Part shown: in pieces, positions 1 through 64,000 of the stretch
Position numbering within the stretch: position 1 is the first letter of the stretch
Layout of the letters: each line of letters opens with the position of its first letter
Assembly: GCF_947495255.1 (NCBI RefSeq)
Contig: NZ_CANLYI010000004.1
Coordinates: 310,001-374,000, forward strand
DNA length: 64,000 nt
Source of the DNA: an uncultured Winogradskyella sp.
Lineage (GTDB): Bacteria > Bacteroidota > Bacteroidia > Flavobacteriales > Flavobacteriaceae
Direction of reading: 5' to 3'
Made by a program: the position numbers and the translations under genes
The notes under the pieces: model-generated
Told to the model about the DNA's origin: nothing
The model's input: the letters and a program-made list of their open reading frames with translations, nothing else
Databases searched by the model: none

Positions 1-1619
1 GCACTATGTGATAATGTGACTACAATATGACTAGATTCTGCGTACTTAATGGCGTTATTAATGGCTTCTTGGGTTATTCTGTAAATATTGATTTCTACTA
101 AAGAATCTAGTCTTTGGTCAAAGTCGGTCTTATTGTAGAACTCTATCTTTTTATTTGTAAATTTATTAAGCTCTTGTGTGAGTTTTGTAAGTGCTGGGAT
201 TATGCCATAATCACCTAATTCTGGTGGTGCTAAATTAAAAGTAGCGGTTCTTACTCCTTGAATTATATTTGAAGCGAGCTCCTTTAAGTATTCTACTTTT
301 ACGGTTGTTTTGTTTACATCTTTAGGATTAATACTTTCTAAATTAAATTTTAATCCTGTAAGCATCTGGCCAATACCATCGTGTATGTCTTTTGCAATTC
401 TATTTTGTTCTTTTTCCTGGTTTTCAATAATCTTACTAGCGATTATTTTCTGTTGATTCATTTTTTCCTCATAGCGCTCATTAGTCAATTTTTCAACTTC
501 TAATTGTGCATTTTTTCTTGTTGTAATATCTGAGGAGATAATTATAAATTCAGATTTTTCATTAACACTATAAAATGGAATAATGTACATCTCTAGCCAA
601 ACACTTTCCTTGTTTTTCTTGGTGCCTTTTACTTCGCCTTGCCAACCTATTTTACTGTTATGAGTAAGTAGGTTGTCTATAGCTTTTTGCTCGCTTTTAT
701 CTATTGTAATAGTTTCGGATAATTTTAGTCCTTTAGTAAAATGAGATACTTTAAATAATCTAGAGAATTTATCACCAATATGAATTATTGAACCATTAGC
801 ATCTACTCTTGCAAATAAAAGTGTGCGATCCATCACTTCATTTAATTTACGTAACTCCTTTACTGAGTTTTCGTTTTTTTCTCTAAGAATATCTGCATCT
901 CTCGCTATTTTTAAAGCTTGGGTTTCTGATTTTAATAGTCGTTTTATAGTTGCTTTTACAAATTTTGCTGATGGCCAAAAGATAAATATAAATTCCCCTA
1001 ATAATATGGTTAAAGTTATAATTACTAAAATCAATTCTAGGTTACGTAAACGGTCAACTTTTGCGTTTGCTTCTGTGTTATATTGATTTACTATTTTATC
1101 CATTAACTTAAGAAATGGACCTTCATTTTTTTTAATTAAATCGATGTTTTTGGTTAAGGGAAATCCAATAGCTTTGGGGTTGGTTTCTACGGTTTTTATT
1201 ATCGATTTAGTTGCCTGAAGTATGTTTTGATGATAAGGATTAATAGATTTATACATTAATAAAATTGCCTCACTATTTTCTCCGGGTAAATTAATGCTGT
1301 CGTTACCTTTTTGTAGTCCGTTATGAGAGGTTTCCCATAAATTTAGTGTTTGAATTAATTTGTTTTTTAAAGCAATTTTACTCCGAATATTATTTTCTGT
1401 TGATATTAGTAAAACTTCTTTTGTAATTCTTTGGCTTAGCATTCGTTGTCTTCCTGCTACATTAATTACGGTAGAGTCACTTTGTTGGTCATCTAAATAA
1501 TTTCGCACAAAGATTTGACTGATAAATACAGATAATGCAATAGCGCTAAGTGCTATTATATATAAACGTCTAAGTTTATTAAAAGTTCTATTATCTAATG
1601 AGCTAACATTAGTTGCCAT
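1..1619 (-). CDS. NarX-like membrane sensor histidine kinase, C-terminus cut by window edge
   Basis: Reading the minus strand from an ATG at 1619 gives about 539 codons with no stop before the window edge. The order is: an N-terminal membrane segment (residues about 15-35); a periplasmic region with AGRQRMLSQRI, the motif of the PilJ/NarX-type nitrate-sensing family; a second membrane segment near residues 195-215; a coiled region; a PAS-like domain; a HisKA_3 box AKDIHDGIGQML carrying the phospho-acceptor histidine; and the start of the ATPase domain with the N-box INNAIKYA. The gene follows nirB, nirD and the DUF4202 gene on the same strand with an 11-nt gap, so sensing of nitrate or nitrite is a reasonable inference. 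HisKA_3 kinases normally partner LuxR-type response regulators; one would be expected beyond position 1. Confidence 0.85.
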   Translation of the reverse strand, partial: MATNVSSLDNRTFNKLRRLYIIALSAIALSVFISQIFVRNYLDDQQSDSTVINVAGRQRMLSQRITKEVLLISTENNIRSKIALKNKLIQTLNLWETSHNGLQKGNDSINLPGENSEAILLMYKSINPYHQNILQATKSIIKTVETNPKAIGFPLTKNIDLIKKNEGPFLKLMDKIVNQYNTEANAKVDRLRNLELILVIITLTILLGEFIFIFWPSAKFVKATIKRLLKSETQALKIARDADILREKNENSVKELRKLNEVMDRTLLFARVDANGSIIHIGDKFSRLFKVSHFTKGLKLSETITIDKSEQKAIDNLLTHNSKIGWQGEVKGTKKNKESVWLEMYIIPFYSVNEKSEFIIISSDITTRKNAQLEVEKLTNERYEEKMNQQKIIASKIIENQEKEQNRIAKDIHDGIGQMLTGLKFNLESINPKDVNKTTVKVEYLKELASNIIQGVRTATFNLAPPELGDYGIIPALTKLTQELNKFTNKKIEFYNKTDFDQRLDSLVEINIYRITQEAINNAIKYAESSHIVVTLSHS

Positions 1620-1630
1620 TGTTCTTCGTT

Positions 1631-2212
1631 TTACTCTAGTGCCTTTGTTAATAAGTTAAGACTATTAGAGGATAAATTCGTTTTTAGTGCTAATTCTTGA
1701 CCTTTAGTGGACATTTTGCCCCAAGTTTTTTGAAGAATATCAATTATTTTTTCATCAGTATGTTTTGCTATAAAATCTTCTAAGTAATATTGAAGAAAAA
1801 CTAAACATGCAACGTCTTCTAAGGTTTGGGTTTCAGTATCTTTTTTAATTAGCTTTTTATTTATTAAAAATGAAGTACGATTAATAAATTCATCTGAATA
1901 ACCAACTTTGTTTAGAATTTCACTAGTAAGTTCTGAGTGCATTTTTTTTAGATCATTTCTCCATTGAAAATAACCTATTTTGTCCATTGAATAGGACTTG
2001 CGTTTTATGGACCATCTGCAAATATGTTGTGCTCTTACTGCAATTTGAAGTTCTTCAGAAGCATTAGCTTCTATGTCTAGAAGTTTTGTTGTCATCCGTT
2101 GGGAATATAATAATTCTTTTGGGAATTCTGTATCTTCAAATATTACTGTGTTTGGGTCTTCAGAATTTTTTTGATCTATAAAGGCTATTGCTTTTTTAAA
2201 TTTAGTACTCAC
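1631..2212 (-). CDS. DUF4202 family protein linked to nitrite reductase
   Basis: This 193-residue protein matches my recollection of the DUF4202 family. It has the conserved C-terminal stretch LEDVACLVFLQYYLEDF followed by KTWGKMSTKGQELAL, and an N-terminal HICRW-x-IKR region followed by YFQWRNDLKKMH. No signal peptide or membrane segment is seen, so it should be cytoplasmic. DUF4202 genes often sit next to assimilatory nitrite or sulfite reductases, as here, 29 nt after nirD, but I know of no assigned biochemical role. The conserved His, Trp and acidic positions suggest an enzyme or metal-binding protein; that is inference. The ATG at 2212 is the first in frame and fits the family length. 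Confidence 0.8.
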   Translation of the reverse strand: MSTKFKKAIAFIDQKNSEDPNTVIFEDTEFPKELLYSQRMTTKLLDIEANASEELQIAVRAQHICRWSIKRKSYSMDKIGYFQWRNDLKKMHSELTSEILNKVGYSDEFINRTSFLINKKLIKKDTETQTLEDVACLVFLQYYLEDFIAKHTDEKIIDILQKTWGKMSTKGQELALKTNLSSNSLNLLTKALE

Positions 2213-2241
2213 GTCAAAAGGTTTTATTGTAATTTCTAAAT

Positions 2242-2619
2242 CTATTCAGAAAAACCAATATACACAATGTTATTTTCAATTTTCACTGGGTAAATGGCTA
2301 TTGGTTCTAAATCTCCGTTGAGGTTTTCGCCTGTTTCTAGAGAAAATGTTTTCTTATGAAGAGGGCAAGCAACCATAGGTATTCCGTTATGGTCACCAAT
2401 CATCCCTCTGCTAAGAACCATTTCTTGTTTTTCGGGAGATAAATTTTGACTTGCATACCATGTGTTGAGCCTCTCAAAATTAAAAACAGCAATTTGTAAA
2501 TCTTTATATTTTACGCAAGCCCCACCGTCTTTGGGAAAAGCGTCTACTGGTGCTGCTTTAAACCAAACGTTTACACCTTCTAATTTTGTGGTTTTATATT
2601 TTTTTAGAATTTCTTCCAT
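2242..2619 (-). CDS. nirD: nitrite reductase (NADH) small subunit
   Basis: A 125-residue Rieske-like protein, the usual size for NirD. The second Rieske motif is visible as CPLHKKTF, but the first cysteine-histidine pair is replaced by a GDHNG stretch, so a classical [2Fe-2S] cluster is unlikely. The E. coli NirD family is likewise described as lacking a complete cluster site. It should pair with NirB to reduce nitrite to ammonium in the cytoplasm. The gene starts 26 nt after nirB on the same strand, and the nirB-nirD order is the classical operon arrangement. Confidence 0.88.
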   Translation of the reverse strand: MEEILKKYKTTKLEGVNVWFKAAPVDAFPKDGGACVKYKDLQIAVFNFERLNTWYASQNLSPEKQEMVLSRGMIGDHNGIPMVACPLHKKTFSLETGENLNGDLEPIAIYPVKIENNIVYIGFSE

Positions 2620-2645
2620 TTTATATTAAATTTTAAGCTGTTTTG

Positions 2646-5165
2646 TTATTTCCAAGGTTCTGGCATTTTTTGTTCTCTTAAAGGAACAAAAACTAAATTG
2701 TCATCTTCATCTTCGCTATTTACAAAGTGATTAAAACGCTTCATCATTTCTGGGTCATTAACGGCTTGCGTCCATTCACATTCAAACTTATTAACTAAAG
2801 ATTGCATTTCTTCATCTAAATCGGCCGCAATACCTAATTTATCTTCAATAATAACTTCTTTTAAATATTCTATTCCTCCTTCTAAACGATCTTGCCAAGC
2901 AGCAGTACGCTGTAAAGGTTTTGCTGTACGCATATAGAACATTAAATATCTGTCTATATATTTAATTACTGTTTCGTTATCAATTTGTTCTGCAAATAAC
3001 TCTGCATGGCGTGGAGTCGCTCCACCATTTCCTCCAAGGTAAAGATTCCAGCCACCTTCAACAGCAATTAAACCAAAATCTTTTCCACGAGCCTCTGCAC
3101 ATTCACGAATACAGCCAGATACACCGCCTTTAATTTTGTGTGGCGCGCGAATGCCTCTATATCTATTTTCTAGTTCAATACCAAAACTTACACTTTCGTC
3201 CATTCCGTAACGACACCAAGTAGACCCTACACAGGTTTTTACTGTACGTAATGATTTCCCATACGCATGTCCGCTTTCAAAACCATGAGAAATTAATTCT
3301 TTCCAAATTAAAGGCAATTGATTTAGAGTTGCTCCAAATAAATCGATACGAACACCTCCTGTAACTTTAGTGTATAAATCGTATTTTTTAGCTATTTGCC
3401 CAAGTGCAATTAGTTTATCTGGTGTGATTTCTCCGCCTGGTACACGTGGAACAACAGAATATGTACCGTTTCGTTGAATGTTTGCTAAGAATCTATCGTT
3501 AGAATCTTGAATTGCATATTCTTTGTTTGCTGTATCTGCGTTTATACTTGCCATTAAGGAGGCAACTAAAGGTTTGCATAATTCGCAACCGTGACCACCA
3601 GTGCCATGATTATCTAGAACTTCGTTAAAAGTGGTATACCCTTTTACTTGAATAATTTTATAAAGATCTTGTCTGCTTAAGTCAAAGTGCTCGCAAACAC
3701 CTTCTTTAACTTCAATACCTAATGCTTTTAAGGTTGCATTTGTTAGGTCTGTTACCATAGGTTTACAGCCTCCACAGCCAGTGCCTGCTTTTGTGTAACT
3801 CACTACACCTGTTACATCTGTGGCTTCTCCATTTTCGATAACATTACATATCTGTCCTTTAGTAACGCTTTCGCAAGAGCAAATCTGTGCTTCGTCTGGT
3901 AAATCTGTGACATCACCAAAAGTGGTACCACCTTCACTCGCAGGAAGTATTAATTGTGCAGGATCCTCTGGAATTGACATTCCGTTTAAATAAATTTGAT
4001 GCAGCATGTTGTAATCTGCTGCATCACCAACTAAAATGCCTCCTAGTAGAGATTTTCCGTCAAGGCTAACGTTGATTCTTTTGTATAAATGTTGTGTTTT
4101 GTTTTCAAAAATAATAGAATGTCCTTTTGATGCTGGCATAAAAGGCTCACCAAAACTAGCGACATCTACACCAATAAGTTTTAATTTGGTAGACATATCT
4201 ATTTCGTCTGGCATTAATGTTTCGGTTTGACCTAAAATTTGATTAGCTGCTACATCTGCCATATCATAGCCTGGTGCAACTAAACCGTAAATCATTTGAT
4301 TATATAGTGCAACTTCGCCAATGGCATATATATCTGGGTCTGAAGTTTGCATTTTATTGTTAACTACGATGCCTCCTCTTACACCCATCTCTAAGTTGCA
4401 TGTCTTTCCAAGCTCATCTCTAGGGCGAATACCTGCGGAAATTATAAGCATTTCAACATCTAACACGTCGTCTTCTCCAAACTCCATGCCTGTAATGTAA
4501 CCATCATCTCCTAAGATTTGATTTGTGGCTTTGCTTAAATGAATATTTAAACCTATGGATTCTAATTTTAATTGTAATACTTGGCTACTTCTAGAATCTA
4601 GTTGTCTTGGCATTAACTTAGGCGCAAACTCTACAATATGTGGTTCTAAGCCCATATCCATTGCAGCTTTACCGGCTTCTAGTCCTAATAATCCACCACC
4701 AAGAACTGCTGCCTTAGCATTTGGGTTTTTCACTTTTAGTTTAGCTGCGTAGCTAAGCATGTCCTCTAAATCTTCTATTGTCCTGTAAACAAAGACACCT
4801 TTTTTTTCTACACCTTTTATAGGAGGAACAAAAGCAGAAGACCCAGTCGCTAGTACTAAGTAGTCGTAAGTGTATTGTTTTTCGTTGACGCTAGTTATTG
4901 TCTTTTTGTCTCTGTGAATATCAGTAATTCTTGTGTCTGTTATGAGTTCAATTCCGTTTTCTTCATACCATGATTGTGGTGCTAATTCTAGAGCTTTTGC
5001 ATTTTGATTTTCAAAAAACTCGCTTAAATGTACGCGGTCATAAGCTGGCCTTGGTTCTTCACCAAAAACAATAACTTTATAATTACCAAGGTTTTCTTTG
5101 GTAACAAATTTTTCGCAAAACTTGAAGCCAACCATTCCATTTCCTATAACAACTATGGTTTTCAT
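2646..5165 (-). CDS. nirB: nitrite reductase (NADH) large subunit
   Basis: This 839-residue protein has the full NirB layout. An N-terminal FAD/NAD(P)H pyridine nucleotide-disulfide oxidoreductase half begins with GNGMVG. Two BFD-like [2Fe-2S] modules follow (CSCE with GTGCGGCKP near residues 425-475, then GCELCKP near 525). The C-terminal sirohaem/[4Fe-4S] half carries CVGSTWC near residue 645 and CIREC near 683, the four cluster cysteines. It catalyses six-electron reduction of nitrite to ammonium with NADH. The first ATG is kept because the dinucleotide-binding fold starts at once. It is divergent from narK; the shared intergenic region carries several palindromes and a TAnnTTTG box for each gene. 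Confidence 0.95.
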   Translation of the reverse strand: MKTIVVIGNGMVGFKFCEKFVTKENLGNYKVIVFGEEPRPAYDRVHLSEFFENQNAKALELAPQSWYEENGIELITDTRITDIHRDKKTITSVNEKQYTYDYLVLATGSSAFVPPIKGVEKKGVFVYRTIEDLEDMLSYAAKLKVKNPNAKAAVLGGGLLGLEAGKAAMDMGLEPHIVEFAPKLMPRQLDSRSSQVLQLKLESIGLNIHLSKATNQILGDDGYITGMEFGEDDVLDVEMLIISAGIRPRDELGKTCNLEMGVRGGIVVNNKMQTSDPDIYAIGEVALYNQMIYGLVAPGYDMADVAANQILGQTETLMPDEIDMSTKLKLIGVDVASFGEPFMPASKGHSIIFENKTQHLYKRINVSLDGKSLLGGILVGDAADYNMLHQIYLNGMSIPEDPAQLILPASEGGTTFGDVTDLPDEAQICSCESVTKGQICNVIENGEATDVTGVVSYTKAGTGCGGCKPMVTDLTNATLKALGIEVKEGVCEHFDLSRQDLYKIIQVKGYTTFNEVLDNHGTGGHGCELCKPLVASLMASINADTANKEYAIQDSNDRFLANIQRNGTYSVVPRVPGGEITPDKLIALGQIAKKYDLYTKVTGGVRIDLFGATLNQLPLIWKELISHGFESGHAYGKSLRTVKTCVGSTWCRYGMDESVSFGIELENRYRGIRAPHKIKGGVSGCIRECAEARGKDFGLIAVEGGWNLYLGGNGGATPRHAELFAEQIDNETVIKYIDRYLMFYMRTAKPLQRTAAWQDRLEGGIEYLKEVIIEDKLGIAADLDEEMQSLVNKFECEWTQAVNDPEMMKRFNHFVNSEDEDDNLVFVPLREQKMPEPWK

Positions 5166-5190
5166 AAAATTTGAATTTAAATATTGAATT

Positions 5191-5226
5191 CAAAATTAAG
5201 TATAAATACGTAATTATGTATACTTA
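5191..5226 (-). promoter_or_regulatory. nirB promoter with nested palindromes
   Basis: On the minus strand a TAATTTTG box (5198-5191) matches the Bacteroidetes -7 consensus TAnnTTTG, 26 nt before the nirB start. No -33 TTG is at the right distance. Instead there is an inverted repeat TAAGTATA (5197-5204) / TATACTTA (5219-5226) enclosing a near-perfect palindrome ATACGTAATTATGTAT (5206-5221, one mismatched pair). An activator-dependent promoter is the likely reading. Confidence 0.6.
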
Positions 5227-5470
5227 GTGTTAGGTATCTGATTGTTTAGTACTTATTTTTGCGAATAATAGAATATTAGTGTGTTTAAATAATAAAAATG
5301 ATCAAAAAACCAATATAAAATTCAAAAATCTATGTATTTACTTTGGTTAATTTACAAAGGCTAGTTTCAGTCTTTATTGAATTTTTTGTATTTTAATTTG
5401 TAGAACAAACGATATTTTTAAAAATTCAACTTAGTATTTGTGTTATTGTAATTTCTTTAGGTTTTTTTTG

Positions 5471-5549
5471 ATAAATACGTAATAAGTGCTTATAATACGT
5501 AGTTTTTGTAATATAATATTGCGTATAAATACTTAGTTGTGTAGTTTTG
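5471..5549 (+). promoter_or_regulatory. narK promoter and operator region
   Basis: A TAGTTTTG box (5542-5549) matches TAnnTTTG and has an ATTG 20 nt upstream as a candidate -33 element. Upstream lie two TACGTA hexamers (5476-5481 and 5496-5501) flanking ATAAG-TG-CTTAT (5482-5493), and an ATACTTA half-site (5529-5535). The -7 box overlaps any coding start before 5550, which supports the narK start at 5570. The rest of the 5166-5569 gap shows nothing I can identify. Confidence 0.55.
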
Positions 5550-5569
5550 GCTTTATATATGAAGAACTT

Positions 5570-6979
5570 ATGACAGATTATAAAGATCAAAAAGCTACAA
5601 AGCTTTCATTATTAAAATTTAATAATGTTTCTGTTAGAACATTCTGGATTACTTCTATAGCATTTTTCTTATGCTTTTTTGCGTGGTTTGGTATTGTTCC
5701 GTTCATGCCAGATGTGGTTAGGGACTTGGGCTTAACTCCTGATCAAAAATGGAATTCAATTATTTTGGCAGTTTCAGGAACTGTGTTTGCAAGACTACTC
5801 ATAGGTAAGTTGTGTGATAAATATGGACCACGATTGTGTTATACCTGGTTATTAATGTTGGGATCTTTACCAGTTATTTTAATTGGTTTTGTGCAAACAC
5901 CAATTCAATTTCTTATCTGTAGATTGTTTATTGGGTTTATAGGCGCTTCATTTGTTATTACTCAAGTGCATACGACATTAATGTTTGCTTCAAGTATTGT
6001 TGGGACAGCAAATGCAACGTCTGCAGGTTGGGGAAATTTGGGAGGTGGAGCGAATAGATTAGGGATGCCGATAATTGCGGCTGCTGTAGTTAGTTTTGGT
6101 ATTGCTAATGAAGCCAATGCATGGAGGTATTCTATGATTATTGCTGGTGTTATCTGTTTTGCAATGGGAATTATATATTATTTCTTCACAACCGATACAC
6201 CGAAAGGTAACTTTAGGGAGCTTAAGGCTAATGGAGATATGCCAAAAGCAAAAAAAGACCAAGTTGGTTTTAAGGAGGTGTTAAAAGATTATAGGGTTTG
6301 GATTCTCTTTCTTGTATATGCAGCGTGTTTTGGTATTGAACTTACTGTTTATGGAACTATGGATGATTATCTTCAAAATACATTTCAGCTATCGCGTTCT
6401 ATGGCTGGTAATATAGTATTGTCCTTTGCTTTAATGAATATTTTTGCACGTACATTAGGTGGTGCTTTGGGTGATAAATTTGGTAGGTTAAAAGGTTTAC
6501 GAGGTAGAGTATTATTTTTAGTGTTGATTCTTGCTGTGGAGGGTATTGTACTTTGTGCGTTTTCTAGTATTACCTATTTACCATTAGCTATTGTGTTTTT
6601 AATAGCATTTAGTTTAAGTGTTCAAATGGCTGAGGGCGCAACATTTTCTGTAGTTCCTTTTATAAATAAAAAAGCAATTGGTTCAATTTCTGGTATTGTG
6701 GGTGCAGGTGGTAATGTTGGTGCATTTTTGGCTGCCATGTTATTAAAATCTAAATCCGCAATTGCTGAAAAAACAGCAATATTAATAAATACTGGAGAAT
6801 CTCAGGAGGTTATAAATGCAGCTCAGGCTTCAGCATCATCCGCAGCTGTTTCTAGTGGGTTTTTAATTATAGGTATTGCTATTATTTGCACTTCAATTTT
6901 AGCACTTACTATTAAATTTTCGTTGGACGCAGAAAATAAGGTAGTTAAAGATGTAAGCGGGTTACAGGTTTCAAATTAG
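5570..6979 (+). CDS. narK: nitrate/nitrite MFS transporter
   Basis: A major facilitator superfamily protein of 469 residues with about 12 hydrophobic segments. It shows the NNP-family glycine-rich signature GWGNLGGGANRLG and the loop motif KLCDKYGPR after TM2. It should exchange or import nitrate or nitrite across the inner membrane. An open frame extends to a TTG at 5537, but that stretch overlaps the -7 box, so the ATG at 5570 (MTDYKDQK) is preferred. It is divergent from nirB, its functional partner, and is followed 13 nt later by the FNR-type regulator, probably in one transcript. Confidence 0.9.
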   Translation: MTDYKDQKATKLSLLKFNNVSVRTFWITSIAFFLCFFAWFGIVPFMPDVVRDLGLTPDQKWNSIILAVSGTVFARLLIGKLCDKYGPRLCYTWLLMLGSLPVILIGFVQTPIQFLICRLFIGFIGASFVITQVHTTLMFASSIVGTANATSAGWGNLGGGANRLGMPIIAAAVVSFGIANEANAWRYSMIIAGVICFAMGIIYYFFTTDTPKGNFRELKANGDMPKAKKDQVGFKEVLKDYRVWILFLVYAACFGIELTVYGTMDDYLQNTFQLSRSMAGNIVLSFALMNIFARTLGGALGDKFGRLKGLRGRVLFLVLILAVEGIVLCAFSSITYLPLAIVFLIAFSLSVQMAEGATFSVVPFINKKAIGSISGIVGAGGNVGAFLAAMLLKSKSAIAEKTAILINTGESQEVINAAQASASSAAVSSGFLIIGIAIICTSILALTIKFSLDAENKVVKDVSGLQVSN

Positions 6980-6992
6980 ATGATCTAAAAAT

Positions 6993-7709
6993 ATGGCTGT
7001 ACCAAATATAAATTGCAAATCTTGTGTTAATCAAAATTGTTTGATAAAAAAGAATATCGCTCTAGATTCAATTCAAGAATTTATGGAAGATAGAAGTACA
7101 ATCACATGCAAAAACGGACAGCAATTTGTTATGGAAGGCGCGCCAACCAATGGATTGTTTTTTGTTAATAAAGGTAAAGCTAAAGTTTTGAAAACGGGTA
7201 TTTATGGAAAAGAGCAAATTTTGCGTTTTGTAAATGATGGTGAAATAATTGGACATAGAGGCTTTGGTATTCGTGAAAAATATTCCGTAAGTGCTGTTGC
7301 ATTAGAGGATAGTGTTTTGTGTAATTTTACAGATGACACCTTAAAAAGAATGCTTAAAGTTATACCAGAATTGACATATGATCTCATGTTGTTTTATGCT
7401 TATGAATTAAATAAAACAGAATCTAAGGTAAAGGCCATCGCGCAAATGTCTGTAAGGGAGAAAGTAATTGATGCCCTCTTGTATATTAACAGGAAATTTG
7501 GTTGTAACCACAGAGGTTTACTAGACATAAAACTTAGCAGAAAAGAAATTGCAGGTTTTGCTGGTACAACTAATGAGCAAGTTACAAGGGTTATTTCGGT
7601 CTTAAAAAAAGAAGAATTGATCTTTACAATGGGGAAAAGAATTGGTATTGTAAATGTTGAGTTATTGAGTAAAGAAATCTCTGAACATAACTATTTTTTA
7701 GATAGTTAA
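6993..7709 (+). CDS. Crp/Fnr family regulator with FNR-like cysteines
   Basis: A 238-residue protein with a cyclic-nucleotide-binding-type beta roll (about 30-130), a dimer helix and a C-terminal helix-turn-helix (LSRKEIAGFAGTTNEQVTR). The N-terminus has C8, C11 and C16, and a further cysteine at 110. E. coli FNR binds its oxygen-sensing [4Fe-4S] cluster with C20, C23, C29 and C122, so the spacing from last N-terminal cysteine to the distant one (94 here, 93 in FNR) is almost the same. Oxygen or NO sensing is therefore a good inference. Its place between narK and the nitrate ABC transporter suggests it controls the island. C39 is an extra, unplaced cysteine. Confidence 0.88.
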   Translation: MAVPNINCKSCVNQNCLIKKNIALDSIQEFMEDRSTITCKNGQQFVMEGAPTNGLFFVNKGKAKVLKTGIYGKEQILRFVNDGEIIGHRGFGIREKYSVSAVALEDSVLCNFTDDTLKRMLKVIPELTYDLMLFYAYELNKTESKVKAIAQMSVREKVIDALLYINRKFGCNHRGLLDIKLSRKEIAGFAGTTNEQVTRVISVLKKEELIFTMGKRIGIVNVELLSKEISEHNYFLDS

Positions 7710-7734
7710 ATTAATAATAAATAGACTAGTAATT

Positions 7735-7770
7735 AAATACTTAGGCGAAGAAATTTGTCTAAGTATTTTT
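7735..7770 (+). terminator. stem-loop after the FNR-type gene
   Basis: AAATACTTAG (7735-7744) and CTAAGTATTT (7759-7768) form a perfect 10-bp stem with a 14-nt loop and a short T-run, 25 nt after the stop codon. It contains the same ATACTTA/TAAGTAT words as the operators upstream of nirB, narK and nrtA, so it may also be a protein-binding site. Confidence 0.55.
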
Positions 7771-7919
7771 GTTTGACATAGTTAATTAGCTCGTTATAAG
7801 AGTATTGTGTTTTTTGTTTGCTTTTTGTCATGTTTTATTATTTAAAAGCACAAGTTTATTCAAATCTAAAAACTTGTTTTAACCATTTATAAATCAAGTC
7901 TTATCTAAAATTGCGCTTC

Positions 7920-7950
7920 TATATTTGTCTTAAATAAGTATTAATACTTA
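7920..7950 (+). promoter_or_regulatory. nrtA promoter with 16-bp palindrome
   Basis: TATATTTG (7920-7927) is an exact TAnnTTTG -7 box. Directly after the expected transcription start lies TAAGTATTAATACTTA (7935-7950), a perfect 16-bp palindrome 24 nt before the nrtA ATG. A site in this position fits a repressor operator or a 5'-end RNA element. The rest of the 7710-7973 gap has no gene. Confidence 0.6.
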
Positions 7951-7973
7951 GCTAACTATAAAATCAAATAGAG

Positions 7974-9365
7974 ATGAAAACATTATTATCAAAATCTACG
8001 TTTATTTTATCACTTGCAATTTTATTATTTGCATGTGGTGAAGACGAGAAAAAGAAAACTGCAGAAAAGGAGATTGTAGAGGTTTCAAAAACAAAAAGTT
8101 TAGAAATTGAGAAACCACAATTAACTTTTGGATTTATAAAACTTACAGATATGGCGCCTTTAGCAATTGCTAAGGAGAAAGGATTTTTTGAAGATGAAGG
8201 ATTATTTGTTTCAGTCGAAGCGCAATCTAACTGGAAAAATGTATTAGATCGTGTAATTGATGGGCAATTAGATGGTTCGCACATGTTAGCTGGTCAGCCA
8301 ATTGCAGCTGGAGCCGGTTTTGGTCGTCAAGCCAAATTAGTAACTGCGTTTTCTATGGATTTAAACGGAAATGGAATTACGGTTTCAAATGATGTTTGGT
8401 CAAAAATGAAGCCAAATGTACCAAAAGATGCTGATGGAAAACCAATTCATCCTATAAAAGCAGAAGCTTTAAAGCCAGTTATTAATCAATATAAGACAGA
8501 TGGAAAAGCATTTAAAATGGGAATGGTGTTTCCTGTTTCGACACACAATTATGAAATTAGATATTGGTTAGCGGCTGCTGGTATTCATCCAGGAATGTAT
8601 ACTGCGGATAACGTACAAGGGCAAATTGATGCAGAAGTTTTATTATCTGTAACGCCTCCACCACAAATGCCAGCAACATTAGAGGCAGGAACTATTTTTG
8701 GATATTGTGTAGGTGAGCCTTGGAATCAACAAGCGGTTTTTAAAGGTATTGGTGTTCCGGTTGTAACAAATTATGATATATGGAAAAATAACCCAGAAAA
8801 AGTATTTGTTATGACAGAGAAGTTTGTTGAAGAAAATCCAAATACAGCAATCGCAGTAACTAAGGCATTAATAAGAGCTGGTAAATGGTTAGATGAGCCA
8901 AGTAACAGAGCAGAAGCGGTAAAGATTTTGTCAATGTCTCAATACGTAGGAGCTGACGAAGCTGTCTTAGCAAATTCAATGACAGGTACTTTTGAGTTTG
9001 AAAAAGGAGATAAAAGAGAAATGCCAGACTTTAATGTATTCTATAAGTACAATGCGACTTATCCATTTTATTCAGATGGTATTTGGTTTTTAACACAAAT
9101 GAGAAGATGGGGACAAATTCCTGAAGCAAAATCTGCAGATTGGTATGCTAAAACAATTAAAAATATTTATAGACCAGACATTTGGAAAAAAGCTGCAACA
9201 CTTTTAGTTGAAGAAGGTAATATTCCTGCAACGGATGTTCCAGAAACAGATGGTTATAAGCCAGCGACATCGGATTTTATAGATGGTACAACTTACGATG
9301 CTAAGGATCCTATTTCTTATATCAATAGTTTCAAAATTGGAAACAAAGATAATGTTGAGCAATAA
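7974..9365 (+). CDS. nrtA: nitrate ABC transporter substrate-binding lipoprotein
   Basis: A 463-residue NrtA/CmpA-family binding protein. The N-terminus is a lipoprotein signal with lipobox LLFAC, so the mature protein is anchored to a membrane rather than free in the periplasm. The family core starts at about residue 45 with [21 protein letters not shown] and includes the segment [20 protein letters not shown], typical of nitrate/bicarbonate receptors. It should capture nitrate for the permease and ATPases encoded next. Genes follow at 26, 20 and -4 nt, a clear operon. The palindromic promoter lies directly upstream. Confidence 0.9.
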
Positions 9366-9391
9366 ATTGTAAATCGACAAAATAAAAAGTT

Positions 9392-10498
9392 ATGAAGCAA
9401 AGTATAACATTAGGTAGAGTCACTAAATTTATGGGATTAGGTATTTTCAGTACAATAAAGGACTTGTTTACTGGGAAATTAGAAAAGGAAGATTTTAAAA
9501 ATTTCTTACGTAAAACAATTGTACCTCTTGCTTCAATTCTTTTATTTATTGGCTTGTGGCATATGGGAGCAAAAGCACTCTACAATAAAGAAGCAGATTT
9601 TAAAATTGAAAAAGCGCTTAATGACCAAGGGCAAGAAGCTGCTGACGCCATGAAGGTATGTATTGCATCTGGTGATGTAAGTTGTAAGCCAAACACATTG
9701 CCTTCACCAGCCCAAGTGTGGGATTCCTATAAATCTTTATTAAGAGATCATAACATTATTGCTGCGGATAAAGCTGCTTTTAAAGATAAAACGGCAGCTT
9801 TAAACGAAAAACGTGTTGCTGAGGGTTTAGATGCAATTACTTATACTGGAAGACCATCTTTTGTGGACCAAATATTTAGAAGTTTAAAAACTGTTTTTGC
9901 AGGATTCTTATTGGCATTATTAATAGCCGTTCCATTGGGAATATTTATTGGGCTAAGCCCAACATTAAAAAGTTCATTCAACTGGTTTATTCAAATTTTT
10001 AAACCTGTGTCTCCAGTTGTTTGGTACTTGTTAGTGTTTATGATTGTAAAAACATTATTGATAGGCTCAAATGAAGATAGTTCATTTACTATTTCGTTTA
10101 TAAGTGTTGGTTTGTGTTCAATGTGGGCAACATTAGTTAATACCGCAATGGGAGTTTCTTCTGTAGATAAAGATTACATCAATGTTGCTAAAGTATTAAA
10201 ATTAGGACCTTTTCAGAAAATATTTAAAGTGGTTTTACCATCATCTTTACCATTAATATTTACGGGTTTAAAAATTACCCTATCTGTAGCCTGGATGGTA
10301 CTAATTGCAATTGAATTATTGGCGCAAAGTCCTGGTTTAGGTTTATTTGTTTGGGAAGAGTTTCAGAATGGCGCAAATGACTCTAACGCAAAAATAATCG
10401 TTGCCATGTTTGTTATTGGAGTTATAGGATTCTTATTAGACCGAATAATGTTAACGATTCAAAATTGGGTGTCTTTTGATAAGACTGATGCTATTTAA
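9392..10498 (+). CDS. nrtB: nitrate ABC transporter permease
   Basis: A 368-residue inner-membrane permease of the NrtB/SsuC (BPD_transp_1) family. It is longer than the usual 270-280 residues because of an N-terminal extension: one membrane helix near residues 42-60, then a soluble stretch of about 100 residues, before the conserved core starting near [17 protein letters not shown]. The EAA-type coupling loop is visible as [20 protein letters not shown] followed by [13 protein letters not shown]. It forms the channel for nitrate with the two ATPases. The extension may interact with the lipid-anchored NrtA, which is inference. Confidence 0.88.
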
Positions 10499-10518
10499 AA
10501 ATTAAACATCACAAGAAA

Positions 10519-11379
10519 ATGGCATACTTAGAATTAAATAATATTTACAAAACATATGGACAAGGTGACAATGAAACCGAAATTCTATCTAATATAAATC
10601 TATCCATTGAAGAAGGTGAGTTTGTTGCAATTGTAGGTTTTACAGGAAGTGGAAAAACGACATTAGTCAATCTAATAAATGGATTATTAGAACCAACAAA
10701 AGGAGAGGTTTTATTTAAAGGAGAGCCCGTTATAGGAACGAGCCATGAGCGTGGTGTTATTTTTCAAAATTACTCCTTGTTACCTTGGTTAACTGTTGGA
10801 CAGAATGTGTTTATGGCTGTTAAAGAAGCGTTTCCTAAAAAGAGTAAAAAGGAACTTCATGAGATTGTGGCAGATTATGTTGAAATGGTAAGTTTAACAC
10901 CAGCAATAAATAAACGACCTAAAGAATTATCTGGCGGTATGCGTCAGCGTGTGGCTGTTGCTAGAGCTTTAGCTATGAAGCCAGAAATGATAATTATGGA
11001 TGAACCTCTTGGCGCTTTAGATGCACTAACAAGGGGAAATCTTCAAGATGAAATTTTAAATATCTGGGGAAAAGATAAGCGAACAGCATTATTAATTACC
11101 AATGATGTTGATGAAGGAATTTATATGGCTGATCGCATTATTCCATTACGTCCAGGACCAAATGCAACTTTAGGACCAGAATTTAAAATAGATATTGATC
11201 GTCCTCGAGATAAAACCGAATTGAATGATAATGACAATTTTAAGAAAACAAGAAATGCTATTATTGAGTATTTAATGGATATTGGTGAGGAGCGAAAGTC
11301 TGAAGCTAATGAAGAGATAATACTTCCAGATTTAAGCCCTAAAGATTTTGTTAATCAGTTTAAATATAAAATATTATGA
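10519..11379 (+). CDS. nrtC: nitrate ABC transporter ATPase 1 (switch histidine replaced)
   Basis: A 286-residue ABC ATPase with Walker [10 protein letters not shown], signature LSGGMRQR and Walker B MIIMDEP. The H-loop position reads [10 protein letters not shown], with asparagine in place of the switch histidine. Its partner encoded next has a normal H-loop but an altered signature. In a heterodimer these two changes would fall in the same nucleotide site, leaving one consensus and one degenerate site. The protein lacks the NrtA-like C-terminal domain found in cyanobacterial NrtC, so the symbol is a label by position. The stop overlaps the next start by 4 nt (ATGA). Confidence 0.85.
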
Positions 11380-12206
11380 GTACTATAGTAGACACAAATA
11401 ATACTAAGGTTATTGCTGATAATGGACTTTTTCCTTCGAATGAAGTGATGTTAGATTTAAAAAATCTAAAAAAAGTGTATCCAACACCAAAAGGAGATTA
11501 CGTTGTTCTTGAAGATTTAAATCTTCAAATTAAAAAAGAAGAATTTGTTACAATCATTGGTCATTCGGGTTGTGGTAAAACAACAATGCTTTCAATGATT
11601 GCGGGTCTGAATCCTATCTCTGGAGGGCATATTTCAGTGTTAGGGAAGCAAATTAAAGGACCAGGTCCAGATCGTGGTGTAATCTTTCAGGCTCCGAGTT
11701 TAATGCCATGGATGACGGCTTTGCAGAATGTATTGCTAGGTGTTAATCAGGTGTTTCCACATGGTACTAAATCGCAACGAAACGATATTGCTAAATACTA
11801 CTTGCAAAAAGTTGGTTTAGAAGATGCATTTAATAAAAGAGCTTCAGATTTATCTCAGGGAATGCAACAGCGCGTTGGTATTGCAAGAGCATTTGCTATT
11901 AAACCTAAAGTATTATTATTAGATGAACCTTTTGGTATGCTAGATTCACTTACTCGTGGCGAACTTCAAGATATACTGATTGAAATTTGGAACAAGGAAA
12001 AAATCACAGCTGTAATGATTACACACGATGTTGATGAAGCTATCTTTTTAGCCGATAGAGTAGTTATGATGACAAGTGGACCAAAAGCTAAAATTGGTGA
12101 TATTCTAGATATTAATTTTGAAAGACCTAGAACGCGTAAGGCAGTTTTAGAACATAATGATTATTATAAATACAGAAAACACTTAATAGACTTTTTAGAG
12201 CATTAA
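11376..12206 (+). CDS. nrtD: nitrate ABC transporter ATPase 2
   Basis: A 276-residue ABC ATPase with Walker [10 protein letters not shown], signature LSQGMQQR (the second glycine-position residue of LSGGQ changed to Q), Walker B VLLLDEP and a normal H-loop MITHDVDEA. About 20 extra residues precede the core. It overlaps the previous ATPase gene by 4 nt, implying translational coupling and equal amounts, as expected for a heterodimer driving nitrate uptake through NrtB. Family assignment is secure; substrate is inferred from nrtA and the nir genes. Confidence 0.88.
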
Positions 12207-12353
12207 AAAGTAAAAATAACAACAGTTTAGTTGGCTTAAAATAAGTTTTTGAAGATTAAATTTCTCAAAAGCACAGGAAAACTACAACCTAAACCAACCA
12301 ATAAAATGAGGCATAATAACTTAAAAAATATTTCTAACTTAAAAACAAGAACC

Positions 12354-13622
12354 ATGAAAAAACAATATGTTTTAATAGGATTGATGGCATTAATAGTACA
12401 ATTTGCACAAGCTCAGTTTAGTCTAAACGGAGAATTTAGACCACGTACAGAATACAGAAACGGATTTGGAAGTATAATAACAGATGATGCAGATGCCGGA
12501 TTTGGAATTTCAACAAGAGCAAGATTAAATGCAGGATTTAAAACTGACGCTTATAGCTTTTACTTAAGTTTACAAGATGTGCTAGTTTGGGGAGAAAACA
12601 GACAGATTTTGCCTTATGATCAAAATAATTCTTTTGCTGTATTCCAAGCTTGGGCAGATATTAAGTTAGGTGAAGGTTTCTCAACAAAAATTGGTCGTCA
12701 AATTTTGTCTTATGATGATCAGCGAATCTTAGGAGGTTTAGATTGGGCACAACAAGGGCGAAACCATGATGCAGCTTTATTAAAGTATACTAAGGATAGT
12801 TTTAAATTAGATTTTGCTTTAGCTTTTAATCAAGATTACAGCAACCCAACTGGTTTTGTTTCCTCTGGAACTTCATATGATACTACAGGTTTTTTCTCTT
12901 ATAAAACAATGCAAATGTTGCATTTAAGTAAGAAATGGTCTAAGTTTTCAGGAAGTTTATTATTGATGAATAATGGTTTTCAGGAATATGAAGATGATGG
13001 TGTAACTGCTGATGGAACAAGTGGATTGCAAACAATTGGTACGCATTTAAAATACAATAGTGGCAAATTTGGTGTAGCTGCAAATGCCTATTTACAAACT
13101 GGCCAAAGACAAGGTGAAGTAGATGTAAAAGGAGCACATTTATTAAGTTTGGATTTGTCTTATAAATCATCGGATAAGGTGACTTTTGGAGCAGGTGTAG
13201 AAATTATTAGTGGTAATGATGGTGATGCGGGTGAAACAGGAGCGTTCTTTCCTTTATATGGAACAAATCATAAATTCAATGGATTTATGGATTATTTCTA
13301 TGTCGGTAACCATGCTAATTCTATTGGCTTGGTGGATTTGCATGCTAGTGCAAACTTTAAATTAGGTGAGAAATCTAGTTTATTAGTAAAAGCATTAAAT
13401 TTTAGTGGAGAACAAGAGTTAGCTAGTGGTGAAAAATCATTAGGAACTGAAGTTGATTTGGTTTTTAAACAAAAATTTAAGGGTTACGCATTAGTTTTGG
13501 GTTACTCTCAGATGTTTGCTAGTGATGGTATGTATGAATTAAAAGGAGTAGCAGAAAATGTAGCTTCAGGAAGTCAAAATTGGGCTTGGGCAATGCTAGT
13601 TATTAAGCCTAAGTTTCTTTAA
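12354..13622 (+). CDS. outer-membrane porin, alginate-export-like family
   Basis: The frame is open from a TTG at 12249, but a clean signal peptide (MKKQYVLIGLMALIVQFAQA) starts at the ATG at 12354, giving 422 residues. The mature part begins with QFSLNGEFRPRTEYRNGF and is built of alternating amphipathic strands, as in the alginate-export (PF13372) type of outer-membrane barrel. It closes the nitrate transport cluster and is followed by a terminator, so passage of nitrate or nitrite through the outer membrane is the likely role by context. The true substrate cannot be read from the sequence. Confidence 0.75.
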   Translation: MKKQYVLIGLMALIVQFAQAQFSLNGEFRPRTEYRNGFGSIITDDADAGFGISTRARLNAGFKTDAYSFYLSLQDVLVWGENRQILPYDQNNSFAVFQAWADIKLGEGFSTKIGRQILSYDDQRILGGLDWAQQGRNHDAALLKYTKDSFKLDFALAFNQDYSNPTGFVSSGTSYDTTGFFSYKTMQMLHLSKKWSKFSGSLLLMNNGFQEYEDDGVTADGTSGLQTIGTHLKYNSGKFGVAANAYLQTGQRQGEVDVKGAHLLSLDLSYKSSDKVTFGAGVEIISGNDGDAGETGAFFPLYGTNHKFNGFMDYFYVGNHANSIGLVDLHASANFKLGEKSSLLVKALNFSGEQELASGEKSLGTEVDLVFKQKFKGYALVLGYSQMFASDGMYELKGVAENVASGSQNWAWAMLVIKPKFL

Positions 13623-13764
13623 GCTATAAATTCTTGGATACGGGTTTAAGAATTTAATTCTACCAGATGATTTAATTTTATAAACTTAAAGACTCTTTTT
13701 AACCATGTAATAGTTCTTAGTGTTGTTATTATTGAGTTTTCAAAAGTTATCCAAGAATTAAGTT

Positions 13765-13793
13765 AAACCTTTCAAGAAATTGAGAGGTTTTTC
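13765..13793 (+). terminator. terminator of the nitrate transport operon
   Basis: AAACCTTTCAA (13765-13775), a GAAA tetraloop and TTGAGAGGTTT (13780-13790) form an 11-bp stem with one G-T pair, followed by a T-rich stretch. It lies about 140 nt after the porin stop. Confidence 0.75.
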
Positions 13794-13860
13794 TCTTAGA
13801 AATTAATTGTGGTGTAACTTAAACTGAAGATTAGCGACAGATAATAATAAAAGCTATATT

Positions 13861-14703
13861 TTGAATATAACACCAATATCAATTTCTCCAGAAGATAAAG
13901 ATGCTTTAGTCCAAGCTAAATCCGATATGCATAACTTAAGTTGGGCAATTAGGAATGTCAATAAAGTTGGCAATACAGTAGAAACAGGTGTTAAGTTTGT
14001 GCCAGAGAAAATACTGTTAAAAGTGCAAAAAATGACAGAATCAGTTTTAATAAAGATTGTAAAAGCTAACTTATTAACTATTCAGAAACATAAAACGTTT
14101 AAGAAGCCTTCAAAAAACACTTATAAAGGTATTGTGACTGGTACTGGTGTAATAAGTGGCTTTTTTGGGTCTTCCACAGGTTTTGGTACAGCGATTTTTG
14201 CATCAGAAGTAACGCTTACCACTAAGTTTTTAATGCGTACTATTATGGATATAGCGCGCAGTGAAGGTGAGGATATTTATACGTTAGAAGGGCAAATGGC
14301 ATGCTTACAAGTTTTTGCTTTAGGAGGAGGTTCTAAAAACGATGATGATTTAGAAGCTAGTTACTATACCACGAGATTAGCTTTAAATTCTACTATTAAT
14401 AATGTGTCTGCTTCTGGAATTAAAATTACTTTAGATAGTTTGGCTAAAGGTGCAGGTGTTTTGGGCTCTAATGCAATTGGTAATTTTTTGTCTAAAATAG
14501 CCACAAGATTAAGTCTTTTAATTAGTGAAAAATTTTTAGCGCAAGCTGTACCTGTAATTGGAGCGATTGGAGGAGGAGGATTAAACTATGTATTTGTAAA
14601 TCACTTTCAGAAAATGGCAACAGCTTATTTTACCATAAGACGATTAGAACGAAAATATGGTGAAGCCGAAATTAAATCAGTTTTCCAAAGTATTAATGTT
14701 TAA
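13861..14703 (+). CDS. EcsC family protein
   Basis: A 280-residue protein of the EcsC family (PF12787), recognised from the glycine-rich hydrophobic segment TGVISGFFGSSTGFGT and the stretch IARSEGEDIYTLEGQMACLQVFALGG. The first usable start is TTG at 13861; an in-frame stop lies 36 nt upstream and no ATG is available, so a TTG start is likely. EcsC was named in Bacillus next to an ABC transporter affecting secretion, but its molecular function is not known. The gene stands alone between the nitrate terminator and a 315-nt gap. Confidence 0.75.
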   Translation: MNITPISISPEDKDALVQAKSDMHNLSWAIRNVNKVGNTVETGVKFVPEKILLKVQKMTESVLIKIVKANLLTIQKHKTFKKPSKNTYKGIVTGTGVISGFFGSSTGFGTAIFASEVTLTTKFLMRTIMDIARSEGEDIYTLEGQMACLQVFALGGGSKNDDDLEASYYTTRLALNSTINNVSASGIKITLDSLAKGAGVLGSNAIGNFLSKIATRLSLLISEKFLAQAVPVIGAIGGGGLNYVFVNHFQKMATAYFTIRRLERKYGEAEIKSVFQSINV

Positions 14704-14858
14704 GAGTATTGTTGTTATTAAGTTTTAATGAAATAAATAAGCGTATATATTGTTATCTAAATAGTTTAATGCGATTATATCCGTTATTTTAATTTAAACA
14801 CCTTTTCTTTTTTCGTTTAAATGCCTTTTATAGTGTTTATTGTAAGTAAAAATAGTAT

Positions 14859-14919
14859 TATATTTGCGCAGAAATTTGAAGAAAAATGTAGATATCTTCC
14901 CTAAAAAACTACATTTTTT
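14859..14919 (+). ncRNA. possible very short RNA or leader in the 14704-15018 gap
   Basis: TATATTTG (14859-14866) is an exact -7 box with a TTG 16 nt upstream. About 15 nt later AAAAATGTAG (14882-14891) and CTACATTTTT (14909-14918) make a terminator-like hairpin. Promoter plus terminator would give an RNA of only about 45-50 nt. The alternative is that the hairpin simply ends readthrough from the EcsC gene. Nothing else is visible between 14704 and 14970. Confidence 0.3.
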
Positions 14920-14972
14920 GGCATTTTATCGATAAATTTTACCGTTCAAAGATGTTTTTTATACGAATTAAT

Positions 14973-15002
14973 TTTGTATGCTGATTTTTTTTAATACTTT
15001 TA
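14973..15002 (+). promoter_or_regulatory. promoter of the small sorting-tail-like protein
   Basis: TTTG (14973-14976) is followed after 18 nt by TACTTTTA (14995-15002), one base off TAnnTTTG, and the ATG is 16 nt further on. Confidence 0.45.
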
Positions 15003-15018
15003 CACCATATTTAATAGA

Positions 15019-15219
15019 ATGCAGAACAAAAATATGTTAGCCTCAGTCTTAGTTTTTTTCGTTGCTTTCGCATCTATGGCGCAAGGAGCTACGCCTCCAC
15101 CGCCTTTGCCACCACCACCACCAGGACTCCCAATTGATAGTGGAATTGTTGTGTTGTTGGTCATTGCCCTAGGTTATGGAGCTTATAAAATGTACAGTTT
15201 TTCTAAAAAGGCAGTTTAA
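15019..15219 (+). CDS. tiny exported protein: signal peptide, proline linker, sorting-tail-like helix
   Basis: Only 66 residues. A signal peptide (about 1-23) ends near SMAQG, a run of prolines follows (ATPPPPLPPPPPGLP), then PIDSGIVVLLVIALGYG as a membrane helix and a short basic tail (KMYSFSKKAV). There is almost no mature domain. Proline linker, PID box, helix and basic end look like the short C-terminal sorting signals of Bacteroidetes that have been annotated as PID-CTERM; this is from memory and not verified. It could equally be a minimal bitopic membrane protein. It overlaps the convergent ribE by 4 nt. Confidence 0.6.
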   Translation: MQNKNMLASVLVFFVAFASMAQGATPPPPLPPPPPGLPIDSGIVVLLVIALGYGAYKMYSFSKKAV

Positions 15220-15806
15220 CTTCTAAGGTCATTTAATCGTTTTACGTATTTTCCAATAACATCAAATTCTAGATTTACCTTATCTCCAATTTTTAATGTT
15301 TTAAAAGTTGTATTATTATAGGTGTATGGAATAATTGCTACAGAAAATTGGTTTAATTGAGAATTTACAACGGTTAAGCTAACACCATTCACAGTAATAG
15401 AACCTTTTTCTATTGTAATATTGTTTAGATTTTTATCGTATTCAAAGGTAAAAACCCAACTTCCGTTTTCTTCTAAAACACTAATGCAATTTGCCGTTTG
15501 GTCAACATGGCCTTGCACAATATGTCCATCTAATCGGTCACCTAACTTCATGCCACGCTCAATATTAACCAGTTGATTGTTAGTTAATGAACCAATATTG
15601 GTTTTGTCTAAAGTTTCTTGTATAGCCGTAACAGTATAAGTATCGTCTTCAATATTAACAACAGTTAAGCAGACACCATTATGGGCAACACTTTGGTCGA
15701 TTTTTAGTTCATTTGTAATAGAAGATTGTACTGTAATATGAAGATTGCTTCCTTCTTTTACCAACTTATTAATCGTAGCTAGATTTTCAATAATTCCTGT
15801 AAACAT
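15216..15806 (-). CDS. ribE: riboflavin synthase alpha chain
   Basis: A 196-residue protein starting MFTGIIENLATI, the hallmark of riboflavin synthase, with the internal duplication of the family: SVAHNGVCLTVV in the first barrel and GSITVNGVSLTVV in the second. It converts two molecules of 6,7-dimethyl-8-ribityllumazine into riboflavin and a pyrimidine in the cytoplasm. It is a single gene convergent with the small exported protein and divergent from pdxA; a TAACTTTG -7 box lies 35 nt upstream. Length and motifs are normal. Confidence 0.95.
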   Translation of the reverse strand: MFTGIIENLATINKLVKEGSNLHITVQSSITNELKIDQSVAHNGVCLTVVNIEDDTYTVTAIQETLDKTNIGSLTNNQLVNIERGMKLGDRLDGHIVQGHVDQTANCISVLEENGSWVFTFEYDKNLNNITIEKGSITVNGVSLTVVNSQLNQFSVAIIPYTYNNTTFKTLKIGDKVNLEFDVIGKYVKRLNDLRS

Positions 15807-15840
15807 AATATGTACTTTATTTAGTTTAAATTTGCATCCA

Positions 15841-15848
15841 CAAAGTTA
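15841..15848 (-). promoter_or_regulatory. ribE -7 box
   Basis: Read on the minus strand, 15848-15841 is TAACTTTG, an exact TAnnTTTG match 35 nt before the ribE start. No convincing -33 element was found, and I saw no FMN-riboswitch-like structure. Confidence 0.45.
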
Positions 15849-15939
15849 AACCCAATTTATTTAATAAACTTTGTTAGTAATAGGAAACGGTACATAATTA
15901 TATGTGCTTTTTAGTTTCTAAAAGATAGTTACCATATAT

Positions 15940-16980
15940 ATGAAACGAAAAGAATCAGTTATTGTTGGCATTTCAGTTGGAGACCTCAATGGTATTGGTC
16001 CAGAAATTATAATAAAAGCTTATGAAGACCCAAGGTCTTTAGAGTTAAGTACGCCAGTAATTTTTGCATCAGATAAAACTATGCAGTTTTTTAAAAACCA
16101 TTTTAAAAGTAAAATTAATTTTTTTAGCATAGATAGTCCTGAAAAAGTAGCAATAGGAAAAGTTAATGTTGTTAATGTTTGGAAAGAAGCTGTAAAAATA
16201 GATTTTGGTAAAGAAGATAAGAAAACAGGTGAATATGCAATAAAATCGCTTGAAGCAGCAACCAATGCATTAAAAGACGGGGCTATTGATGTATTAGTTA
16301 CAGCACCCATTAATAAACATAATATTCAGTCAGAGAAATTTAATTTCCCAGGGCACACAGACTATTTAGCCAAAGCACTTAATGGTAAGAGTCTTATGTT
16401 TATGGTTTCTAATTCGCTGCGCGTTGGTCTATTAACCGATCATGTGCCATTAAAAGATGCTAGCGAGACCATTACTACAGACTTAATAAATGAAAAGATT
16501 GCTACAGTAATCAAATCATTAAAACAAGATTTTGGAATCATTAGACCTAAAGTTGCAGTTTTGGCAATAAATCCGCACGCTGGAGATAATGGTGTTATTG
16601 GCAATGAAGACGATCTTGTATTAAAGCCTGCATTAGAAAAAATAAAGTCTGAAGGTCATTTAGTTTACGGACCTTATTCTGCAGATAGCTTTTTTGGTTC
16701 TAATACCTATAAAAAGTTTGACGCTATCATAGCATCTTATCATGATCAAGGATTAATTCCGTTTAAAACCATAGCATTCGGAGAGGGTGTTAATTATACG
16801 GCTGGTTTAAGTAAAGTTAGAACATCGCCAGATCACGGAACGGCATATGAAATTGCAGGAAAAGGTATTGCTGACGAAGGTTCTATGAAGCAAGCAATAT
16901 TTACAGCGATTCAAATTTTTAGGAGTCGAGAAGACTATGATTTTTACGGTAAAAATCCCCTAAAAAAGCAATCTAGATAG
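15940..16980 (+). CDS. pdxA: 4-hydroxythreonine-4-phosphate dehydrogenase
   Basis: A 346-residue PdxA with the metal-binding histidines in FPGHTDYLA and SYHDQGLIPFK and the C-terminal TSPDHGTAYEIAGKG motif. It oxidises 4-phosphohydroxy-L-threonine in the DXP-dependent route to pyridoxal phosphate. The N-terminal ISVGDLNGIGPEI is typical. The ATG at 15940 is the natural start. It stands before the DUF177-rpmF block with a separate promoter between, so co-transcription is possible but not required. Confidence 0.95.
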   Translation: MKRKESVIVGISVGDLNGIGPEIIIKAYEDPRSLELSTPVIFASDKTMQFFKNHFKSKINFFSIDSPEKVAIGKVNVVNVWKEAVKIDFGKEDKKTGEYAIKSLEAATNALKDGAIDVLVTAPINKHNIQSEKFNFPGHTDYLAKALNGKSLMFMVSNSLRVGLLTDHVPLKDASETITTDLINEKIATVIKSLKQDFGIIRPKVAVLAINPHAGDNGVIGNEDDLVLKPALEKIKSEGHLVYGPYSADSFFGSNTYKKFDAIIASYHDQGLIPFKTIAFGEGVNYTAGLSKVRTSPDHGTAYEIAGKGIADEGSMKQAIFTAIQIFRSREDYDFYGKNPLKKQSR

Positions 16981-17029
16981 TTATAAACAAAATTTGTTGA
17001 TATCTAGGCTTTAAATAATTAAAAATTTA

Positions 17030-17037
17030 TATATTTG
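17030..17037 (+). promoter_or_regulatory. promoter of the DUF177-rpmF block
   Basis: TATATTTG is an exact TAnnTTTG box followed by GC; the expected transcription start lies about 16 nt before the ATG at 17060. A -33 TTG at the normal spacing is not obvious. Confidence 0.5.
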
Positions 17038-17059
17038 CAGGCTCAAATTGAGTGGAGTA

Positions 17060-17599
17060 ATGAAGGCATTAAAATCTTATACAATTCCTTTTGTAGGGTT
17101 AAAAATAGGAGAGCATCATTTTGACTATCAAATTGATAATACGTTCTTTCAACATTTTGAGTACGATGAATTCAACTCAGTTGATGTTAAAATTGACCTG
17201 AAATTCGAAAAAAAATCAACCCTTTTAGAGTTGTATTTTTCGGCAAAAGGTGTTGTTAATGTTAATTGTGATATCACAAATGAACATTATGACCAGGCTA
17301 TTGATGACGCTTTTAAGTTAGTTGTTAAGTTTGGAAATGAGTATAATAATGATAATGAAGACATATTAATTGTACCGCACGGAGATTATGAAATTAATGT
17401 AGCTCAGTATATTTATGAGCTTATTATTTTAGCGGTTCCAATTAAACGGATTCATCCAGGTATAGAAGATGGCACATTAGAATCGGATATACTTTCAAAA
17501 TTAGAAGAATTAAGTCCGCAAGAGGACATAAAAAATAAATCATCAGAGGATATTGATCCTCGTTGGAATAATTTAAAAAAACTATTAACGGATAAATAA
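17060..17599 (+). CDS. DUF177 (YceD-like) protein upstream of rpmF
   Basis: The open frame starts at a TTG at 17048, but the ATG at 17060 ([10 protein letters not shown]) fits the promoter and family better, giving 179 residues. The protein has the DUF177/YceD pattern: an N-terminal beta-rich part and the acidic C-terminal stretch ending [12 protein letters not shown]. It is followed 8 nt later by rpmF, the classical neighbour of this family. In plants and bacteria relatives are linked to 23S rRNA accumulation. One cysteine ([12 protein letters not shown]) remains of the region where other members have more. Confidence 0.82.
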
Positions 17600-17607
17600 C
17601 ATTTAAA

Positions 17608-17811
17608 ATGGCACATCCAAAGCGTAAAATATCGAAAACAAGAAGAGATAAAAGAAGAACACATTATAAAGCTTCTGTACCTCAAATAGCAACTTGCCCA
17701 ACAACTGGTGAGCCACACTTATACCACCGAGCTCATTGGCACGAAGGTAAATTATATTACAGAGGTCAAATTTTAATTGACAAGTCTGTTGAAGAAGAAA
17801 ATGTTGCATAA
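17608..17811 (+). CDS. rpmF: 50S ribosomal protein L32
   Basis: A 67-residue basic protein starting [20 protein letters not shown], unmistakably L32. The zinc-type cysteines of some L32 proteins are reduced to a single CPTTGEPH region. It is followed by a strong terminator, so fabH has its own transcription start or depends on readthrough. Confidence 0.97.
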
Positions 17812-17831
17812 GTATTATGCATGCATATAAG

Positions 17832-17859
17832 AAAACGCTCACTTGTGAGCGTTTTTTTT
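17832..17859 (+). terminator. rpmF terminator
   Basis: AACGCTCAC / GTGAGCGTT with a 2-nt TT centre followed by eight T; the arms extend with flanking A and T. It lies 21 nt after rpmF. Confidence 0.9.
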
Positions 17860-17988
17860 GTTATTATTTTTTGAATAGCGCAAAAACCACTTACTTTGCG
17901 TAATTATTTGCGATAAATTGATAAAAATTGAATTAAACACATCAAATTTTATCAATTTTCGATACATTTAATCTTCTAAATCCTAATA

Positions 17989-18984
17989 ATGAGTAAAATC
18001 ACAGCGGCAATTACAGCAGTCGGAGGCTATGTTCCAGACTTTGTTTTAACCAATAAAGTACTTGAAACCATGGTCGAGACTAACGATGAATGGATTACTT
18101 CAAGAACAGGTATTAAAGAGCGTAGAATTCTTAAAGAAGAAGGAAAAGGAACTTCTTTCTTAGCTATAAAAGCAGCCGAAGATTTAATTGAGAAAAAAGG
18201 ACTAGATCCAAAAGAGATTGATTTGGTTATTGTTTGTACAGCAACACCAGACATGAAAGCTGCTGCAACTGCATCTTACACAGCAACTCAAATTGGAGCC
18301 GTTAATGCATTTGCTTACGATCTAGAAGCAGCATGTTCTAGTTTCCTTTTTGGTATGTCTACAGCATCAGCTTATATAGAATCTGGTCGTTACAAAAAAA
18401 TACTTCTTATTGGAGCTGATAAAAATTCCTCTTTTATAAATTATAAAGACAGAGCTACGTGTATCATTTTTGGTGATGGTGCAGGTGCAGTACTTTTTGA
18501 ACCTAATGAAGAAGGTTTAGGATTACAAGACGAACTACTGAGGAGTAATGGTGAAGGAAGAGAATTTCTTCAAGCAACTTATGGAGGTTCTGCATATCCA
18601 ATTAATGAAGATACATTTAAAGAAGGAAAGCATTATATTTTTCAAGATGGGAAAACGGTATTTAAAAATGCTGTTTTTAACATGGCTGACGTTACAGAAC
18701 GAGTTATGAAGAAAAACAATCTTAAAAATGATGATATTCAATGGTTGGCGGCACATCAGGCTAACAAACGTATCATTGATGCAACTGCAAACAGAATAAA
18801 CTTAGAAGAAGAAAAGGTAATGATGAATATACAGAAGTATGGAAATACAACTTCTGCAACCTTACCGTTATTATTATACGATTACGAATCACAACTTAAA
18901 AAAGGTGATAAAATAATATTTGCTGCTTTCGGTGGCGGATTTACTTGGGGCTCTATATATTTTAAATGGGCTTATAATTCCTAA
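17989..18984 (+). CDS. fabH: beta-ketoacyl-ACP synthase III
   Basis: A 331-residue FabH with the catalytic cysteine in DLEAACSSFLFG, the histidine in LAAHQANKRII and the asparagine in YGNTTSATLP, the expected Cys-His-Asn triad. It starts fatty-acid synthesis by condensing acetyl-CoA with malonyl-ACP. The block rpmF-fabH-accB-accC lacks the plsX gene often seen between rpmF and fabH in other phyla. accB starts 36 nt after the stop. Confidence 0.95.
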   Translation: MSKITAAITAVGGYVPDFVLTNKVLETMVETNDEWITSRTGIKERRILKEEGKGTSFLAIKAAEDLIEKKGLDPKEIDLVIVCTATPDMKAAATASYTATQIGAVNAFAYDLEAACSSFLFGMSTASAYIESGRYKKILLIGADKNSSFINYKDRATCIIFGDGAGAVLFEPNEEGLGLQDELLRSNGEGREFLQATYGGSAYPINEDTFKEGKHYIFQDGKTVFKNAVFNMADVTERVMKKNNLKNDDIQWLAAHQANKRIIDATANRINLEEEKVMMNIQKYGNTTSATLPLLLYDYESQLKKGDKIIFAAFGGGFTWGSIYFKWAYNS

Positions 18985-19020
18985 AACAATTAATTAATTA
19001 ACTAATTAATATCTAAAATT

Positions 19021-19497
19021 ATGGATATAAAAGAAATACAAAACTTAATTAGATTTGTAGCCAAATCAGGTGCGAGTGAAGTTAAGTTGGAAATGGATGA
19101 TGTAAAAATTACCATTAGAACTGGTTCAGATGATACAACAATTGTTCAACAAGTACCAATGCAACAAGCTCCTGTGATGCATCAACAAGTACCAATGCAA
19201 CAAGCTGTACCTGTGCAAGAAGTACCTGCGGCTGATACTTCGGCAGAAGATTCTAAATATATTACTATAAAATCACCAATTATTGGTACGTTTTATCGTA
19301 AGCCATCTCCAGACAAACCTGTTTTCGTAGAAGTTGGTACTGATATTAAAGAAGGTGATGTTCTTTGTGTTATAGAAGCAATGAAGTTATTCAACGAGAT
19401 TGAATCAGAAGTTTCAGGAAAAATTGTAAAAGTGTTGGTTGATGATTCTTCTCCAGTAGAATTTGATCAACCTTTGTTTTTAGTTGATCCTTCGTAA
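19021..19497 (+). CDS. accB: biotin carboxyl carrier protein of acetyl-CoA carboxylase
   Basis: A 158-residue BCCP with the biotinylated lysine in EAMKLFNE and the thumb-containing biotinyl domain (residues about 80-158). The linker (residues about 43-75) is rich in glutamine, valine and proline and is partly built from a duplicated 12-codon unit. It carries biotin between AccC and the carboxyltransferase. accC follows after 89 nt of AT-rich sequence with short AGTTTAAG repeats but no recognisable gene. Confidence 0.95.
   Translation: MDIKEIQNLIRFVAKSGASEVKLEMDDVKITIRTGSDDTTIVQQVPMQQAPVMHQQVPMQQAVPVQEVPAADTSAEDSKYITIKSPIIGTFYRKPSPDKPVFVEVGTDIKEGDVLCVIEAMKLFNEIESEVSGKIVKVLVDDSSPVEFDQPLFLVDPS
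19147..19206 (+). repeat. in-frame direct repeat in the accB linker
   Basis: A 24-nt word occurs exactly at 19147-19170 and 19183-19206, a period of 36 nt, that is 12 codons (QQVPMQQA repeated). It probably arose by slippage or unequal exchange and changes only linker length. Confidence 0.85.
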
Positions 19498-19586
19498 ACT
19501 TTAAGTTTAGAAGTTTAAGTTTTAAGTTTAAATAGAACGCATTTAAACAAAAACGGCTAAACAATAAATTCTTAAACTCAAAAGAC

Positions 19587-20936
19587 ATGTTTAAAAAAAT
19601 ACTAATTGCAAATAGAGGGGAAATAGCACTTAGAGTTATTAGAACCTGTAAAGAAATGGGTATCCGAACTGTTGCAGTTTATTCTACAGCAGATGCAGAA
19701 AGTCTTCATGTTAAATTCGCAGATGAAGCTGTATGTATAGGACCACCAGCTAGTAGTGATTCATACCTTAAGATATCTAATATTATTGCTGCGGCAGAAA
19801 TCACAAATGCAGATGCTATACATCCTGGCTATGGATTTTTGTCTGAAAACGCAAAATTCTCTAAAATATGTGAGGAGCATGGTATAAAATTCATTGGTGC
19901 ATCTGAAGAGATGATTGACCGTATGGGTGATAAAGCTAATGCAAAAGCAACAATGAAAGCGGCTGGTGTACCATGTGTACCTGGAAGTGATGGTATAATT
20001 GAGACTTTTGAAGACTGTGTAAAAGTCGCAAAAGAAACAGGTTATCCAGTAATGTTAAAAGCATCAGCAGGTGGTGGTGGAAAAGGCATGCGTGCTGTAT
20101 GGAAACCAGAAGATTTACAAAATGCTTGGGAATCTGCAAGATCAGAATCTAAAGCTGCATTTGGAAATGATGATATGTATATGGAGAAGCTTATTGAAGA
20201 GCCTCGTCATATCGAAATACAAATTGTAGGTGATTCTCGTGGAAAAGCCTGTCATTTATCAGAACGTGATTGTTCAATTCAAAGACGTCATCAAAAATTA
20301 ACGGAAGAAGTACCTTCTCCTTTTATGACAGATAAATTGAGAACTAAAATGGGTAAAGCAGCAGTAAAAGCTGCTGAATTCATAAAATATGAAGGAGCTG
20401 GAACTGTTGAATTTCTTGTAGATAAGCATAGAAATTTCTACTTCATGGAAATGAATACGCGTATCCAAGTAGAGCACCCAATTACAGAACAAGTAATTGA
20501 TTTCGATTTAATTCGTGAACAAATATTAGTTGCTGCAGGTGTGCCAATTTCTGGAAAAAATTATTTACCACAATTACACTCTATTGAATGTAGAATTAAC
20601 GCTGAAGATCCGTTTAATGATTTTAGACCTTCACCAGGAAAAATTACTACACTTCATGCACCAGGAGGTCATGGTGTAAGATTAGATACTCATGTATATG
20701 CTGGTTATAGTATTCCTCCAAATTATGATTCTATGATAGCTAAGTTGATTACAACGGCTCAAACAAGAGAAGAAGCAATCAATAAAATGAAACGTGCTTT
20801 AGATGAATTTGTAATTGAAGGTATCAAAACTACAATTCCATTCCATCGACAATTGATGGATCATCCAGATTATTTAGCTGGTAATTATACTACAAAATTT
20901 ATGGAAGATTTTAAGATTCAAGACGAAATTGAATAA
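19587..20936 (+). CDS. accC: acetyl-CoA carboxylase biotin carboxylase subunit
   Basis: A 449-residue ATP-grasp biotin carboxylase with the N-terminal [15 protein letters not shown] motif, the glycine-rich ATP loop [12 protein letters not shown], and the [15 protein letters not shown] active-site segment. It carboxylates the biotin on AccB using bicarbonate and ATP. Size and motifs are normal. A strong terminator follows within 35 nt, closing the block. Confidence 0.96.
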
Positions 20937-20938
20937 TA

Positions 20939-20971
20939 AAAAAAACCCAAACCGAAAGGTTTGGGTTTTTT
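20939..20971 (+). terminator. accC terminator
   Basis: AAAACCCAAACC, a GAAA tetraloop and GGTTTGGGTTTT form a 12-bp stem ending in a T-run. Confidence 0.93.
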
Positions 20972-21082
20972 ATTTGACCAAGTTGATATGTTCGTTTCTC
21001 AACATCATTTTAAAAGAGATTATGGCTTTTTTTGATAATCGAATAAATACAAGTAACTTTAAGGATTGAAAAAATAGTAACT

Positions 21083-23773
21083 ATGAATAAACACTACTTT
21101 ATTAAAACAGCAATTGTTTTCATTTTGTTATTCACTTTATCAGCTAGTTCGCAGAATTCTAATGAATTATGGTCTAGTGTAAGTGAAACTAAGGCAATAC
21201 AATCAGAACAGGTTTTTAGAAAAATTTCACTAAAGACAGAAAAATTCTTCAAACTAAATCTCGAAGAATTAAAAAATACATTACAAAATGTTGGTGACAG
21301 AGAACATCAAGGAAATACAATTATTGCTTTTCCAAACTCTAATGGAGAGTTAAATAACTTTAGAGTATTTGAAACTCCAATGATGGAGTCTGAGCTTCAA
21401 GCAGAATATCCTAATACAAAAACCTATGCTGGTCAAGGCATTGAAAACCCTTCAGAAATCATAAGGTTTAGTATAACGTCTAAAGGATTTCATGCTATGT
21501 TTTTAAACACAGCAAATGGTACACAATTTATTGACCCATTTTCAACTGATGGGAATATTTACACGGTATACTCAAGAAAAAATTTAGAAGATTTAAATTT
21601 TGAATTTGAATGTGGCGTAATTGATGACCCAAGATTAAGTAGTACTTTAGAAAGTGATTCTTTTTTCGCTAAAAATGCTGATGATGGTATGTTAAGAAAT
21701 TATAGACTTGCCGTTGCTTGTACCGGAGAATATACGGCATTTCATGGAGGAACTGTGGCAGATGCTTTGGCTGCTGTTGTTGTAACAATAAACAGGGTAA
21801 ATGGTATTTACGAGAGAGACCTCTCAATAACTATGACTTTAGTTGCTAATAACTCGAGTCTTATTTATACAGATGGTACAACAGATCCTTTTGAAAATGA
21901 TAGTACCAATACATTAATTAACCAAAGTCAGAGTATTATAAACGGTACTATTGGGTCTGGAAATTATGATATTGGTCACACCTTTAGTACAGGAGCTGGT
22001 GGATTAGCTGGTTTGGGAGTTACATGTAATAATAACAATAAGGCGAGAGGAGTTACTGGTATTGGTCAACCTGTTGGAGATTCTTTTGATATTGATTATG
22101 TTGCTCATGAATTAGGTCATCAATTTGGTGGTCCACATACGTTTAATGGTTCAGTTGGGAGTTGTGCAGGCGGAAATAGGTCTTCATCAAATGCATATGA
22201 ACCAGGAAGTGGGTCTACTATAATGGCTTATGCTGGTATTTGTGGATCAGATAATATTCAAATAGGTAGTGATGCTTATTTTCACCGCAATAGTATTTTC
22301 AGAATTTGGAGCCATGTATCAAGTACAGGTTCTTGTCCTGTAAACAGAACTGCAACTGGAAATACAGAGCCTGTTGCAAACGCTGGTTCTAATTATGCTA
22401 TTCCGCAAGGAACACCATACAAATTAGACGGAAGTAGTTCTACAGATGTTGATGGGATGGCATCTCTTACTTATACTTGGGAACAATATGATTTAGGTGC
22501 TGCAGGAGTTCCAACGGAGACAACTTTTACAGGCCCATTAGTGCGATCTTATGAGGGTACTACAAACCCTATTAGATATATACCAAGACTTGCGGATGTC
22601 GTAGCAAATGGAGGGACATCTACAACATGGGAAAAACTTTCATCTGTTAGTAGATTTTTAAATTTCGTTTTAACGGTTAGAGATAATGACGCTAGTGGAG
22701 GACAAACAGATTCAGATCAAATGTTGGCCTCAGTAACAACCTCTGCAGGACCTTTTACTGTAACCTCTCAAAATACCAGTGGAGTTTCTTGGGAAGTAGG
22801 TACATCACAAACAGTAACTTGGGATGTAGCAGGTACAACAGGTAATGGTGTAGACGAAGCCAATGTAAATATTTTATTATCTACTGATGGAGGTTTAAAT
22901 TTTGATACTGTTTTAGCGAGTAATACGCCAAATGATGGCTCGCATAATATTACAGTACCTAATGTTTCTTCTTCAAACTGTAGAATAATGGTAGAAGCAG
23001 CAAATGGTATATTTTTTAATGTTAATAGTAGTAGTTTTGCGATTGGAGTTGATATTATATGTACAACTTATGCTTCTGGAGATATAGCTTTAGCAATTCC
23101 TGATGGAGGTGGTGAAAATGTTCAAGGAACTGTAGTCGCTAACACCATTAATGTACCAGATTCTGGAACGATAACAGATTTTAGAGTATCAATTGATGTT
23201 TCACATACTTATATCGGAGATTTAATATTACAATTACAACATCCTAATGGGACAGATTTTGTTAATATTTGGAATAGAACTTGTAATTCAGGTGATTTTG
23301 ATAACATTGATGTCACCTTTAAAGATGGAGAACCAGTAATTTCTTGTGCGAGCCCAACAGCTGGTCTCTATGAAGCGGCAAGTCCATTAAGTGTTTTTAA
23401 TGGCTTAGAAATGAGTGGTGATTGGACGCTTTTAGCCGTTGATTTTTTTACGGGTGATACAGGTACTTTAAACAACTGGTCAATGGAATTTTGTACAGAA
23501 TCCTTAGGTATTCCAGAAAACGAATTAGATAACTTAAGCGTATATCCAAACCCAAATAATGGTGAATTTAATATAGGCTTTAATCCAAAATCGAGTGAGG
23601 CTATTACAATAGATGTTTTCGATATAAGAGGGCGTACTATTTATAACCAGGTGTATAGTAGTGTAGGTCGTTTTGAAGAAACAATTCAACTTAATAATGC
23701 ACAAGCAGGAGTTTATTTGTTAACTATTTCAGATGGTTTACAGAAAGTGACTAAGAAAATTGTAGTAGAATAA
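21083..23773 (+). CDS. secreted M12B-like zinc metalloprotease with type IX sorting tail
   Basis: An 896-residue exported protease. A signal peptide (about 1-24) is followed by a propeptide, then a reprolysin-like catalytic domain with zinc motif HELGHQFGGPH at residues about 341-351 and a Met-turn STIMAYAG about 35 residues later. Beyond lie an Ig/PKD-like region starting near ANAGSNYAIPQG, a proprotein-convertase P-domain-like segment (ALAIPDGGGENVQG to LNNWSMEFC), and a C-terminal sorting domain (NLSVYPNPNNGEFNI ... GVYLLTISDG). It should be secreted and processed by the type IX system and degrade extracellular protein. It is monocistronic between two terminators. Confidence 0.9.
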   Translation: MNKHYFIKTAIVFILLFTLSASSQNSNELWSSVSETKAIQSEQVFRKISLKTEKFFKLNLEELKNTLQNVGDREHQGNTIIAFPNSNGELNNFRVFETPMMESELQAEYPNTKTYAGQGIENPSEIIRFSITSKGFHAMFLNTANGTQFIDPFSTDGNIYTVYSRKNLEDLNFEFECGVIDDPRLSSTLESDSFFAKNADDGMLRNYRLAVACTGEYTAFHGGTVADALAAVVVTINRVNGIYERDLSITMTLVANNSSLIYTDGTTDPFENDSTNTLINQSQSIINGTIGSGNYDIGHTFSTGAGGLAGLGVTCNNNNKARGVTGIGQPVGDSFDIDYVAHELGHQFGGPHTFNGSVGSCAGGNRSSSNAYEPGSGSTIMAYAGICGSDNIQIGSDAYFHRNSIFRIWSHVSSTGSCPVNRTATGNTEPVANAGSNYAIPQGTPYKLDGSSSTDVDGMASLTYTWEQYDLGAAGVPTETTFTGPLVRSYEGTTNPIRYIPRLADVVANGGTSTTWEKLSSVSRFLNFVLTVRDNDASGGQTDSDQMLASVTTSAGPFTVTSQNTSGVSWEVGTSQTVTWDVAGTTGNGVDEANVNILLSTDGGLNFDTVLASNTPNDGSHNITVPNVSSSNCRIMVEAANGIFFNVNSSSFAIGVDIICTTYASGDIALAIPDGGGENVQGTVVANTINVPDSGTITDFRVSIDVSHTYIGDLILQLQHPNGTDFVNIWNRTCNSGDFDNIDVTFKDGEPVISCASPTAGLYEAASPLSVFNGLEMSGDWTLLAVDFFTGDTGTLNNWSMEFCTESLGIPENELDNLSVYPNPNNGEFNIGFNPKSSEAITIDVFDIRGRTIYNQVYSSVGRFEETIQLNNAQAGVYLLTISDGLQKVTKKIVVE

Positions 23774-23791
23774 AAATTTAATTTATACATT

Positions 23792-23820
23792 AAAAGCTCC
23801 TATTTTTAGGAGCTTTTTTT
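23792..23820 (+). terminator. metalloprotease gene terminator
   Basis: AAAAGCTCCTA, loop TTTT and TAGGAGCTTTT followed by T-residues, 19 nt after the stop codon. Confidence 0.92.
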
Positions 23821-23838
23821 ATTTAAAATGAGTTCAGT

Positions 23839-24951
23839 ATGAATCTATCTTATTGGGAAATAAAAACGTGGTTAACTGACATCGATTTTACAATTGTTGG
23901 TAGCGGAATTGTTGGTCTTAATTGTGCACTTCAATTAAAGCAACGATTCCCTAAGTCAAAGATTTTAATTCTCGAAAAAGGAATTCTACCGCAAGGCGCA
24001 AGTACAAAAAACGCTGGTTTTGCATGTTTTGGAAGCTTAAGCGAGATTATAGACGACTTAAAAAAACACTCTGAAAAGGAAGTTGTAGAATTGATTAAGA
24101 AGCGTATTAAAGGTCTTAATATGCTTCGTGAAACCTTGGGTGATAAAGCCATAGATTATCAAAATTTGGGTGGTTATGAATTATTTTTAGAATCGGATAA
24201 AGCACTTTATGATTTATGTAGAAATAAACAGGAAGAAATCAATCGGCTTTTACATCCTGTTTTTAAGTCTGATGTGTTTACGTTTAAAGAAAACAATTTT
24301 GGATTTAAAAACATAAAACCTCATTATAGCTTTAATCCGTTTGAAGGGCAGATTAATACAGGTAAAATGATGGAAGCCTTGTTATGTAAGGTACAATCAT
24401 TAGGAGTAAAAATATTGAATAATATAACAGTTCAAAGTTTCTCTGAAGATTCAAATACAGTAAACGTTAAAACCAATCATTTTGAAATCAATACAAAGCA
24501 ACTATTAATTGCTACAAATGGCTTTGCTCAGCAGCTTGATATTCCTAAGGTGAAACCAGCTAGAGCCCAAGTTTTAATTACAAAACCTATTAATGATTTA
24601 AAAATTAAAGGAACATTCCATTTAGATGAAGGTTATTATTATTTCAGAAATATGGATAATAGAATTTTACTAGGAGGTGGACGACATCTCGATTTTAAAA
24701 CCGAAGAAACCACGGAATTTGGCCAAACAGAAATCATTCAAAATAAGCTTGAAGAACTTTTAAAAACTACCATTTTGCCACAAACAAATTTTGAAATTGA
24801 GCATCGCTGGTCTGGTATTATGGGAGTTGGAAAACAAAAAAAAGCGATTGTAAAGCAAATTTCAAATCATGTGTTTTGTGGTGTAAGGTTAGGCGGAATG
24901 GGAATTGCAATTGGCAGTTTAGTTGGTAGAGGATTAGCCGATTTAGCATAA
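23839..24951 (+). CDS. FAD-dependent oxidoreductase (DAO family)
   Basis: A 370-residue protein of the D-amino-acid/glycine oxidase-like DAO family. The Rossmann motif is FTIVGSGIVGLNCALQL, followed by LILEKGILPQGASTKNAG, and near the C-terminus HRWSGIMGVGKQKK and GVRLGGMGIAIGSLVG, the FAD-binding closing motif. The substrate is not evident. It lies 3 nt before mtgA on the same strand, so the two are probably co-transcribed, though no functional link is known. Confidence 0.85.
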   Translation: MNLSYWEIKTWLTDIDFTIVGSGIVGLNCALQLKQRFPKSKILILEKGILPQGASTKNAGFACFGSLSEIIDDLKKHSEKEVVELIKKRIKGLNMLRETLGDKAIDYQNLGGYELFLESDKALYDLCRNKQEEINRLLHPVFKSDVFTFKENNFGFKNIKPHYSFNPFEGQINTGKMMEALLCKVQSLGVKILNNITVQSFSEDSNTVNVKTNHFEINTKQLLIATNGFAQQLDIPKVKPARAQVLITKPINDLKIKGTFHLDEGYYYFRNMDNRILLGGGRHLDFKTEETTEFGQTEIIQNKLEELLKTTILPQTNFEIEHRWSGIMGVGKQKKAIVKQISNHVFCGVRLGGMGIAIGSLVGRGLADLA

Positions 24952-24954
24952 TTA

Positions 24955-25668
24955 ATGGTGATGAAATTAATAAAACGATTATTTCGATTCCTTTTTAAAA
25001 TCCTATTCTGGCTTGTTGTTTTTTCTGTTGCAATTGTTTTTTTATTTAAGTGGGTTCCTGTACCACTAACACCTTTAATGTTGATTCGTAATGTAGAACA
25101 AACAGATGCTAACAAAAAAGGTTGGGAGCATAAATGGGTTTCTATTGAAACTATTTCAATAAATCTACAAAAGGCAGTAATCTGTAGTGAAGATCAATTC
25201 TTTTTAAACCATAATGGTTTTGATATTAAAGCTATTGAAAGAGCATACGAGAATAATAAAAAGGGAAAGAAACTAAAAGGAGCAAGCACTATTTCTCAAC
25301 AAACATCAAAGAATGTATTTCTTTGGCCAGACAGAAGTTGGTTGCGCAAAGGATTAGAAACCTATTTTACGTTTTTAATAGAACTCATTTGGACTAAAAA
25401 ACGCATTATGGAAGTCTATCTTAATAGTATAGAAATGGGGCCAGGTATTTATGGAGCAGAAGCAGCAGCTCAGTATTGGTTTAAAAAATCAGCTTCAAAT
25501 TTATCTAAATACGAGGCAGCAGCCATTGCTTCTATTCTGCCTAGCCCTTTGAGATATAGGGCAAATCCGGCAACACAATATATTGAAGGTAGAAAATCTT
25601 GGATTGTAAACCAAATGGGTTATTTAGGAACTTTAAATTATTCAGAATCAGAAGATGAACAGAAATAA
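24955..25668 (+). CDS. mtgA: monofunctional peptidoglycan glycosyltransferase
   Basis: A 237-residue GT51 enzyme with an N-terminal membrane anchor (about 8-30) and the family motifs SEDQFFLNHNGFD (catalytic glutamate), KGASTISQQTSKNVFL and RIMEVYLNSIEMG. It polymerises lipid II into glycan chains at the inner membrane without a transpeptidase domain. ATGs at 24955 and 24961 are both possible starts. Length is normal for MtgA. Confidence 0.93.
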   Translation: MVMKLIKRLFRFLFKILFWLVVFSVAIVFLFKWVPVPLTPLMLIRNVEQTDANKKGWEHKWVSIETISINLQKAVICSEDQFFLNHNGFDIKAIERAYENNKKGKKLKGASTISQQTSKNVFLWPDRSWLRKGLETYFTFLIELIWTKKRIMEVYLNSIEMGPGIYGAEAAAQYWFKKSASNLSKYEAAAIASILPSPLRYRANPATQYIEGRKSWIVNQMGYLGTLNYSESEDEQK

Positions 25669-25766
25669 AGTATAAAATTGAAACTATACTTGTAACATGA
25701 TAACGGTTTCTTAGACTTATTAGTGATTATTATTGGGTTTAATCTTAAAGCCCTTATAATTATTAT

Positions 25767-25774
25767 TACTTTTG
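25767..25774 (+). promoter_or_regulatory. -7 box of the lipoprotein gene at 25829
   Basis: TACTTTTG is an exact TAnnTTTG match about 55 nt before the ATG at 25829. It overlaps the TTG at 25772 that would otherwise begin the open frame, which argues against that upstream start. Confidence 0.5.
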
Positions 25775-25828
25775 AAGTCAATTATGCCTTTTAAGATAAT
25801 ATTAGCCCAATCAAATCAAGACCTAAAC

Positions 25829-26506
25829 ATGAAAAGATTTTTCAACTTTTTTATAATAATATTAAGTTTAACCTTGTTTTCAAGTTGTTTTGAAATTCTT
25901 GAGGAAATTAGCTTAAATACAGACGGAAGTGGAGAAATGTTGGTGACATTTAATCTAAGTAAAAGCAAATCTAAAATTGCATCGATTATGCTTTTAGATA
26001 GTGTTAATGGTTATAAAGTTCCTTCAAAAGAAGATATAGGTAAAGCATTAAAAGAGGCAAAAAACCATTTAAAAACTATTGATGGTATTTCTAATATAGC
26101 AACTACTTCTGATTTCGATAATTATATCTTTACAATTTCTTGTGATTTTAGTTCTACAGCGAATTTAGATTCTGTTTTTAAAGATTTAATTAGTAAGCAT
26201 AATAAGAAGAGTAAAACAAATTTTAATACTACCAATTTTTCATACAGTGCCAATAGCTTTAAACGCTTATTTTCTTATGACGAGAGTATTAAAAGAAACT
26301 TTTATAAATTAAATAGTGAGGATCGTAAAATTTTTGAAGATGCTAACTATACTAGTATTTATAGATTTGAAAATGAAGTAGAAAAGGTAACTAATGCAAA
26401 TGCTAAAGTGTCTCCTAATAAAAAAGCAGTCTTCCTAAAAGTAGATTTAATGTCATTAATTTTAGGAGAAAAAAATATTACAAATTCAATTCAACTATCT
26501 AAATAA
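25829..26506 (+). CDS. uncharacterised lipoprotein
   Basis: Starting at the ATG at 25829 gives 225 residues with a lipoprotein signal (MKRFFNFFIIILSLTLFSSC). The mature part begins FEILEEISLNTDGSGEMLVTFNLS, a pattern seen in Bacteroidetes lipoproteins with a repeated beta-strand domain; no named family is recognised. It precedes two larger exported proteins on the same strand (27 nt and 20 nt spacing), probably one operon of envelope proteins. Function unknown. Confidence 0.75.
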   Translation: MKRFFNFFIIILSLTLFSSCFEILEEISLNTDGSGEMLVTFNLSKSKSKIASIMLLDSVNGYKVPSKEDIGKALKEAKNHLKTIDGISNIATTSDFDNYIFTISCDFSSTANLDSVFKDLISKHNKKSKTNFNTTNFSYSANSFKRLFSYDESIKRNFYKLNSEDRKIFEDANYTSIYRFENEVEKVTNANAKVSPNKKAVFLKVDLMSLILGEKNITNSIQLSK

Positions 26507-26532
26507 TATAACGACCCAATCCAATCTTACAC

Positions 26533-28737
26533 ATGAAAAAAATACTACTATTTACTTATCTTTTTTGCGTTGCATTATCAATTAACGCTCAAGACTTGGT
26601 GACTAAAATACCAAAAGACGCTAAAGCAGTTGTTGCTATAAAAGGAAGCAATGTTACCGACTTAGTTTCTGTAGCTGAGTTTGAAAACTCTAAAATCGGA
26701 AAATTATTTTTAAAAGAGATGATTAAAGAGACTGATGGTAGAGTTTCTAATATAAATGAATTAGGAATTGATTTAAAACGGGATTTCTATTACTTTATGA
26801 TATCTGATTCATTGAGTTTAAAACATAACTTTTTGGTTCCTTTAAAGGATAAAGTTGGTTTTGAAAAATTAATGCCAGAGAGACAAAAGAAGAAAATAAT
26901 CACAGATGGAGATCTATCTTATTTTGTAGACTCTTATGATAATATGGTTATGATGTGGAATAATAATATGTTGCTAATGACAATGTCTCAAGAGACATAT
27001 AGTGACGATTATTATGGCTATAACGATTACAATGTAGAAGAATTAACTGAGGAAGTTGTAGTCGAAGCTGTTGAAGCATATTATCCTATAATGACTTTTG
27101 TTGAAAGAGATCATGATTTTGGAACTATCATTCAAGGAAGTGTAGTAACCCATTCATTTGAATTTACTAATACTGGTGATTCAGATTTGGTAATAACAGA
27201 TGCCAGAGCTAGTTGTGGTTGTACAGTTCCTGATTATCCAGAAACGGCTATTAGTCCTGGTCAATCTGGTGAAATTACGGTGAAGTTTAATAGTAAAAAC
27301 AGATCTGGTTCTCAATATAAAACTATAACCTTAACGACTAACACAGAAAATGGTGTAGAAAAGTTGACAATAAACTCTTATGTAAATGATGAAGAAACTA
27401 TTATAGAAGAGACTGAAATAGAAGAAGCAGTTATAGAATCTACAGAAGTAGAGATTGAAGAAACGGTTATAGAATCTACAGAGTCTTATAGTAATAATGA
27501 TGATTATTATGAGAACTTAAGAAAAGAAAGAGAAGCTAAAAAATTAATAGCAGACAAAGCCTTAGTTGCCTATGCAAAATTAACAATTCAAGGTAATTAC
27601 GCTAATGGTTCTATTTTAAAAAATAGTAAATATGTAAAAGCAATTGGCAATAGTAAAGATGAAGCTACAGCTTGGATTGCTGATCTTAGTTCTATTTATT
27701 CAGATTTGTTACAACAGGCATCTTATGGTTTAGGACCTAATTACTTAGGGCTATATGATGGCTTACAAAATTTTTATGGAGATATGTCGCTTACGTCTAA
27801 GCTTAATTTCGAAAAAACTCAGGTGTCTCTAAAAACAATTTACACCATGAATAGTGACATGGCTAAATACACTGAAGCCATGTATAATGGTAAAATGAAC
27901 TCTAATTTTTTTAAATTCTTTAATGAAGATAAAATGTTAGGTTATTTTTCGGTGAATATGAGCACACAAGGCATTTTAGAAGCTTATCCAGAAATGATGA
28001 GTAAAATGTTTGAAGGTTATGAGGATGACGAAGTTGCAGCATTTGTACCTATTGGTATGAGAATTTTGTCATTATTGATTGATGAAGAAGGTGCAGCAAA
28101 AATATTAAGGGGAGATATGCTTTTTGTTCTTACAGAAATGAAGGAAAGAGAATTAAGTTACACAACTTATGAGTATGATGAAAATTATGAAAGAGAAGAA
28201 GTAACTAAAACTAAAAAAGAAACGCTACCAGGTTTTTTAATGATGTTAACATCATCTGAAGGTGATTTGTTTCATCAATTAATGAAAATAGCTGTAAAAG
28301 AAAGTAGAGGAGAAGTAACTTTAAATGCTAACGGAATCTACCAATTAAATACAAATGAGTTGCCTTTTGCTTTAAATGTTATGTTTAAGAATGATGCCAT
28401 TCTTATCGGAACTTCTTTTGAAGATATGGTTGCAATTAAAAACGGTAAATTCAACAGTAAAGTTGGTGGGAAACATAAAAACCTAATTAAAAAGAACTCT
28501 AGTGCGATTTATGTAAACGGACAAGAAATTGCTTCAACATTCCCAAGAGAAATTATGCCTAATGATTTTAAAGAAAAAATAGATTTTATTGCTGAAAATA
28601 CAGAGGATGTAATTTTCAAAACAGGAAAAGTTAAGAAGAATGCCATGGAAGGTGAGATGATTTTAAATACACCAGAGAAAGGACATAACAACAGTTTAGC
28701 ATATTTTTTAAATATGATTACTGCACTAATGGATTAA
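26533..28737 (+). CDS. exported protein resembling DUF4836, with inserted DUF1573 domain
   Basis: A 734-residue protein with a signal peptide (about 1-19). Residues 20-165 start LVTKIPKDAKAVVAIKG, resembling the N-terminal part of DUF4836-type envelope proteins. A complete DUF1573 module then interrupts (about 193-285): HDFGTIIQGSVVTHSFEFTN, ASCGCTVPDYP, GEITVKFNS. An acidic Glu/Thr/Val linker with a small internal repeat (about 290-320) leads into the rest of the protein. The downstream gene encodes a similar but DUF1573-free protein. DUF1573 modules are Ig-like; their insertion here looks like a domain acquisition. Function unknown, location envelope. Confidence 0.72.
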   Translation: MKKILLFTYLFCVALSINAQDLVTKIPKDAKAVVAIKGSNVTDLVSVAEFENSKIGKLFLKEMIKETDGRVSNINELGIDLKRDFYYFMISDSLSLKHNFLVPLKDKVGFEKLMPERQKKKIITDGDLSYFVDSYDNMVMMWNNNMLLMTMSQETYSDDYYGYNDYNVEELTEEVVVEAVEAYYPIMTFVERDHDFGTIIQGSVVTHSFEFTNTGDSDLVITDARASCGCTVPDYPETAISPGQSGEITVKFNSKNRSGSQYKTITLTTNTENGVEKLTINSYVNDEETIIEETEIEEAVIESTEVEIEETVIESTESYSNNDDYYENLRKEREAKKLIADKALVAYAKLTIQGNYANGSILKNSKYVKAIGNSKDEATAWIADLSSIYSDLLQQASYGLGPNYLGLYDGLQNFYGDMSLTSKLNFEKTQVSLKTIYTMNSDMAKYTEAMYNGKMNSNFFKFFNEDKMLGYFSVNMSTQGILEAYPEMMSKMFEGYEDDEVAAFVPIGMRILSLLIDEEGAAKILRGDMLFVLTEMKERELSYTTYEYDENYEREEVTKTKKETLPGFLMMLTSSEGDLFHQLMKIAVKESRGEVTLNANGIYQLNTNELPFALNVMFKNDAILIGTSFEDMVAIKNGKFNSKVGGKHKNLIKKNSSAIYVNGQEIASTFPREIMPNDFKEKIDFIAENTEDVIFKTGKVKKNAMEGEMILNTPEKGHNNSLAYFLNMITALMD
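27428..27483 (+). repeat. short direct repeat in the acidic linker
   Basis: The word GTTATAGAATCTACAGA occurs twice about 36 nt apart, coding VIEST in both copies, inside the Glu-rich linker that follows the DUF1573 domain. It suggests local slippage around the inserted domain. Confidence 0.6.
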
Positions 28738-28756
28738 TTATTTAAACTAAAATCTT

Positions 28757-30190
28757 TTGAAAAAATCTCTAAAAATAACCCTATCGATACTTCTATTAGT
28801 ATTGGTAGGGTATTTTGGTTACACCCATTTTAAAAAGACGTCTGTTTTACTTAACGTTATACATGAAGACGCAGAAAGTGTAATTAAAGTTGGTGTGCAT
28901 GACATTACAAAAACAATAGTTTTAGATGCACTTTCATCACCAAGCTATTACTGGAAAAACACAAAAACATATAAGGACAATAAAAAAGACGATTCAAAAG
29001 AGGACGATGGTATTGGTGTAGATTTAAAACCATACGCAATGGCGTTTTATACGATAAAACACATCGATAACACCATTTTTACCACCTTCAAAATTGACGA
29101 TATAGAAGCTTTTAAAAAGTATATAGATAAATACGCTAAAGAGAAATCAAGTGTAATTACAAACGATGCAAAAGGCTATAAGAAGCTTACTTTAGAAAAG
29201 TCTAAACTAATGCTAGCTTGGAACTCAGAAAAAATAGCAGTAGCTCTGACCTTAGATACGCCTTTAGATAAATTAAAAACTGTTTTTGAAGATGTATTAT
29301 TAAGAGACAAGCTTATTTCGGATAAGAATCATGACATTATTAAAAAACTAAGCAGCACATCTGACCATATTGTTTTTGTAAATAAGGAAAGTTTAATAAC
29401 GCTTAACTTTAAAGACAAAGGAGCAATTGTACATGGTGATATTTATACAAAAGACTCAGAGATATATAAGACAAGTACAACTTATAATAGTTTGCCAGAA
29501 GCGTCTCTACAACTTTATTTTGATGCTAATTTTAACAATAAAGAGAACGAAAAAGCATTTTCTAAAAACTTTGAAAACGTATCTTTCTTCTCCAAAAATA
29601 ATATAGAAGTCGCTGAACTAGCTAATAGAACTAACGGTTTTTTTAGTGCAGCAATTATAGGAAGAACAACACAATTAGACACAATTATTAGTTATGACTA
29701 CGATGATAATTTTGAAAAAGTAGCTGTAAAAAAACGGCAAGAAAAGGAGGTGCCTAAAATAACGATTAACCTAGGAGTCAATGAGAATGAAAGTTTAGAT
29801 ACTTACTTAAAAAACAATGGTGCTATAGCAAATGATGTATTATTAAGTATTCCTTATTATACATTTTATGCTAAAGAAAATAATCAAATAGTATCATTTA
29901 ATACAACTAAAGAAAAGCTTAAGACTGAAGAAAAAAATAGCGCTAGTTTCTTCAAACTAGATGTTGATTTTAATCATTTACAAAAAGATATTACAATTTC
30001 AAGAGCGAATGACGTATTTGCTTTATTGGAGACATTAAATATTGAAGCAAATCAATTAAAAGGCACTAATAAAATTAAAATAGTAGGTAATCTTTTAGGG
30101 AAGAATGAAGATGTAAATATCATCTCTCAAATATTCTTTGGGTTACAAAAAATAGAAGCAGAAGAAAACTCAAGCAACGAGAATATTTAA
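28757..30190 (+). CDS. uncharacterised membrane-anchored protein, relative of the preceding gene product
   Basis: A 477-residue protein starting at TTG (28757); no ATG is available and the translation from it, MKKSLKITLSILLLVLVGYFGY, is a good signal anchor. The layout parallels the preceding protein: VLLNVIHEDAESVIKVGVHD near the start and a long alpha/beta body. It has no DUF1573 insertion. Spacing of 20 nt indicates co-transcription. No family is recognised with certainty. Confidence 0.68.
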   Translation: MKKSLKITLSILLLVLVGYFGYTHFKKTSVLLNVIHEDAESVIKVGVHDITKTIVLDALSSPSYYWKNTKTYKDNKKDDSKEDDGIGVDLKPYAMAFYTIKHIDNTIFTTFKIDDIEAFKKYIDKYAKEKSSVITNDAKGYKKLTLEKSKLMLAWNSEKIAVALTLDTPLDKLKTVFEDVLLRDKLISDKNHDIIKKLSSTSDHIVFVNKESLITLNFKDKGAIVHGDIYTKDSEIYKTSTTYNSLPEASLQLYFDANFNNKENEKAFSKNFENVSFFSKNNIEVAELANRTNGFFSAAIIGRTTQLDTIISYDYDDNFEKVAVKKRQEKEVPKITINLGVNENESLDTYLKNNGAIANDVLLSIPYYTFYAKENNQIVSFNTTKEKLKTEEKNSASFFKLDVDFNHLQKDITISRANDVFALLETLNIEANQLKGTNKIKIVGNLLGKNEDVNIISQIFFGLQKIEAEENSSNENI

Positions 30191-30231
30191 TTTTACTAAT
30201 AGCTCTTTAAATTACCATATACGCCATCTAA

Positions 30232-30687
30232 ATGACCAATAAGATAAAACAAGAATTGTATGCTCAATGTCAATCTTTTATAGATACTCGTTTACAGGCG
30301 ATAACAAATACTATTCATGAAATTCAAGTGTCTCTAACCTCAGAGACCAAAAGTAGTGCAGGTGATAAGCATGAAACCGGAAGAGCAATGCTACAATTAG
30401 AACGCGAAAAAGCGGGTCATCAGTTAGCAGAAATTGAAAAACAAAAGCAAATTCTTCATAAGGTAAATGTGGAATCTAAACACCAAAAAGTGGCATTAGG
30501 TTCTGTAATAAAAACAACACAAGCCAATTATTTTATTGCTGTTAGTACTGGCGAAATAGTAATAGATAAAACTACTTATTATGCTATTTCTGCCGCGACA
30601 CCTATTGCGCAATTATTATTGTCAAAAGATGTTGGTGATGAGATTTTTTTTAGAGGTAATGGGTTTAGGGTAATTGATGTTTTTTAA
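30232..30687 (+). CDS. GreA/GreB-like coiled-coil protein
   Basis: A 151-residue protein. Residues 1-80 are a charged coiled coil including SETKSSAGDKHETGRAMLQLE, and residues 85-151 form a small domain with ATPIAQLLLSKDVGDEIFF, which resembles the C-terminal FKBP-like half of GreA-type factors (TPIG-x-ALLGK-x-VGD). Similar flavobacterial proteins are, as I recall, often mislabelled as 3-oxoacyl-ACP synthase; nothing here supports that. A transcription-cleavage or RNA-polymerase-binding role is possible but unproven. Convergent with rtcB. Confidence 0.7.
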   Translation: MTNKIKQELYAQCQSFIDTRLQAITNTIHEIQVSLTSETKSSAGDKHETGRAMLQLEREKAGHQLAEIEKQKQILHKVNVESKHQKVALGSVIKTTQANYFIAVSTGEIVIDKTTYYAISAATPIAQLLLSKDVGDEIFFRGNGFRVIDVF

Positions 30688-30737
30688 AATTAAAAAGCAG
30701 ACCAACCAAAGCCAGTCCACTTTTCCCTTTCTAAAAA

Positions 30738-32198
<1,461 letters not shown>

Positions 32199-32212
32199 TT
32201 ATTTTTTTATCA

Positions 32213-32286
32213 TGCAAGGTCTTTTTTTTACCTTTTAGGTTTGACTACTTAATTATAATACCTACAAGGTTTTGAAACCTTGCAGG
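32213..32286 (-). repeat. hairpin repeats after the slipin gene
   Basis: CCTACAAGGTTT (32261-32272) and AAACCTTGCAGG (32275-32286) form a 12-bp hairpin with one mismatch, and a looser relative (GCAAGGTC ... ACCTTTTAGG) lies at 32215-32239. They follow the slipin stop, so they can act as its terminator. Words of this type (CTACAAGG ... CCTTGCAGG) recur between genes in flavobacterial genomes, as far as I recall. Confidence 0.5.
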
Positions 32287-32296
32287 ATTATAGAAT

Positions 32297-33397
32297 TTAC
32301 TTATTCACAGAGAAAATATCTTTTAATTGTTCAATGACGTTACCGTTGCCAGCAACTGTGATTTCGCCAATTTTATCAGCAATTTTCTCAACATATTCCA
32401 TCTCTTTTAATTTAAACAACATGCTGTTGTCTTCCATTAATTTCGCGGTATTCAACAAGCTACGAGTAGAAGCTGTTTCTTCTCGTCTTGTCACCACATT
32501 AGCTTGCGCTTTTTTGTGAGCAATCAAAACTTGGTTCATAATGTCTTTCATATCACCTGGTAAAATGACGTCTCTAATACCAGAATGTAATACATTAACA
32601 CCTAATTTGGTGGCTTGTGTTTTTACGTTTTTCAAAACAGCTTCGGCAATGGTTTCCTTTTGCTCTAACAATTCGTCTAAAGTGTAAGCACCAACAAATG
32701 CTCTTAATGCCAATTGTAAAATTGTGTACAATTGTTTTTCGTAATCTTTGTTATGCATTAACGCTGTTTCAACGTCTGTAACTTTATATTGTGCATAAAA
32801 GTTAATACGAACTGTTGCTTTGTCTTTGGTCAATAATTCTTGACCAGCAACTTCTAATTGTAATTGACGCATATCGGCTTTTGCGATCTTAATGGTTTGC
32901 TCGTTTTTCCAGAAATGATAAGTACCATGCTCTAGGATTTTAACAAACGTATCATTAACAATCATAATAGCTTTCTCAAAAGCGGCAACTTCAAAAGTTC
33001 TAATGTATTGACGCAATTGCATGTTGCTATACAAAGCTTTACTGATATCTTCTGTAATTTCGATTTTACTTAAATCGGCAGTTACAAATTTGTAGTCAAT
33101 TAAGCTGTTCCAAAATGCATAACGACCAGCAGTTAAGATGCGTTTAAAGTTATTGTTTTCGTAAACCAAAACAATCTCATTATCCTTTACATTAATTATA
33201 GTTAACATTGCTGCTAAGACTTCATCTTTAAGCAAGATTTCTAATGCTTTTGGTGCACTGAAAGCTTGTGATAAGTCGAACCTTAAGACTTGCTCACTAA
33301 ATTTTATCCAATGTTTTCCTGCCGTAATAACACGCGTGTAATTACCATTTTTAAACACTAAACCTACTGTACCTGCATGAATTCTTTCTCTATACAT
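32297..33397 (-). CDS. slipin (SPFH/band-7 family) next to rtcB
   Basis: A slipin-type SPFH protein. The open frame reaches 33454, but the ATG at 33397 (MYRERIHAGTVGLV) is preceded by AAATTAGAAATC, nearly identical to the AATTAGAAAAC before the rtcB ATG, so 366 residues is preferred. The N-terminal region has two related repeats (GLVFKNGNYTRVITAGKHW and VLVYENNNFKRILTAGRY), then the SPFH core and coiled C-terminus. No clear membrane helix is seen. Slipins are known neighbours of RtcB in RNA-repair gene clusters. No terminator was found between the tRNA-like array and this gene, so the array may be its leader. Confidence 0.85.
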   Translation of the reverse strand: MYRERIHAGTVGLVFKNGNYTRVITAGKHWIKFSEQVLRFDLSQAFSAPKALEILLKDEVLAAMLTIINVKDNEIVLVYENNNFKRILTAGRYAFWNSLIDYKFVTADLSKIEITEDISKALYSNMQLRQYIRTFEVAAFEKAIMIVNDTFVKILEHGTYHFWKNEQTIKIAKADMRQLQLEVAGQELLTKDKATVRINFYAQYKVTDVETALMHNKDYEKQLYTILQLALRAFVGAYTLDELLEQKETIAEAVLKNVKTQATKLGVNVLHSGIRDVILPGDMKDIMNQVLIAHKKAQANVVTRREETASTRSLLNTAKLMEDNSMLFKLKEMEYVEKIADKIGEITVAGNGNVIEQLKDIFSVNK

Positions 33398-33792
33398 GAT
33401 TTCTAATTTTTTGTCCTTAAGTTTTCTTTTTTTTACTTCAGAACGGTTATACATTTATAATAGAATTCTCTTTTTGAGAATGACTATTCGGTTAAAACAA
33501 AGTGAAAGAAAACCATCTTTCTAACTACGGAAATACAACAGATTTTAAGTGTTTTTAGAATTGTTTTGCAGATGATTTATCAATACAGAAACGACAATTG
33601 CCGAAACTATAATTGAAAAATGAATCTTTAAAAGAATACCTAAAGCGACCTACAATACAATTTGTATGTCAAGGTGTTTTCTAGACTGCTCAAGCAACGA
33701 ATTGCTTTTGCGAGTTTTAGTTCACTTTGTTTTTGCCATTTAAAGTGTGACGCACTTGGTGGTTAGTTTTGTGAGTTAACCAGCTCTGGGAT
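33398..33792 (-). other. long leader between the tRNA-like array and slipin
   Basis: No gene is visible here. Three hairpins can be read on the minus strand: TGGTTA / TAACCA (around 33782-33760); AAGTG / CACTT (around 33755-33740); and AAGCAA-UUCG-TTGCTT (33707-33692), a very stable UUCG tetraloop. An ATACAA/TTGTAT inverted repeat lies at 33655-33667. None is followed by a T-run, so none is a convincing terminator. These may be 3' processing or protective structures of the array RNA. Confidence 0.45.
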
Positions 33793-33832
33793 ATGGATTA
33801 TGAGTCCATTTCAAACTGTAACCGAAATACAG
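33793..33832 (-). ncRNA. two anticodon-arm-like hairpins after permuted module 2
   Basis: On the minus strand CTGTA-TTTCGGT-TACAG (33832-33816) and ATGGA-CTCATAA-TCCAT (33809-33793) are each a perfect 5-bp stem with a 7-nt loop, exactly the size of an anticodon arm. With U at loop position 2, the triplets in anticodon position are UCG (Arg) and CAU (Met). The second loop is identical to the usual tRNA-Met loop. GCTCTG (33835-33830) and CAGAGC (33788-33783) can also pair around them. Neither hairpin is followed by a T-arm. Confidence 0.5.
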
Positions 33833-33893
33833 AGCGTCTGCCAGTTCCGCCACAAACCGAATGTCGGTTTGGTAGGATTCGAACCTACATATT
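33826..33893 (-). ncRNA. circularly permuted tRNA-like module 2 (Y-RNA-like)
   Basis: Minus-strand order: T-arm GTAGG-TTCGAAT-CCTAC (33888-33872); acceptor 3' strand CAAACCG; loop ACATT; acceptor 5' strand CGGTTTG (perfect 7 bp); TG; D-arm GCG-GAACTGGCAGA-CGC (33850-33834), of the tRNA-Leu type with the GG pair kept. A closing stem AATAT/GTATT is possible but competes with the following UCG hairpin. The elbow elements (T-loop TTCGAAT, D-loop GG) are intact, while 5' and 3' tRNA ends do not exist because the acceptor is closed. This is the topology of the bacterial YrlA tRNA-mimic domain. Confidence 0.75.
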
Positions 33894-33895
33894 GA

Positions 33896-33964
33896 ATCTA
33901 TTGCTATAACCGCTTTAGCTACTTCCCGTTAGAGAAGACAGGATTCGAACCTGTGTACATAGAT
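33896..33964 (-). ncRNA. circularly permuted tRNA-like module 1 (Y-RNA-like)
   Basis: Minus-strand order: ATCTAT (33964-33959); variable GTAC; T-arm ACAGG-TTCGAAT-CCTGT (33954-33938); acceptor 3' strand CTTCTCT; loop AA; acceptor 5' strand CGGGAAG (six pairs including one G-T, end pair open); TA; D-arm GCTA-AAGCGGTTA-TAGC (33919-33903); A; ATAGAT (33901-33896). The last six bases pair perfectly with the first six and take the place of the anticodon stem. So every helix of a tRNA is present but the chain is opened in the anticodon loop and sealed at the acceptor end. Read in ordinary tRNA order, no acceptor partner for CTTCTCT exists upstream. Confidence 0.78.
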
Positions 33965-33967
33965 GGT

Positions 33968-33990
33968 GGTTATTCTTTTGGCAAATAACC
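33968..33990 (-). ncRNA. stem-loop preceding permuted module 1
   Basis: GGTTATT (33990-33984) and AATAACC (33974-33968) form a 7-bp stem, extendable by a T-G pair to leave a 7-nt loop GCCAAAA. It is separated from module 1 by 3 nt. It could be the basal stem of the module 1 RNA or a spacer hairpin. Confidence 0.45.
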
Positions 33991-33999
33991 CGAAGCCTT

Positions 34000-34083
34000 C
34001 AAGTCAAGTTGAATATAAAAACCTCATACCAATTGGTAAGGATTTATACAATAGTGCTATACCGAAACACTTAACAAGACTTG
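34000..34083 (-). ncRNA. degenerate tRNA-like element
   Basis: CAAGTC (34083-34078) pairs with GACTTG (34005-34000) as an acceptor-like helix. A D-arm-like AGTG-TTTCGGTATAG-CACT follows near the 5' end, a middle hairpin can be drawn around the palindrome TACCAATTGGTA, and AGGTT-TTTATATTC-AACTT (9-nt loop, one G-T pair) stands where the T-arm should be. The T-loop consensus is lost, so this is not a normal tRNA. It lies between the Tyr-like cloverleaf and the permuted modules and may be a decayed or specialised member. Confidence 0.4.
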
Positions 34084-34090
34084 CTTGATG

Positions 34091-34172
34091 TGGAAGCAGT
34101 AGGACTCGAACCTACAAGCTATAATAGACCTGATTTACAGTCAGGCGAGCCAACCAATTGCTCAATGCTTCC
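34091..34172 (-). tRNA. tRNA-Tyr(GUA)-like cloverleaf
   Basis: A complete 82-nt cloverleaf on the minus strand: acceptor GGAAGCA/TGCTTCC (7 perfect pairs), D-arm GAGC-AATTGGTTG-GCTC, anticodon arm CCTGA-CTGTAAA-TCAGG with anticodon GUA, a 13-nt variable region that can form a short CTA/TAG arm as in bacterial type II tRNA-Tyr, T-arm GTAGG-TTCGAGT-CCTAC and discriminator A. CCA is not encoded. Identity elements for tyrosyl-tRNA synthetase appear present. Its location at the head of an array of tRNA-like modules upstream of slipin and rtcB is unusual; it may be an extra tyrosine tRNA, a sensor or a repair substrate. Confidence 0.82.
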
Positions 34173-34203
34173 GTTTTTTGTTATGTTAAAGAACTTTTAT
34201 TAA

Positions 34204-34265
34204 GCTCTGCTAGACTCCTTTTTCTAGCAGAGCGCTACTTTTAAAGTCTGATTCCAAAAAGACTT
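34204..34265 (-). ncRNA. two hairpins at the 5' end of the array transcript
   Basis: First, AAGTCT/AGACTT (34265-34244) with a 10-nt loop; then a perfect 11-bp stem GCTCTGCTAGA/TCTAGCAGAGC (34233-34204) with loop AAAAGGAG. They lie between the operator promoter (34282) and the Tyr-like cloverleaf. No T-run follows the second stem on the minus strand, so it is not a normal terminator. A stable 5' hairpin could protect the RNA or bind a protein. Confidence 0.5.
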
Positions 34266-34281
34266 CTAATTAATTACACTG

Positions 34282-34317
34282 CAAATATTCTGAGCTGTTG
34301 CGCAATCTTTTTGCGTA
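34282..34317 (-). promoter_or_regulatory. promoter of the tRNA-like array with RNA-repair operator
   Basis: Minus-strand order: TACGCA (34317-34312), 7 nt, TGCGCA (34304-34299), 13 nt, TTTG (34285-34282). The -7 box AATATTTG equals that of rtcB. It lies just after the stop of the TPR gene and about 110 nt before the Tyr-like cloverleaf, so it should drive the array and probably slipin. The following GTGTAATTAA and TTAGAA words repeat the rtcB leader. Confidence 0.78.
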
Positions 34318-34323
34318 GTTAAA

Positions 34324-34863
34324 TTATTTTTTGTTTTTCTTCTTTTTTTTCTTCTTGCTCTTAGTTTTTTTAGTCTTTTCAGGTTTCATTTTATCTTTAA
34401 CTCTTTTAATTTCAGAATCGATGAAGCTGATAAAACTGTTATTGTAAACGTGCTTTTTTGCAGGCTTTAAAGTCTTTAATGCTTTCTTGTAATTTTGAAG
34501 AATCTCAAAAAGTTGCCCTTGGAATAAATACACTTCTCCTTTGTTTAACCCTTTTACGGTTAGAGAAAAGTCAATTAATTTTTGAGCTTCTTCGTAATCT
34601 TCATTCCACATTAAAACCAGAATGTATTTTGAATACACTTTGTGATAATCTAGTTTGCTTGCTAAAGCCTCTGCATAATATTGCTTTGCTTTTTCGTAAT
34701 CACCAAATTGTTCAGCTTGCAAACGTCCCATTAAATACAAAGCATAAGCGTTGTCTGCTTCGTAGGATAAGGCGTAGTTTAGATTTTCTACAGTTTCTTC
34801 TAGTTCGTATGGATAAGCATCTATGGCTTTAAGCACGTAATTGTTTAACAAATTCGTGTCCAT
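34324..34863 (-). CDS. TPR-repeat protein with polylysine tail
   Basis: A 179-residue protein with at least two tetratricopeptide units (YALYLMGRLQAEQFGDYEKAKQYYAEAL and following) and no signal peptide. It ends in a tail made almost only of lysine (about 155-179, for example KKTKSKKKKKKKNKK), which would bind nucleic acid or acidic partners. It lies directly upstream of the array promoter on the same strand, but has no copy of the RNA-repair operator itself. Function unknown; a link to the RNA locus is possible by position only. Confidence 0.75.
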   Translation of the reverse strand: MDTNLLNNYVLKAIDAYPYELEETVENLNYALSYEADNAYALYLMGRLQAEQFGDYEKAKQYYAEALASKLDYHKVYSKYILVLMWNEDYEEAQKLIDFSLTVKGLNKGEVYLFQGQLFEILQNYKKALKTLKPAKKHVYNNSFISFIDSEIKRVKDKMKPEKTKKTKSKKKKKKKNKK

Positions 34864-34879
34864 GTTTTTTATTTTTTTT

Positions 34880-35008
34880 CCTGAAACAGTTTCAGGATTT
34901 ATTTTTAGTTTGAACTCACATGAGACATTTAGACTGCGCTCAACGTGACAGATAAGTCCAGATTTTAATTCTTACTGTTTGTGGAAATGTGTTTAGCAGG
35001 TTTGCTAA
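34880..35008. repeat. inverted repeats and dispersed-repeat-like sequence in the 34864-35082 gap
   Basis: CCTGAAAC-A-GTTTCAGG (34880-34896) and TTAGCA-GGTT-TGCTAA (34993-35008) are perfect inverted repeats. Between them, 34921-34951 read on the minus strand contains GTCACGTTGAGCGCAGTC, a word I recognise as recurring between genes in flavobacterial genomes. No coding frame is visible in this part of the gap. Confidence 0.45.
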
Positions 35009-35020
35009 TGACTGAAAACA

Positions 35021-35058
35021 AAAAATCCGAAACAGTTTTTAATTGGCTTCGGATTTTT
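35021..35058 (-). terminator. terminator of the 24-codon ORF
   Basis: AAAAATCCGAA (35021-35031) and TTCGGATTTTT (35048-35058) form an 11-bp stem with T-runs on either strand. On the minus strand it starts 24 nt after the stop of the small ORF. Confidence 0.8.
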
Positions 35059-35082
35059 CATCTATAAATTTGAAAAGTTTAT

Positions 35083-35157
35083 CTAACGATAATCACGAAG
35101 CATCACAAAAGGAGGTATTCCTTCTGGACGGTTTTGATATGTTATAAATAAACTCAT
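35083..35157 (-). CDS. 24-residue small protein
   Basis: ATG at 35157, stop TAG at 35083, 24 residues beginning MSLFITYQNRPEGIPPF and ending MLRDYR. Support for it being real: a complete promoter (35204-35235), a translation leader AAAATTAGAAACT nearly equal to those of rtcB and slipin, and a dedicated terminator 24 nt after the stop. There is no signal peptide or long hydrophobic helix. Proline- and arginine-containing, it could be a regulator, a leader peptide or a structured small protein; I do not recognise a family. Confidence 0.5.
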   Translation of the reverse strand: MSLFITYQNRPEGIPPFVMLRDYR

Positions 35158-35203
35158 AGTTTCTAATTTTTAATTCAACTTCTGTTTTGGTTGAAATGCG
35201 ATG

Positions 35204-35235
35204 CAAATATTTGGCTTTTTTTTCGACTTTACAAA
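35204..35235 (-). promoter_or_regulatory. promoter of the small ORF
   Basis: On the minus strand TTTG (35235-35232) is followed after 20 nt by AATATTTG (35211-35204), a normal -33/-7 pair with the same -7 word as rtcB and the array. Unlike those, it has no TACGCA inverted repeat and keeps the -33 element. Confidence 0.6.
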
Positions 35236-35293
35236 ATTTATTTTTTCAATTCCTGAAAATTTAGACCCATAATACGAAGTATTATATTTTTTT

Positions 35294-35890
35294 TTAAAAA
35301 GCAAATAATTTTGATTTAAAAGTTGGTTTTCTGGTTTTGGGCAGCGTTTTTATGTGCTTGATTTCTTGATTTTTGTCAAGTAAATCTAAGAACAAAACTT
35401 CTTTTTTGTCGTCAATAGTTTTACAGTTTTTTAAGCTTTCTAAGACGATTTTTGCGTAGGTAACTGTTCTAGAATTTATTTCCTTTAGTGAGCCTTTTGT
35501 GTAATTTGTGTAGTCATAACCATCAAATGAAAAATATAAACTATAAAATTCTTCATATACCGTTGATTCTATTTCAAAATTAAAATCTTCAATAATGTTA
35601 AACACATATTTTTCTAAATGTTTTGCTGTATTTGAGTTCACAATTTTTCTGCAATTCACTTCAATTTTCATAACGGCTAAATGCTCTTCATTAAATAGAG
35701 TTGAAGCTATATATTTGAGGTCTTTTAGTGCAGTTTTTTTTCTGTAATTGATAGTTATAACTTCAAATATTAGTGAGTTTTCTTTTAAATTTTCATTTAA
35801 TAAATCTGACTTATATAACCATGTTTCAAATTCTTCAATGGTAATATCATTGACTAAGACTTCGAATATTTTCAACTTTAAAGTTTCCAT
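35294..35890 (-). CDS. uncharacterised protein under the RNA-repair operator
   Basis: The frame is open to 35908, but the -7 box lies at 35909-35906, so the ATG at 35890 (METLKLKIFEVL) is the start, giving 198 residues. The protein is cytoplasmic by appearance, mixed alpha/beta, acidic in the middle and basic at the end (KTLPKTRKPTFKSKLFAF). Its N-terminus (about 1-60) has the feel of small immunity-type or regulatory proteins but no family is recognised. Because its promoter carries the same operator as rtcB and the tRNA-like array with the same 13-nt spacing, it is a good candidate for an unknown RNA-repair component. Confidence 0.7.
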   Translation of the reverse strand: METLKLKIFEVLVNDITIEEFETWLYKSDLLNENLKENSLIFEVITINYRKKTALKDLKYIASTLFNEEHLAVMKIEVNCRKIVNSNTAKHLEKYVFNIIEDFNFEIESTVYEEFYSLYFSFDGYDYTNYTKGSLKEINSRTVTYAKIVLESLKNCKTIDDKKEVLFLDLLDKNQEIKHIKTLPKTRKPTFKSKLFAF

Positions 35891-35905
35891 TTTATTAATT
35901 TTAAT

Positions 35906-35941
35906 CAAATGTCTTTAGATGTTGCGCAATCTTTTTGCGTA
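35906..35941 (-). promoter_or_regulatory. third copy of the RNA-repair operator promoter
   Basis: Minus-strand order: TACGCA (35941-35936), 7 nt, TGCGCA (35928-35923), 13 nt, TTTG (35909-35906), only about 15 nt before the ATG at 35890. A continuous 24-nt stretch here is identical to the one at 34297-34320. The rest of the gap to 36057 has nothing further that I recognise. Confidence 0.78.
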
Positions 35942-36056
35942 GTGTTTTTTTTGTTTTAAATTAGACAAGGCGTTATTATAAAATATAAGTTGTTTTACTC
36001 AGGCATTAAAGTTGTGGTGTATGTAGTGATTTAAGTTTTAAACCCTCATCAATGAT

Positions 36057-38360
36057 ATGAAATACATTTTATGTTTTAGCCTTTTATTTTTATGTAGTTT
36101 TCAATGTATAAATGCACAATTAAAAACATCAGATAAAGAAAAATTATCAGAGATTTTAACGGAAAAAATTAATGAATTAAGAAAAGCAAAAGGGAAACAT
36201 CCACTTAAAAGAAATCCTGATTTAGCCAAAGCAGCACAATTACATACTGATTATATGGTAAGCCGTAATTCGCTTAATCATGTGGAGTATAATACTGATT
36301 TTCCCAACCCAAAAGAGCGCGTTTTTCATTACAACAAGTCATTCACTAATATTGGAGAAAACATTCTTTATACAAGACCTAAAAAACTACCATTTAGTAA
36401 AGCTGAATTAGAACGATTGGCGTACGAAATGTTCAAGTCTTGGCGTAATTCGCCTGGTCATTATGCCAATATGATTTCGGATTCATTTTACTATGCCGAT
36501 TTTGGATTTGGCTATCATACAACTACTAAACGTGTTTTTGCGACACATGTTTTTTGTAAAAAAGGTTATATAATTGATGGTCAACTTTCTGATAATGCAT
36601 TTGCTGTTCAGAGCACTGATGCTACTTGCGACGACCTTGTAGGGAATAAAAGTAATATTATAATAAACATTGGTAATGGATTAACAATTATTAATAATGA
36701 AGTGATAATGGGTTATCATAGTGCTGATAATCTTCATGAAATTATTGAAAATAAAAATGATGGTTTCGCTATAGATTTAATAGATAGAAATCAATTGATG
36801 TGTGGCCAAGAAAATAGACTAGATGCTTCCGATATTTACGAAGGTGTAATGTTAAAACCTGTTTATAGAGATGAATTATTTGCGAATAACACAGCAGAAA
36901 ACCCAAAAAGGATAATTGTATCTCTAGGAGAAATTCCGGAACATCTTAGAGGTAAAACACTCAGTGCAAATATTATTTTAATTAAAGACGGAAAAAAATG
37001 TAGTTACAACGTTCCTTGTCATATACCAAGCAAAAGGTATGAGTTAAGAGATATTAAACCAGAGATTTACACACCTAAAATTGCGTTAAAAACGAAGGGT
37101 GTAAATGGAATTTATGAAGTGAGTTTTGATTTTAAAAGCGGAAAAATTATTCCGGTTACAAATCCAATGCTTGAGATTGAACCTGAGCAGATTCATTCAA
37201 TAGACATAAAGAGTTATACCTCTGTAGATGGTAATTCAAAAACGAACAACATGCTTCACAGTAAACGTGCAGATTATATAAAGAACTTTTTACAAGACAA
37301 ACTAAATATTAAACCTGAAGCCTTTAAGATTGATGCCAAAGAAAATTGGGAATTATGTTATTACCAAACCGAATTATTGGGATTAGAAAATACTTTAGGT
37401 AACGATAAACCTAAAATAAAACGATACTTAGCTGATAATAAAAATGAATTCTGGAAAGAAGCACTCAGCTTACAACGACGTTCTAAAGCAATTATTTACC
37501 TCAATGGAAATTGGAAAATAGACGACCCATTAGTGCTACATTATAACTTAGTAGATGCCATATTAAATGAAAACTATGATTTAGTAAATAAAGTATTGGC
37601 AGAGATGTATTTAAAGGAGGAAAGCAATCTTTTTTTAAATGAAGAATTTGTATTAGATAATTTATTTGATGAACCAGAATTGGTGCAAAATGTATCAGCA
37701 TTACTATTAAAGAACGTATACTTTTATTCCTTAGATAATATTGTGTTTTTTGTTAGAAATTGGTTGTCTAAACCTGAGTTATTATCTGAGGCTGCTCAAA
37801 AAAATCTACTTAATCTTTACGCAATAACCTCGAGACGATTACTAAGTGATTGGGATACTAATTTAGATGATTTTTCTAAAGTTATGCATCCTGAAAAGGT
37901 AGAACCTTTATTTGAAAGTTATAAAAATGAAGACAAAGTAAATCCTTTGTTTTTGAACTACCATATGGCTAGTATTCAGTATTATGCTCAAATAAACTTT
38001 AGTTCAAAAATTGAAGAATCCTTCAAGTTCATTACAGATTATTTTAGAAGTCAAGCGCAAAATATTGAAGATGAAACAGACTTAAGTTTGTTCTTCAACA
38101 GATGGAGTATGTATCATTTAACTATTAATAATCTTGCAGAAAGATTTGACAATAACAAATTAGATGAAAGCTCAGCTTTTGTATTTGTAAAAACATTTGT
38201 TGCTTATCAAAATGACTCTGATGAAAGCTTGTTAGTAAGGGTTCATAAACGAGCCATTAAATTTAATAAAGAAAGATGGTGTAAATGGATAGATAAAGAT
38301 TTTCAGAATTTAAGAAAAGATGGAGTTAAAAATCTGTATTGTAATACATGTAATCAATAA
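36057..38360 (+). CDS. exported CAP/SCP-domain protein
   Basis: A 767-residue protein with a signal peptide (about 1-20, ending QCINAQ) and a CAP domain (about 25-165) showing LHTDYMVSRNSLNH, IGENILY and SWRNSPGHYANM, the usual histidine/glutamate cavity residues. The long C-terminal part (about 190-767) has no family I recognise; it includes a segment SYTSVDGNSKTNNMLHSKRAD similar to OmpA-like peptidoglycan-binding folds. It ends 2 nt before the WYL regulator gene, so the two are co-transcribed. CAP proteins are usually secreted; the role is unknown. Confidence 0.75.
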   Translation: MKYILCFSLLFLCSFQCINAQLKTSDKEKLSEILTEKINELRKAKGKHPLKRNPDLAKAAQLHTDYMVSRNSLNHVEYNTDFPNPKERVFHYNKSFTNIGENILYTRPKKLPFSKAELERLAYEMFKSWRNSPGHYANMISDSFYYADFGFGYHTTTKRVFATHVFCKKGYIIDGQLSDNAFAVQSTDATCDDLVGNKSNIIINIGNGLTIINNEVIMGYHSADNLHEIIENKNDGFAIDLIDRNQLMCGQENRLDASDIYEGVMLKPVYRDELFANNTAENPKRIIVSLGEIPEHLRGKTLSANIILIKDGKKCSYNVPCHIPSKRYELRDIKPEIYTPKIALKTKGVNGIYEVSFDFKSGKIIPVTNPMLEIEPEQIHSIDIKSYTSVDGNSKTNNMLHSKRADYIKNFLQDKLNIKPEAFKIDAKENWELCYYQTELLGLENTLGNDKPKIKRYLADNKNEFWKEALSLQRRSKAIIYLNGNWKIDDPLVLHYNLVDAILNENYDLVNKVLAEMYLKEESNLFLNEEFVLDNLFDEPELVQNVSALLLKNVYFYSLDNIVFFVRNWLSKPELLSEAAQKNLLNLYAITSRRLLSDWDTNLDDFSKVMHPEKVEPLFESYKNEDKVNPLFLNYHMASIQYYAQINFSSKIEESFKFITDYFRSQAQNIEDETDLSLFFNRWSMYHLTINNLAERFDNNKLDESSAFVFVKTFVAYQNDSDESLLVRVHKRAIKFNKERWCKWIDKDFQNLRKDGVKNLYCNTCNQ

Positions 38361-38362
38361 TT

Positions 38363-39373
38363 ATGGCAGTAAATAAAAACGCATTAATAAGATATAAAAC
38401 CATTGATATATGTCTTCAGAATCAGTTTAGACAATGGACGCTTAACGACTTAATTGAAGCGGTTTCAGATGCTTTACACGAATACGAAGGCAAAGATATT
38501 GATGTCAGTAAAAGAACTGTTCAGTTAGATATACAAATGATGCGAAGTGACAAGTTAGGTTACAATGCTCCCATTGTAGTTTATGACCGTAAGTTTTATA
38601 AATATGAAGATGCTGATTATAGTATTATTAATATTCCTGTAACAGATAAGGATATTAAAGTAATGAATGAGGCAATTCAGTTACTGAGACAGTTCAAAGA
38701 TTTTTCGTTATTTAAAGAAATGGATGGTGTTTTACAACGTTTAGAAGACTCGGTAAATTCATCACAGAAAGACAAACGAGCCATTATTCATTTAGATAAA
38801 AATGAACAGCTAAAAGGGCTTGAATTTATCGATGTTTTATACGATGCTATTCAAACTAAAAAGGTGATTGAAGTATCTTATCAATCTTTTAAAGCTCGTA
38901 ATGCTAATGTGCAGAAAGTTCATCCACAATTACTAAAAGAATTTAATAATCGATGGTTTTTATTAGCAAGTCAAAAAGGAAAATTTATCACTTTGGCTTT
39001 AGACAGAATGACTGAAATTGTAATGCTTGAAAATGAAAATTATGAGGATTTTCAAATTGATGGTGATGTGTATTACAGAGACGTTGTTGGTGTTACAGTT
39101 TCAAATTCTAGAGCAGAACGCATTCAGTTTAAAATAGACAATAAAAACGCTCCTTACGTCATTACAAAGCCTTTTCATGCATCACAACGTATCATTGAAA
39201 GAACAAACAATGGTGTGATTTTCAATATTTTTGTGCAAATTAATTTTGAATTGGAACGCTTAATTTTAGGATTTGGTGATAGTATTGAAGTTTTAAAACC
39301 TTTAAAACTGAGGAATAGAATGCTTAAAAAATTGAAAACTTCAGTAAGAAATTATGAGGAAATTGAAAATTGA
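38363..39373 (+). CDS. WYL-domain transcriptional regulator
   Basis: A 336-residue protein with an N-terminal winged helix-turn-helix (about 1-85, VSKRTVQLDIQMMRSD) and a WYL domain (about 165-240) seen in IEVSYQSFKARNANVQKVHPQLLKEFNNRWFLLAS. WYL regulators bind nucleic-acid-derived or other ligands and control stress and defence genes in several systems. The gene is the only transcription factor close to the RNA-repair operators, so it is a candidate to bind TACGCA-N7-TGCGYA; this is inference. The 3' end overlaps the convergent ABC gene by 22 nt. Confidence 0.88.
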   Translation: MAVNKNALIRYKTIDICLQNQFRQWTLNDLIEAVSDALHEYEGKDIDVSKRTVQLDIQMMRSDKLGYNAPIVVYDRKFYKYEDADYSIINIPVTDKDIKVMNEAIQLLRQFKDFSLFKEMDGVLQRLEDSVNSSQKDKRAIIHLDKNEQLKGLEFIDVLYDAIQTKKVIEVSYQSFKARNANVQKVHPQLLKEFNNRWFLLASQKGKFITLALDRMTEIVMLENENYEDFQIDGDVYYRDVVGVTVSNSRAERIQFKIDNKNAPYVITKPFHASQRIIERTNNGVIFNIFVQINFELERLILGFGDSIEVLKPLKLRNRMLKKLKTSVRNYEEIEN

Positions 39374-40266
39374 ATTTCTTCATCTTTTTTTAACTCTGAG
39401 TCGTGCTCAATAAAAAGAGATTCCGAATTATATTCAGCCTCAATCAACCAAGAGTTTCCATTAAAATAAGACGTTTTAACCACAGCTTTTAAATCGGATT
39501 GTGCTACAATTTTAATTTGATTGGCATATACAATTCCAAAAGGTTCAATGACATTAAACTCTCCAAAAAACGAGGCTATTAGAGGTGTTTTTGGGTTATG
39601 GTAAATGTATTGTGGTGTGTCTTTTTCTATGATTTTAGAATCATGAATTACTAATAGTTGGTCTGCAAAACCAAGGACATCATTTTTGTCGTGTGTGGCA
39701 ACAACACAGGCAATATTGTTTTCTTTTAGATATTTAAAAACACTTCGTCTTAGTGATTGTTTTTTAAAATTATCTATATGACTAAAAGGTTCGTCTAGTA
39801 AAAGAATTTCGGGTTGTTTGGCTAAGGCTCTCGCGATAGCTACGCGCTGTTTTTGCCCTCCACTTAGTAATTTTACTTTGGTGTTGGCAAAGGCTTCCAA
39901 TTCTACAACTTTTATAAGTTCTTCTGTTCGTTTTTGTTTTTCTTCAGGATAAAAGCGAGACAGGTATTTGCCTATATTTTCTTCAACCGTAATGAAAGGC
40001 ATAAGGTCAAATTCTTGGGTCACGTATTTCATAAAATCGTAACCAATTACAAGATTATGTTTAGGTCCTAAGATTTCTTCATCTTTCCAAAAAATATGAC
40101 CTTGTTTTAAATCGTATTCGCCATAAATTAATTTTAAAAGAGTGCTTTTTCCTGAGCCACTTTCGCCAATAATCGCTAGATTTTCTCCTGCTTCAACATT
40201 AAAGTCAATAGCCTTTAAAACCTTAGTTTTTGAATATCCAAAAGAGACGTTTTCTACCTTTAACAT
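39352..40266 (-). CDS. ABC transporter ATP-binding protein
   Basis: The frame reaches 40305, but the ATG at 40266 (MLKVENVSFGYS) starts the ABC domain properly, giving 304 residues. Walker A GESGSGKST, signature LSGGQKQR, Walker B ILLLDEP and the H-loop VVATHDKND are all intact. The C-terminal 80 residues resemble the TOBE-type domain of PotA/MalK-like importers (PFGIVYANQIKIVAQSDLKA). No permease gene is adjacent, so the substrate is unknown. Confidence 0.88.
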   Translation of the reverse strand: MLKVENVSFGYSKTKVLKAIDFNVEAGENLAIIGESGSGKSTLLKLIYGEYDLKQGHIFWKDEEILGPKHNLVIGYDFMKYVTQEFDLMPFITVEENIGKYLSRFYPEEKQKRTEELIKVVELEAFANTKVKLLSGGQKQRVAIARALAKQPEILLLDEPFSHIDNFKKQSLRRSVFKYLKENNIACVVATHDKNDVLGFADQLLVIHDSKIIEKDTPQYIYHNPKTPLIASFFGEFNVIEPFGIVYANQIKIVAQSDLKAVVKTSYFNGNSWLIEAEYNSESLFIEHDSELKKDEEIQFSISS

Positions 40267-40333
40267 AATGCAAAAATAACACAAAAAAACCGCTTGGTTT
40301 CTCAAACGGTTTTCAAAAAAATATGGTTATAAA

Positions 40334-42808
40334 TTATTTCTTTATGAACTTTCGTTTCATCGTTTTTCCTTCAGATTCTAATCTTAAAAAGTAAATTCCA
40401 GTTGTTAAACTTGAAACATCAACACTATTAGATTCTAATTTTAAATTAAGAACACGTTTTCCATTAATATCAAAAACCGTTGCTATTTTATTGATAACGT
40501 CTGCTGAGGTTTTAATTGTTAATTCATCTTCAACTGGATTAGGGAAGATTGTAAGGTCTACTAAAGTGTTGTCTGTAACAGTTAATGCAGAGCCTTCAGT
40601 AATATTATGTGTAGTGTCTATTGCTGGATTTTCTATATAGTCTATAGTGCCAGATGGCCAATAAATGGTTAAACTATTAATTGAATTTTCAGTACCAATA
40701 CCGAAATGAGCAGTTAGAGAACTCATAAACTCAAATCCTTCACCACTTCTAACATCTCTAATTTGTGTGCCTGATGGTGTTTCTATTTCTATTCTTGCTC
40801 CAATACCATTGATGTTACTGCTTGTTCCAATGGTGTTTATTTTAATCCAATGATTTGCATTAGTATTATTGAGGTAAATATTACCACTTCTAAAAACATC
40901 TAAAAAACCATCGTTATTGGTATCACCAATTGCACCACTTGGTGGCATATTTGTTGAGAAATTTGTGAATGTAAAATCACCATTATTAAACAGAATATCA
41001 CCATTAGAAAGCACATCAATAAAACCGTCATTATTAAAATCTGCTGGTGCATTTTCTATTCCCATTGAAGCTGCTCCTACTCCTGATCCAGAAGTAACAT
41101 CTGTAAAAGTGCCATCACCATTGTTTTGCATTAATTTAGAAAGTCCGTTAGAACTACTACTTGCGCCAACGTAAACATCCATATCACCATCGTTATCAAA
41201 ATCTGCCCAAGCTGAAGACCAGGTTTGTACGTTATCTCCTAAATTAGAAGAATTATTGTGTCCTGCACTTGGGTAATTTGTATTGTACCAGCCATTACTG
41301 TCTGCAACATTAGTAAATACACCATTACCATCGTTTCTCCATAATTCGTTAGTACTAATAGTTGTTGAACCACCTCTGCATTTTGCGATAAATAAATCCA
41401 TATCTCTATCGTTATCAAAATCTATCCAAACAGTTCCATAGTTTCCACCTCCAGGCGTTAGTCCTAACCCATTTGGCACAACACCAGCACTTTCACCTTG
41501 ATAAAAAGTTAAATTACCAGAACCATCATTAATATAATAAACGTTAGCTTCAACATCATGACAAACAAAAGCATCTAAATGACCGTCGTTATTAATGTCC
41601 ACAAAGTTTGAACGTTGAGAAAATACATAGTCGGAACCTGAAATTTCAGAATAAGCTGTACCTGTGCTATTAGCTTGCATAAATGTTACTCCACCATAAC
41701 CACCATATAATAAATCATTATATCCATTTCTATCAAAGTCACCAGCTGCTAAGCTCCAATTTGGTGCAAAATCTGCTTGTGATGTCGCAATATTTGCAAC
41801 ATTAAAACCACCTGAAGCGGATTGATAATGCACATTAATATTGTCAGCACTTACAGAGACAACATCATCTAAATAGTCACCATTTAAATCAACAAGTGCA
41901 ATGTCGTATGTTCCAGTTGTATTAATAGGGTTTGTTGTAAATGTTATTGGAAAGCTAGATGTATCAATACCTGTTGTAAAGTTTTGGCATTCCCAACCGC
42001 TAAAACCTTCAACATTACAATCCACTCTAACGCAGACTATATAGTCTGTTTCAGGTAATAAGTTGGTAATAACGTATGGATTGCTGGTTGTTGGGTCTCC
42101 AGAAGCAGGAACCGTTTCTGTAGCAAGGTAAACAGCTACCTCCCAATTTGTTTCTGTACCGTCTGAAACCCAGTTAACAAGGGCAGTTGTATCTGTAACG
42201 TTACTTACAGCTATTGAGCTAACATTAGGACAAGCAGGAGGAATTGAAGATATGATGGCTACAGAATTAATACAAAATCCCCAACCAAATGAATTATTGT
42301 CATTATATAAAATACGATATTTAAAACCTGTTAATTGTGCGTTAGAAAAAGAGGATATATCTAATCCACTGCTTATAAAAGTGGTTGGTATATCATTACA
42401 AAAACCAACGGTCGTACTTGAATTTTCTGTAAGCGGATTTCCCCAATCGTCCCATTCATTTGTGGTGTCATTCCAATATTGAAGATGTAAGGATTCATTT
42501 TGGTAAATATTAAGACCATACTGAAAGCTTACCGTTAATTCTGTTTCATTAGCACCAAAAGCAGCACTTAAATCAATTATAGGAGATTCTGCTGCTACAG
42601 TATTAACGGAAGCACCACCAGCAAGGTTATCATCAAATGAAAATGAACTACTACTTGATGTAGGATCTTCCAAGAGATAGGTTGCATTATAAGTTCCAGA
42701 AAGGGTCCATTGATTGTTTGGCCAATTGGCTGGCTGATTTAGTTGTTGAGCGTAGCTATAAGCGCAAAACAGGCTTAATAAAAGTGTAGATAGTAGAAGT
42801 TTTTTCAT
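40334..42808 (-). CDS. type IX-secreted FG-GAP/VCBS repeat protein with ASPIC/UnbV-like domain
   Basis: An 824-residue surface protein. A signal peptide (about 1-20), a jelly-roll-like region, a fibronectin type III domain (near SSIAVSNVTDTTALVNW), then FG-GAP/VCBS repeats with calcium-type loops such as DFDNDGDMDVYVG, a CRTAC1-like ASPIC/UnbV segment (INGIGARIEIETPSGTQIRDV) and a C-terminal sorting domain (IFPNPVEDELTI ... GIYFLRLESEG). It should be exported by the type IX system. It is 10 nt from the diheme cytochrome gene on the same strand, so the two are probably co-expressed. Confidence 0.88.
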   Translation of the reverse strand: MKKLLLSTLLLSLFCAYSYAQQLNQPANWPNNQWTLSGTYNATYLLEDPTSSSSSFSFDDNLAGGASVNTVAAESPIIDLSAAFGANETELTVSFQYGLNIYQNESLHLQYWNDTTNEWDDWGNPLTENSSTTVGFCNDIPTTFISSGLDISSFSNAQLTGFKYRILYNDNNSFGWGFCINSVAIISSIPPACPNVSSIAVSNVTDTTALVNWVSDGTETNWEVAVYLATETVPASGDPTTSNPYVITNLLPETDYIVCVRVDCNVEGFSGWECQNFTTGIDTSSFPITFTTNPINTTGTYDIALVDLNGDYLDDVVSVSADNINVHYQSASGGFNVANIATSQADFAPNWSLAAGDFDRNGYNDLLYGGYGGVTFMQANSTGTAYSEISGSDYVFSQRSNFVDINNDGHLDAFVCHDVEANVYYINDGSGNLTFYQGESAGVVPNGLGLTPGGGNYGTVWIDFDNDRDMDLFIAKCRGGSTTISTNELWRNDGNGVFTNVADSNGWYNTNYPSAGHNNSSNLGDNVQTWSSAWADFDNDGDMDVYVGASSSSNGLSKLMQNNGDGTFTDVTSGSGVGAASMGIENAPADFNNDGFIDVLSNGDILFNNGDFTFTNFSTNMPPSGAIGDTNNDGFLDVFRSGNIYLNNTNANHWIKINTIGTSSNINGIGARIEIETPSGTQIRDVRSGEGFEFMSSLTAHFGIGTENSINSLTIYWPSGTIDYIENPAIDTTHNITEGSALTVTDNTLVDLTIFPNPVEDELTIKTSADVINKIATVFDINGKRVLNLKLESNSVDVSSLTTGIYFLRLESEGKTMKRKFIKK

Positions 42809-42818
42809 ATTGGTTGGT

Positions 42819-44180
42819 TTAGTTACAGTCTGTATTTAAGGAGTTAATCCATTCTTCAATTAATTGAACACCTTCAACATGCACAATGGTTCTTGCCATT
42901 AATGGCATTCTGTTTGAAGGTTCAATAGAGCTTAATCTGTAGTACAATACAGAATTTCTAGCATCACCTGGTTCTATAATATGGCCAAGGTCAAAACCAA
43001 GGTCTGTGTCTGCATCAACGCATACGCCTAAGTTAGTTAAGTTTTGTGTATCTGTAAAATCTAGTCGTAAAGGTCTATAAGCGCAATGCGTTTCTTCTGA
43101 GTGGCAATGTGCACAATTAATATCTACATAGGCTCTTACTCTACGTTCTAAAGTTTCACTAGTGTCATTATAATCTGGTAATTGAGCTATAGTATTAGGA
43201 AGTGTGTTTTCTAAATAACCTATATCTACTAACTTGTTTAATTGGTTAGATGAGCCTTCGTTATAATTGTAAATTAAATTTAAGTTTCTGGGTTTAGGAC
43301 CAATAGGTTTTGGTGTTTCCATTACTTTGTGACACGTGTGGCATTCTGCTCCAGAAGGTATTCTGTATTGAACAGTTTTTACTTCACCTGCTTGTTGCCA
43401 TTGCATATCTACGTAGCTTCCATCCATATCTAAAGTAGCCTCGGTTTGTTCACTATTCCATGCGTAATTAGCAAAAATCCAACCCTCTTCCTTTTTGATT
43501 AGTAATCTTGTTTCTAGATTTTTAGTTTCGTTTTCTGGTAATACGTTATCATAATAAAAGCTTTTTATTAAAATTGTACCCACCGGAAAGTCTAAATTTT
43601 CGCCATCATTTACAAAAGTCGCTTTACTATTATTTGGCATCCAAACAAAACGCTTTTTATTAGCATAATCACTAAATAAAGTTGAATTTAAAGTATATGG
43701 CATTACCCCAAACGTAGGTTCTAGATTTTTTAATTCGTTTTCAAATAATTGATAATCTGAAAGCGATTGATATGGCATTTCATCTAAATTAAAAACTACA
43801 TTTGAATTCGTAGAAATAGTAACTGTAACTGTTTCTGTTTCGCAATCGCCTGACGAATTACAAATTATATATTCAAAAGTATCGACTCCAATTTCATTAG
43901 CATTTGTTATATACTTTATAACGTCATCACTAATATCATTAGGTGTATTATTTACATCCAATAAGGAAGCACTTCCTTTTGTAGGATTGCTAAACGTTAC
44001 CTCTCCATTTGAAGGAATATTGGTGTCATTTGAAAAAATGAAAACTTCAATCTCAGAATTCTGGCTTATAATAACAGAATCTGGATTAGTTTCAATAACA
44101 AGAGGCGTTAAGCCATCATCTTTACCACAAGAAAATAGAAATAGAGTAATAAATAAAAATAGAAAGTAGTTTTTTTTCAT
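42819..44180 (-). CDS. diheme c-type cytochrome lipoprotein (SO2930-like)
   Basis: A 453-residue lipoprotein (lipobox LFLFSC). Residues about 25-125 form a cadherin/Ig-like domain, and the rest matches the SO2930-type diheme family: one haem motif ECHTCHK near residue 278 and a second CAHCH near 355, followed by CAYRPLRLDF. It could carry electrons at the cell surface. It is co-oriented with the FG-GAP protein, a frequent neighbour of such cytochromes, but the donor and acceptor are unknown. Confidence 0.85.
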   Translation of the reverse strand: MKKNYFLFLFITLFLFSCGKDDGLTPLVIETNPDSVIISQNSEIEVFIFSNDTNIPSNGEVTFSNPTKGSASLLDVNNTPNDISDDVIKYITNANEIGVDTFEYIICNSSGDCETETVTVTISTNSNVVFNLDEMPYQSLSDYQLFENELKNLEPTFGVMPYTLNSTLFSDYANKKRFVWMPNNSKATFVNDGENLDFPVGTILIKSFYYDNVLPENETKNLETRLLIKKEEGWIFANYAWNSEQTEATLDMDGSYVDMQWQQAGEVKTVQYRIPSGAECHTCHKVMETPKPIGPKPRNLNLIYNYNEGSSNQLNKLVDIGYLENTLPNTIAQLPDYNDTSETLERRVRAYVDINCAHCHSEETHCAYRPLRLDFTDTQNLTNLGVCVDADTDLGFDLGHIIEPGDARNSVLYYRLSSIEPSNRMPLMARTIVHVEGVQLIEEWINSLNTDCN

Positions 44181-44261
44181 AAGCTACTGTTATACAACAT
44201 AAATAAGACAGTTGAATACTTAAAAACCCTACCTTAAAAATGATTCTTCACCGATATGAAA

Positions 44262-46427
44262 CTATCCTTTCACTTTTTCTTCAGTTTTTGATGGTAATAC
44301 TTCAAAGCCCATATTATATAGTGTAAAGCCATATATGTCAGCATACTGCTCAATAGTTTTACTTACAGGTGTACCAGCTCCATGACCAGCGTCCGTTTCT
44401 ATTCTAATAAGCGTTGGGTTATTACCCGTTTGCTTACTCTGTAATTCGGCAGCAAATTTAAAACTATGAGCAGGTACAACTCTATCATCATGATCACCTG
44501 TAGTGACCAAGGTTGCAGGATATTCCACACCTTCTTTTACATTATGAACAGGAGAGTAGCCTTTAAGGTAGTTAAACATTTCTTTACTGTCTTCTGCTGT
44601 TCCGTAATCGTAAGCCCAACCAGCACCAGCTGTAAATGTATGATAACGCAACATATCTAAAACTCCAACAGCAGGCAATGCTACTTTCATTAAATCTGGA
44701 CGTTGTGTCATTGTTGCTCCAACTAATAATCCACCATTAGAACCACCTCTAACTGCTAAATAATCTGAAGACGTATAGTTCTCTGAAATAAGGTATTCTG
44801 CTGCTGCAATGAAATCGTCAAATACATTTTGCTTTTGCAGTTTTGTACCTGCATCATGCCATGCTTTTCCGTATTCTCCACCACCTCTTAGGTTTGGTAC
44901 AGCGTAAATTCCGCCTTGTTCCATCCAAACTGCATTTGCAATACTAAAACTTGGTGTTAAACTAATATTGAATCCACCATAACCATATAGAATGGTTGGA
45001 TTTTTACCATTAAGCTCTAATCCTTTTTTATGCGTTATAATCATTGGCACTTTAGTACCATCCTTAGATTTGTAAAACACTTGTTTGCTTTCATAATCTT
45101 CAGGATTAAAATCAATGTCTGGTTTTCTGTATAATTCTGAAGTTCCGTTTTCAATGTCATATTTATAGATACTTCCTGGAGTCACATAATTTGTGAATGA
45201 GTAGTATAACTCTTTTTCTTCTTTCTTTGCTCCAAAACCGCCTGCACTTCCTACACCAGGGAGTTCAACGTCTCTAACTAATTTACCATCGTAATCATAT
45301 TGTAATATTTTTGAAACTGCATCAACCATGTAATTAGCAAAAAAGTAACCACCAGCAGTTGATGGACTTAATACATTTTTAGTTTCAGGTATGAAATCTA
45401 CCCAATTTTCTGGAGTTGGATTTGAAGCATCAACTGTTACAACTCTTTTGTTTGGAGCGTTTAAGTTTGTAGATAAATAAAGTTTAGTACCTACATTTTC
45501 TAAAATGCCTGTATCACTATCTGTATGATTTAAAATAGTTATAAGCTTGCTATTTGGTTTAGTTAAGTCTTTAATAAAAAGCTTGTTACCAGAGGTAGAA
45601 ACACTAGCGGAAATAATTAAGTATTTATCATCTTCGGTAACGCCTCCACCAATATATCTGTGTTTTTGTTCTGGAGTACCTCCAAATATTAACTCATCTT
45701 CAGACTGTTTTGTTCCCAACTTGTGATAGTAAACTTTATGTTGGTCTGTTTTGGCAGAGAGTTCGCTTCCTTTTGGCTTATCGTAGCTAGAATAATAAAA
45801 GCCTTCGTTTTTATACCAAGACATGCCACTGAATTTAATATCTACTAAAGTATCTTCTACAATTTCTTTAGTTTCAGTATTCATAATTAGAATTTTTCTC
45901 CAATCACTTCCACCTTCAGAAATAGAATAGGCTAGCGTTTTACCATCTTTAGAAAAACTTGTTCCTCCTAAAGAAATTGTACCATCTTCTTTAAATGTAT
46001 TTGGGTCTAAGAATACTTCAGCTGCACTTGGGTCATTTCCTGTTTTATATCTGTAAATGACATATTGATTTTGTAAGCCATCATTTTTATAAAAGTAAGT
46101 GTAATCTCCTTCTTTAAATGGCGAACCTATTTTTTCGTAATTCCAAAGTTTTGTAAGTCGTTCTTTTAATTCTTTTCTATAAGGAATGTTATCTAAATAA
46201 CCGTAAGTTGCTTCATTTTCAGCTTTTACCCAAGCTTCAGTTTCTGGACTTCGGTCATCTTCTAACCAACGGTAAGGATCAGATACAGCTTCACCAAATA
46301 TAGTGTCAATAACTTCAATTTTATTTGTTTTTGGATAGTCTACAGAAATTGTTTTCAAAGTTTCAGTTTCGTTTTTACATGATACAAAAATACTTAGTAC
46401 TAAGGAAAGGAGAAGTAATTTTTTCAT
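44262..46427 (-). CDS. prolyl oligopeptidase family serine peptidase (S9A)
   Basis: A 721-residue S9A enzyme with a lipoprotein signal (lipobox IFVSC), a seven-bladed propeller region (about 75-430) and a hydrolase domain with the nucleophile in [11 protein letters not shown], the aspartate in GDHDDRVVP and the histidine in DAGHGAG. It cleaves short peptides after proline in the periplasm or at the surface. Length and triad are normal. A long hairpin terminator lies between it and asd. Confidence 0.93.
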
Positions 46428-46525
46428 AATTAGAATGATTGAGATTAAAGAACATTTCTTTCAAATATAAGACTTTCGGAATAAGTAAAAAGATGAAAAA
46501 AGTTAAGATATGCATTTAGGCAATA

Positions 46526-46573
46526 AAAAATACGCTATTTCAATTAACAACATAATTGAAAAAGCGTATTTTA
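46526..46573 (-). terminator. bidirectional-looking terminator downstream of asd
   Basis: AAATACGCTATTTCAATTA and TAATTGAAAAAGCGTATTT form a 19-bp stem with one mismatch, a 6-nt loop and T-runs. On the minus strand it lies about 30 nt after the asd stop. Confidence 0.85.
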
Positions 46574-46603
46574 TAATAGGTTGAATAACTTCTAGTTTAT
46601 AAA

Positions 46604-47593
46604 TTACACTAGATTATTTTTTATAAGGTATTCTGCAATTTGAACAGTGTTTGTTGCTGCTCCTTTTCTAAGATTATCACTTACAACCCACATATTTAAA
46701 GTATTTGGTTGTGAACCATCTCGTCTTATACGACCAACAAAAACATCATCTTTACCATGTGCAAACATCGGCATTGGATAAGAGTTAGTCTTTAAATTAT
46801 CTTGAACAGTAATACCATCCGTAACATTTAAAAGTTCTCTTACTTCAGCAACATCGTAATCGTTTTCAAACTCTACATTAATTGCTTCACTATGTCCACC
46901 AGCTGTAGGTATTCTAACTGCAGTTGCGGTTACAGCAATAGTACGATCACCTAATATTTTTTGAGTTTCATTAACCAATTTCATTTCTTCTTTGGTATAA
47001 CCGTTGTCCTCAAAAACATCACAATGTGGAATTGCATTTTTATGAATTGGGTAAGGGTAAGCCATGTCACCTTCTTTACCTACAATTTCATTTTCCATCT
47101 GTTCAACAGCTTTTACGCCAGTACCAGAAACGGATTGATATGTAGAAACGATGATTCGTTTAATTTTATATTTTTTATGAAGTGGTGCTAATGCCATTAC
47201 CATTTGAATGGTAGAGCAATTTGGATTAGCTATAATTTTATCAGTTTTGGTTAATTCGCTCGCATTAATTTCTGGTACTATTAATTTTTTGGTGCCATCC
47301 ATTCTCCAAGCCGAAGAATTATCTATTACTGTTGTTCCAACTTCAGCAAATTTTGGAGCCCATTCTAATGATGTGTTACCACCAGCAGAGAAAAGTGCAA
47401 TATCTGGTTTTGCTTCAATAGCAGAAGGAATACTAATTACAGAAATATCTTTTCCTTTGAATTTTATCTTTTTACCTACCGAACGCTCAGAAGCGACTAA
47501 TAATAATTCATCTACAGGGAAATTACGCTCTTCTAAAATATTAAGCATTACATTTCCTACTAAACCTGTTGCACCTACAATAGCTACTTTCAT
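46604..47593 (-). CDS. asd: aspartate-semialdehyde dehydrogenase
   Basis: A 329-residue enzyme with the N-terminal NADP motif VGATGLVGNVML, the catalytic cysteine in NPNCSTIQMV, and the conserved RIPTAGGHSEA segment. It makes aspartate semialdehyde for lysine, diaminopimelate, threonine and methionine synthesis. Size and motifs are normal. It is expressed as a single gene ahead of a strong terminator. Confidence 0.95.
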   Translation of the reverse strand: MKVAIVGATGLVGNVMLNILEERNFPVDELLLVASERSVGKKIKFKGKDISVISIPSAIEAKPDIALFSAGGNTSLEWAPKFAEVGTTVIDNSSAWRMDGTKKLIVPEINASELTKTDKIIANPNCSTIQMVMALAPLHKKYKIKRIIVSTYQSVSGTGVKAVEQMENEIVGKEGDMAYPYPIHKNAIPHCDVFEDNGYTKEEMKLVNETQKILGDRTIAVTATAVRIPTAGGHSEAINVEFENDYDVAEVRELLNVTDGITVQDNLKTNSYPMPMFAHGKDDVFVGRIRRDGSQPNTLNMWVVSDNLRKGAATNTVQIAEYLIKNNLV

Positions 47594-47733
47594 GTTGTTT
47601 ATATTTATTGGTTTTCAAAGAACTCAAAATTAGAGTATTTCTTTAAGTCTAGCCTTGTCAATAGGCTTAAAAATGTCATAAAAATAAGGTGATTAAATTA
47701 TTGGTTTAGCAATAAACTGTCTAAAAAACAGAA

Positions 47734-47759
47734 AAACCCAGACTTCTCAGTCTGGGTTT
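47734..47759 (-). terminator. mscL terminator
   Basis: AAACCCAGACT, loop TCTC and AGTCTGGGTTT; on the minus strand a T-run follows. It lies 40 nt after the mscL stop. Confidence 0.92.
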
Positions 47760-47798
47760 AATTAAAAATAATAGTGTAGCGATGACGCTAAACGTGTT

Positions 47799-48203
47799 TT
47801 ATTTTTTTAATGAATCTCTGATTTCTTTTAAGATATCAAGCTCAGAAGGTCCTGCTGGAGCTGGCTCTTCAACTGGCTTTTTAGTTTTGTTATAAGCCTT
47901 TACAAGCATAAACATAACAAGGCCAACTACAAGTAAGCTAACAATAGTATCAATCCATGCGCCATATTCTACTGCAGCAACACCAGCTTCTTTAGCAGCT
48001 GCAACCGTAGCGTAAACCTCATCTCCTGGAGTCCAAAACATATCCGAGAAACTTTTTCCACCAGTTACTAAACCAATAAGAGGCATAGCAATTTTAGAAA
48101 CGAAACCGTTTATCACTGCTCCAAGAGCACCAGCCATAATTACAGCAACAGCGAAATCAATCACGTTACCTGTCATAATAAAATTCTTAAATTCTTTTAA
48201 CAT
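47799..48203 (-). CDS. mscL: large-conductance mechanosensitive channel
   Basis: A 134-residue protein with the MscL N-terminus FKNFIMTGNVIDFAVAVIMAGALG, two membrane helices (about 15-45 and 80-105) and a charged C-terminal helix starting PSELDILKEIRDSL. It opens under membrane tension to release solutes after osmotic downshock. Length is typical. Confidence 0.95.
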   Translation of the reverse strand: MLKEFKNFIMTGNVIDFAVAVIMAGALGAVINGFVSKIAMPLIGLVTGGKSFSDMFWTPGDEVYATVAAAKEAGVAAVEYGAWIDTIVSLLVVGLVMFMLVKAYNKTKKPVEEPAPAGPSELDILKEIRDSLKK

Positions 48204-48289
48204 AATTTAATGTTTTAATAGTTAGTTAATCTGTTAGTTAAGACACAAAGTTAGTTCAAAAAGTCACATTATGTTAAAAAAAACCAAAA

Positions 48290-49396
48290 TTATGGCAAAA
48301 AAATACGTTTAACACGTTGAGAAACAGCGGTTATTATTTCGTAAGAAATGGTTTTAGCAGATTCAGATAAGTTGCTTGCTCTGTATTCAGAATTGAAAAT
48401 AATGACCTCATCTCCTTCAACACAATTTATGTTTGTAATGTTTACCATAATCATATCCATACAGACATTTCCAATGATTGGTGCCTTTTCACCATTGATA
48501 ACTACAAATCCGTTACCATTACCATAAATTCTGTTAATGCCATCTGCATGACCAATAGGTACTGTTGCAGTTCTTTCCGTACCTATAGAGGTATAAGCTC
48601 TATTGTAACCTACAGTTTCTCCTTTTTCAATTGTATGAATTTGAGAAATTACGGATTTTAAACTCGCAATAGGTTTTAGATTTTTGTCTTCTTCTACAGA
48701 GTTCCCAAAGCCATAAATTCCTATACCAGAGCGCACCATATTGAAATGAGCTTCTGGATAATTGATGATTCCGGAAGTGTTACAAAGATGTAACCAAGGT
48801 TTTTGACCAGATACATCTTCAAACTTTTTAGCTATAGTTTTAAATTTTTCAATTTGAAGATTAGTAAAATCTAATTCTTTTGCATCTTCACTAGCTGCTA
48901 AATGCGAAAACAGCGATTTTACTTTTATTGATGCTGTGCTTTTTAGTTTAGAAACAACAGTATCGATTTCATTTTCTTCAAAGCCAAGCCGGTTTAAACC
49001 TGTATTGAATTTTATATGAATAGGATAGTTTTTTTGAGCTTGTGTTTCGGTTATTTTTATAAATTCATCTAACACATGAGCACTATAAATACTTGGTTCT
49101 AAACAACGTTCAATAAGTGTTTTAAAATTTATAGATTGAGGATGAAGCACTAAAATAGGTGTCTTAATGCCTGCGTCTCTTAGAGCAACACCTTCTTTTA
49201 CGTAGGCCACAGCGAAATAATCTATATCTAATTTTTCAAGATGTTTTGCAATGGCGACAGAATCACTGCCATAAGCAAAAGCTTTAACCACAGCTAAAAA
49301 TTTGGTTTGTGGTTGTAATTTAGATTTTAAGTAATTGAAATTATGGGTAAGCGCACTTAAATCAATTTCGAGAACAGTTTCTTGAGCTTTAGACAT
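48290..49396 (-). CDS. alr: alanine racemase
   Basis: A 368-residue fold-type III PLP enzyme with the lysine in [10 protein letters not shown] and the C-terminal catalytic tyrosine region [18 protein letters not shown]. It converts L- to D-alanine for peptidoglycan. The start overlaps the end of tdk by 8 nt, a close translational coupling seen repeatedly in related bacteria. The change of the usual KANAYGHG to KAFAYGSD is within family variation. Confidence 0.94.
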
Positions 49397-50036
49397 TTCG
49401 ATTTTGGTCTTTAGAATCTATTTCCTCAGCATCATTCACTTTCATCTGTCTTACTTTATCGCGTTGCATACTTTTATAATAGGCAGCTCTGCTTAAAGGT
49501 TCGTATTCATCAACCTCACCAAGCAAAACCAAATCATCACTCAATGCTTTTCTATAACTGTATTGCGCTAAATTTCCTGTTTTTGTACAAACGGCATGCA
49601 CTTTGGTTACATACTCTGCAGTTGCCATTAAATTTGGCATTGGTCCAAACGGATTACCTTTAAAATCCATATCTAAACCAGCGACAATAACACGAATGCC
49701 TTTATTGGCTAAGTCATTACAAATTCTAACAATTTCATCATCAAAAAACTGTGCTTCGTCAATTCCAACCACATCACACCCATCTGCTAAAATTGGAATA
49801 TTAGCAGCAGCAGGTACTGGAGTAGAGCGAATTTCATTAGAATCGTGAGAAACCACCATCTCTTCATCATAACGTGTGTCTACGGCAGGTTTAAAAATTT
49901 CAACCTTTTGTTTTGCAAATTGCGCACGTTTTAGTCGTCGGATTAATTCTTCGGTCTTACCTGAGAACATGGATCCGCAGATGACTTCAATCCACCCAAA
50001 TTGTTCTTTCTGATTTACTGTATTTTCGAGAAACAT
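49389..50036 (-). CDS. tdk: thymidine kinase
   Basis: A 215-residue type II thymidine kinase: P-loop [15 protein letters not shown], Walker B-like [10 protein letters not shown], and the zinc-type region near [16 protein letters not shown]. It phosphorylates thymidine for salvage. Zinc cysteines appear reduced compared with the four-cysteine form (only one CxxxG region seen). Overlaps alr by 8 nt. Confidence 0.93.
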
Positions 50037-50057
50037 TTTGTAATTTTAGCACTAAAT

Positions 50058-50072
50058 CGAAGTATCACTTCG
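50058..50072 (-). promoter_or_regulatory. inverted repeat in the tdk upstream region
   Basis: CGAAGT-ATC-ACTTCG is a perfect 6-bp inverted repeat 22 nt before the tdk start and between two divergent genes; it is followed by T-residues on the plus strand. It may be an operator or a small leader hairpin. The rest of the 50037-50128 gap is unremarkable. Confidence 0.35.
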
Positions 50073-50128
50073 TTTTTTATAAAGGTCTCGCAAATTTATT
50101 AAAAATCAAAAGTAAAACTTACGAAAAG

Positions 50129-50884
50129 ATGAAAAAGAAATTAGAATCAGAATTAGTTAGCATTGCACATAGGATTCTAAAACTAAAAGGAAGAGAAGAT
50201 GTAGATCAATTACACTCTGAAGTTTCTAAACTTTACGAAAAGTTGACGGTTTTAAAATTTGCTCAAGAAAACTTTGAAGAAACGATGCCAACCATTGGTC
50301 ACGACTCTTCGTTTTTTGGAATGTTAGATACCGCTTTTAACAATAAAGTAAGCGATAACGTTGAAGTTGAAGACCGAACATACATAAACGTAGACGAGGT
50401 TGAGCATGATGATATTATGGAGCCTGTGATGACTAAAATAAAGGATATGTTTGAGCATATGCCTAAAGAAACAGAACCAGTAGACCCTATATTAGAAAAA
50501 GTTTTAGCTAAAGAAGTGGAAACTCCAAAAACCACTGTAGAGTTTGAAACTCTAACTTCTGGTTTTGAAGCAATGCCAGAATTTGAACCTATTGAAGAGG
50601 CTCAAAAACGCGACGAAGAATCACAAAAGAAATCTTTAAACGATAAATTAAAAGGAAAGCGACTAAATATTGGACTCAACGATAAATTAGCTTTTATTAA
50701 ACATTTGTTTGAAGGTAAAAACGAAGATTACGATCGTGTAATTTCTCAAATTAATACCATGAATTCTTTAGACGAAACCAGACTACTTATCCTAGAAATG
50801 GTAAAACCAGATTATAATAATTGGGTTGGAAAAGAAGCATATGAAGTTCGTTTTATGGAGTTGGTAGAAGGAAAGTTTAGTTAG
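50129..50884 (+). CDS. uncharacterised flavobacterial protein
   Basis: A 251-residue acidic cytoplasmic protein. Residues 1-50 form a charged helix pair (MKKKLESELVSIAHRILKLK ... KLYEKLTVLKFAQENFEE), the middle is low-complexity and rich in Glu/Pro/Val, and the C-terminal 75 residues (LNDKLKGKRLNIGLNDKLAFIKHLFEGKNEDYDRVISQIN) look like a compact helical domain. I believe this is a conserved flavobacterial protein of unknown function. It is divergent from tdk. Confidence 0.7.
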   Translation: MKKKLESELVSIAHRILKLKGREDVDQLHSEVSKLYEKLTVLKFAQENFEETMPTIGHDSSFFGMLDTAFNNKVSDNVEVEDRTYINVDEVEHDDIMEPVMTKIKDMFEHMPKETEPVDPILEKVLAKEVETPKTTVEFETLTSGFEAMPEFEPIEEAQKRDEESQKKSLNDKLKGKRLNIGLNDKLAFIKHLFEGKNEDYDRVISQINTMNSLDETRLLILEMVKPDYNNWVGKEAYEVRFMELVEGKFS

Positions 50885-50891
50885 TTTTAAA

Positions 50892-51816
50892 ATGAGAATA
50901 CTAATAACATTTGTAATAGTATTTTTTTTCAACAATGTTTTTGCTGACCAACCACGACTTAGGTATTCGTTTAAAAGTTCGAATGGATTTTATGAATTAA
51001 AACCATCTGATACAATTTTTTCAGATAATAAAACTTACATAGATTCAACATTTAATCCATTAACCAAAAAATATGAGTTGTTTTCATACACCTATCCTGA
51101 TCGATATTTTTGGGGGTTATATGACTTACGAGCTAATGAAAAACTTTATACCTTAAAAAATGATAGCTTGTTTATTGAGTTTAAAACGGCTAGAATCTCT
51201 GATAACGGAGAACAAATAATAATTGTTGATGACTTTAGTAGCAAATTTGGATTTCCGCAATTTAATGCTGTTCAATTTCACAAGAAAAATAAATTAATTA
51301 AAACATTACGTTTAGGGGATTTATTGGACAATATGTGCAGTATTTCTTATTCTGTAAGTCATATGAGATGGTGTTTCGATTTTGATTTTATAGATGATAA
51401 TAAGTTTGAAATTAAGACATACGAATATTTTAATTACATATTTGATATTGAAGGTAATTTGGTGGAAAAAAAAATATGATGTTAGAATAAAATCAATAGA
51501 TGATATATTAGTAGGTAAAATAAAACGATTAAAGAAGGGCAAATATTCCTTCAAGATTAATAAGTCTATTCGAAACAAGTATGAACCAGAAACTGAACTG
51601 ATAATTAAAGTATCTGATAAAACGATGCGAAAAATTCACGGAAAGTTTTATGATTTGCTTCCTGCAAGAAACAAAAGAATGGAATCTGAATTTTATGCAA
51701 CAGTTTTATTTAGAAATAATGAACCAATTTTCTCTGAAATTAGATTTCCAAGTTATAATAGAAATAATTCTTGTAATATAATAAATAAAAGAAAAACTGA
51801 ATTCTACTCTCAATAA
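50892..51816 (+). pseudogene. exported protein gene split by a frameshift at a run of nine A
   Basis: The first part (50892-51479, 195 residues, signal peptide to about residue 18) stops just after GNLVEKKI. The second part continues in another frame to 51816. With one A fewer in the run at 51466-51474 the reading continues without a stop as EKKYDVRIKSIDD ... to RKTEFYSQ, about 307 residues in all. So one gene appears broken or switched at a homopolymer. Alternatives: a sequencing error, phase variation or transcriptional slippage. The protein family is not recognised. The 3' end overlaps the convergent adhesin gene by 7 nt. Confidence 0.6.
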
Positions 51817-54800
51817 TTCAAATAAACATAACCCACAAAAGCATCATTAAAACCATTGATTTCTAGTATATAGAAATAAGTCCCAATAGGTAATAATTTT
51901 GAGCTTTTTAAAAGTCCCATGTTGGCCTTACCTTCCCAAGTATTCATGTAGTTGCTAGCTTCATAGATTTGTGTGCCATAACGATTAAAAATCTTAAGCG
52001 TATTATTAGAATAATCTTCAATACAAGGAATTACAAAGTAATCGTTTGAGTTATCATTATTTGGTGAAATCCCTTGAGGAATGGTTAAACAATTATTGAT
52101 GTCTACAGTTGCGTCATCCTCATTATTATTTAAATTTCTATCAGGTTCATTAGTGCTATTTAGAAATGCAACATTGGTTAGATCTGTTGAGGAAATTACT
52201 TTTGCTGTTAAGATTAAAGTTGCATAAGTGTTAGCATCTAGATTTGGGATTGTCCAAATAAGTGTAGTATCGTCAAAATCACCATAGCTTGTAGCAGCAG
52301 ATATAAACTCAAAACCTTGTGGTAAGGCATCAATAACTTCTATAAAAGTGGCATTTGTAGTACCTAAGTTGGTTGCAGTAATTGTAAAATCTACATTTTG
52401 ACCATAAAAAGCTTCTGTTGGTTCAGCCGTTTTTATGATTTCAATATCAACATCAGAAGTATCAACAGTAACGTTAAGTGTAGCACTAGTTTGGGATGTG
52501 TTTATATTGTTATTGTTTGTGAAATTTTCAAAATTATTAAGATAACCTCCAATAGTGTTAGAAGTGACCATGACCGAAAACGTGCAACTTTCTACACCAT
52601 CAGGAAAGACTAAATCTTCAACGCCAACAAAAACATCTCCTAGTGTTCCTATAAAATTCGCTGAACAACCGTTAGACTCAATCCAATTTGGTACACTAGA
52701 AAGTGTGATGCCTATTGGTAAATTATCTGTAAATGAAATGTTACTTTGGGTAGGATTTGAAGCCACATTATAAACCGTAAAAGTTAATTCACTTTGACCA
52801 CCTTCAATAATAGTATTTGGTGTAAATGTTTTTTGTAAAACAGGCGCAATAACCTGTACACTGTTAATAGAAATGTTAGAATCTGGTGTTAATTCTTGGT
52901 TGTTTGTAGCATCTGGTATGGCTTCAGCAATATTATTAAAAGCGCCTCCAAAACTTGGAGCAGAAACCGGAATACTAATTCTAACTGTAGAACCAGCTTC
53001 CATGGTTGGTATTGTTCCTGTTATAAAATTACCAACCGTACTAAAACTAGTCATACAAGTTGCATTTCCGGAGGTGACCGTACATGTTGGGTCTCCAAGG
53101 ATTGTGAAAACAGGATTTACAGTGTCTTCAAAAAGAACATCTACAGCATCAGAACTTGTGGTACTATTGCTAATATCAACAATCCAATTAAATGTTTGGT
53201 TGATATCTACTTGGGTAAATTCAGGATAGGTTTGTACTATTAAATCTAAACATGGTGCAAAATATGTGTTTACGGAAGCAGAATTATTTCCGGGATTACT
53301 ATCTACTAAATTATTTGCATAATCTACGTTAACAATGTTGGTGCCAACCATTGGATCAAAAGAACATTCTGGTAACCAATCTATAGTAACACTAAAAGTT
53401 ACAGAACTATTAGCTGGTAATAACCAGTTGTCTTCGGCTGTAATTTGCCAAAATGTATCGTTTTCACCATTGTCGGAAATTCCATCTAACGTAACGCCTA
53501 AATTTGAATTGTTTATAGTAAAGCAAGCTGCGTTTCCTGTAGTTTCAATACATTCTAAGTTGGTTAGTGTTGCTAAAATTTGAGGGTCAGTGTCATCAAT
53601 TATAGGTCTATAATCTTGTAGTTCAATAAAACTATCTTCTTCACCAATATTACTAACGGTAATTTCATAGGTAATTAATCCCCAAGCAGCAGTGTTTGCG
53701 CTAGAATTTCCAATTGGTAATTCAGGATTTACTTGCGTTTTAGTTACCAGTAAATCATTAGACTCTTCTCCTCCACAAGGAACAGTTGGTATTGGGAGTT
53801 CAACAAAATTAGAAAAGTAATTATTATCAATGTTGCTATCTAATAATTGGGTGTCTAAAATATTGGTAGCGCTTCTTATATTTACTGTAATAGGTGCGTC
53901 TCCACAAGGTTCTGAAAACCGAACTACGGTTTCTAAGGTAATTGTTGTGTTTGGTAGTAAAACGAAATCACTACTTGTCCAGAGTTGACCATTATCAGAT
54001 AAAGTGAAATCATTGCAAGTCACTGCACCAGTTGTATTAATGCAGTTAACGGAAACAATTTCCCAATCTACAACAGATGATAAATTTTGAAAGAAGAATC
54101 GCATTGGTGCTTCTAAGGGACCACTATTGCAAACTGTAGTTTCAAAAGTAATATCCTCATTATAGTTTAAATCGACCGAAGTTAACGGATTTGTCTGTAC
54201 GCTTTCGATACATAAATCTGTTTGAACACAAACTTCAGCCAACAACAAATTTGTTGTTACATTATTAGAGTCTATTGAAGTAATATTTGCTGTATTCAAC
54301 TCTATGTTAATAACGCTATTTACATCAATTGGTAATGGATTTGTGGAGCAAGAAAAGTTAGTGTATCTATAAACTAATTGAAAAGTAATGCTTCCTCCAG
54401 AAGTGATTACATTATCGTCATCACTAATAAACATAGAACTGGTAGAGGTGATAGTGTCCGAGTTACCATTAAAATCAGTTAAATCTGGGCATACAGTTCC
54501 ATTGGTTGTTTCAATACATTCAATCGAAATAAATTCAGCAAAAGGTTGACCGTTTGCATTAGGAGAACTTAAACTTAATTTGCCTTTTATAGATGAAACC
54601 GGAAAATCAATAGTACTATTATTTGTGATGGTAAATTGATACGTCACCAAATCTCCCCAAGCACTAATTGCAGTGCCTTCTACAGGATTAATTTGAGTGT
54701 GTGTTATTGAGAAATCGACAACAACATCTAACACATCAATAGATATAATGGCTTGATTATTACTTGTATTTGTGTCTTGTGTATTTGTTGGTGGATTTAC

Positions 54801-55202
54801 TGTTCCGTTTGCGGTAATACCTCCTAAATTTGTTGGTGCTGTAACTAAAACTAACAACTCTACGCTAGAGTTATTAGGCATGGAAGCAATAGAAGCGGTT
54901 AAAACATTACTTATAACGTCTATATTTGAGAAGTCAGATGCACCTGCATTACTATTTTGTGAATTATAAGAAAGGATGGTTAAATCTGCATCAAAATTTA
55001 CTGAAATGCTAGCATTATCAACAGCGTTTCCAGAATTTAAAACGGTAACTACATACTGAAAATCCTGATAAATATCAACTTGAGAAATTGCAGTACCAGT
55101 TAAATCTTGGGCTTCAATAGAAATAGATAAATCTGTAGTTTGACTATGTAATTGTAATCCTAAAAGAAATATAACCAATAAGCGGAATGGTTTTCCAATC
55201 AT
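51810..55202 (-). CDS. large DUF11-repeat surface protein with type IX (CHU_C-type) sorting domain
   Basis: A 1130-residue exported protein with a signal peptide (about 1-20). The body consists of DUF11/Ig-like repeats (for example DLLVTKTQVNPELPIGNSSA and DIEIIKTAEPTEAFYGQNVD, with a recurring NxGxxxA rhythm) and paired cysteines (CIETTNGTVC, CIETTGNAAC, CTVTSGNATC). The C-terminus is the gliding-motility/CHU_C type B sorting domain: PQGISPNNDNSNDYFVIP ... KIFNRYG ... GTYFYILEINGF. It is probably a surface adhesin or a structural protein of the secreted matrix. Confidence 0.88.
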   Translation of the reverse strand: MIGKPFRLLVIFLLGLQLHSQTTDLSISIEAQDLTGTAISQVDIYQDFQYVVTVLNSGNAVDNASISVNFDADLTILSYNSQNSNAGASDFSNIDVISNVLTASIASMPNNSSVELLVLVTAPTNLGGITANGTVNPPTNTQDTNTSNNQAIISIDVLDVVVDFSITHTQINPVEGTAISAWGDLVTYQFTITNNSTIDFPVSSIKGKLSLSSPNANGQPFAEFISIECIETTNGTVCPDLTDFNGNSDTITSTSSMFISDDDNVITSGGSITFQLVYRYTNFSCSTNPLPIDVNSVINIELNTANITSIDSNNVTTNLLLAEVCVQTDLCIESVQTNPLTSVDLNYNEDITFETTVCNSGPLEAPMRFFFQNLSSVVDWEIVSVNCINTTGAVTCNDFTLSDNGQLWTSSDFVLLPNTTITLETVVRFSEPCGDAPITVNIRSATNILDTQLLDSNIDNNYFSNFVELPIPTVPCGGEESNDLLVTKTQVNPELPIGNSSANTAAWGLITYEITVSNIGEEDSFIELQDYRPIIDDTDPQILATLTNLECIETTGNAACFTINNSNLGVTLDGISDNGENDTFWQITAEDNWLLPANSSVTFSVTIDWLPECSFDPMVGTNIVNVDYANNLVDSNPGNNSASVNTYFAPCLDLIVQTYPEFTQVDINQTFNWIVDISNSTTSSDAVDVLFEDTVNPVFTILGDPTCTVTSGNATCMTSFSTVGNFITGTIPTMEAGSTVRISIPVSAPSFGGAFNNIAEAIPDATNNQELTPDSNISINSVQVIAPVLQKTFTPNTIIEGGQSELTFTVYNVASNPTQSNISFTDNLPIGITLSSVPNWIESNGCSANFIGTLGDVFVGVEDLVFPDGVESCTFSVMVTSNTIGGYLNNFENFTNNNNINTSQTSATLNVTVDTSDVDIEIIKTAEPTEAFYGQNVDFTITATNLGTTNATFIEVIDALPQGFEFISAATSYGDFDDTTLIWTIPNLDANTYATLILTAKVISSTDLTNVAFLNSTNEPDRNLNNNEDDATVDINNCLTIPQGISPNNDNSNDYFVIPCIEDYSNNTLKIFNRYGTQIYEASNYMNTWEGKANMGLLKSSKLLPIGTYFYILEINGFNDAFVGYVYLNY

Positions 55203-55312
55203 AAAATAATAGTTTTGATTAATGCAATAATCTCAATTATAGAACAAGTAAGTTAATAATTTTCCTACTTAATTCTCTAACTTATTATAAAGATGCTAAA
55301 TATCCCAAATGG

Positions 55313-55346
55313 TTGCGTCGATATAGTTAGAAACATTGTAAATTTG
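55313..55346 (+). promoter_or_regulatory. rsmI promoter
   Basis: TTG (55313-55315) then 23 nt then TAAATTTG (55339-55346), an exact TAnnTTTG box, 17 nt before the ATG. Confidence 0.6.
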
Positions 55347-55363
55347 AAAAGAAACCGCATACA

Positions 55364-56038
55364 ATGAGTAAACTTTACCTGGTTCCAACACCAATAGGAA
55401 ACTTAAAAGACATGACTTTTAGAGGAGTAGAAGTGCTAAAGGAAGCTGATTTAATTTTGGCTGAAGACACTAGAACTTCTGGAAAACTTTTAAAGCATTT
55501 TGAAATTACTACGCAAATGCAAAGTCATCACATGCATAACGAGCATAAAACGGTGAATCATTTAATTGAAAAACTAAAATCAGGATTAACCATTGCCGTA
55601 ATCAGTGATGCTGGTACACCAGCCATTTCAGACCCAGGATTTTTATTGGTTAGAGCATGTGTAGAAAACAATATTGAAGTCGATTGTTTACCTGGAGCAA
55701 CAGCTTTTGTGCCAGCTTTGGTTAATAGTGGTTTGCCAAATGATAAGTTTGTGTTTGAAGGATTTTTACCTGTTAAAAAAGGAAGACAAACACGATTTTT
55801 ATTATTAGCGGAAGAAACCAGAACTATGATTTTTTATGAAAGCCCTCACAAATTAGTAAAAACTTTAGGACATTTCTGTGAGTATTTTGGAGAAGACAGA
55901 CCTGTTTCTGTATCTAGAGAAATAACTAAACTTTACGAAGAAACTATAAGAGGAACAGCAAAAGAAGTTTTAGAACATTATACTAACAAACCACCAAAAG
56001 GCGAGATTGTTATTATCGTTGGCGGAAAGAGTAAATAA
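55364..56038 (+). CDS. rsmI: 16S rRNA 2'-O-methyltransferase (C1402)
   Basis: A 224-residue RsmI of the tetrapyrrole-methylase-like fold: LYLVPTPIGNLKDMTFRGVE, ILAEDTRTSGKLL, VISDAGTPAISDPG, and PHKLVKTL. It methylates the 2'-OH of C1402 in 16S rRNA. The length is on the short side because the C-terminal extension of the E. coli enzyme is missing, which is common in Bacteroidetes. The next gene starts 2 nt after the stop codon. Confidence 0.94.
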   Translation: MSKLYLVPTPIGNLKDMTFRGVEVLKEADLILAEDTRTSGKLLKHFEITTQMQSHHMHNEHKTVNHLIEKLKSGLTIAVISDAGTPAISDPGFLLVRACVENNIEVDCLPGATAFVPALVNSGLPNDKFVFEGFLPVKKGRQTRFLLLAEETRTMIFYESPHKLVKTLGHFCEYFGEDRPVSVSREITKLYEETIRGTAKEVLEHYTNKPPKGEIVIIVGGKSK

Positions 56039-56039
56039 C

Positions 56040-56384
56040 ATGACTTTAAACGAATTTAAAAATAAATTGAAGTCGAATTCAGAACAGATTGAGTTTACTG
56101 AAACAATCGCTGTAATTGAAGAAAATTATGAGTTTACTCCAACTCCTTTTACCAATGGCACTTTAAAAAATGACGAAGGACAAAATTCAGGGTCTTGTAA
56201 ATTATTTGCTTTTGCAAAAGACCAAAATTTAACAAAAGAAGAAACCTTAACCTGTTTTGGTAGCTATTATTTTGAAGATGTTTTGAAAGACCCAAAAGGA
56301 ACAGGACACCAAAACATAAGAAATTTTATGACTTCAGGTTTTGAAGGATTAAAATTTATTAGTTTTCCTTTAAGAAAGAAGTGA
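56040..56384 (+). CDS. HopJ type III effector-family protein
   Basis: Starting at ATG 56040 (an upstream TTG at 56007 lies inside rsmI) gives 114 residues. The protein matches the HopJ family (PF08888): FTETIAVIEENYEFTPTPFTNG, GQNSGSCKLFAFAKDQNLTKEETLTCFG and HQNIRNFM. Despite the family name, members occur widely in bacteria without type III secretion, so an effector role is not implied. It is co-transcribed with rsmI. Function unknown. Confidence 0.85.
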   Translation: MTLNEFKNKLKSNSEQIEFTETIAVIEENYEFTPTPFTNGTLKNDEGQNSGSCKLFAFAKDQNLTKEETLTCFGSYYFEDVLKDPKGTGHQNIRNFMTSGFEGLKFISFPLRKK

Positions 56385-56405
56385 TTATCTGTATTCTGAA
56401 TTTAT

Positions 56406-56460
56406 TTACTGCAACGTCAGTTCGAGTGTCAAGCTTTTTGCTTGATGTAGCGAGAACCAC
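56406..56460. repeat. dispersed-repeat-like hairpin between genes
   Basis: The segment contains TCAAGC-TTTTT-GCTTGA inside outer arms GTTCG ... CGAGAAC. The word GTCAGTTCGAGTG followed by CGAGAAC is one I recognise as recurring between flavobacterial genes. It sits directly before the glycosylase-family gene. Confidence 0.45.
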
Positions 56461-56466
56461 ATTACT

Positions 56467-57039
56467 ATGGAAGAATTACTACACAATATAAGCCAATGTA
56501 CTATCTGTAAAGTACACCTTCCATTAGGTCCAAGACCTGTTGCTACAGCACATATTAATTCTAAAATTGTAATTATTGGTCAGGCACCAGGAACAAAAGT
56601 TCACAACTCTGGAATTCCGTGGGACGACCAAAGTGGAAAGAAATTAAGACAATGGCTTAATGTCACAGATGAGCAGTTTTACAATACCGAAAACTTTGCC
56701 ATTATACCTATGGGATTTTGTTATCCAGGAAAAGGAAAAACAGGCGATTTACCGCCAAGGCCAGAATGTGCACCACAATGGCACACGCCATTATTAGATA
56801 AAATGCCAAATGTGGAGTTAATTATTTTAATTGGCGCTTACGCGCAGAAATATTACTTAAAAGATAAAGCGAAACGCACATTAACAGAAACGGTTGGAGA
56901 TTACAAGGAATATTTACCAAAGTATTTTCCGATTCCGCATCCATCACCAACCAATCGTTTTTGGAGGAGTAAAAACCCTTGGTTTGAGGAGTTGATTGTG
57001 CCTGAACTTCAGAAGACGGTTGGAAGATTAGTTGTTTGA
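56467..57039 (+). CDS. uracil-DNA glycosylase superfamily protein
   Basis: A 190-residue protein of the UDG superfamily (PF03167): the GQAPG motif (about 38-42) and HPSPTNRFW (about 158-166) are the two active-site motifs. The short CTICKVHLP at the N-terminus replaces the four-cysteine iron-sulphur motif of classical family 4/5 enzymes. It may remove uracil from DNA, but the exact subfamily is unclear. Confidence 0.82.
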   Translation: MEELLHNISQCTICKVHLPLGPRPVATAHINSKIVIIGQAPGTKVHNSGIPWDDQSGKKLRQWLNVTDEQFYNTENFAIIPMGFCYPGKGKTGDLPPRPECAPQWHTPLLDKMPNVELIILIGAYAQKYYLKDKAKRTLTETVGDYKEYLPKYFPIPHPSPTNRFWRSKNPWFEELIVPELQKTVGRLVV

Positions 57040-57063
57040 AAAAGCACTAGTATTCGAGGCAAA

Positions 57064-57098
57064 AAAACCTCACTTCCAAAATTTCGGAAGCAAGGTTT
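57064..57098. terminator. shared terminator of convergent genes
   Basis: AAACCT CA CTTCC ... GGAAG CA AGGTTT is an 11-bp stem with a symmetrical internal loop; it lies between the convergent stop codons at 57039 and 57128. Confidence 0.6.
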
Positions 57099-57127
57099 CA
57101 ACCAACCATAACACCATATAATGAACT

Positions 57128-60100
57128 TTAATCTGCAATCTCAAGGACATTCCCAGAAATCCAAGTTTTATTTTCATCACCATAATACAAATACACAGTA
57201 CTTGCAGGTGCTTTGTAATTTCCAGCGATATCTGCTTTTAAGTCGAGTCTAATCTCTTTGGTTTCTGAAGCTCTAAATTCTCGCCAATAAAAGACTAAAT
57301 AATTGTCGAAAATTTCATAATAAGCCACTTTATTTTCCTCAACAATTTGTTTAAGTTGCCATGGTTGTGCTGTGGTACCAGATGGTAGACCAATAATCGC
57401 TGTCGTCATAGAAAGAGGTTCTTTTTTTGTATTGGTAACAGCGATATTAAAACTTACATTATCACCAACTGCATAAGCTTTATCTAAAATAGTTGTTTCT
57501 AATTCTAAAGGACAAATCTCAGAACTATTAGGTAAAGTGCTATCCCATTTCACATTTAAAGAATAAGGGAATTCAGCTTTTGGGTTATTGAATTTAACCG
57601 TTACGTTTTGCTTTCCAGTTGTTAAATACGATTCAAAATCACGAATCGCAATTTTACCATCATTGGTGATTTCTAATTTTCTCGTTAATGATTTTCCATT
57701 CACAATTAACGTGATGTTATCATTTTCGCTTATCATTTTTTGTTTCTGCTTTTTTGTGTAATTAATAAGTGCTTTTAAAGTCATTGCAGTGGCTTGGGTA
57801 GAACCAAATCTGTTGTGTTTTCTTTGTTTTACTAAATAATCGATGCCTTCCGCAATTAAAGTATCATTTGGAGTGGTTTCATCCATTAAAGCTAATAAAG
57901 TTAATGCTGTGGTTTCTATGTTTTTTGATTCTCCATAAGAACGTGTAATCGTATTTTCTACAGGAAGTTTTTTAAATCCATATTCAGCGATATTATTCTT
58001 AATTTTTTCAATTAGAATTTTAGCCTTTTCTATCTGATTTAGGTTAAAACTGGTCATAGTTAGCAATGCCATTTTATAGGTGTCGTTACTCTGTATGGCA
58101 TCGTTGTAAGCTGTGTTATATTCTAGTGAAATATCGGCATCAATTTTAGCTTCGCTTAAAGCATAAACAATATAAGCATTTGCAACATCTGATGGCGAAC
58201 TCGCAAAACTGTCATAACCTTTTTTACTCTTTTTAAAGCCACCTTTTCCGTCTTTTCTACTTAGTAACCAATCGACCGTTCTTGCAATCATTTTATCATC
58301 TACGCCTTCATACACTTCTTTCATTTCAGTAAATTCTAAAATACCATAAGCGGTTAAAGTTTCGTGAGGAGGTGTGTGCCCAAACCATTCAAATCCACCT
58401 TGAGAGGTTTCAAAACTGATTAGTCTTTTGTAACCTTTTTTAATAAAATCTAAGGCTTTAGCTTCAATCTCAGGATTACTTTTTCCGGCTTCTTTTAAAT
58501 ATTTTAAAACCATAATATTTGGGTAAGTTGACGATGAGGTTTGCTCAAAACAGCCGTAAGGTTGGCGGATTAAAGATTCAATACCATTCATAACATCACC
58601 AACAACATCTGTATAAATATTAAATTCTGTTGTGATAGTATTTTCTACTGCGTGATTAATATTAAATTTAAAGCTTTCAGATTTTGAACCAGAAATAGAT
58701 AATTCCGTTGGGAAGTAAGGACTTAAAATTGTGGCTTGTTTTTTTACAATATCCTTATGATTTTCAGATGTTGCCAGAATTGTTATTTCTACGTTGTCAC
58801 CTTTCTCAATTGGAGTCACTTTTATGTTTTTTGTGAAGGCACTTTTAGCACCAATTTTAATGTTATCATCAAAAGCTTCAACTATTTTTAAATGCTTTGG
58901 AAGCTGAATTTCTAATTTAGTTTCAATTGATTTTTCAGTCTCATTAGTTATGGTAATTGGCAATGTAATGATGTCATTTAATACCATGTAATTAGGCGAT
59001 TTAAAATCGACGCTCAATAGTTTTTTAGTCGCATAGAAGTGGCCTTTTTTGCCAATAAGTCCATTAAATCCAATCCCTTCAGCGATAATTTTAAAAGAAG
59101 TTATAGCATCCGAATTGTAAAACTCAAGTTCTGCAATTCCTTCACTATTGGTTTGTACAACAGGATTCCAATATATGGTTTGTCTAAAATCGGTACGTTC
59201 TTCAGGAAGACTTTCGCCTTCATATTTTGGCATATAAAACGTATTTGGCGTATTGGTATAAACTGGACTATTGTTATAAAATTGATGGATAGCGTAGTTG
59301 TTGAATTTAGCATTATTCAGTTTCTTTTTGTTACCATAACTTCTAAAATCTCGTCCACTTTTTGTGTTAATAAGTATCACGCCATTTGTACCACGGCATC
59401 CATAAATAGATTGTGCAGCTGCATCTTTTAAAACAGTAACGCTAGACACTTGTTGAGGATCCACATCACTTAAAGCAGATTGTTCATAAGGCACACCATC
59501 TACCACAATTAAAGGCTCAACGTTTCCAGAAACCGAACCAAATCCTCTTATTCTAATGGTTGTTGGGCTTCCTGGTTGTCCGTTTGCATTAACAATATTT
59601 ACACCTGCAACGCGTCCTTCTAAAACATTTAAAATAGAGTTCTCATTAGTTGAAATATCTTCTGCTCTAACCTGAACAACAGAACCTGTAAGTGCTTGTT
59701 TTTTCATAGTGCCATAACCAACAACAACGACTTCATCTAGGTTACTACTATCTTCTTCCAAATTGATTGCCACGACTGCTTTTTCTTTAATAGGTTGTTT
59801 TAAAAGTCTTTCGTTTTTTGAGAATTCTTTAAAGCCATCCTTATTTTCTACAGTATTGTTTTGTGTTTGATTGTTATAATTTCCCTTTTTAAATTCAGTT
59901 TTTTCAATGGTTAAGCTTTCGCCATTATCTTTATAAGCCATTAATGTAAGATGAATGTTTTTATCGTATTTGAATAAAAACGAACCATCTTCAGCCGTAT
60001 CAAAAACTAAAACTTTGGTACCAAAACTATCAAATAGTAAAAGGTGTGCTTGTGTTGGCTTTCCTTTTTTATCTAAAACTACACCAGTTTGGATGGCACT

Positions 60101-61702
60101 TTGTTCGGGAATAAATTGCGCATTCTCCTTGGTAACCGTTGGCTTATCAATATAGGTTCTCCAACCTTGCGTTAGCATTAAATAATCTAATGCTTCTTTA
60201 GATTTTGGTTCTTTAGAGTTTAGGTAAAAATCGGGTTTATGAATCTTTCCTTTGAGTTCTGATGAGAGTAATAAATACGATAAAATATGGTCTTGTTTAT
60301 CGTCTGCAAAAGACAGTAATTTGTTATCTGCAATAGCAATAGATAAGTTTGCAGGTATTGGATTGTTAGCATTATCATAAGTCTTAATCACTAGTTTTAC
60401 CTTTTCTCTGGTATTGAAGTTTTCCTTTTCTAAACTCAAATCTATATTGAGTTGTTTGTGAGGATTTAGAAATACCAAACGTTCTGCAAAAGTACTGTCG
60501 TAAGCATTTTTTATGCTGAATTTTGAAATTCCGATTGGAAAATCTTTAGTATCTAAAACCATATTTTTTTGGTTAGAAATCGGTTTTTTAAGAAGTAAGC
60601 CACTTGCGTTTGAAACTTCTAGAAACAAATCTGTTGAATAGGTTGAAAACAGATTGATATATGTTTTTAAACTATCACTTACCACTGAAAAACAAACACC
60701 ATTTTCATAAACTTTTGGAAGTGGTATTAATTCATCTGACACAAATGGTTCTGTTAGTTTTGCGTAATATGTTTTGTTATTTAGTGCATTAAGATTGAAG
60801 CTTCCCATGCCATCGTGAAAACTTTCTAACGTTGAAACCACAGCATTATTCTCATCTAAAATATCACCTTTTACATCGACTGGTTTCCCAAATTCATTTA
60901 TAGCTTTAATAGCTATTTTGTTTATAGTACCTGCGACTATTTTTCCGCTTTCTGGTAAAAATTGTAAATCAATAGTATTTAAAACGACAGGAACCGCTCT
61001 AGAAATAGATTCTGTTGTGCCTTTATAATCTACCAAAACGTTTAAAACCACATCAGAAGATTCTAAAGTATCTGGAAGATTAAAAGTGGGTTTAAATTTT
61101 CCTTCCTCATCTGTGATTGCAGATTCGGTTAAAATAATGTTGCCTTTTACACTTACTGTAAAATCGATTTTGGTATTAGAAAGTGGATTGTTTTTTAAAT
61201 CTTTCGCTTCAAAATTAGAGATGACTTGAGATGATTTTCCGTAACCTTCTTTTTCAAATTTTAAGTTTAAAAGTAGGTTTGGTTTTACCACTTTTTGAAC
61301 TGTAATTTTTTTAGTAAAAAAGACTTCATCTCCAAAATTATTCTGCCAATTGGTATAGCATTTTAGCGTGTAAATACCACCAACCCAATTTTTGTCAATT
61401 ATAAAATCGCCATAAGTATAACCTTGTTTTATACTGAGTGTTAGGGATTTTACAACGGCACCTTTTGGCGAGATTAATTCGGCATGCATTATGTCACTTA
61501 ATGTAGAAATGGTATTGTCTGTCCCAACCACATAAGATTTAAACCAGATGGTTTCACTAGGAAAATAAAATGGTCTATCCGTTTGGGTATAGATTTTTTC
61601 TAAGGGATTCTGTAACGATTTGTAGGCTTTAAATGATAATAAAGACAAAACACTAGTAGCTACAAGTATCAAAATTTTGGTATGTTTTAGTATACGTTTC
61701 AT
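57128..61702 (-). CDS. alpha-2-macroglobulin-like protein with inserted TonB plug domain
   Basis: A 1524-residue protein with an N-terminal membrane/signal segment (about 10-27), MG domains beginning YTQTDRPFYFPSETIWFK, then a SusC-type TonB plug (about 655-780: DEVVVVGYG ... RVAGVNI ... NTKSG), then the A2M region (DFRQTIYWNP near 835) and the thioester motif YGCFEQT near residue 1050, which keeps the Cys-x-Glu-Gln needed for the bond. Bacterial A2Ms trap proteases; the plug domain suggests an outer-membrane docking step. It is 5 nt from the TonB receptor gene upstream, clearly one operon. Confidence 0.9.
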   Translation of the reverse strand: MKRILKHTKILILVATSVLSLLSFKAYKSLQNPLEKIYTQTDRPFYFPSETIWFKSYVVGTDNTISTLSDIMHAELISPKGAVVKSLTLSIKQGYTYGDFIIDKNWVGGIYTLKCYTNWQNNFGDEVFFTKKITVQKVVKPNLLLNLKFEKEGYGKSSQVISNFEAKDLKNNPLSNTKIDFTVSVKGNIILTESAITDEEGKFKPTFNLPDTLESSDVVLNVLVDYKGTTESISRAVPVVLNTIDLQFLPESGKIVAGTINKIAIKAINEFGKPVDVKGDILDENNAVVSTLESFHDGMGSFNLNALNNKTYYAKLTEPFVSDELIPLPKVYENGVCFSVVSDSLKTYINLFSTYSTDLFLEVSNASGLLLKKPISNQKNMVLDTKDFPIGISKFSIKNAYDSTFAERLVFLNPHKQLNIDLSLEKENFNTREKVKLVIKTYDNANNPIPANLSIAIADNKLLSFADDKQDHILSYLLLSSELKGKIHKPDFYLNSKEPKSKEALDYLMLTQGWRTYIDKPTVTKENAQFIPEQSAIQTGVVLDKKGKPTQAHLLLFDSFGTKVLVFDTAEDGSFLFKYDKNIHLTLMAYKDNGESLTIEKTEFKKGNYNNQTQNNTVENKDGFKEFSKNERLLKQPIKEKAVVAINLEEDSSNLDEVVVVGYGTMKKQALTGSVVQVRAEDISTNENSILNVLEGRVAGVNIVNANGQPGSPTTIRIRGFGSVSGNVEPLIVVDGVPYEQSALSDVDPQQVSSVTVLKDAAAQSIYGCRGTNGVILINTKSGRDFRSYGNKKKLNNAKFNNYAIHQFYNNSPVYTNTPNTFYMPKYEGESLPEERTDFRQTIYWNPVVQTNSEGIAELEFYNSDAITSFKIIAEGIGFNGLIGKKGHFYATKKLLSVDFKSPNYMVLNDIITLPITITNETEKSIETKLEIQLPKHLKIVEAFDDNIKIGAKSAFTKNIKVTPIEKGDNVEITILATSENHKDIVKKQATILSPYFPTELSISGSKSESFKFNINHAVENTITTEFNIYTDVVGDVMNGIESLIRQPYGCFEQTSSSTYPNIMVLKYLKEAGKSNPEIEAKALDFIKKGYKRLISFETSQGGFEWFGHTPPHETLTAYGILEFTEMKEVYEGVDDKMIARTVDWLLSRKDGKGGFKKSKKGYDSFASSPSDVANAYIVYALSEAKIDADISLEYNTAYNDAIQSNDTYKMALLTMTSFNLNQIEKAKILIEKIKNNIAEYGFKKLPVENTITRSYGESKNIETTALTLLALMDETTPNDTLIAEGIDYLVKQRKHNRFGSTQATAMTLKALINYTKKQKQKMISENDNITLIVNGKSLTRKLEITNDGKIAIRDFESYLTTGKQNVTVKFNNPKAEFPYSLNVKWDSTLPNSSEICPLELETTILDKAYAVGDNVSFNIAVTNTKKEPLSMTTAIIGLPSGTTAQPWQLKQIVEENKVAYYEIFDNYLVFYWREFRASETKEIRLDLKADIAGNYKAPASTVYLYYGDENKTWISGNVLEIAD

Positions 61703-61707
61703 AAGAT

Positions 61708-64000
61708 TTATATTTTAAGTTGAGCTTTAAAACCAACTTCTGTGATTAGAGGTGTGTTAAAAAAGTTGAGGTTATTGCCAGAGTTTGTATCAAAAAGAGA
61801 AGACTGAGGCGATGCACCTCTATATTTTGTAAATGTGAAAAGATTATTGGCATAGAAACCGATTTCAAATTGTCTAAAAAATGAATCGTTGTCCTTACCA
61901 AAATCGTAAGAAATCTGTATGCTTTTTAAATTAAGATAACTGGCATCTTCAATGGCATCTTCAGCAACACCTTCAAATCCGTAACGCACAAATCGGTTGT
62001 TTTCAATACCATTTTCAGGATTGTAAAAATCTACAATAGTTGTATTGGGATTGCCTTGTTGGGTTAAACCGTTAAACACATAATTGGTAATACGTCTTTG
62101 GTCAGCTGATTGTTGTGAGGTTCCAAAATAGTTAAGAACGTTTTGTGTGCCATTCCAAACATCACCTCCTTTTTGATAGTTAAGTGTAAAATTAAATTTG
62201 AAATTGTTCCATTCTAAAGAATTATAGAAACCAAACGTAAAATCTGGTGTAGGGTCGCCAATAATTTGTTGCTGAGCATCAACCATTGGGTAACCGTTAG
62301 AATCAATAATTATATTATTTTGCTCATCTCTTGCATAAGCAGAACCAACTATAATTCCTGCAGGTTGGCCAACAATAAGATTTTTAGAAACTGAATTAAA
62401 ACCAGCAATAGCAATGCGTTCTTCGGAATTGTAAAGTTTTAAAACTTCGGTGTTATTGGTGAAAAAGTTAATGCTAGCATTCCAGTTTAATTCATTATAA
62501 TAATTTGAGGCTTCTAATTCAAATTCAAAACCTTTGTTACTGATATCTGCTATATTTTGAAGTTGAAACGCATTATTTTCTAAAACAGGAAACACGCTTC
62601 CTTCAGTTTTAGAATTGAAATAATTGGCTTCAAAATTCCAATTGATATTAAATACGCTGAACCCAATTTGAGTACCAAAGTTATAGTCTTGTTTTTCTTC
62701 GAATTCTATACTTTCATTGGCGAACAAATCAATATTACTAGTGTAGTTTAAACTTTCTAAAGGTGATAATGTTAAACTATTATGACTTTGATTAGCATAG
62801 AATAAAGGCATTTCATTGATACCAGAAGCACTACTTACAAAAAATGTAATGTATCTAAAATCATAGATATCTAAGACATCTAAAAGTTCAAAAGTTAATC
62901 TAGACGTTGGTAAAAACCATTTGTTTCCTTGGATAGATGACAAGTAAGAATCCGTATTAAAACTGACTTCCAATCCTTTTGAATAAGAAAGAGATAAGTA
63001 TTGTTTTAAGCTTACTGAATTTTTGTGAAGCTGATTTTCTATAGTAGTTGAAATAGCTGGATTTGAAAATGAAAAATCACCAAACCCTTCAGATTCCTTA
63101 AACGTATAATTTAAGTTGTCGTGGCTATAATTGGTAACGGAATTTAATTTCAATTCAATGTCACCAAATTGCTTTTCGTAATCAAAAACTAACGTACCAT
63201 TAAAAGTGTTTTTTTTAATGGTTTTGTTGCTTAGATAACCATCTTCAAACCCAATAGTGTTAGCGACCAACCCAAAATTTTGTTCATTTCCGGTCGTTTT
63301 AAAGTTGATATGAGTTTTGATTTTGAACTCATCAAAAGGCTCTATATCATTTTGAATGCTAACCACAAATAAATCATTAGCATCATAATTTCTGTTATTA
63401 TTTAAAAGCCATTCTGGATTGTTATAGTTTGAAGGACTAAAACTTCGTTGCGTATTATCCGCAAGAATACTACCTTGAGAATTAGAGAAAGTGGTTGGCG
63501 TCACCCAAGAATTTAAGAGTAAATTATTAGTAAAACCATTAATGTTGGGTTGGTTGTTATTTCGTTTGCCGTATTTAATAAAGGTGTTCCAATTCAATTT
63601 TTTTTCTGCATGCTTTGTCGTTTTGTAACTCAACATTACATCATTGGTTTTACTACGATTATGGCCAAAAATGTCTTCAGAATTTTTAGTGATATAATCT
63701 ATGTTGGCTATCCATTTGTTAGTTTCAACATTGAAATATATATTGTTAGACGTGTTAATTGCTGTATTAAAAAGCGTGTTATTATAAGCGTATGCTTGTT
63801 TGCCATTTCCGTCTCCTAAAGGAACTAATTGTCCATTAGAATCGAAGCTGTAATTAGTGCCATCGAATTCTAAAATAGTTAAGTTAGGACCATAAGAAAA
63901 TACGTTACTTGTTTCTGGACCAAGAAAAGTTAATTCGCTATTTTGAGTAGCACCTTGGCTAAATTTATTTTGTAATTCTGGTAGATTGTTATCCTTTACA
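61708..64000 (-). CDS. SusC-type TonB-dependent receptor, C-terminal beta-barrel, cut by window edge
   Basis: The minus-strand frame is open from 61708 to the end of the window, about 764 codons; the M at 63636 is only an internal methionine. The sequence consists of barrel strands and shows the SusC/RagA signature EFELEASNYYNELNWNASINFFTNNTE and the C-terminal TPLITEVGFKAQLKI. The plug domain should lie beyond 64000. It imports a bulky substrate with TonB energy. Its direct linkage with the A2M-plug protein suggests that the two act together in handling peptides or proteases. Confidence 0.85.
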   Translation of the reverse strand, partial: VKDNNLPELQNKFSQGATQNSELTFLGPETSNVFSYGPNLTILEFDGTNYSFDSNGQLVPLGDGNGKQAYAYNNTLFNTAINTSNNIYFNVETNKWIANIDYITKNSEDIFGHNRSKTNDVMLSYKTTKHAEKKLNWNTFIKYGKRNNNQPNINGFTNNLLLNSWVTPTTFSNSQGSILADNTQRSFSPSNYNNPEWLLNNNRNYDANDLFVVSIQNDIEPFDEFKIKTHINFKTTGNEQNFGLVANTIGFEDGYLSNKTIKKNTFNGTLVFDYEKQFGDIELKLNSVTNYSHDNLNYTFKESEGFGDFSFSNPAISTTIENQLHKNSVSLKQYLSLSYSKGLEVSFNTDSYLSSIQGNKWFLPTSRLTFELLDVLDIYDFRYITFFVSSASGINEMPLFYANQSHNSLTLSPLESLNYTSNIDLFANESIEFEEKQDYNFGTQIGFSVFNINWNFEANYFNSKTEGSVFPVLENNAFQLQNIADISNKGFEFELEASNYYNELNWNASINFFTNNTEVLKLYNSEERIAIAGFNSVSKNLIVGQPAGIIVGSAYARDEQNNIIIDSNGYPMVDAQQQIIGDPTPDFTFGFYNSLEWNNFKFNFTLNYQKGGDVWNGTQNVLNYFGTSQQSADQRRITNYVFNGLTQQGNPNTTIVDFYNPENGIENNRFVRYGFEGVAEDAIEDASYLNLKSIQISYDFGKDNDSFFRQFEIGFYANNLFTFTKYRGASPQSSLFDTNSGNNLNFFNTPLITEVGFKAQLKI

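Follow-up and report, generated by a model that had tools for sequence, protein, structure and literature searches.

In Salmonella, the regulator RtcR is activated by 5′ tRNA halves carrying a cyclic phosphate and turns on rsr-yrlBA-rtcBA; the tRNA-like domain of the YrlA RNA is not cut by an anticodon nuclease, and the authors considered it a possible competitive inhibitor (accessible part of PMC7790460). In Anabaena, a trn array, rtcB, and slipin are placed under the one repressor TrcR, whose action is relieved by translation stress (excerpts of PMC10272220), and in Pseudomonas aeruginosa the SPFH gene PaFlo8 lies inside the rtc locus (excerpts of PMC13086221). The available passages of the latter two papers do not mention a tRNA-like RNA that accompanies the SPFH gene, and no paper on a slipin-linked tRNA-like RNA was found in the accessible portion of the open literature. 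Phages and prophages are reported to carry the RNAs GOLLD (RF02032) and ROOL close to their tRNA islands (PMC12286853, in excerpt).

The locus analyzed here lies in a window of 64,000 nucleotides from an uncultured Winogradskyella sp. (contig NZ_CANLYI010000004.1, positions 310,001 to 374,000); coordinates below are those of the window, and features are on the minus strand unless stated otherwise. The locus resembles that of YrlA (RF02553) in a permuted tRNA-like domain (T-arm, closed acceptor stem, D-arm) and in its RNA-repair neighborhood. It differs in the WYL regulator that stands beside it instead of RtcR, in the several modules of its RNA, in an RNA 5′ three-way junction of its own, in slipin as the constant partner, and in a score under the family cutoff. 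The topology is known from YrlA; two further YrlA features, the Ro gene and the family score, were not found here. With the PaFlo8 locus it shares an SPFH gene inside an RNA-repair locus, and with the TrcR regulon the combination of slipin, rtcB, and a tRNA array, as far as the excerpts of both papers describe them. GOLLD and ROOL are likewise large structured RNAs beside tRNA arrays, but their structure differs from that of the window RNA, and no GOLLD match was obtained in the window or in the window's genome.

Results

Permuted modules in the middle of a longer RNA

Two tRNA-like modules can be read directly on the minus strand in the order T-arm, acceptor 3′ strand, short loop, acceptor 5′ strand, D-arm. 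Both had been described by a sequence-only reading of the window, and on re-reading they were present as written, with correct pair counts. Module 1 (33896–33964) consists of an ATCTAT strand, a T-arm (33938–33954), a closed acceptor hairpin (33922–33937), a D-arm (33903–33919), and an ATAGAT strand; the ATCTAT/ATAGAT helix, open at its end, closes the module at the position of the anticodon stem. Module 2 (33816–33888) is built of a T-arm, a closed acceptor hairpin (33853–33871), a D-arm, and an intact anticodon-type arm (33816–33832) with a loop of 7 nt. The acceptor loops of the two modules have 2 or 5 bases, and a second anticodon-type hairpin (5-bp stem, 7-nt loop) lies at 33793–33809.

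Both modules belong to a longer RNA, of which they form the middle and which has its own covarying 5′ three-way junction. The array proposed by the sequence-only reading corresponded to that middle; the longer RNA and the anticodon-type arm of module 2 had escaped it. The first element of the array is tRNA-Tyr (GTA; 34090–34172), the only tRNA reported by ARAGORN in the window. It is followed by the 5′ domain of about 90 nt, folded as the three-way junction P1/P2/P3 (33999–34089), and by a covarying hairpin (33968–33990, helix 6 of alignment A3) with a mostly conserved (A/G)CCAAA loop. Alignment A3, covering the 5′ domain and this hairpin in 57 of 59 rows (L101 and L107 left out), was 97.5% paired vs. 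89.2% in shuffles, with double changes in 23/37 pairs of a structure derived from the same alignment. The T-loop of module 1 follows a conserved upstream anchor at a distance of 112–129 nt in 78/83 rows. Some relatives have three modules (L014 by eye; L118 and L120, for example, by scan). Downstream of module 2, no convincing common structure was obtained in the broad set (36/90 pairs).

At gathering score, Rfam matched nothing of the RNA in the window and six other loci except tRNA readings that cross the chain. The one in the window (33864–33928; 31.2 bits, gathering score 29) needs the 5′ half of module 1 together with the T-arm of module 2, and three of its acceptor pairs are non-standard. 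Similar readings occur in relatives: ARAGORN called an ordinary tRNA over a portion of the chain in L044, L102, L105, L107, L108, and L112, and the Rfam tRNA model matched across it in L044, L070, and L090 (32–40 bits). Weak tmRNA matches (17–19 bits) were taken as tRNA-like matches only. The single-strand fold of the window stretch was unremarkable (z −1.84) and was given no weight.

Covariation of the modules

Conservation was followed upstream of slipin in 80 loci of named genomes, whose titles almost all give a Flavobacteriaceae genus. A scan that required pairing, run without a shuffled control and also catching some ordinary tRNA neighbors further upstream, detected closed-acceptor permuted units in 79/80 loci; the sole miss (L114) had only 478 nt of upstream sequence. 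Since this scanner requires pairing, a second test was made in which the T-loop was placed by its distance from the conserved upstream motif and acceptor pairing was not required. The permuted acceptor had at least 5/6 pairs in 69/84 loci. The same 5′ strand combined with the next 3′ strand, i.e., the normal-order fold against which the permuted one had to be weighed, reached at least 5/6 pairs in 1/84 loci only, and the reading of the chain as ordinary tRNAs was rejected on this count. Among the 15 loci with fewer permuted pairs, nine had a misplaced D-arm (L050, L054, L062, L072, L087, L102, L107, L111, and L120) and a paired acceptor found by another scan; the remaining six had 4/6 pairs.

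Compensatory changes, which the sequence-only reading had left to be looked for in relatives, were found throughout both modules. In the alignment of module 1 (A2; 66 of 83 distinct rows, 10 near-duplicates and the misregistered L057, L065, L066, L093, L098, L109, and L122 left out), picked by the scanner requiring T, acceptor, and D pairing, 94.3% of cells were paired vs. 73.8% in shuffles that ignore relatedness, with 322 double-change cells vs. 92.7 and changes on both sides in 21/22 pairs. For module 2 (A6; 48 of 63 rows, 15 with long acceptor loops or misregistration left out), under the same row selection and the same kind of shuffles, the corresponding values were 98.3% vs. 70.1% and 279 vs. 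79.4, with compensatory changes in 18/20 pairs. Slid-partner controls keep relatedness, and sliding the partner by one base in module 1 lowered the covariation score more than fourfold.

Free of row selection are, besides the 84-locus test, only three features of the alignments. The first is the anticodon-position stem of module 1 (ATCTAT/ATAGAT in the window), with 92% of cells paired and double changes in 5/5 pairs; the second is the anticodon arm of module 2, which was 99.6% paired. The third is formed by columns 13 and 76 of A2, which correspond to the tRNA tertiary pair 15–48: C-G in 59 rows, U-A in six, and unpaired in one. Because this pair is kept in 65/66 rows, the folded tRNA elbow of the permuted chain, which the sequence-only reading had held possible, is by the pattern of substitutions under selection. 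The acceptor sequences turn over among relatives while the shape is kept. That these loci encode a conserved structured RNA of this architecture is in our view practically beyond doubt.

Slipin as the constant partner

The covariance model of module 1 (R1) matched 296/296 Bacteroidota genomes and is thus not specific; its 30 best loci suggest that ordinary tRNA genes in tandem can be read as permuted units, too, particularly when the copies are identical. Therefore, the distribution of the RNA was followed with R2, a specific model of the 5′ domain. It matched 5/295 genomes sampled from the class and 23/199 Flavobacteriaceae genomes. The gene downstream of the RNA in the window, slipin (32297–33454), belongs to the Band_7/SPFH family (PF01145, E 2.2e-27) and was found at E 1e-60 in 23 of the same 199 genomes. 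RNA and slipin occurred together in 22 of them, on the same strand and 509–797 nt apart, and each occurred alone once. R2 had no match in G663, whose slipin is of only 48% identity. G666 lacks both the modules and slipin: read by eye at L187, its 5′ domain is truncated, and directly after it come an operator-like palindrome, a small ORF, and rtcB. Outside the family, a slipin-linked RNA was seen in L139 (same order) and in L156 of the same class, where rtcB adjoins slipin.

Slipin is hence the constant partner (22/22 shared genomes), and rtcB is a frequent but dispensable neighbor. RNA and slipin probably form one functional unit, judging from their co-occurrence, and the genetic linkage suggests that slipin may bind the RNA.

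PADLOC assigned neither slipin nor rtcB of the window to a defense family. Slipin gave one distant match in viral contigs and one short partial match in the phage collection, and the 5′ motif was not found in the viral contigs searched; a viral origin has little support.

Operator, rtcB and the WYL regulator

The palindrome TACGCA-N-TGCGYA has three copies in the window, where 0.02 matches are expected, and the whole genome has it at only one further place. Together with a −7 element (..ATATTTG) of the Bacteroidota type, it precedes the RNA/slipin unit (34282–34317, as TACGCA-N7-TGCGCA) and, separately, rtcB (32161–32196). Its third copy (35923–35941) lies upstream of a 204-aa ORF. Among relatives, the operator was found upstream of the RNA in 48/75 loci vs. 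0.4 expected. The 204-aa ORF itself (35294–35908) had no Pfam, NCBIfam, or PADLOC match. A WYL-WCX regulator is encoded on the plus strand at 38363–39373. Its relatives lie within the flanks of 15/80 loci, and in L014 a homolog adjoins the RNA (by eye); from position, we would guess that it reads the operator.

The terminator scan revealed a terminator-like site after slipin (32286–32261, between slipin and rtcB), while the stretch that separates the RNA from slipin has none on its minus strand. This fits one transcript of tRNA-Tyr, RNA, and slipin with rtcB separate. The rtcB gene (RNA ligase; 30738–32135) is the sole RtcB match of the window's genome. The RNA-repair neighborhood named by the sequence-only reading was borne out by the operator common to the RNA and rtcB and by the arrangement of the relatives: within 5-kb flanks, an rtcB match was present in 34/80 loci; in 19 of these it follows slipin on the same strand, and in 15 it lies upstream. 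Among 26 further genomes with the RNA, rtcB was found in 18; in seven of these it lies on the same strand 5–18 kb upstream (L068, L081, L100, L108, L113, L116, and L122; contig number agreeing with the record name). The same search gave no RtcB match in the other eight, and rtcB is therefore not a constant partner.

Two types of RtcB were observed upstream of the tRNA arrays, 3–5 kb upstream of slipin, one closely similar to the window's RtcB, seen as partial matches where the locus ends, and another with an identity of about 27–33% (L075, L080, L087, and L098, and L065, L073, L090, L103, L105, and L112, among others).

GOLLD matches lie 0.9–1.1 kb upstream of slipin in G004, G005, and G017 and just upstream of the RNA in L064. 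A GOLLD match was present in 5/60 relatives, three at the slipin locus by coordinates (G004, G005, and G017) plus G334 and G343; the matches that precede the permuted RNA, at L064:3746–4249 and in G004, G005, and G017, are below gathering score (E 1e-31 to 9e-37). By this position GOLLD, an RNA as yet unexplained, falls within an RNA-repair regulon.

Slipin loci in other groups

Among plasmid records, a few from several phyla hold slipin relatives with 33–38% identity over most of the query; coverage is at least 80% in 7 of the 68 matching records. Eight slipin loci from other groups were read, and all carry tRNA-like elements of mixed form, three of them, all enterobacterial, being detected by the strict closed-acceptor scan. 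In Citrobacter, the order is rtcR (annotated), a T-arm with closed acceptor, slipin, and a nucleotidyltransferase; the same T-arm with closed acceptor is present in two E. coli loci, and the E. coli slipin region was matched in 1625/5426 E. coli genomes. Subdoligranulum (L195) has a permuted unit by eye. Three Burkholderia loci have a normal-order tRNA-like element before slipin with the anticodon loop read as GAAA or AAA; ARAGORN reported two of them as tRNA-??? and that of L199 as tRNA-Phe(aaa). Photobacterium has two normal-order elements, one with a complete CAT loop. No Rfam YrlA match was obtained in L193 or L195.

By eye rather than by family search, the upstream ORFs in L197 and L198 look like RtcR. 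Also by eye, the sequences before the RNAs of these loci look like sigma-54 promoters. A common denominator across the groups would be a tRNA T-arm with its acceptor stem, mostly without a usable anticodon; this comparison across phyla covers a small number of loci and is the most tentative part of the work. The nucleotidyltransferase-domain genes that follow slipin in Citrobacter and E. coli lie at L193:8116–8901, L194:8101–8892, and L200:5551–6342.

Discussion

The analysis has led to an unassigned RNA family that has a constant protein partner and whose very strong covariation extends even to a tRNA tertiary contact. If RNA and slipin act as one unit, they would represent an unrecognized kind of RNA–protein machine. 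We propose, giving it about an even chance on the sequence evidence, that this is a slipin RNA–protein unit of the response to broken tRNAs. Its tRNA-like modules are hairpin-closed and seem to lack a usable anticodon, and damage to tRNAs would switch the unit on. By analogy, the logic would be the same as for Salmonella RtcR/YrlA and Anabaena TrcR. A WYL regulator would sense some product of RNA damage and act at the operator; a single transcript would comprise tRNA-Tyr, the RNA, and the slipin message, and rtcB would be expressed from its own operator copy. That tRNA damage induces the RNA/slipin unit could equally well be right or wrong. Slipin subunits might then build a ring or cage holding the RNA, whose modules would present tRNA elbows and acceptor stems without a working anticodon or a free 3′ end, and could be neither charged nor read. 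RtcB, where present, would meanwhile reseal the broken tRNAs. Several observations speak against this proposal: the 7-nt anticodon-type loop of module 2, the ordinary tRNA readings over the chain in some loci, the differing tRNA-like forms at slipin loci of other groups, and the 8/26 genomes in which rtcB was not found.

The modules may occupy or recruit tRNA-recognizing proteins, as a decoy or a handle; we put this role forward tentatively and regard it as somewhat doubtful. Varying acceptor stems with a kept elbow are the pattern expected of a molecule recognized by its shape, so both models are directly testable. If the unit works as proposed, it would explain SPFH genes in RNA-repair loci and offer a reason for tRNA arrays and GOLLD at these loci, and cells may answer broken tRNAs with tRNA decoys in a protein cage.

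The last image recalls the eukaryotic-type vault of MVP and vault RNA. The predicted slipin model has three tandem beta repeats, an SPFH shoulder domain, and a long helix, which may resemble the MVP domain layout (as given in the available part of PMC13347060), and among the matches listed only vault chains span the model from residue 22 to residues 338–342. In contrast to MVP, slipin has three repeats rather than nine within 385 aa, as far as the predicted model goes. When folded alone, its repeats matched vault repeats weakly and single SPFH sheets better, which weakens the vault claim, and at E 0.001 Band_7 was the only Pfam match of slipin, with no vault/MVP family among the matches. A bacterial vault, made upon the appearance of broken tRNAs from Bacteroidota to Pseudomonadota/Bacillota, with a slipin cage (three vault-type repeats, SPFH shoulder, and cap helix) around a tRNA-mimic RNA chain without usable anticodons, controlled by WYL in Bacteroidota and by RtcR in Pseudomonadota, is a speculative and rather unlikely extension of the predicted model. 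If true, it would be a counterpart of vault RNA and of Ro–Y RNA at once.

The strongest competitor of a slipin RNA–protein unit is a cis-acting slipin leader, in which tRNA-processing or tRNA-cutting enzymes recognize the modules and cleavage or occupancy tunes slipin expression. The same-strand position of the RNA 509–797 nt upstream of slipin in 22/22 genomes is what such a leader would equally give, and the lack of a terminator-like site before slipin, with one after it, suits it as well. In the close clade, moreover, sequence conservation runs on to the slipin start, with double changes in 28/109 predicted pairs from module 2 onward. However, two or three tRNA cores with a three-way junction exceed the needs of known leaders, the acceptor sequences turn over with the shape kept, and a complete tRNA-like unit stands upstream of slipin in Burkholderia and Photobacterium; on this balance we consider a leader improbable, though worth keeping in view.

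The RNA could also be a Bacteroidota branch of the YrlA Y RNAs, binding an unrecognized Ro-like protein. The permuted topology is the same, rtcB is in the neighborhood, and the Rfam YrlA model gives subthreshold matches in the window (33870–33977; 32.9 bits, E 3.7e-5, gathering score 69) and in 6/6 other loci (31–44 bits, best 43.7), so that no scanned locus reached the gathering score. In the YrlA alignment of the window, the outer helices, looked at for a Ro-binding stem, have many non-standard pairs. The assignment as Y-RNA-like, made by the sequence-only reading, was not upheld: a TROVE/Ro gene was detected in 0/26 genomes (the window's and 25 relatives, nine of them with slipin; 1/14 control genomes positive). 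Several modules per RNA, a different 5′ domain, and slipin rather than Ro as the constant neighbor also speak against a YrlA branch, which we hold to be quite improbable.

In circularly permuted tRNA genes of algae and archaea, the order is 3′ half, acceptor loop, 5′ half. The modules have the same order of halves, and genes of this type, whose anticodon ends RtcB would seal and whose acceptor loop RNase P and a 3′ nuclease would open, could yield working tRNAs; rtcB nearby and the acceptor loops of about 20 nt in some copies of module 1 would suit such a route. Unlike those genes, the window RNA is a tandem chain in a larger RNA, with acceptor loops down to 2 nt and without a conserved anticodon loop where the halves are broken. 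The open anticodon stem of module 1 covaries, but the bases next to it make up no such loop; the anticodon-type loops of module 2 differ among close relatives, and rtcB was not found in 8/26 genomes. In the many acceptor loops of only 2–5 nt there is no room for a discriminator and CCA end. Working permuted tRNAs are thus, in our estimate, even a little less probable than a YrlA branch. Functionless, decaying tRNA genes of a phage-type array would fit the true tRNA genes that precede the modules in many loci, such arrays being often acquired horizontally, but this explanation has next to no probability and is, in our view, refuted by the covariation of the helices, with the conserved tertiary pair, the near-perfect slipin linkage, and the near absence of slipin from viral and phage collections also against it.

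Two further observations concern the tRNA arrays. An insert of 55–65 nt was seen in or beside array tRNA genes upstream of the RNA, with 22 copies in 21/85 loci. Its 5′ side reads AAATGC-n-GCATTCA; the 3′ side is GA-rich, ends in TAA, and is often complementary to the end of the 5′ exon. It lies in the anticodon loop of tRNA-Tyr in L034, L045, L047, L053, L059, and L115 and in tRNA loops, often the T-loop, in L068, L070, L077, L083, L089, L092, and others. At this size it is too small for a group I intron; it may represent a tRNA intron joined by RtcB, or else a disabling insertion.

Closed-acceptor permuted arrays were also seen in other Bacteroidota (L135, L136, L138, L146, L154, and L157), with no slipin noticed in the 1.2 kb read at each of these loci. 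The arrays have common linkers, e.g., GTGCCGTAG..TACTTCG or GCGAATGCC..ACTACAT; L136 carries five or six tandem units, and an operator-like palindrome lies upstream of the array in L135.
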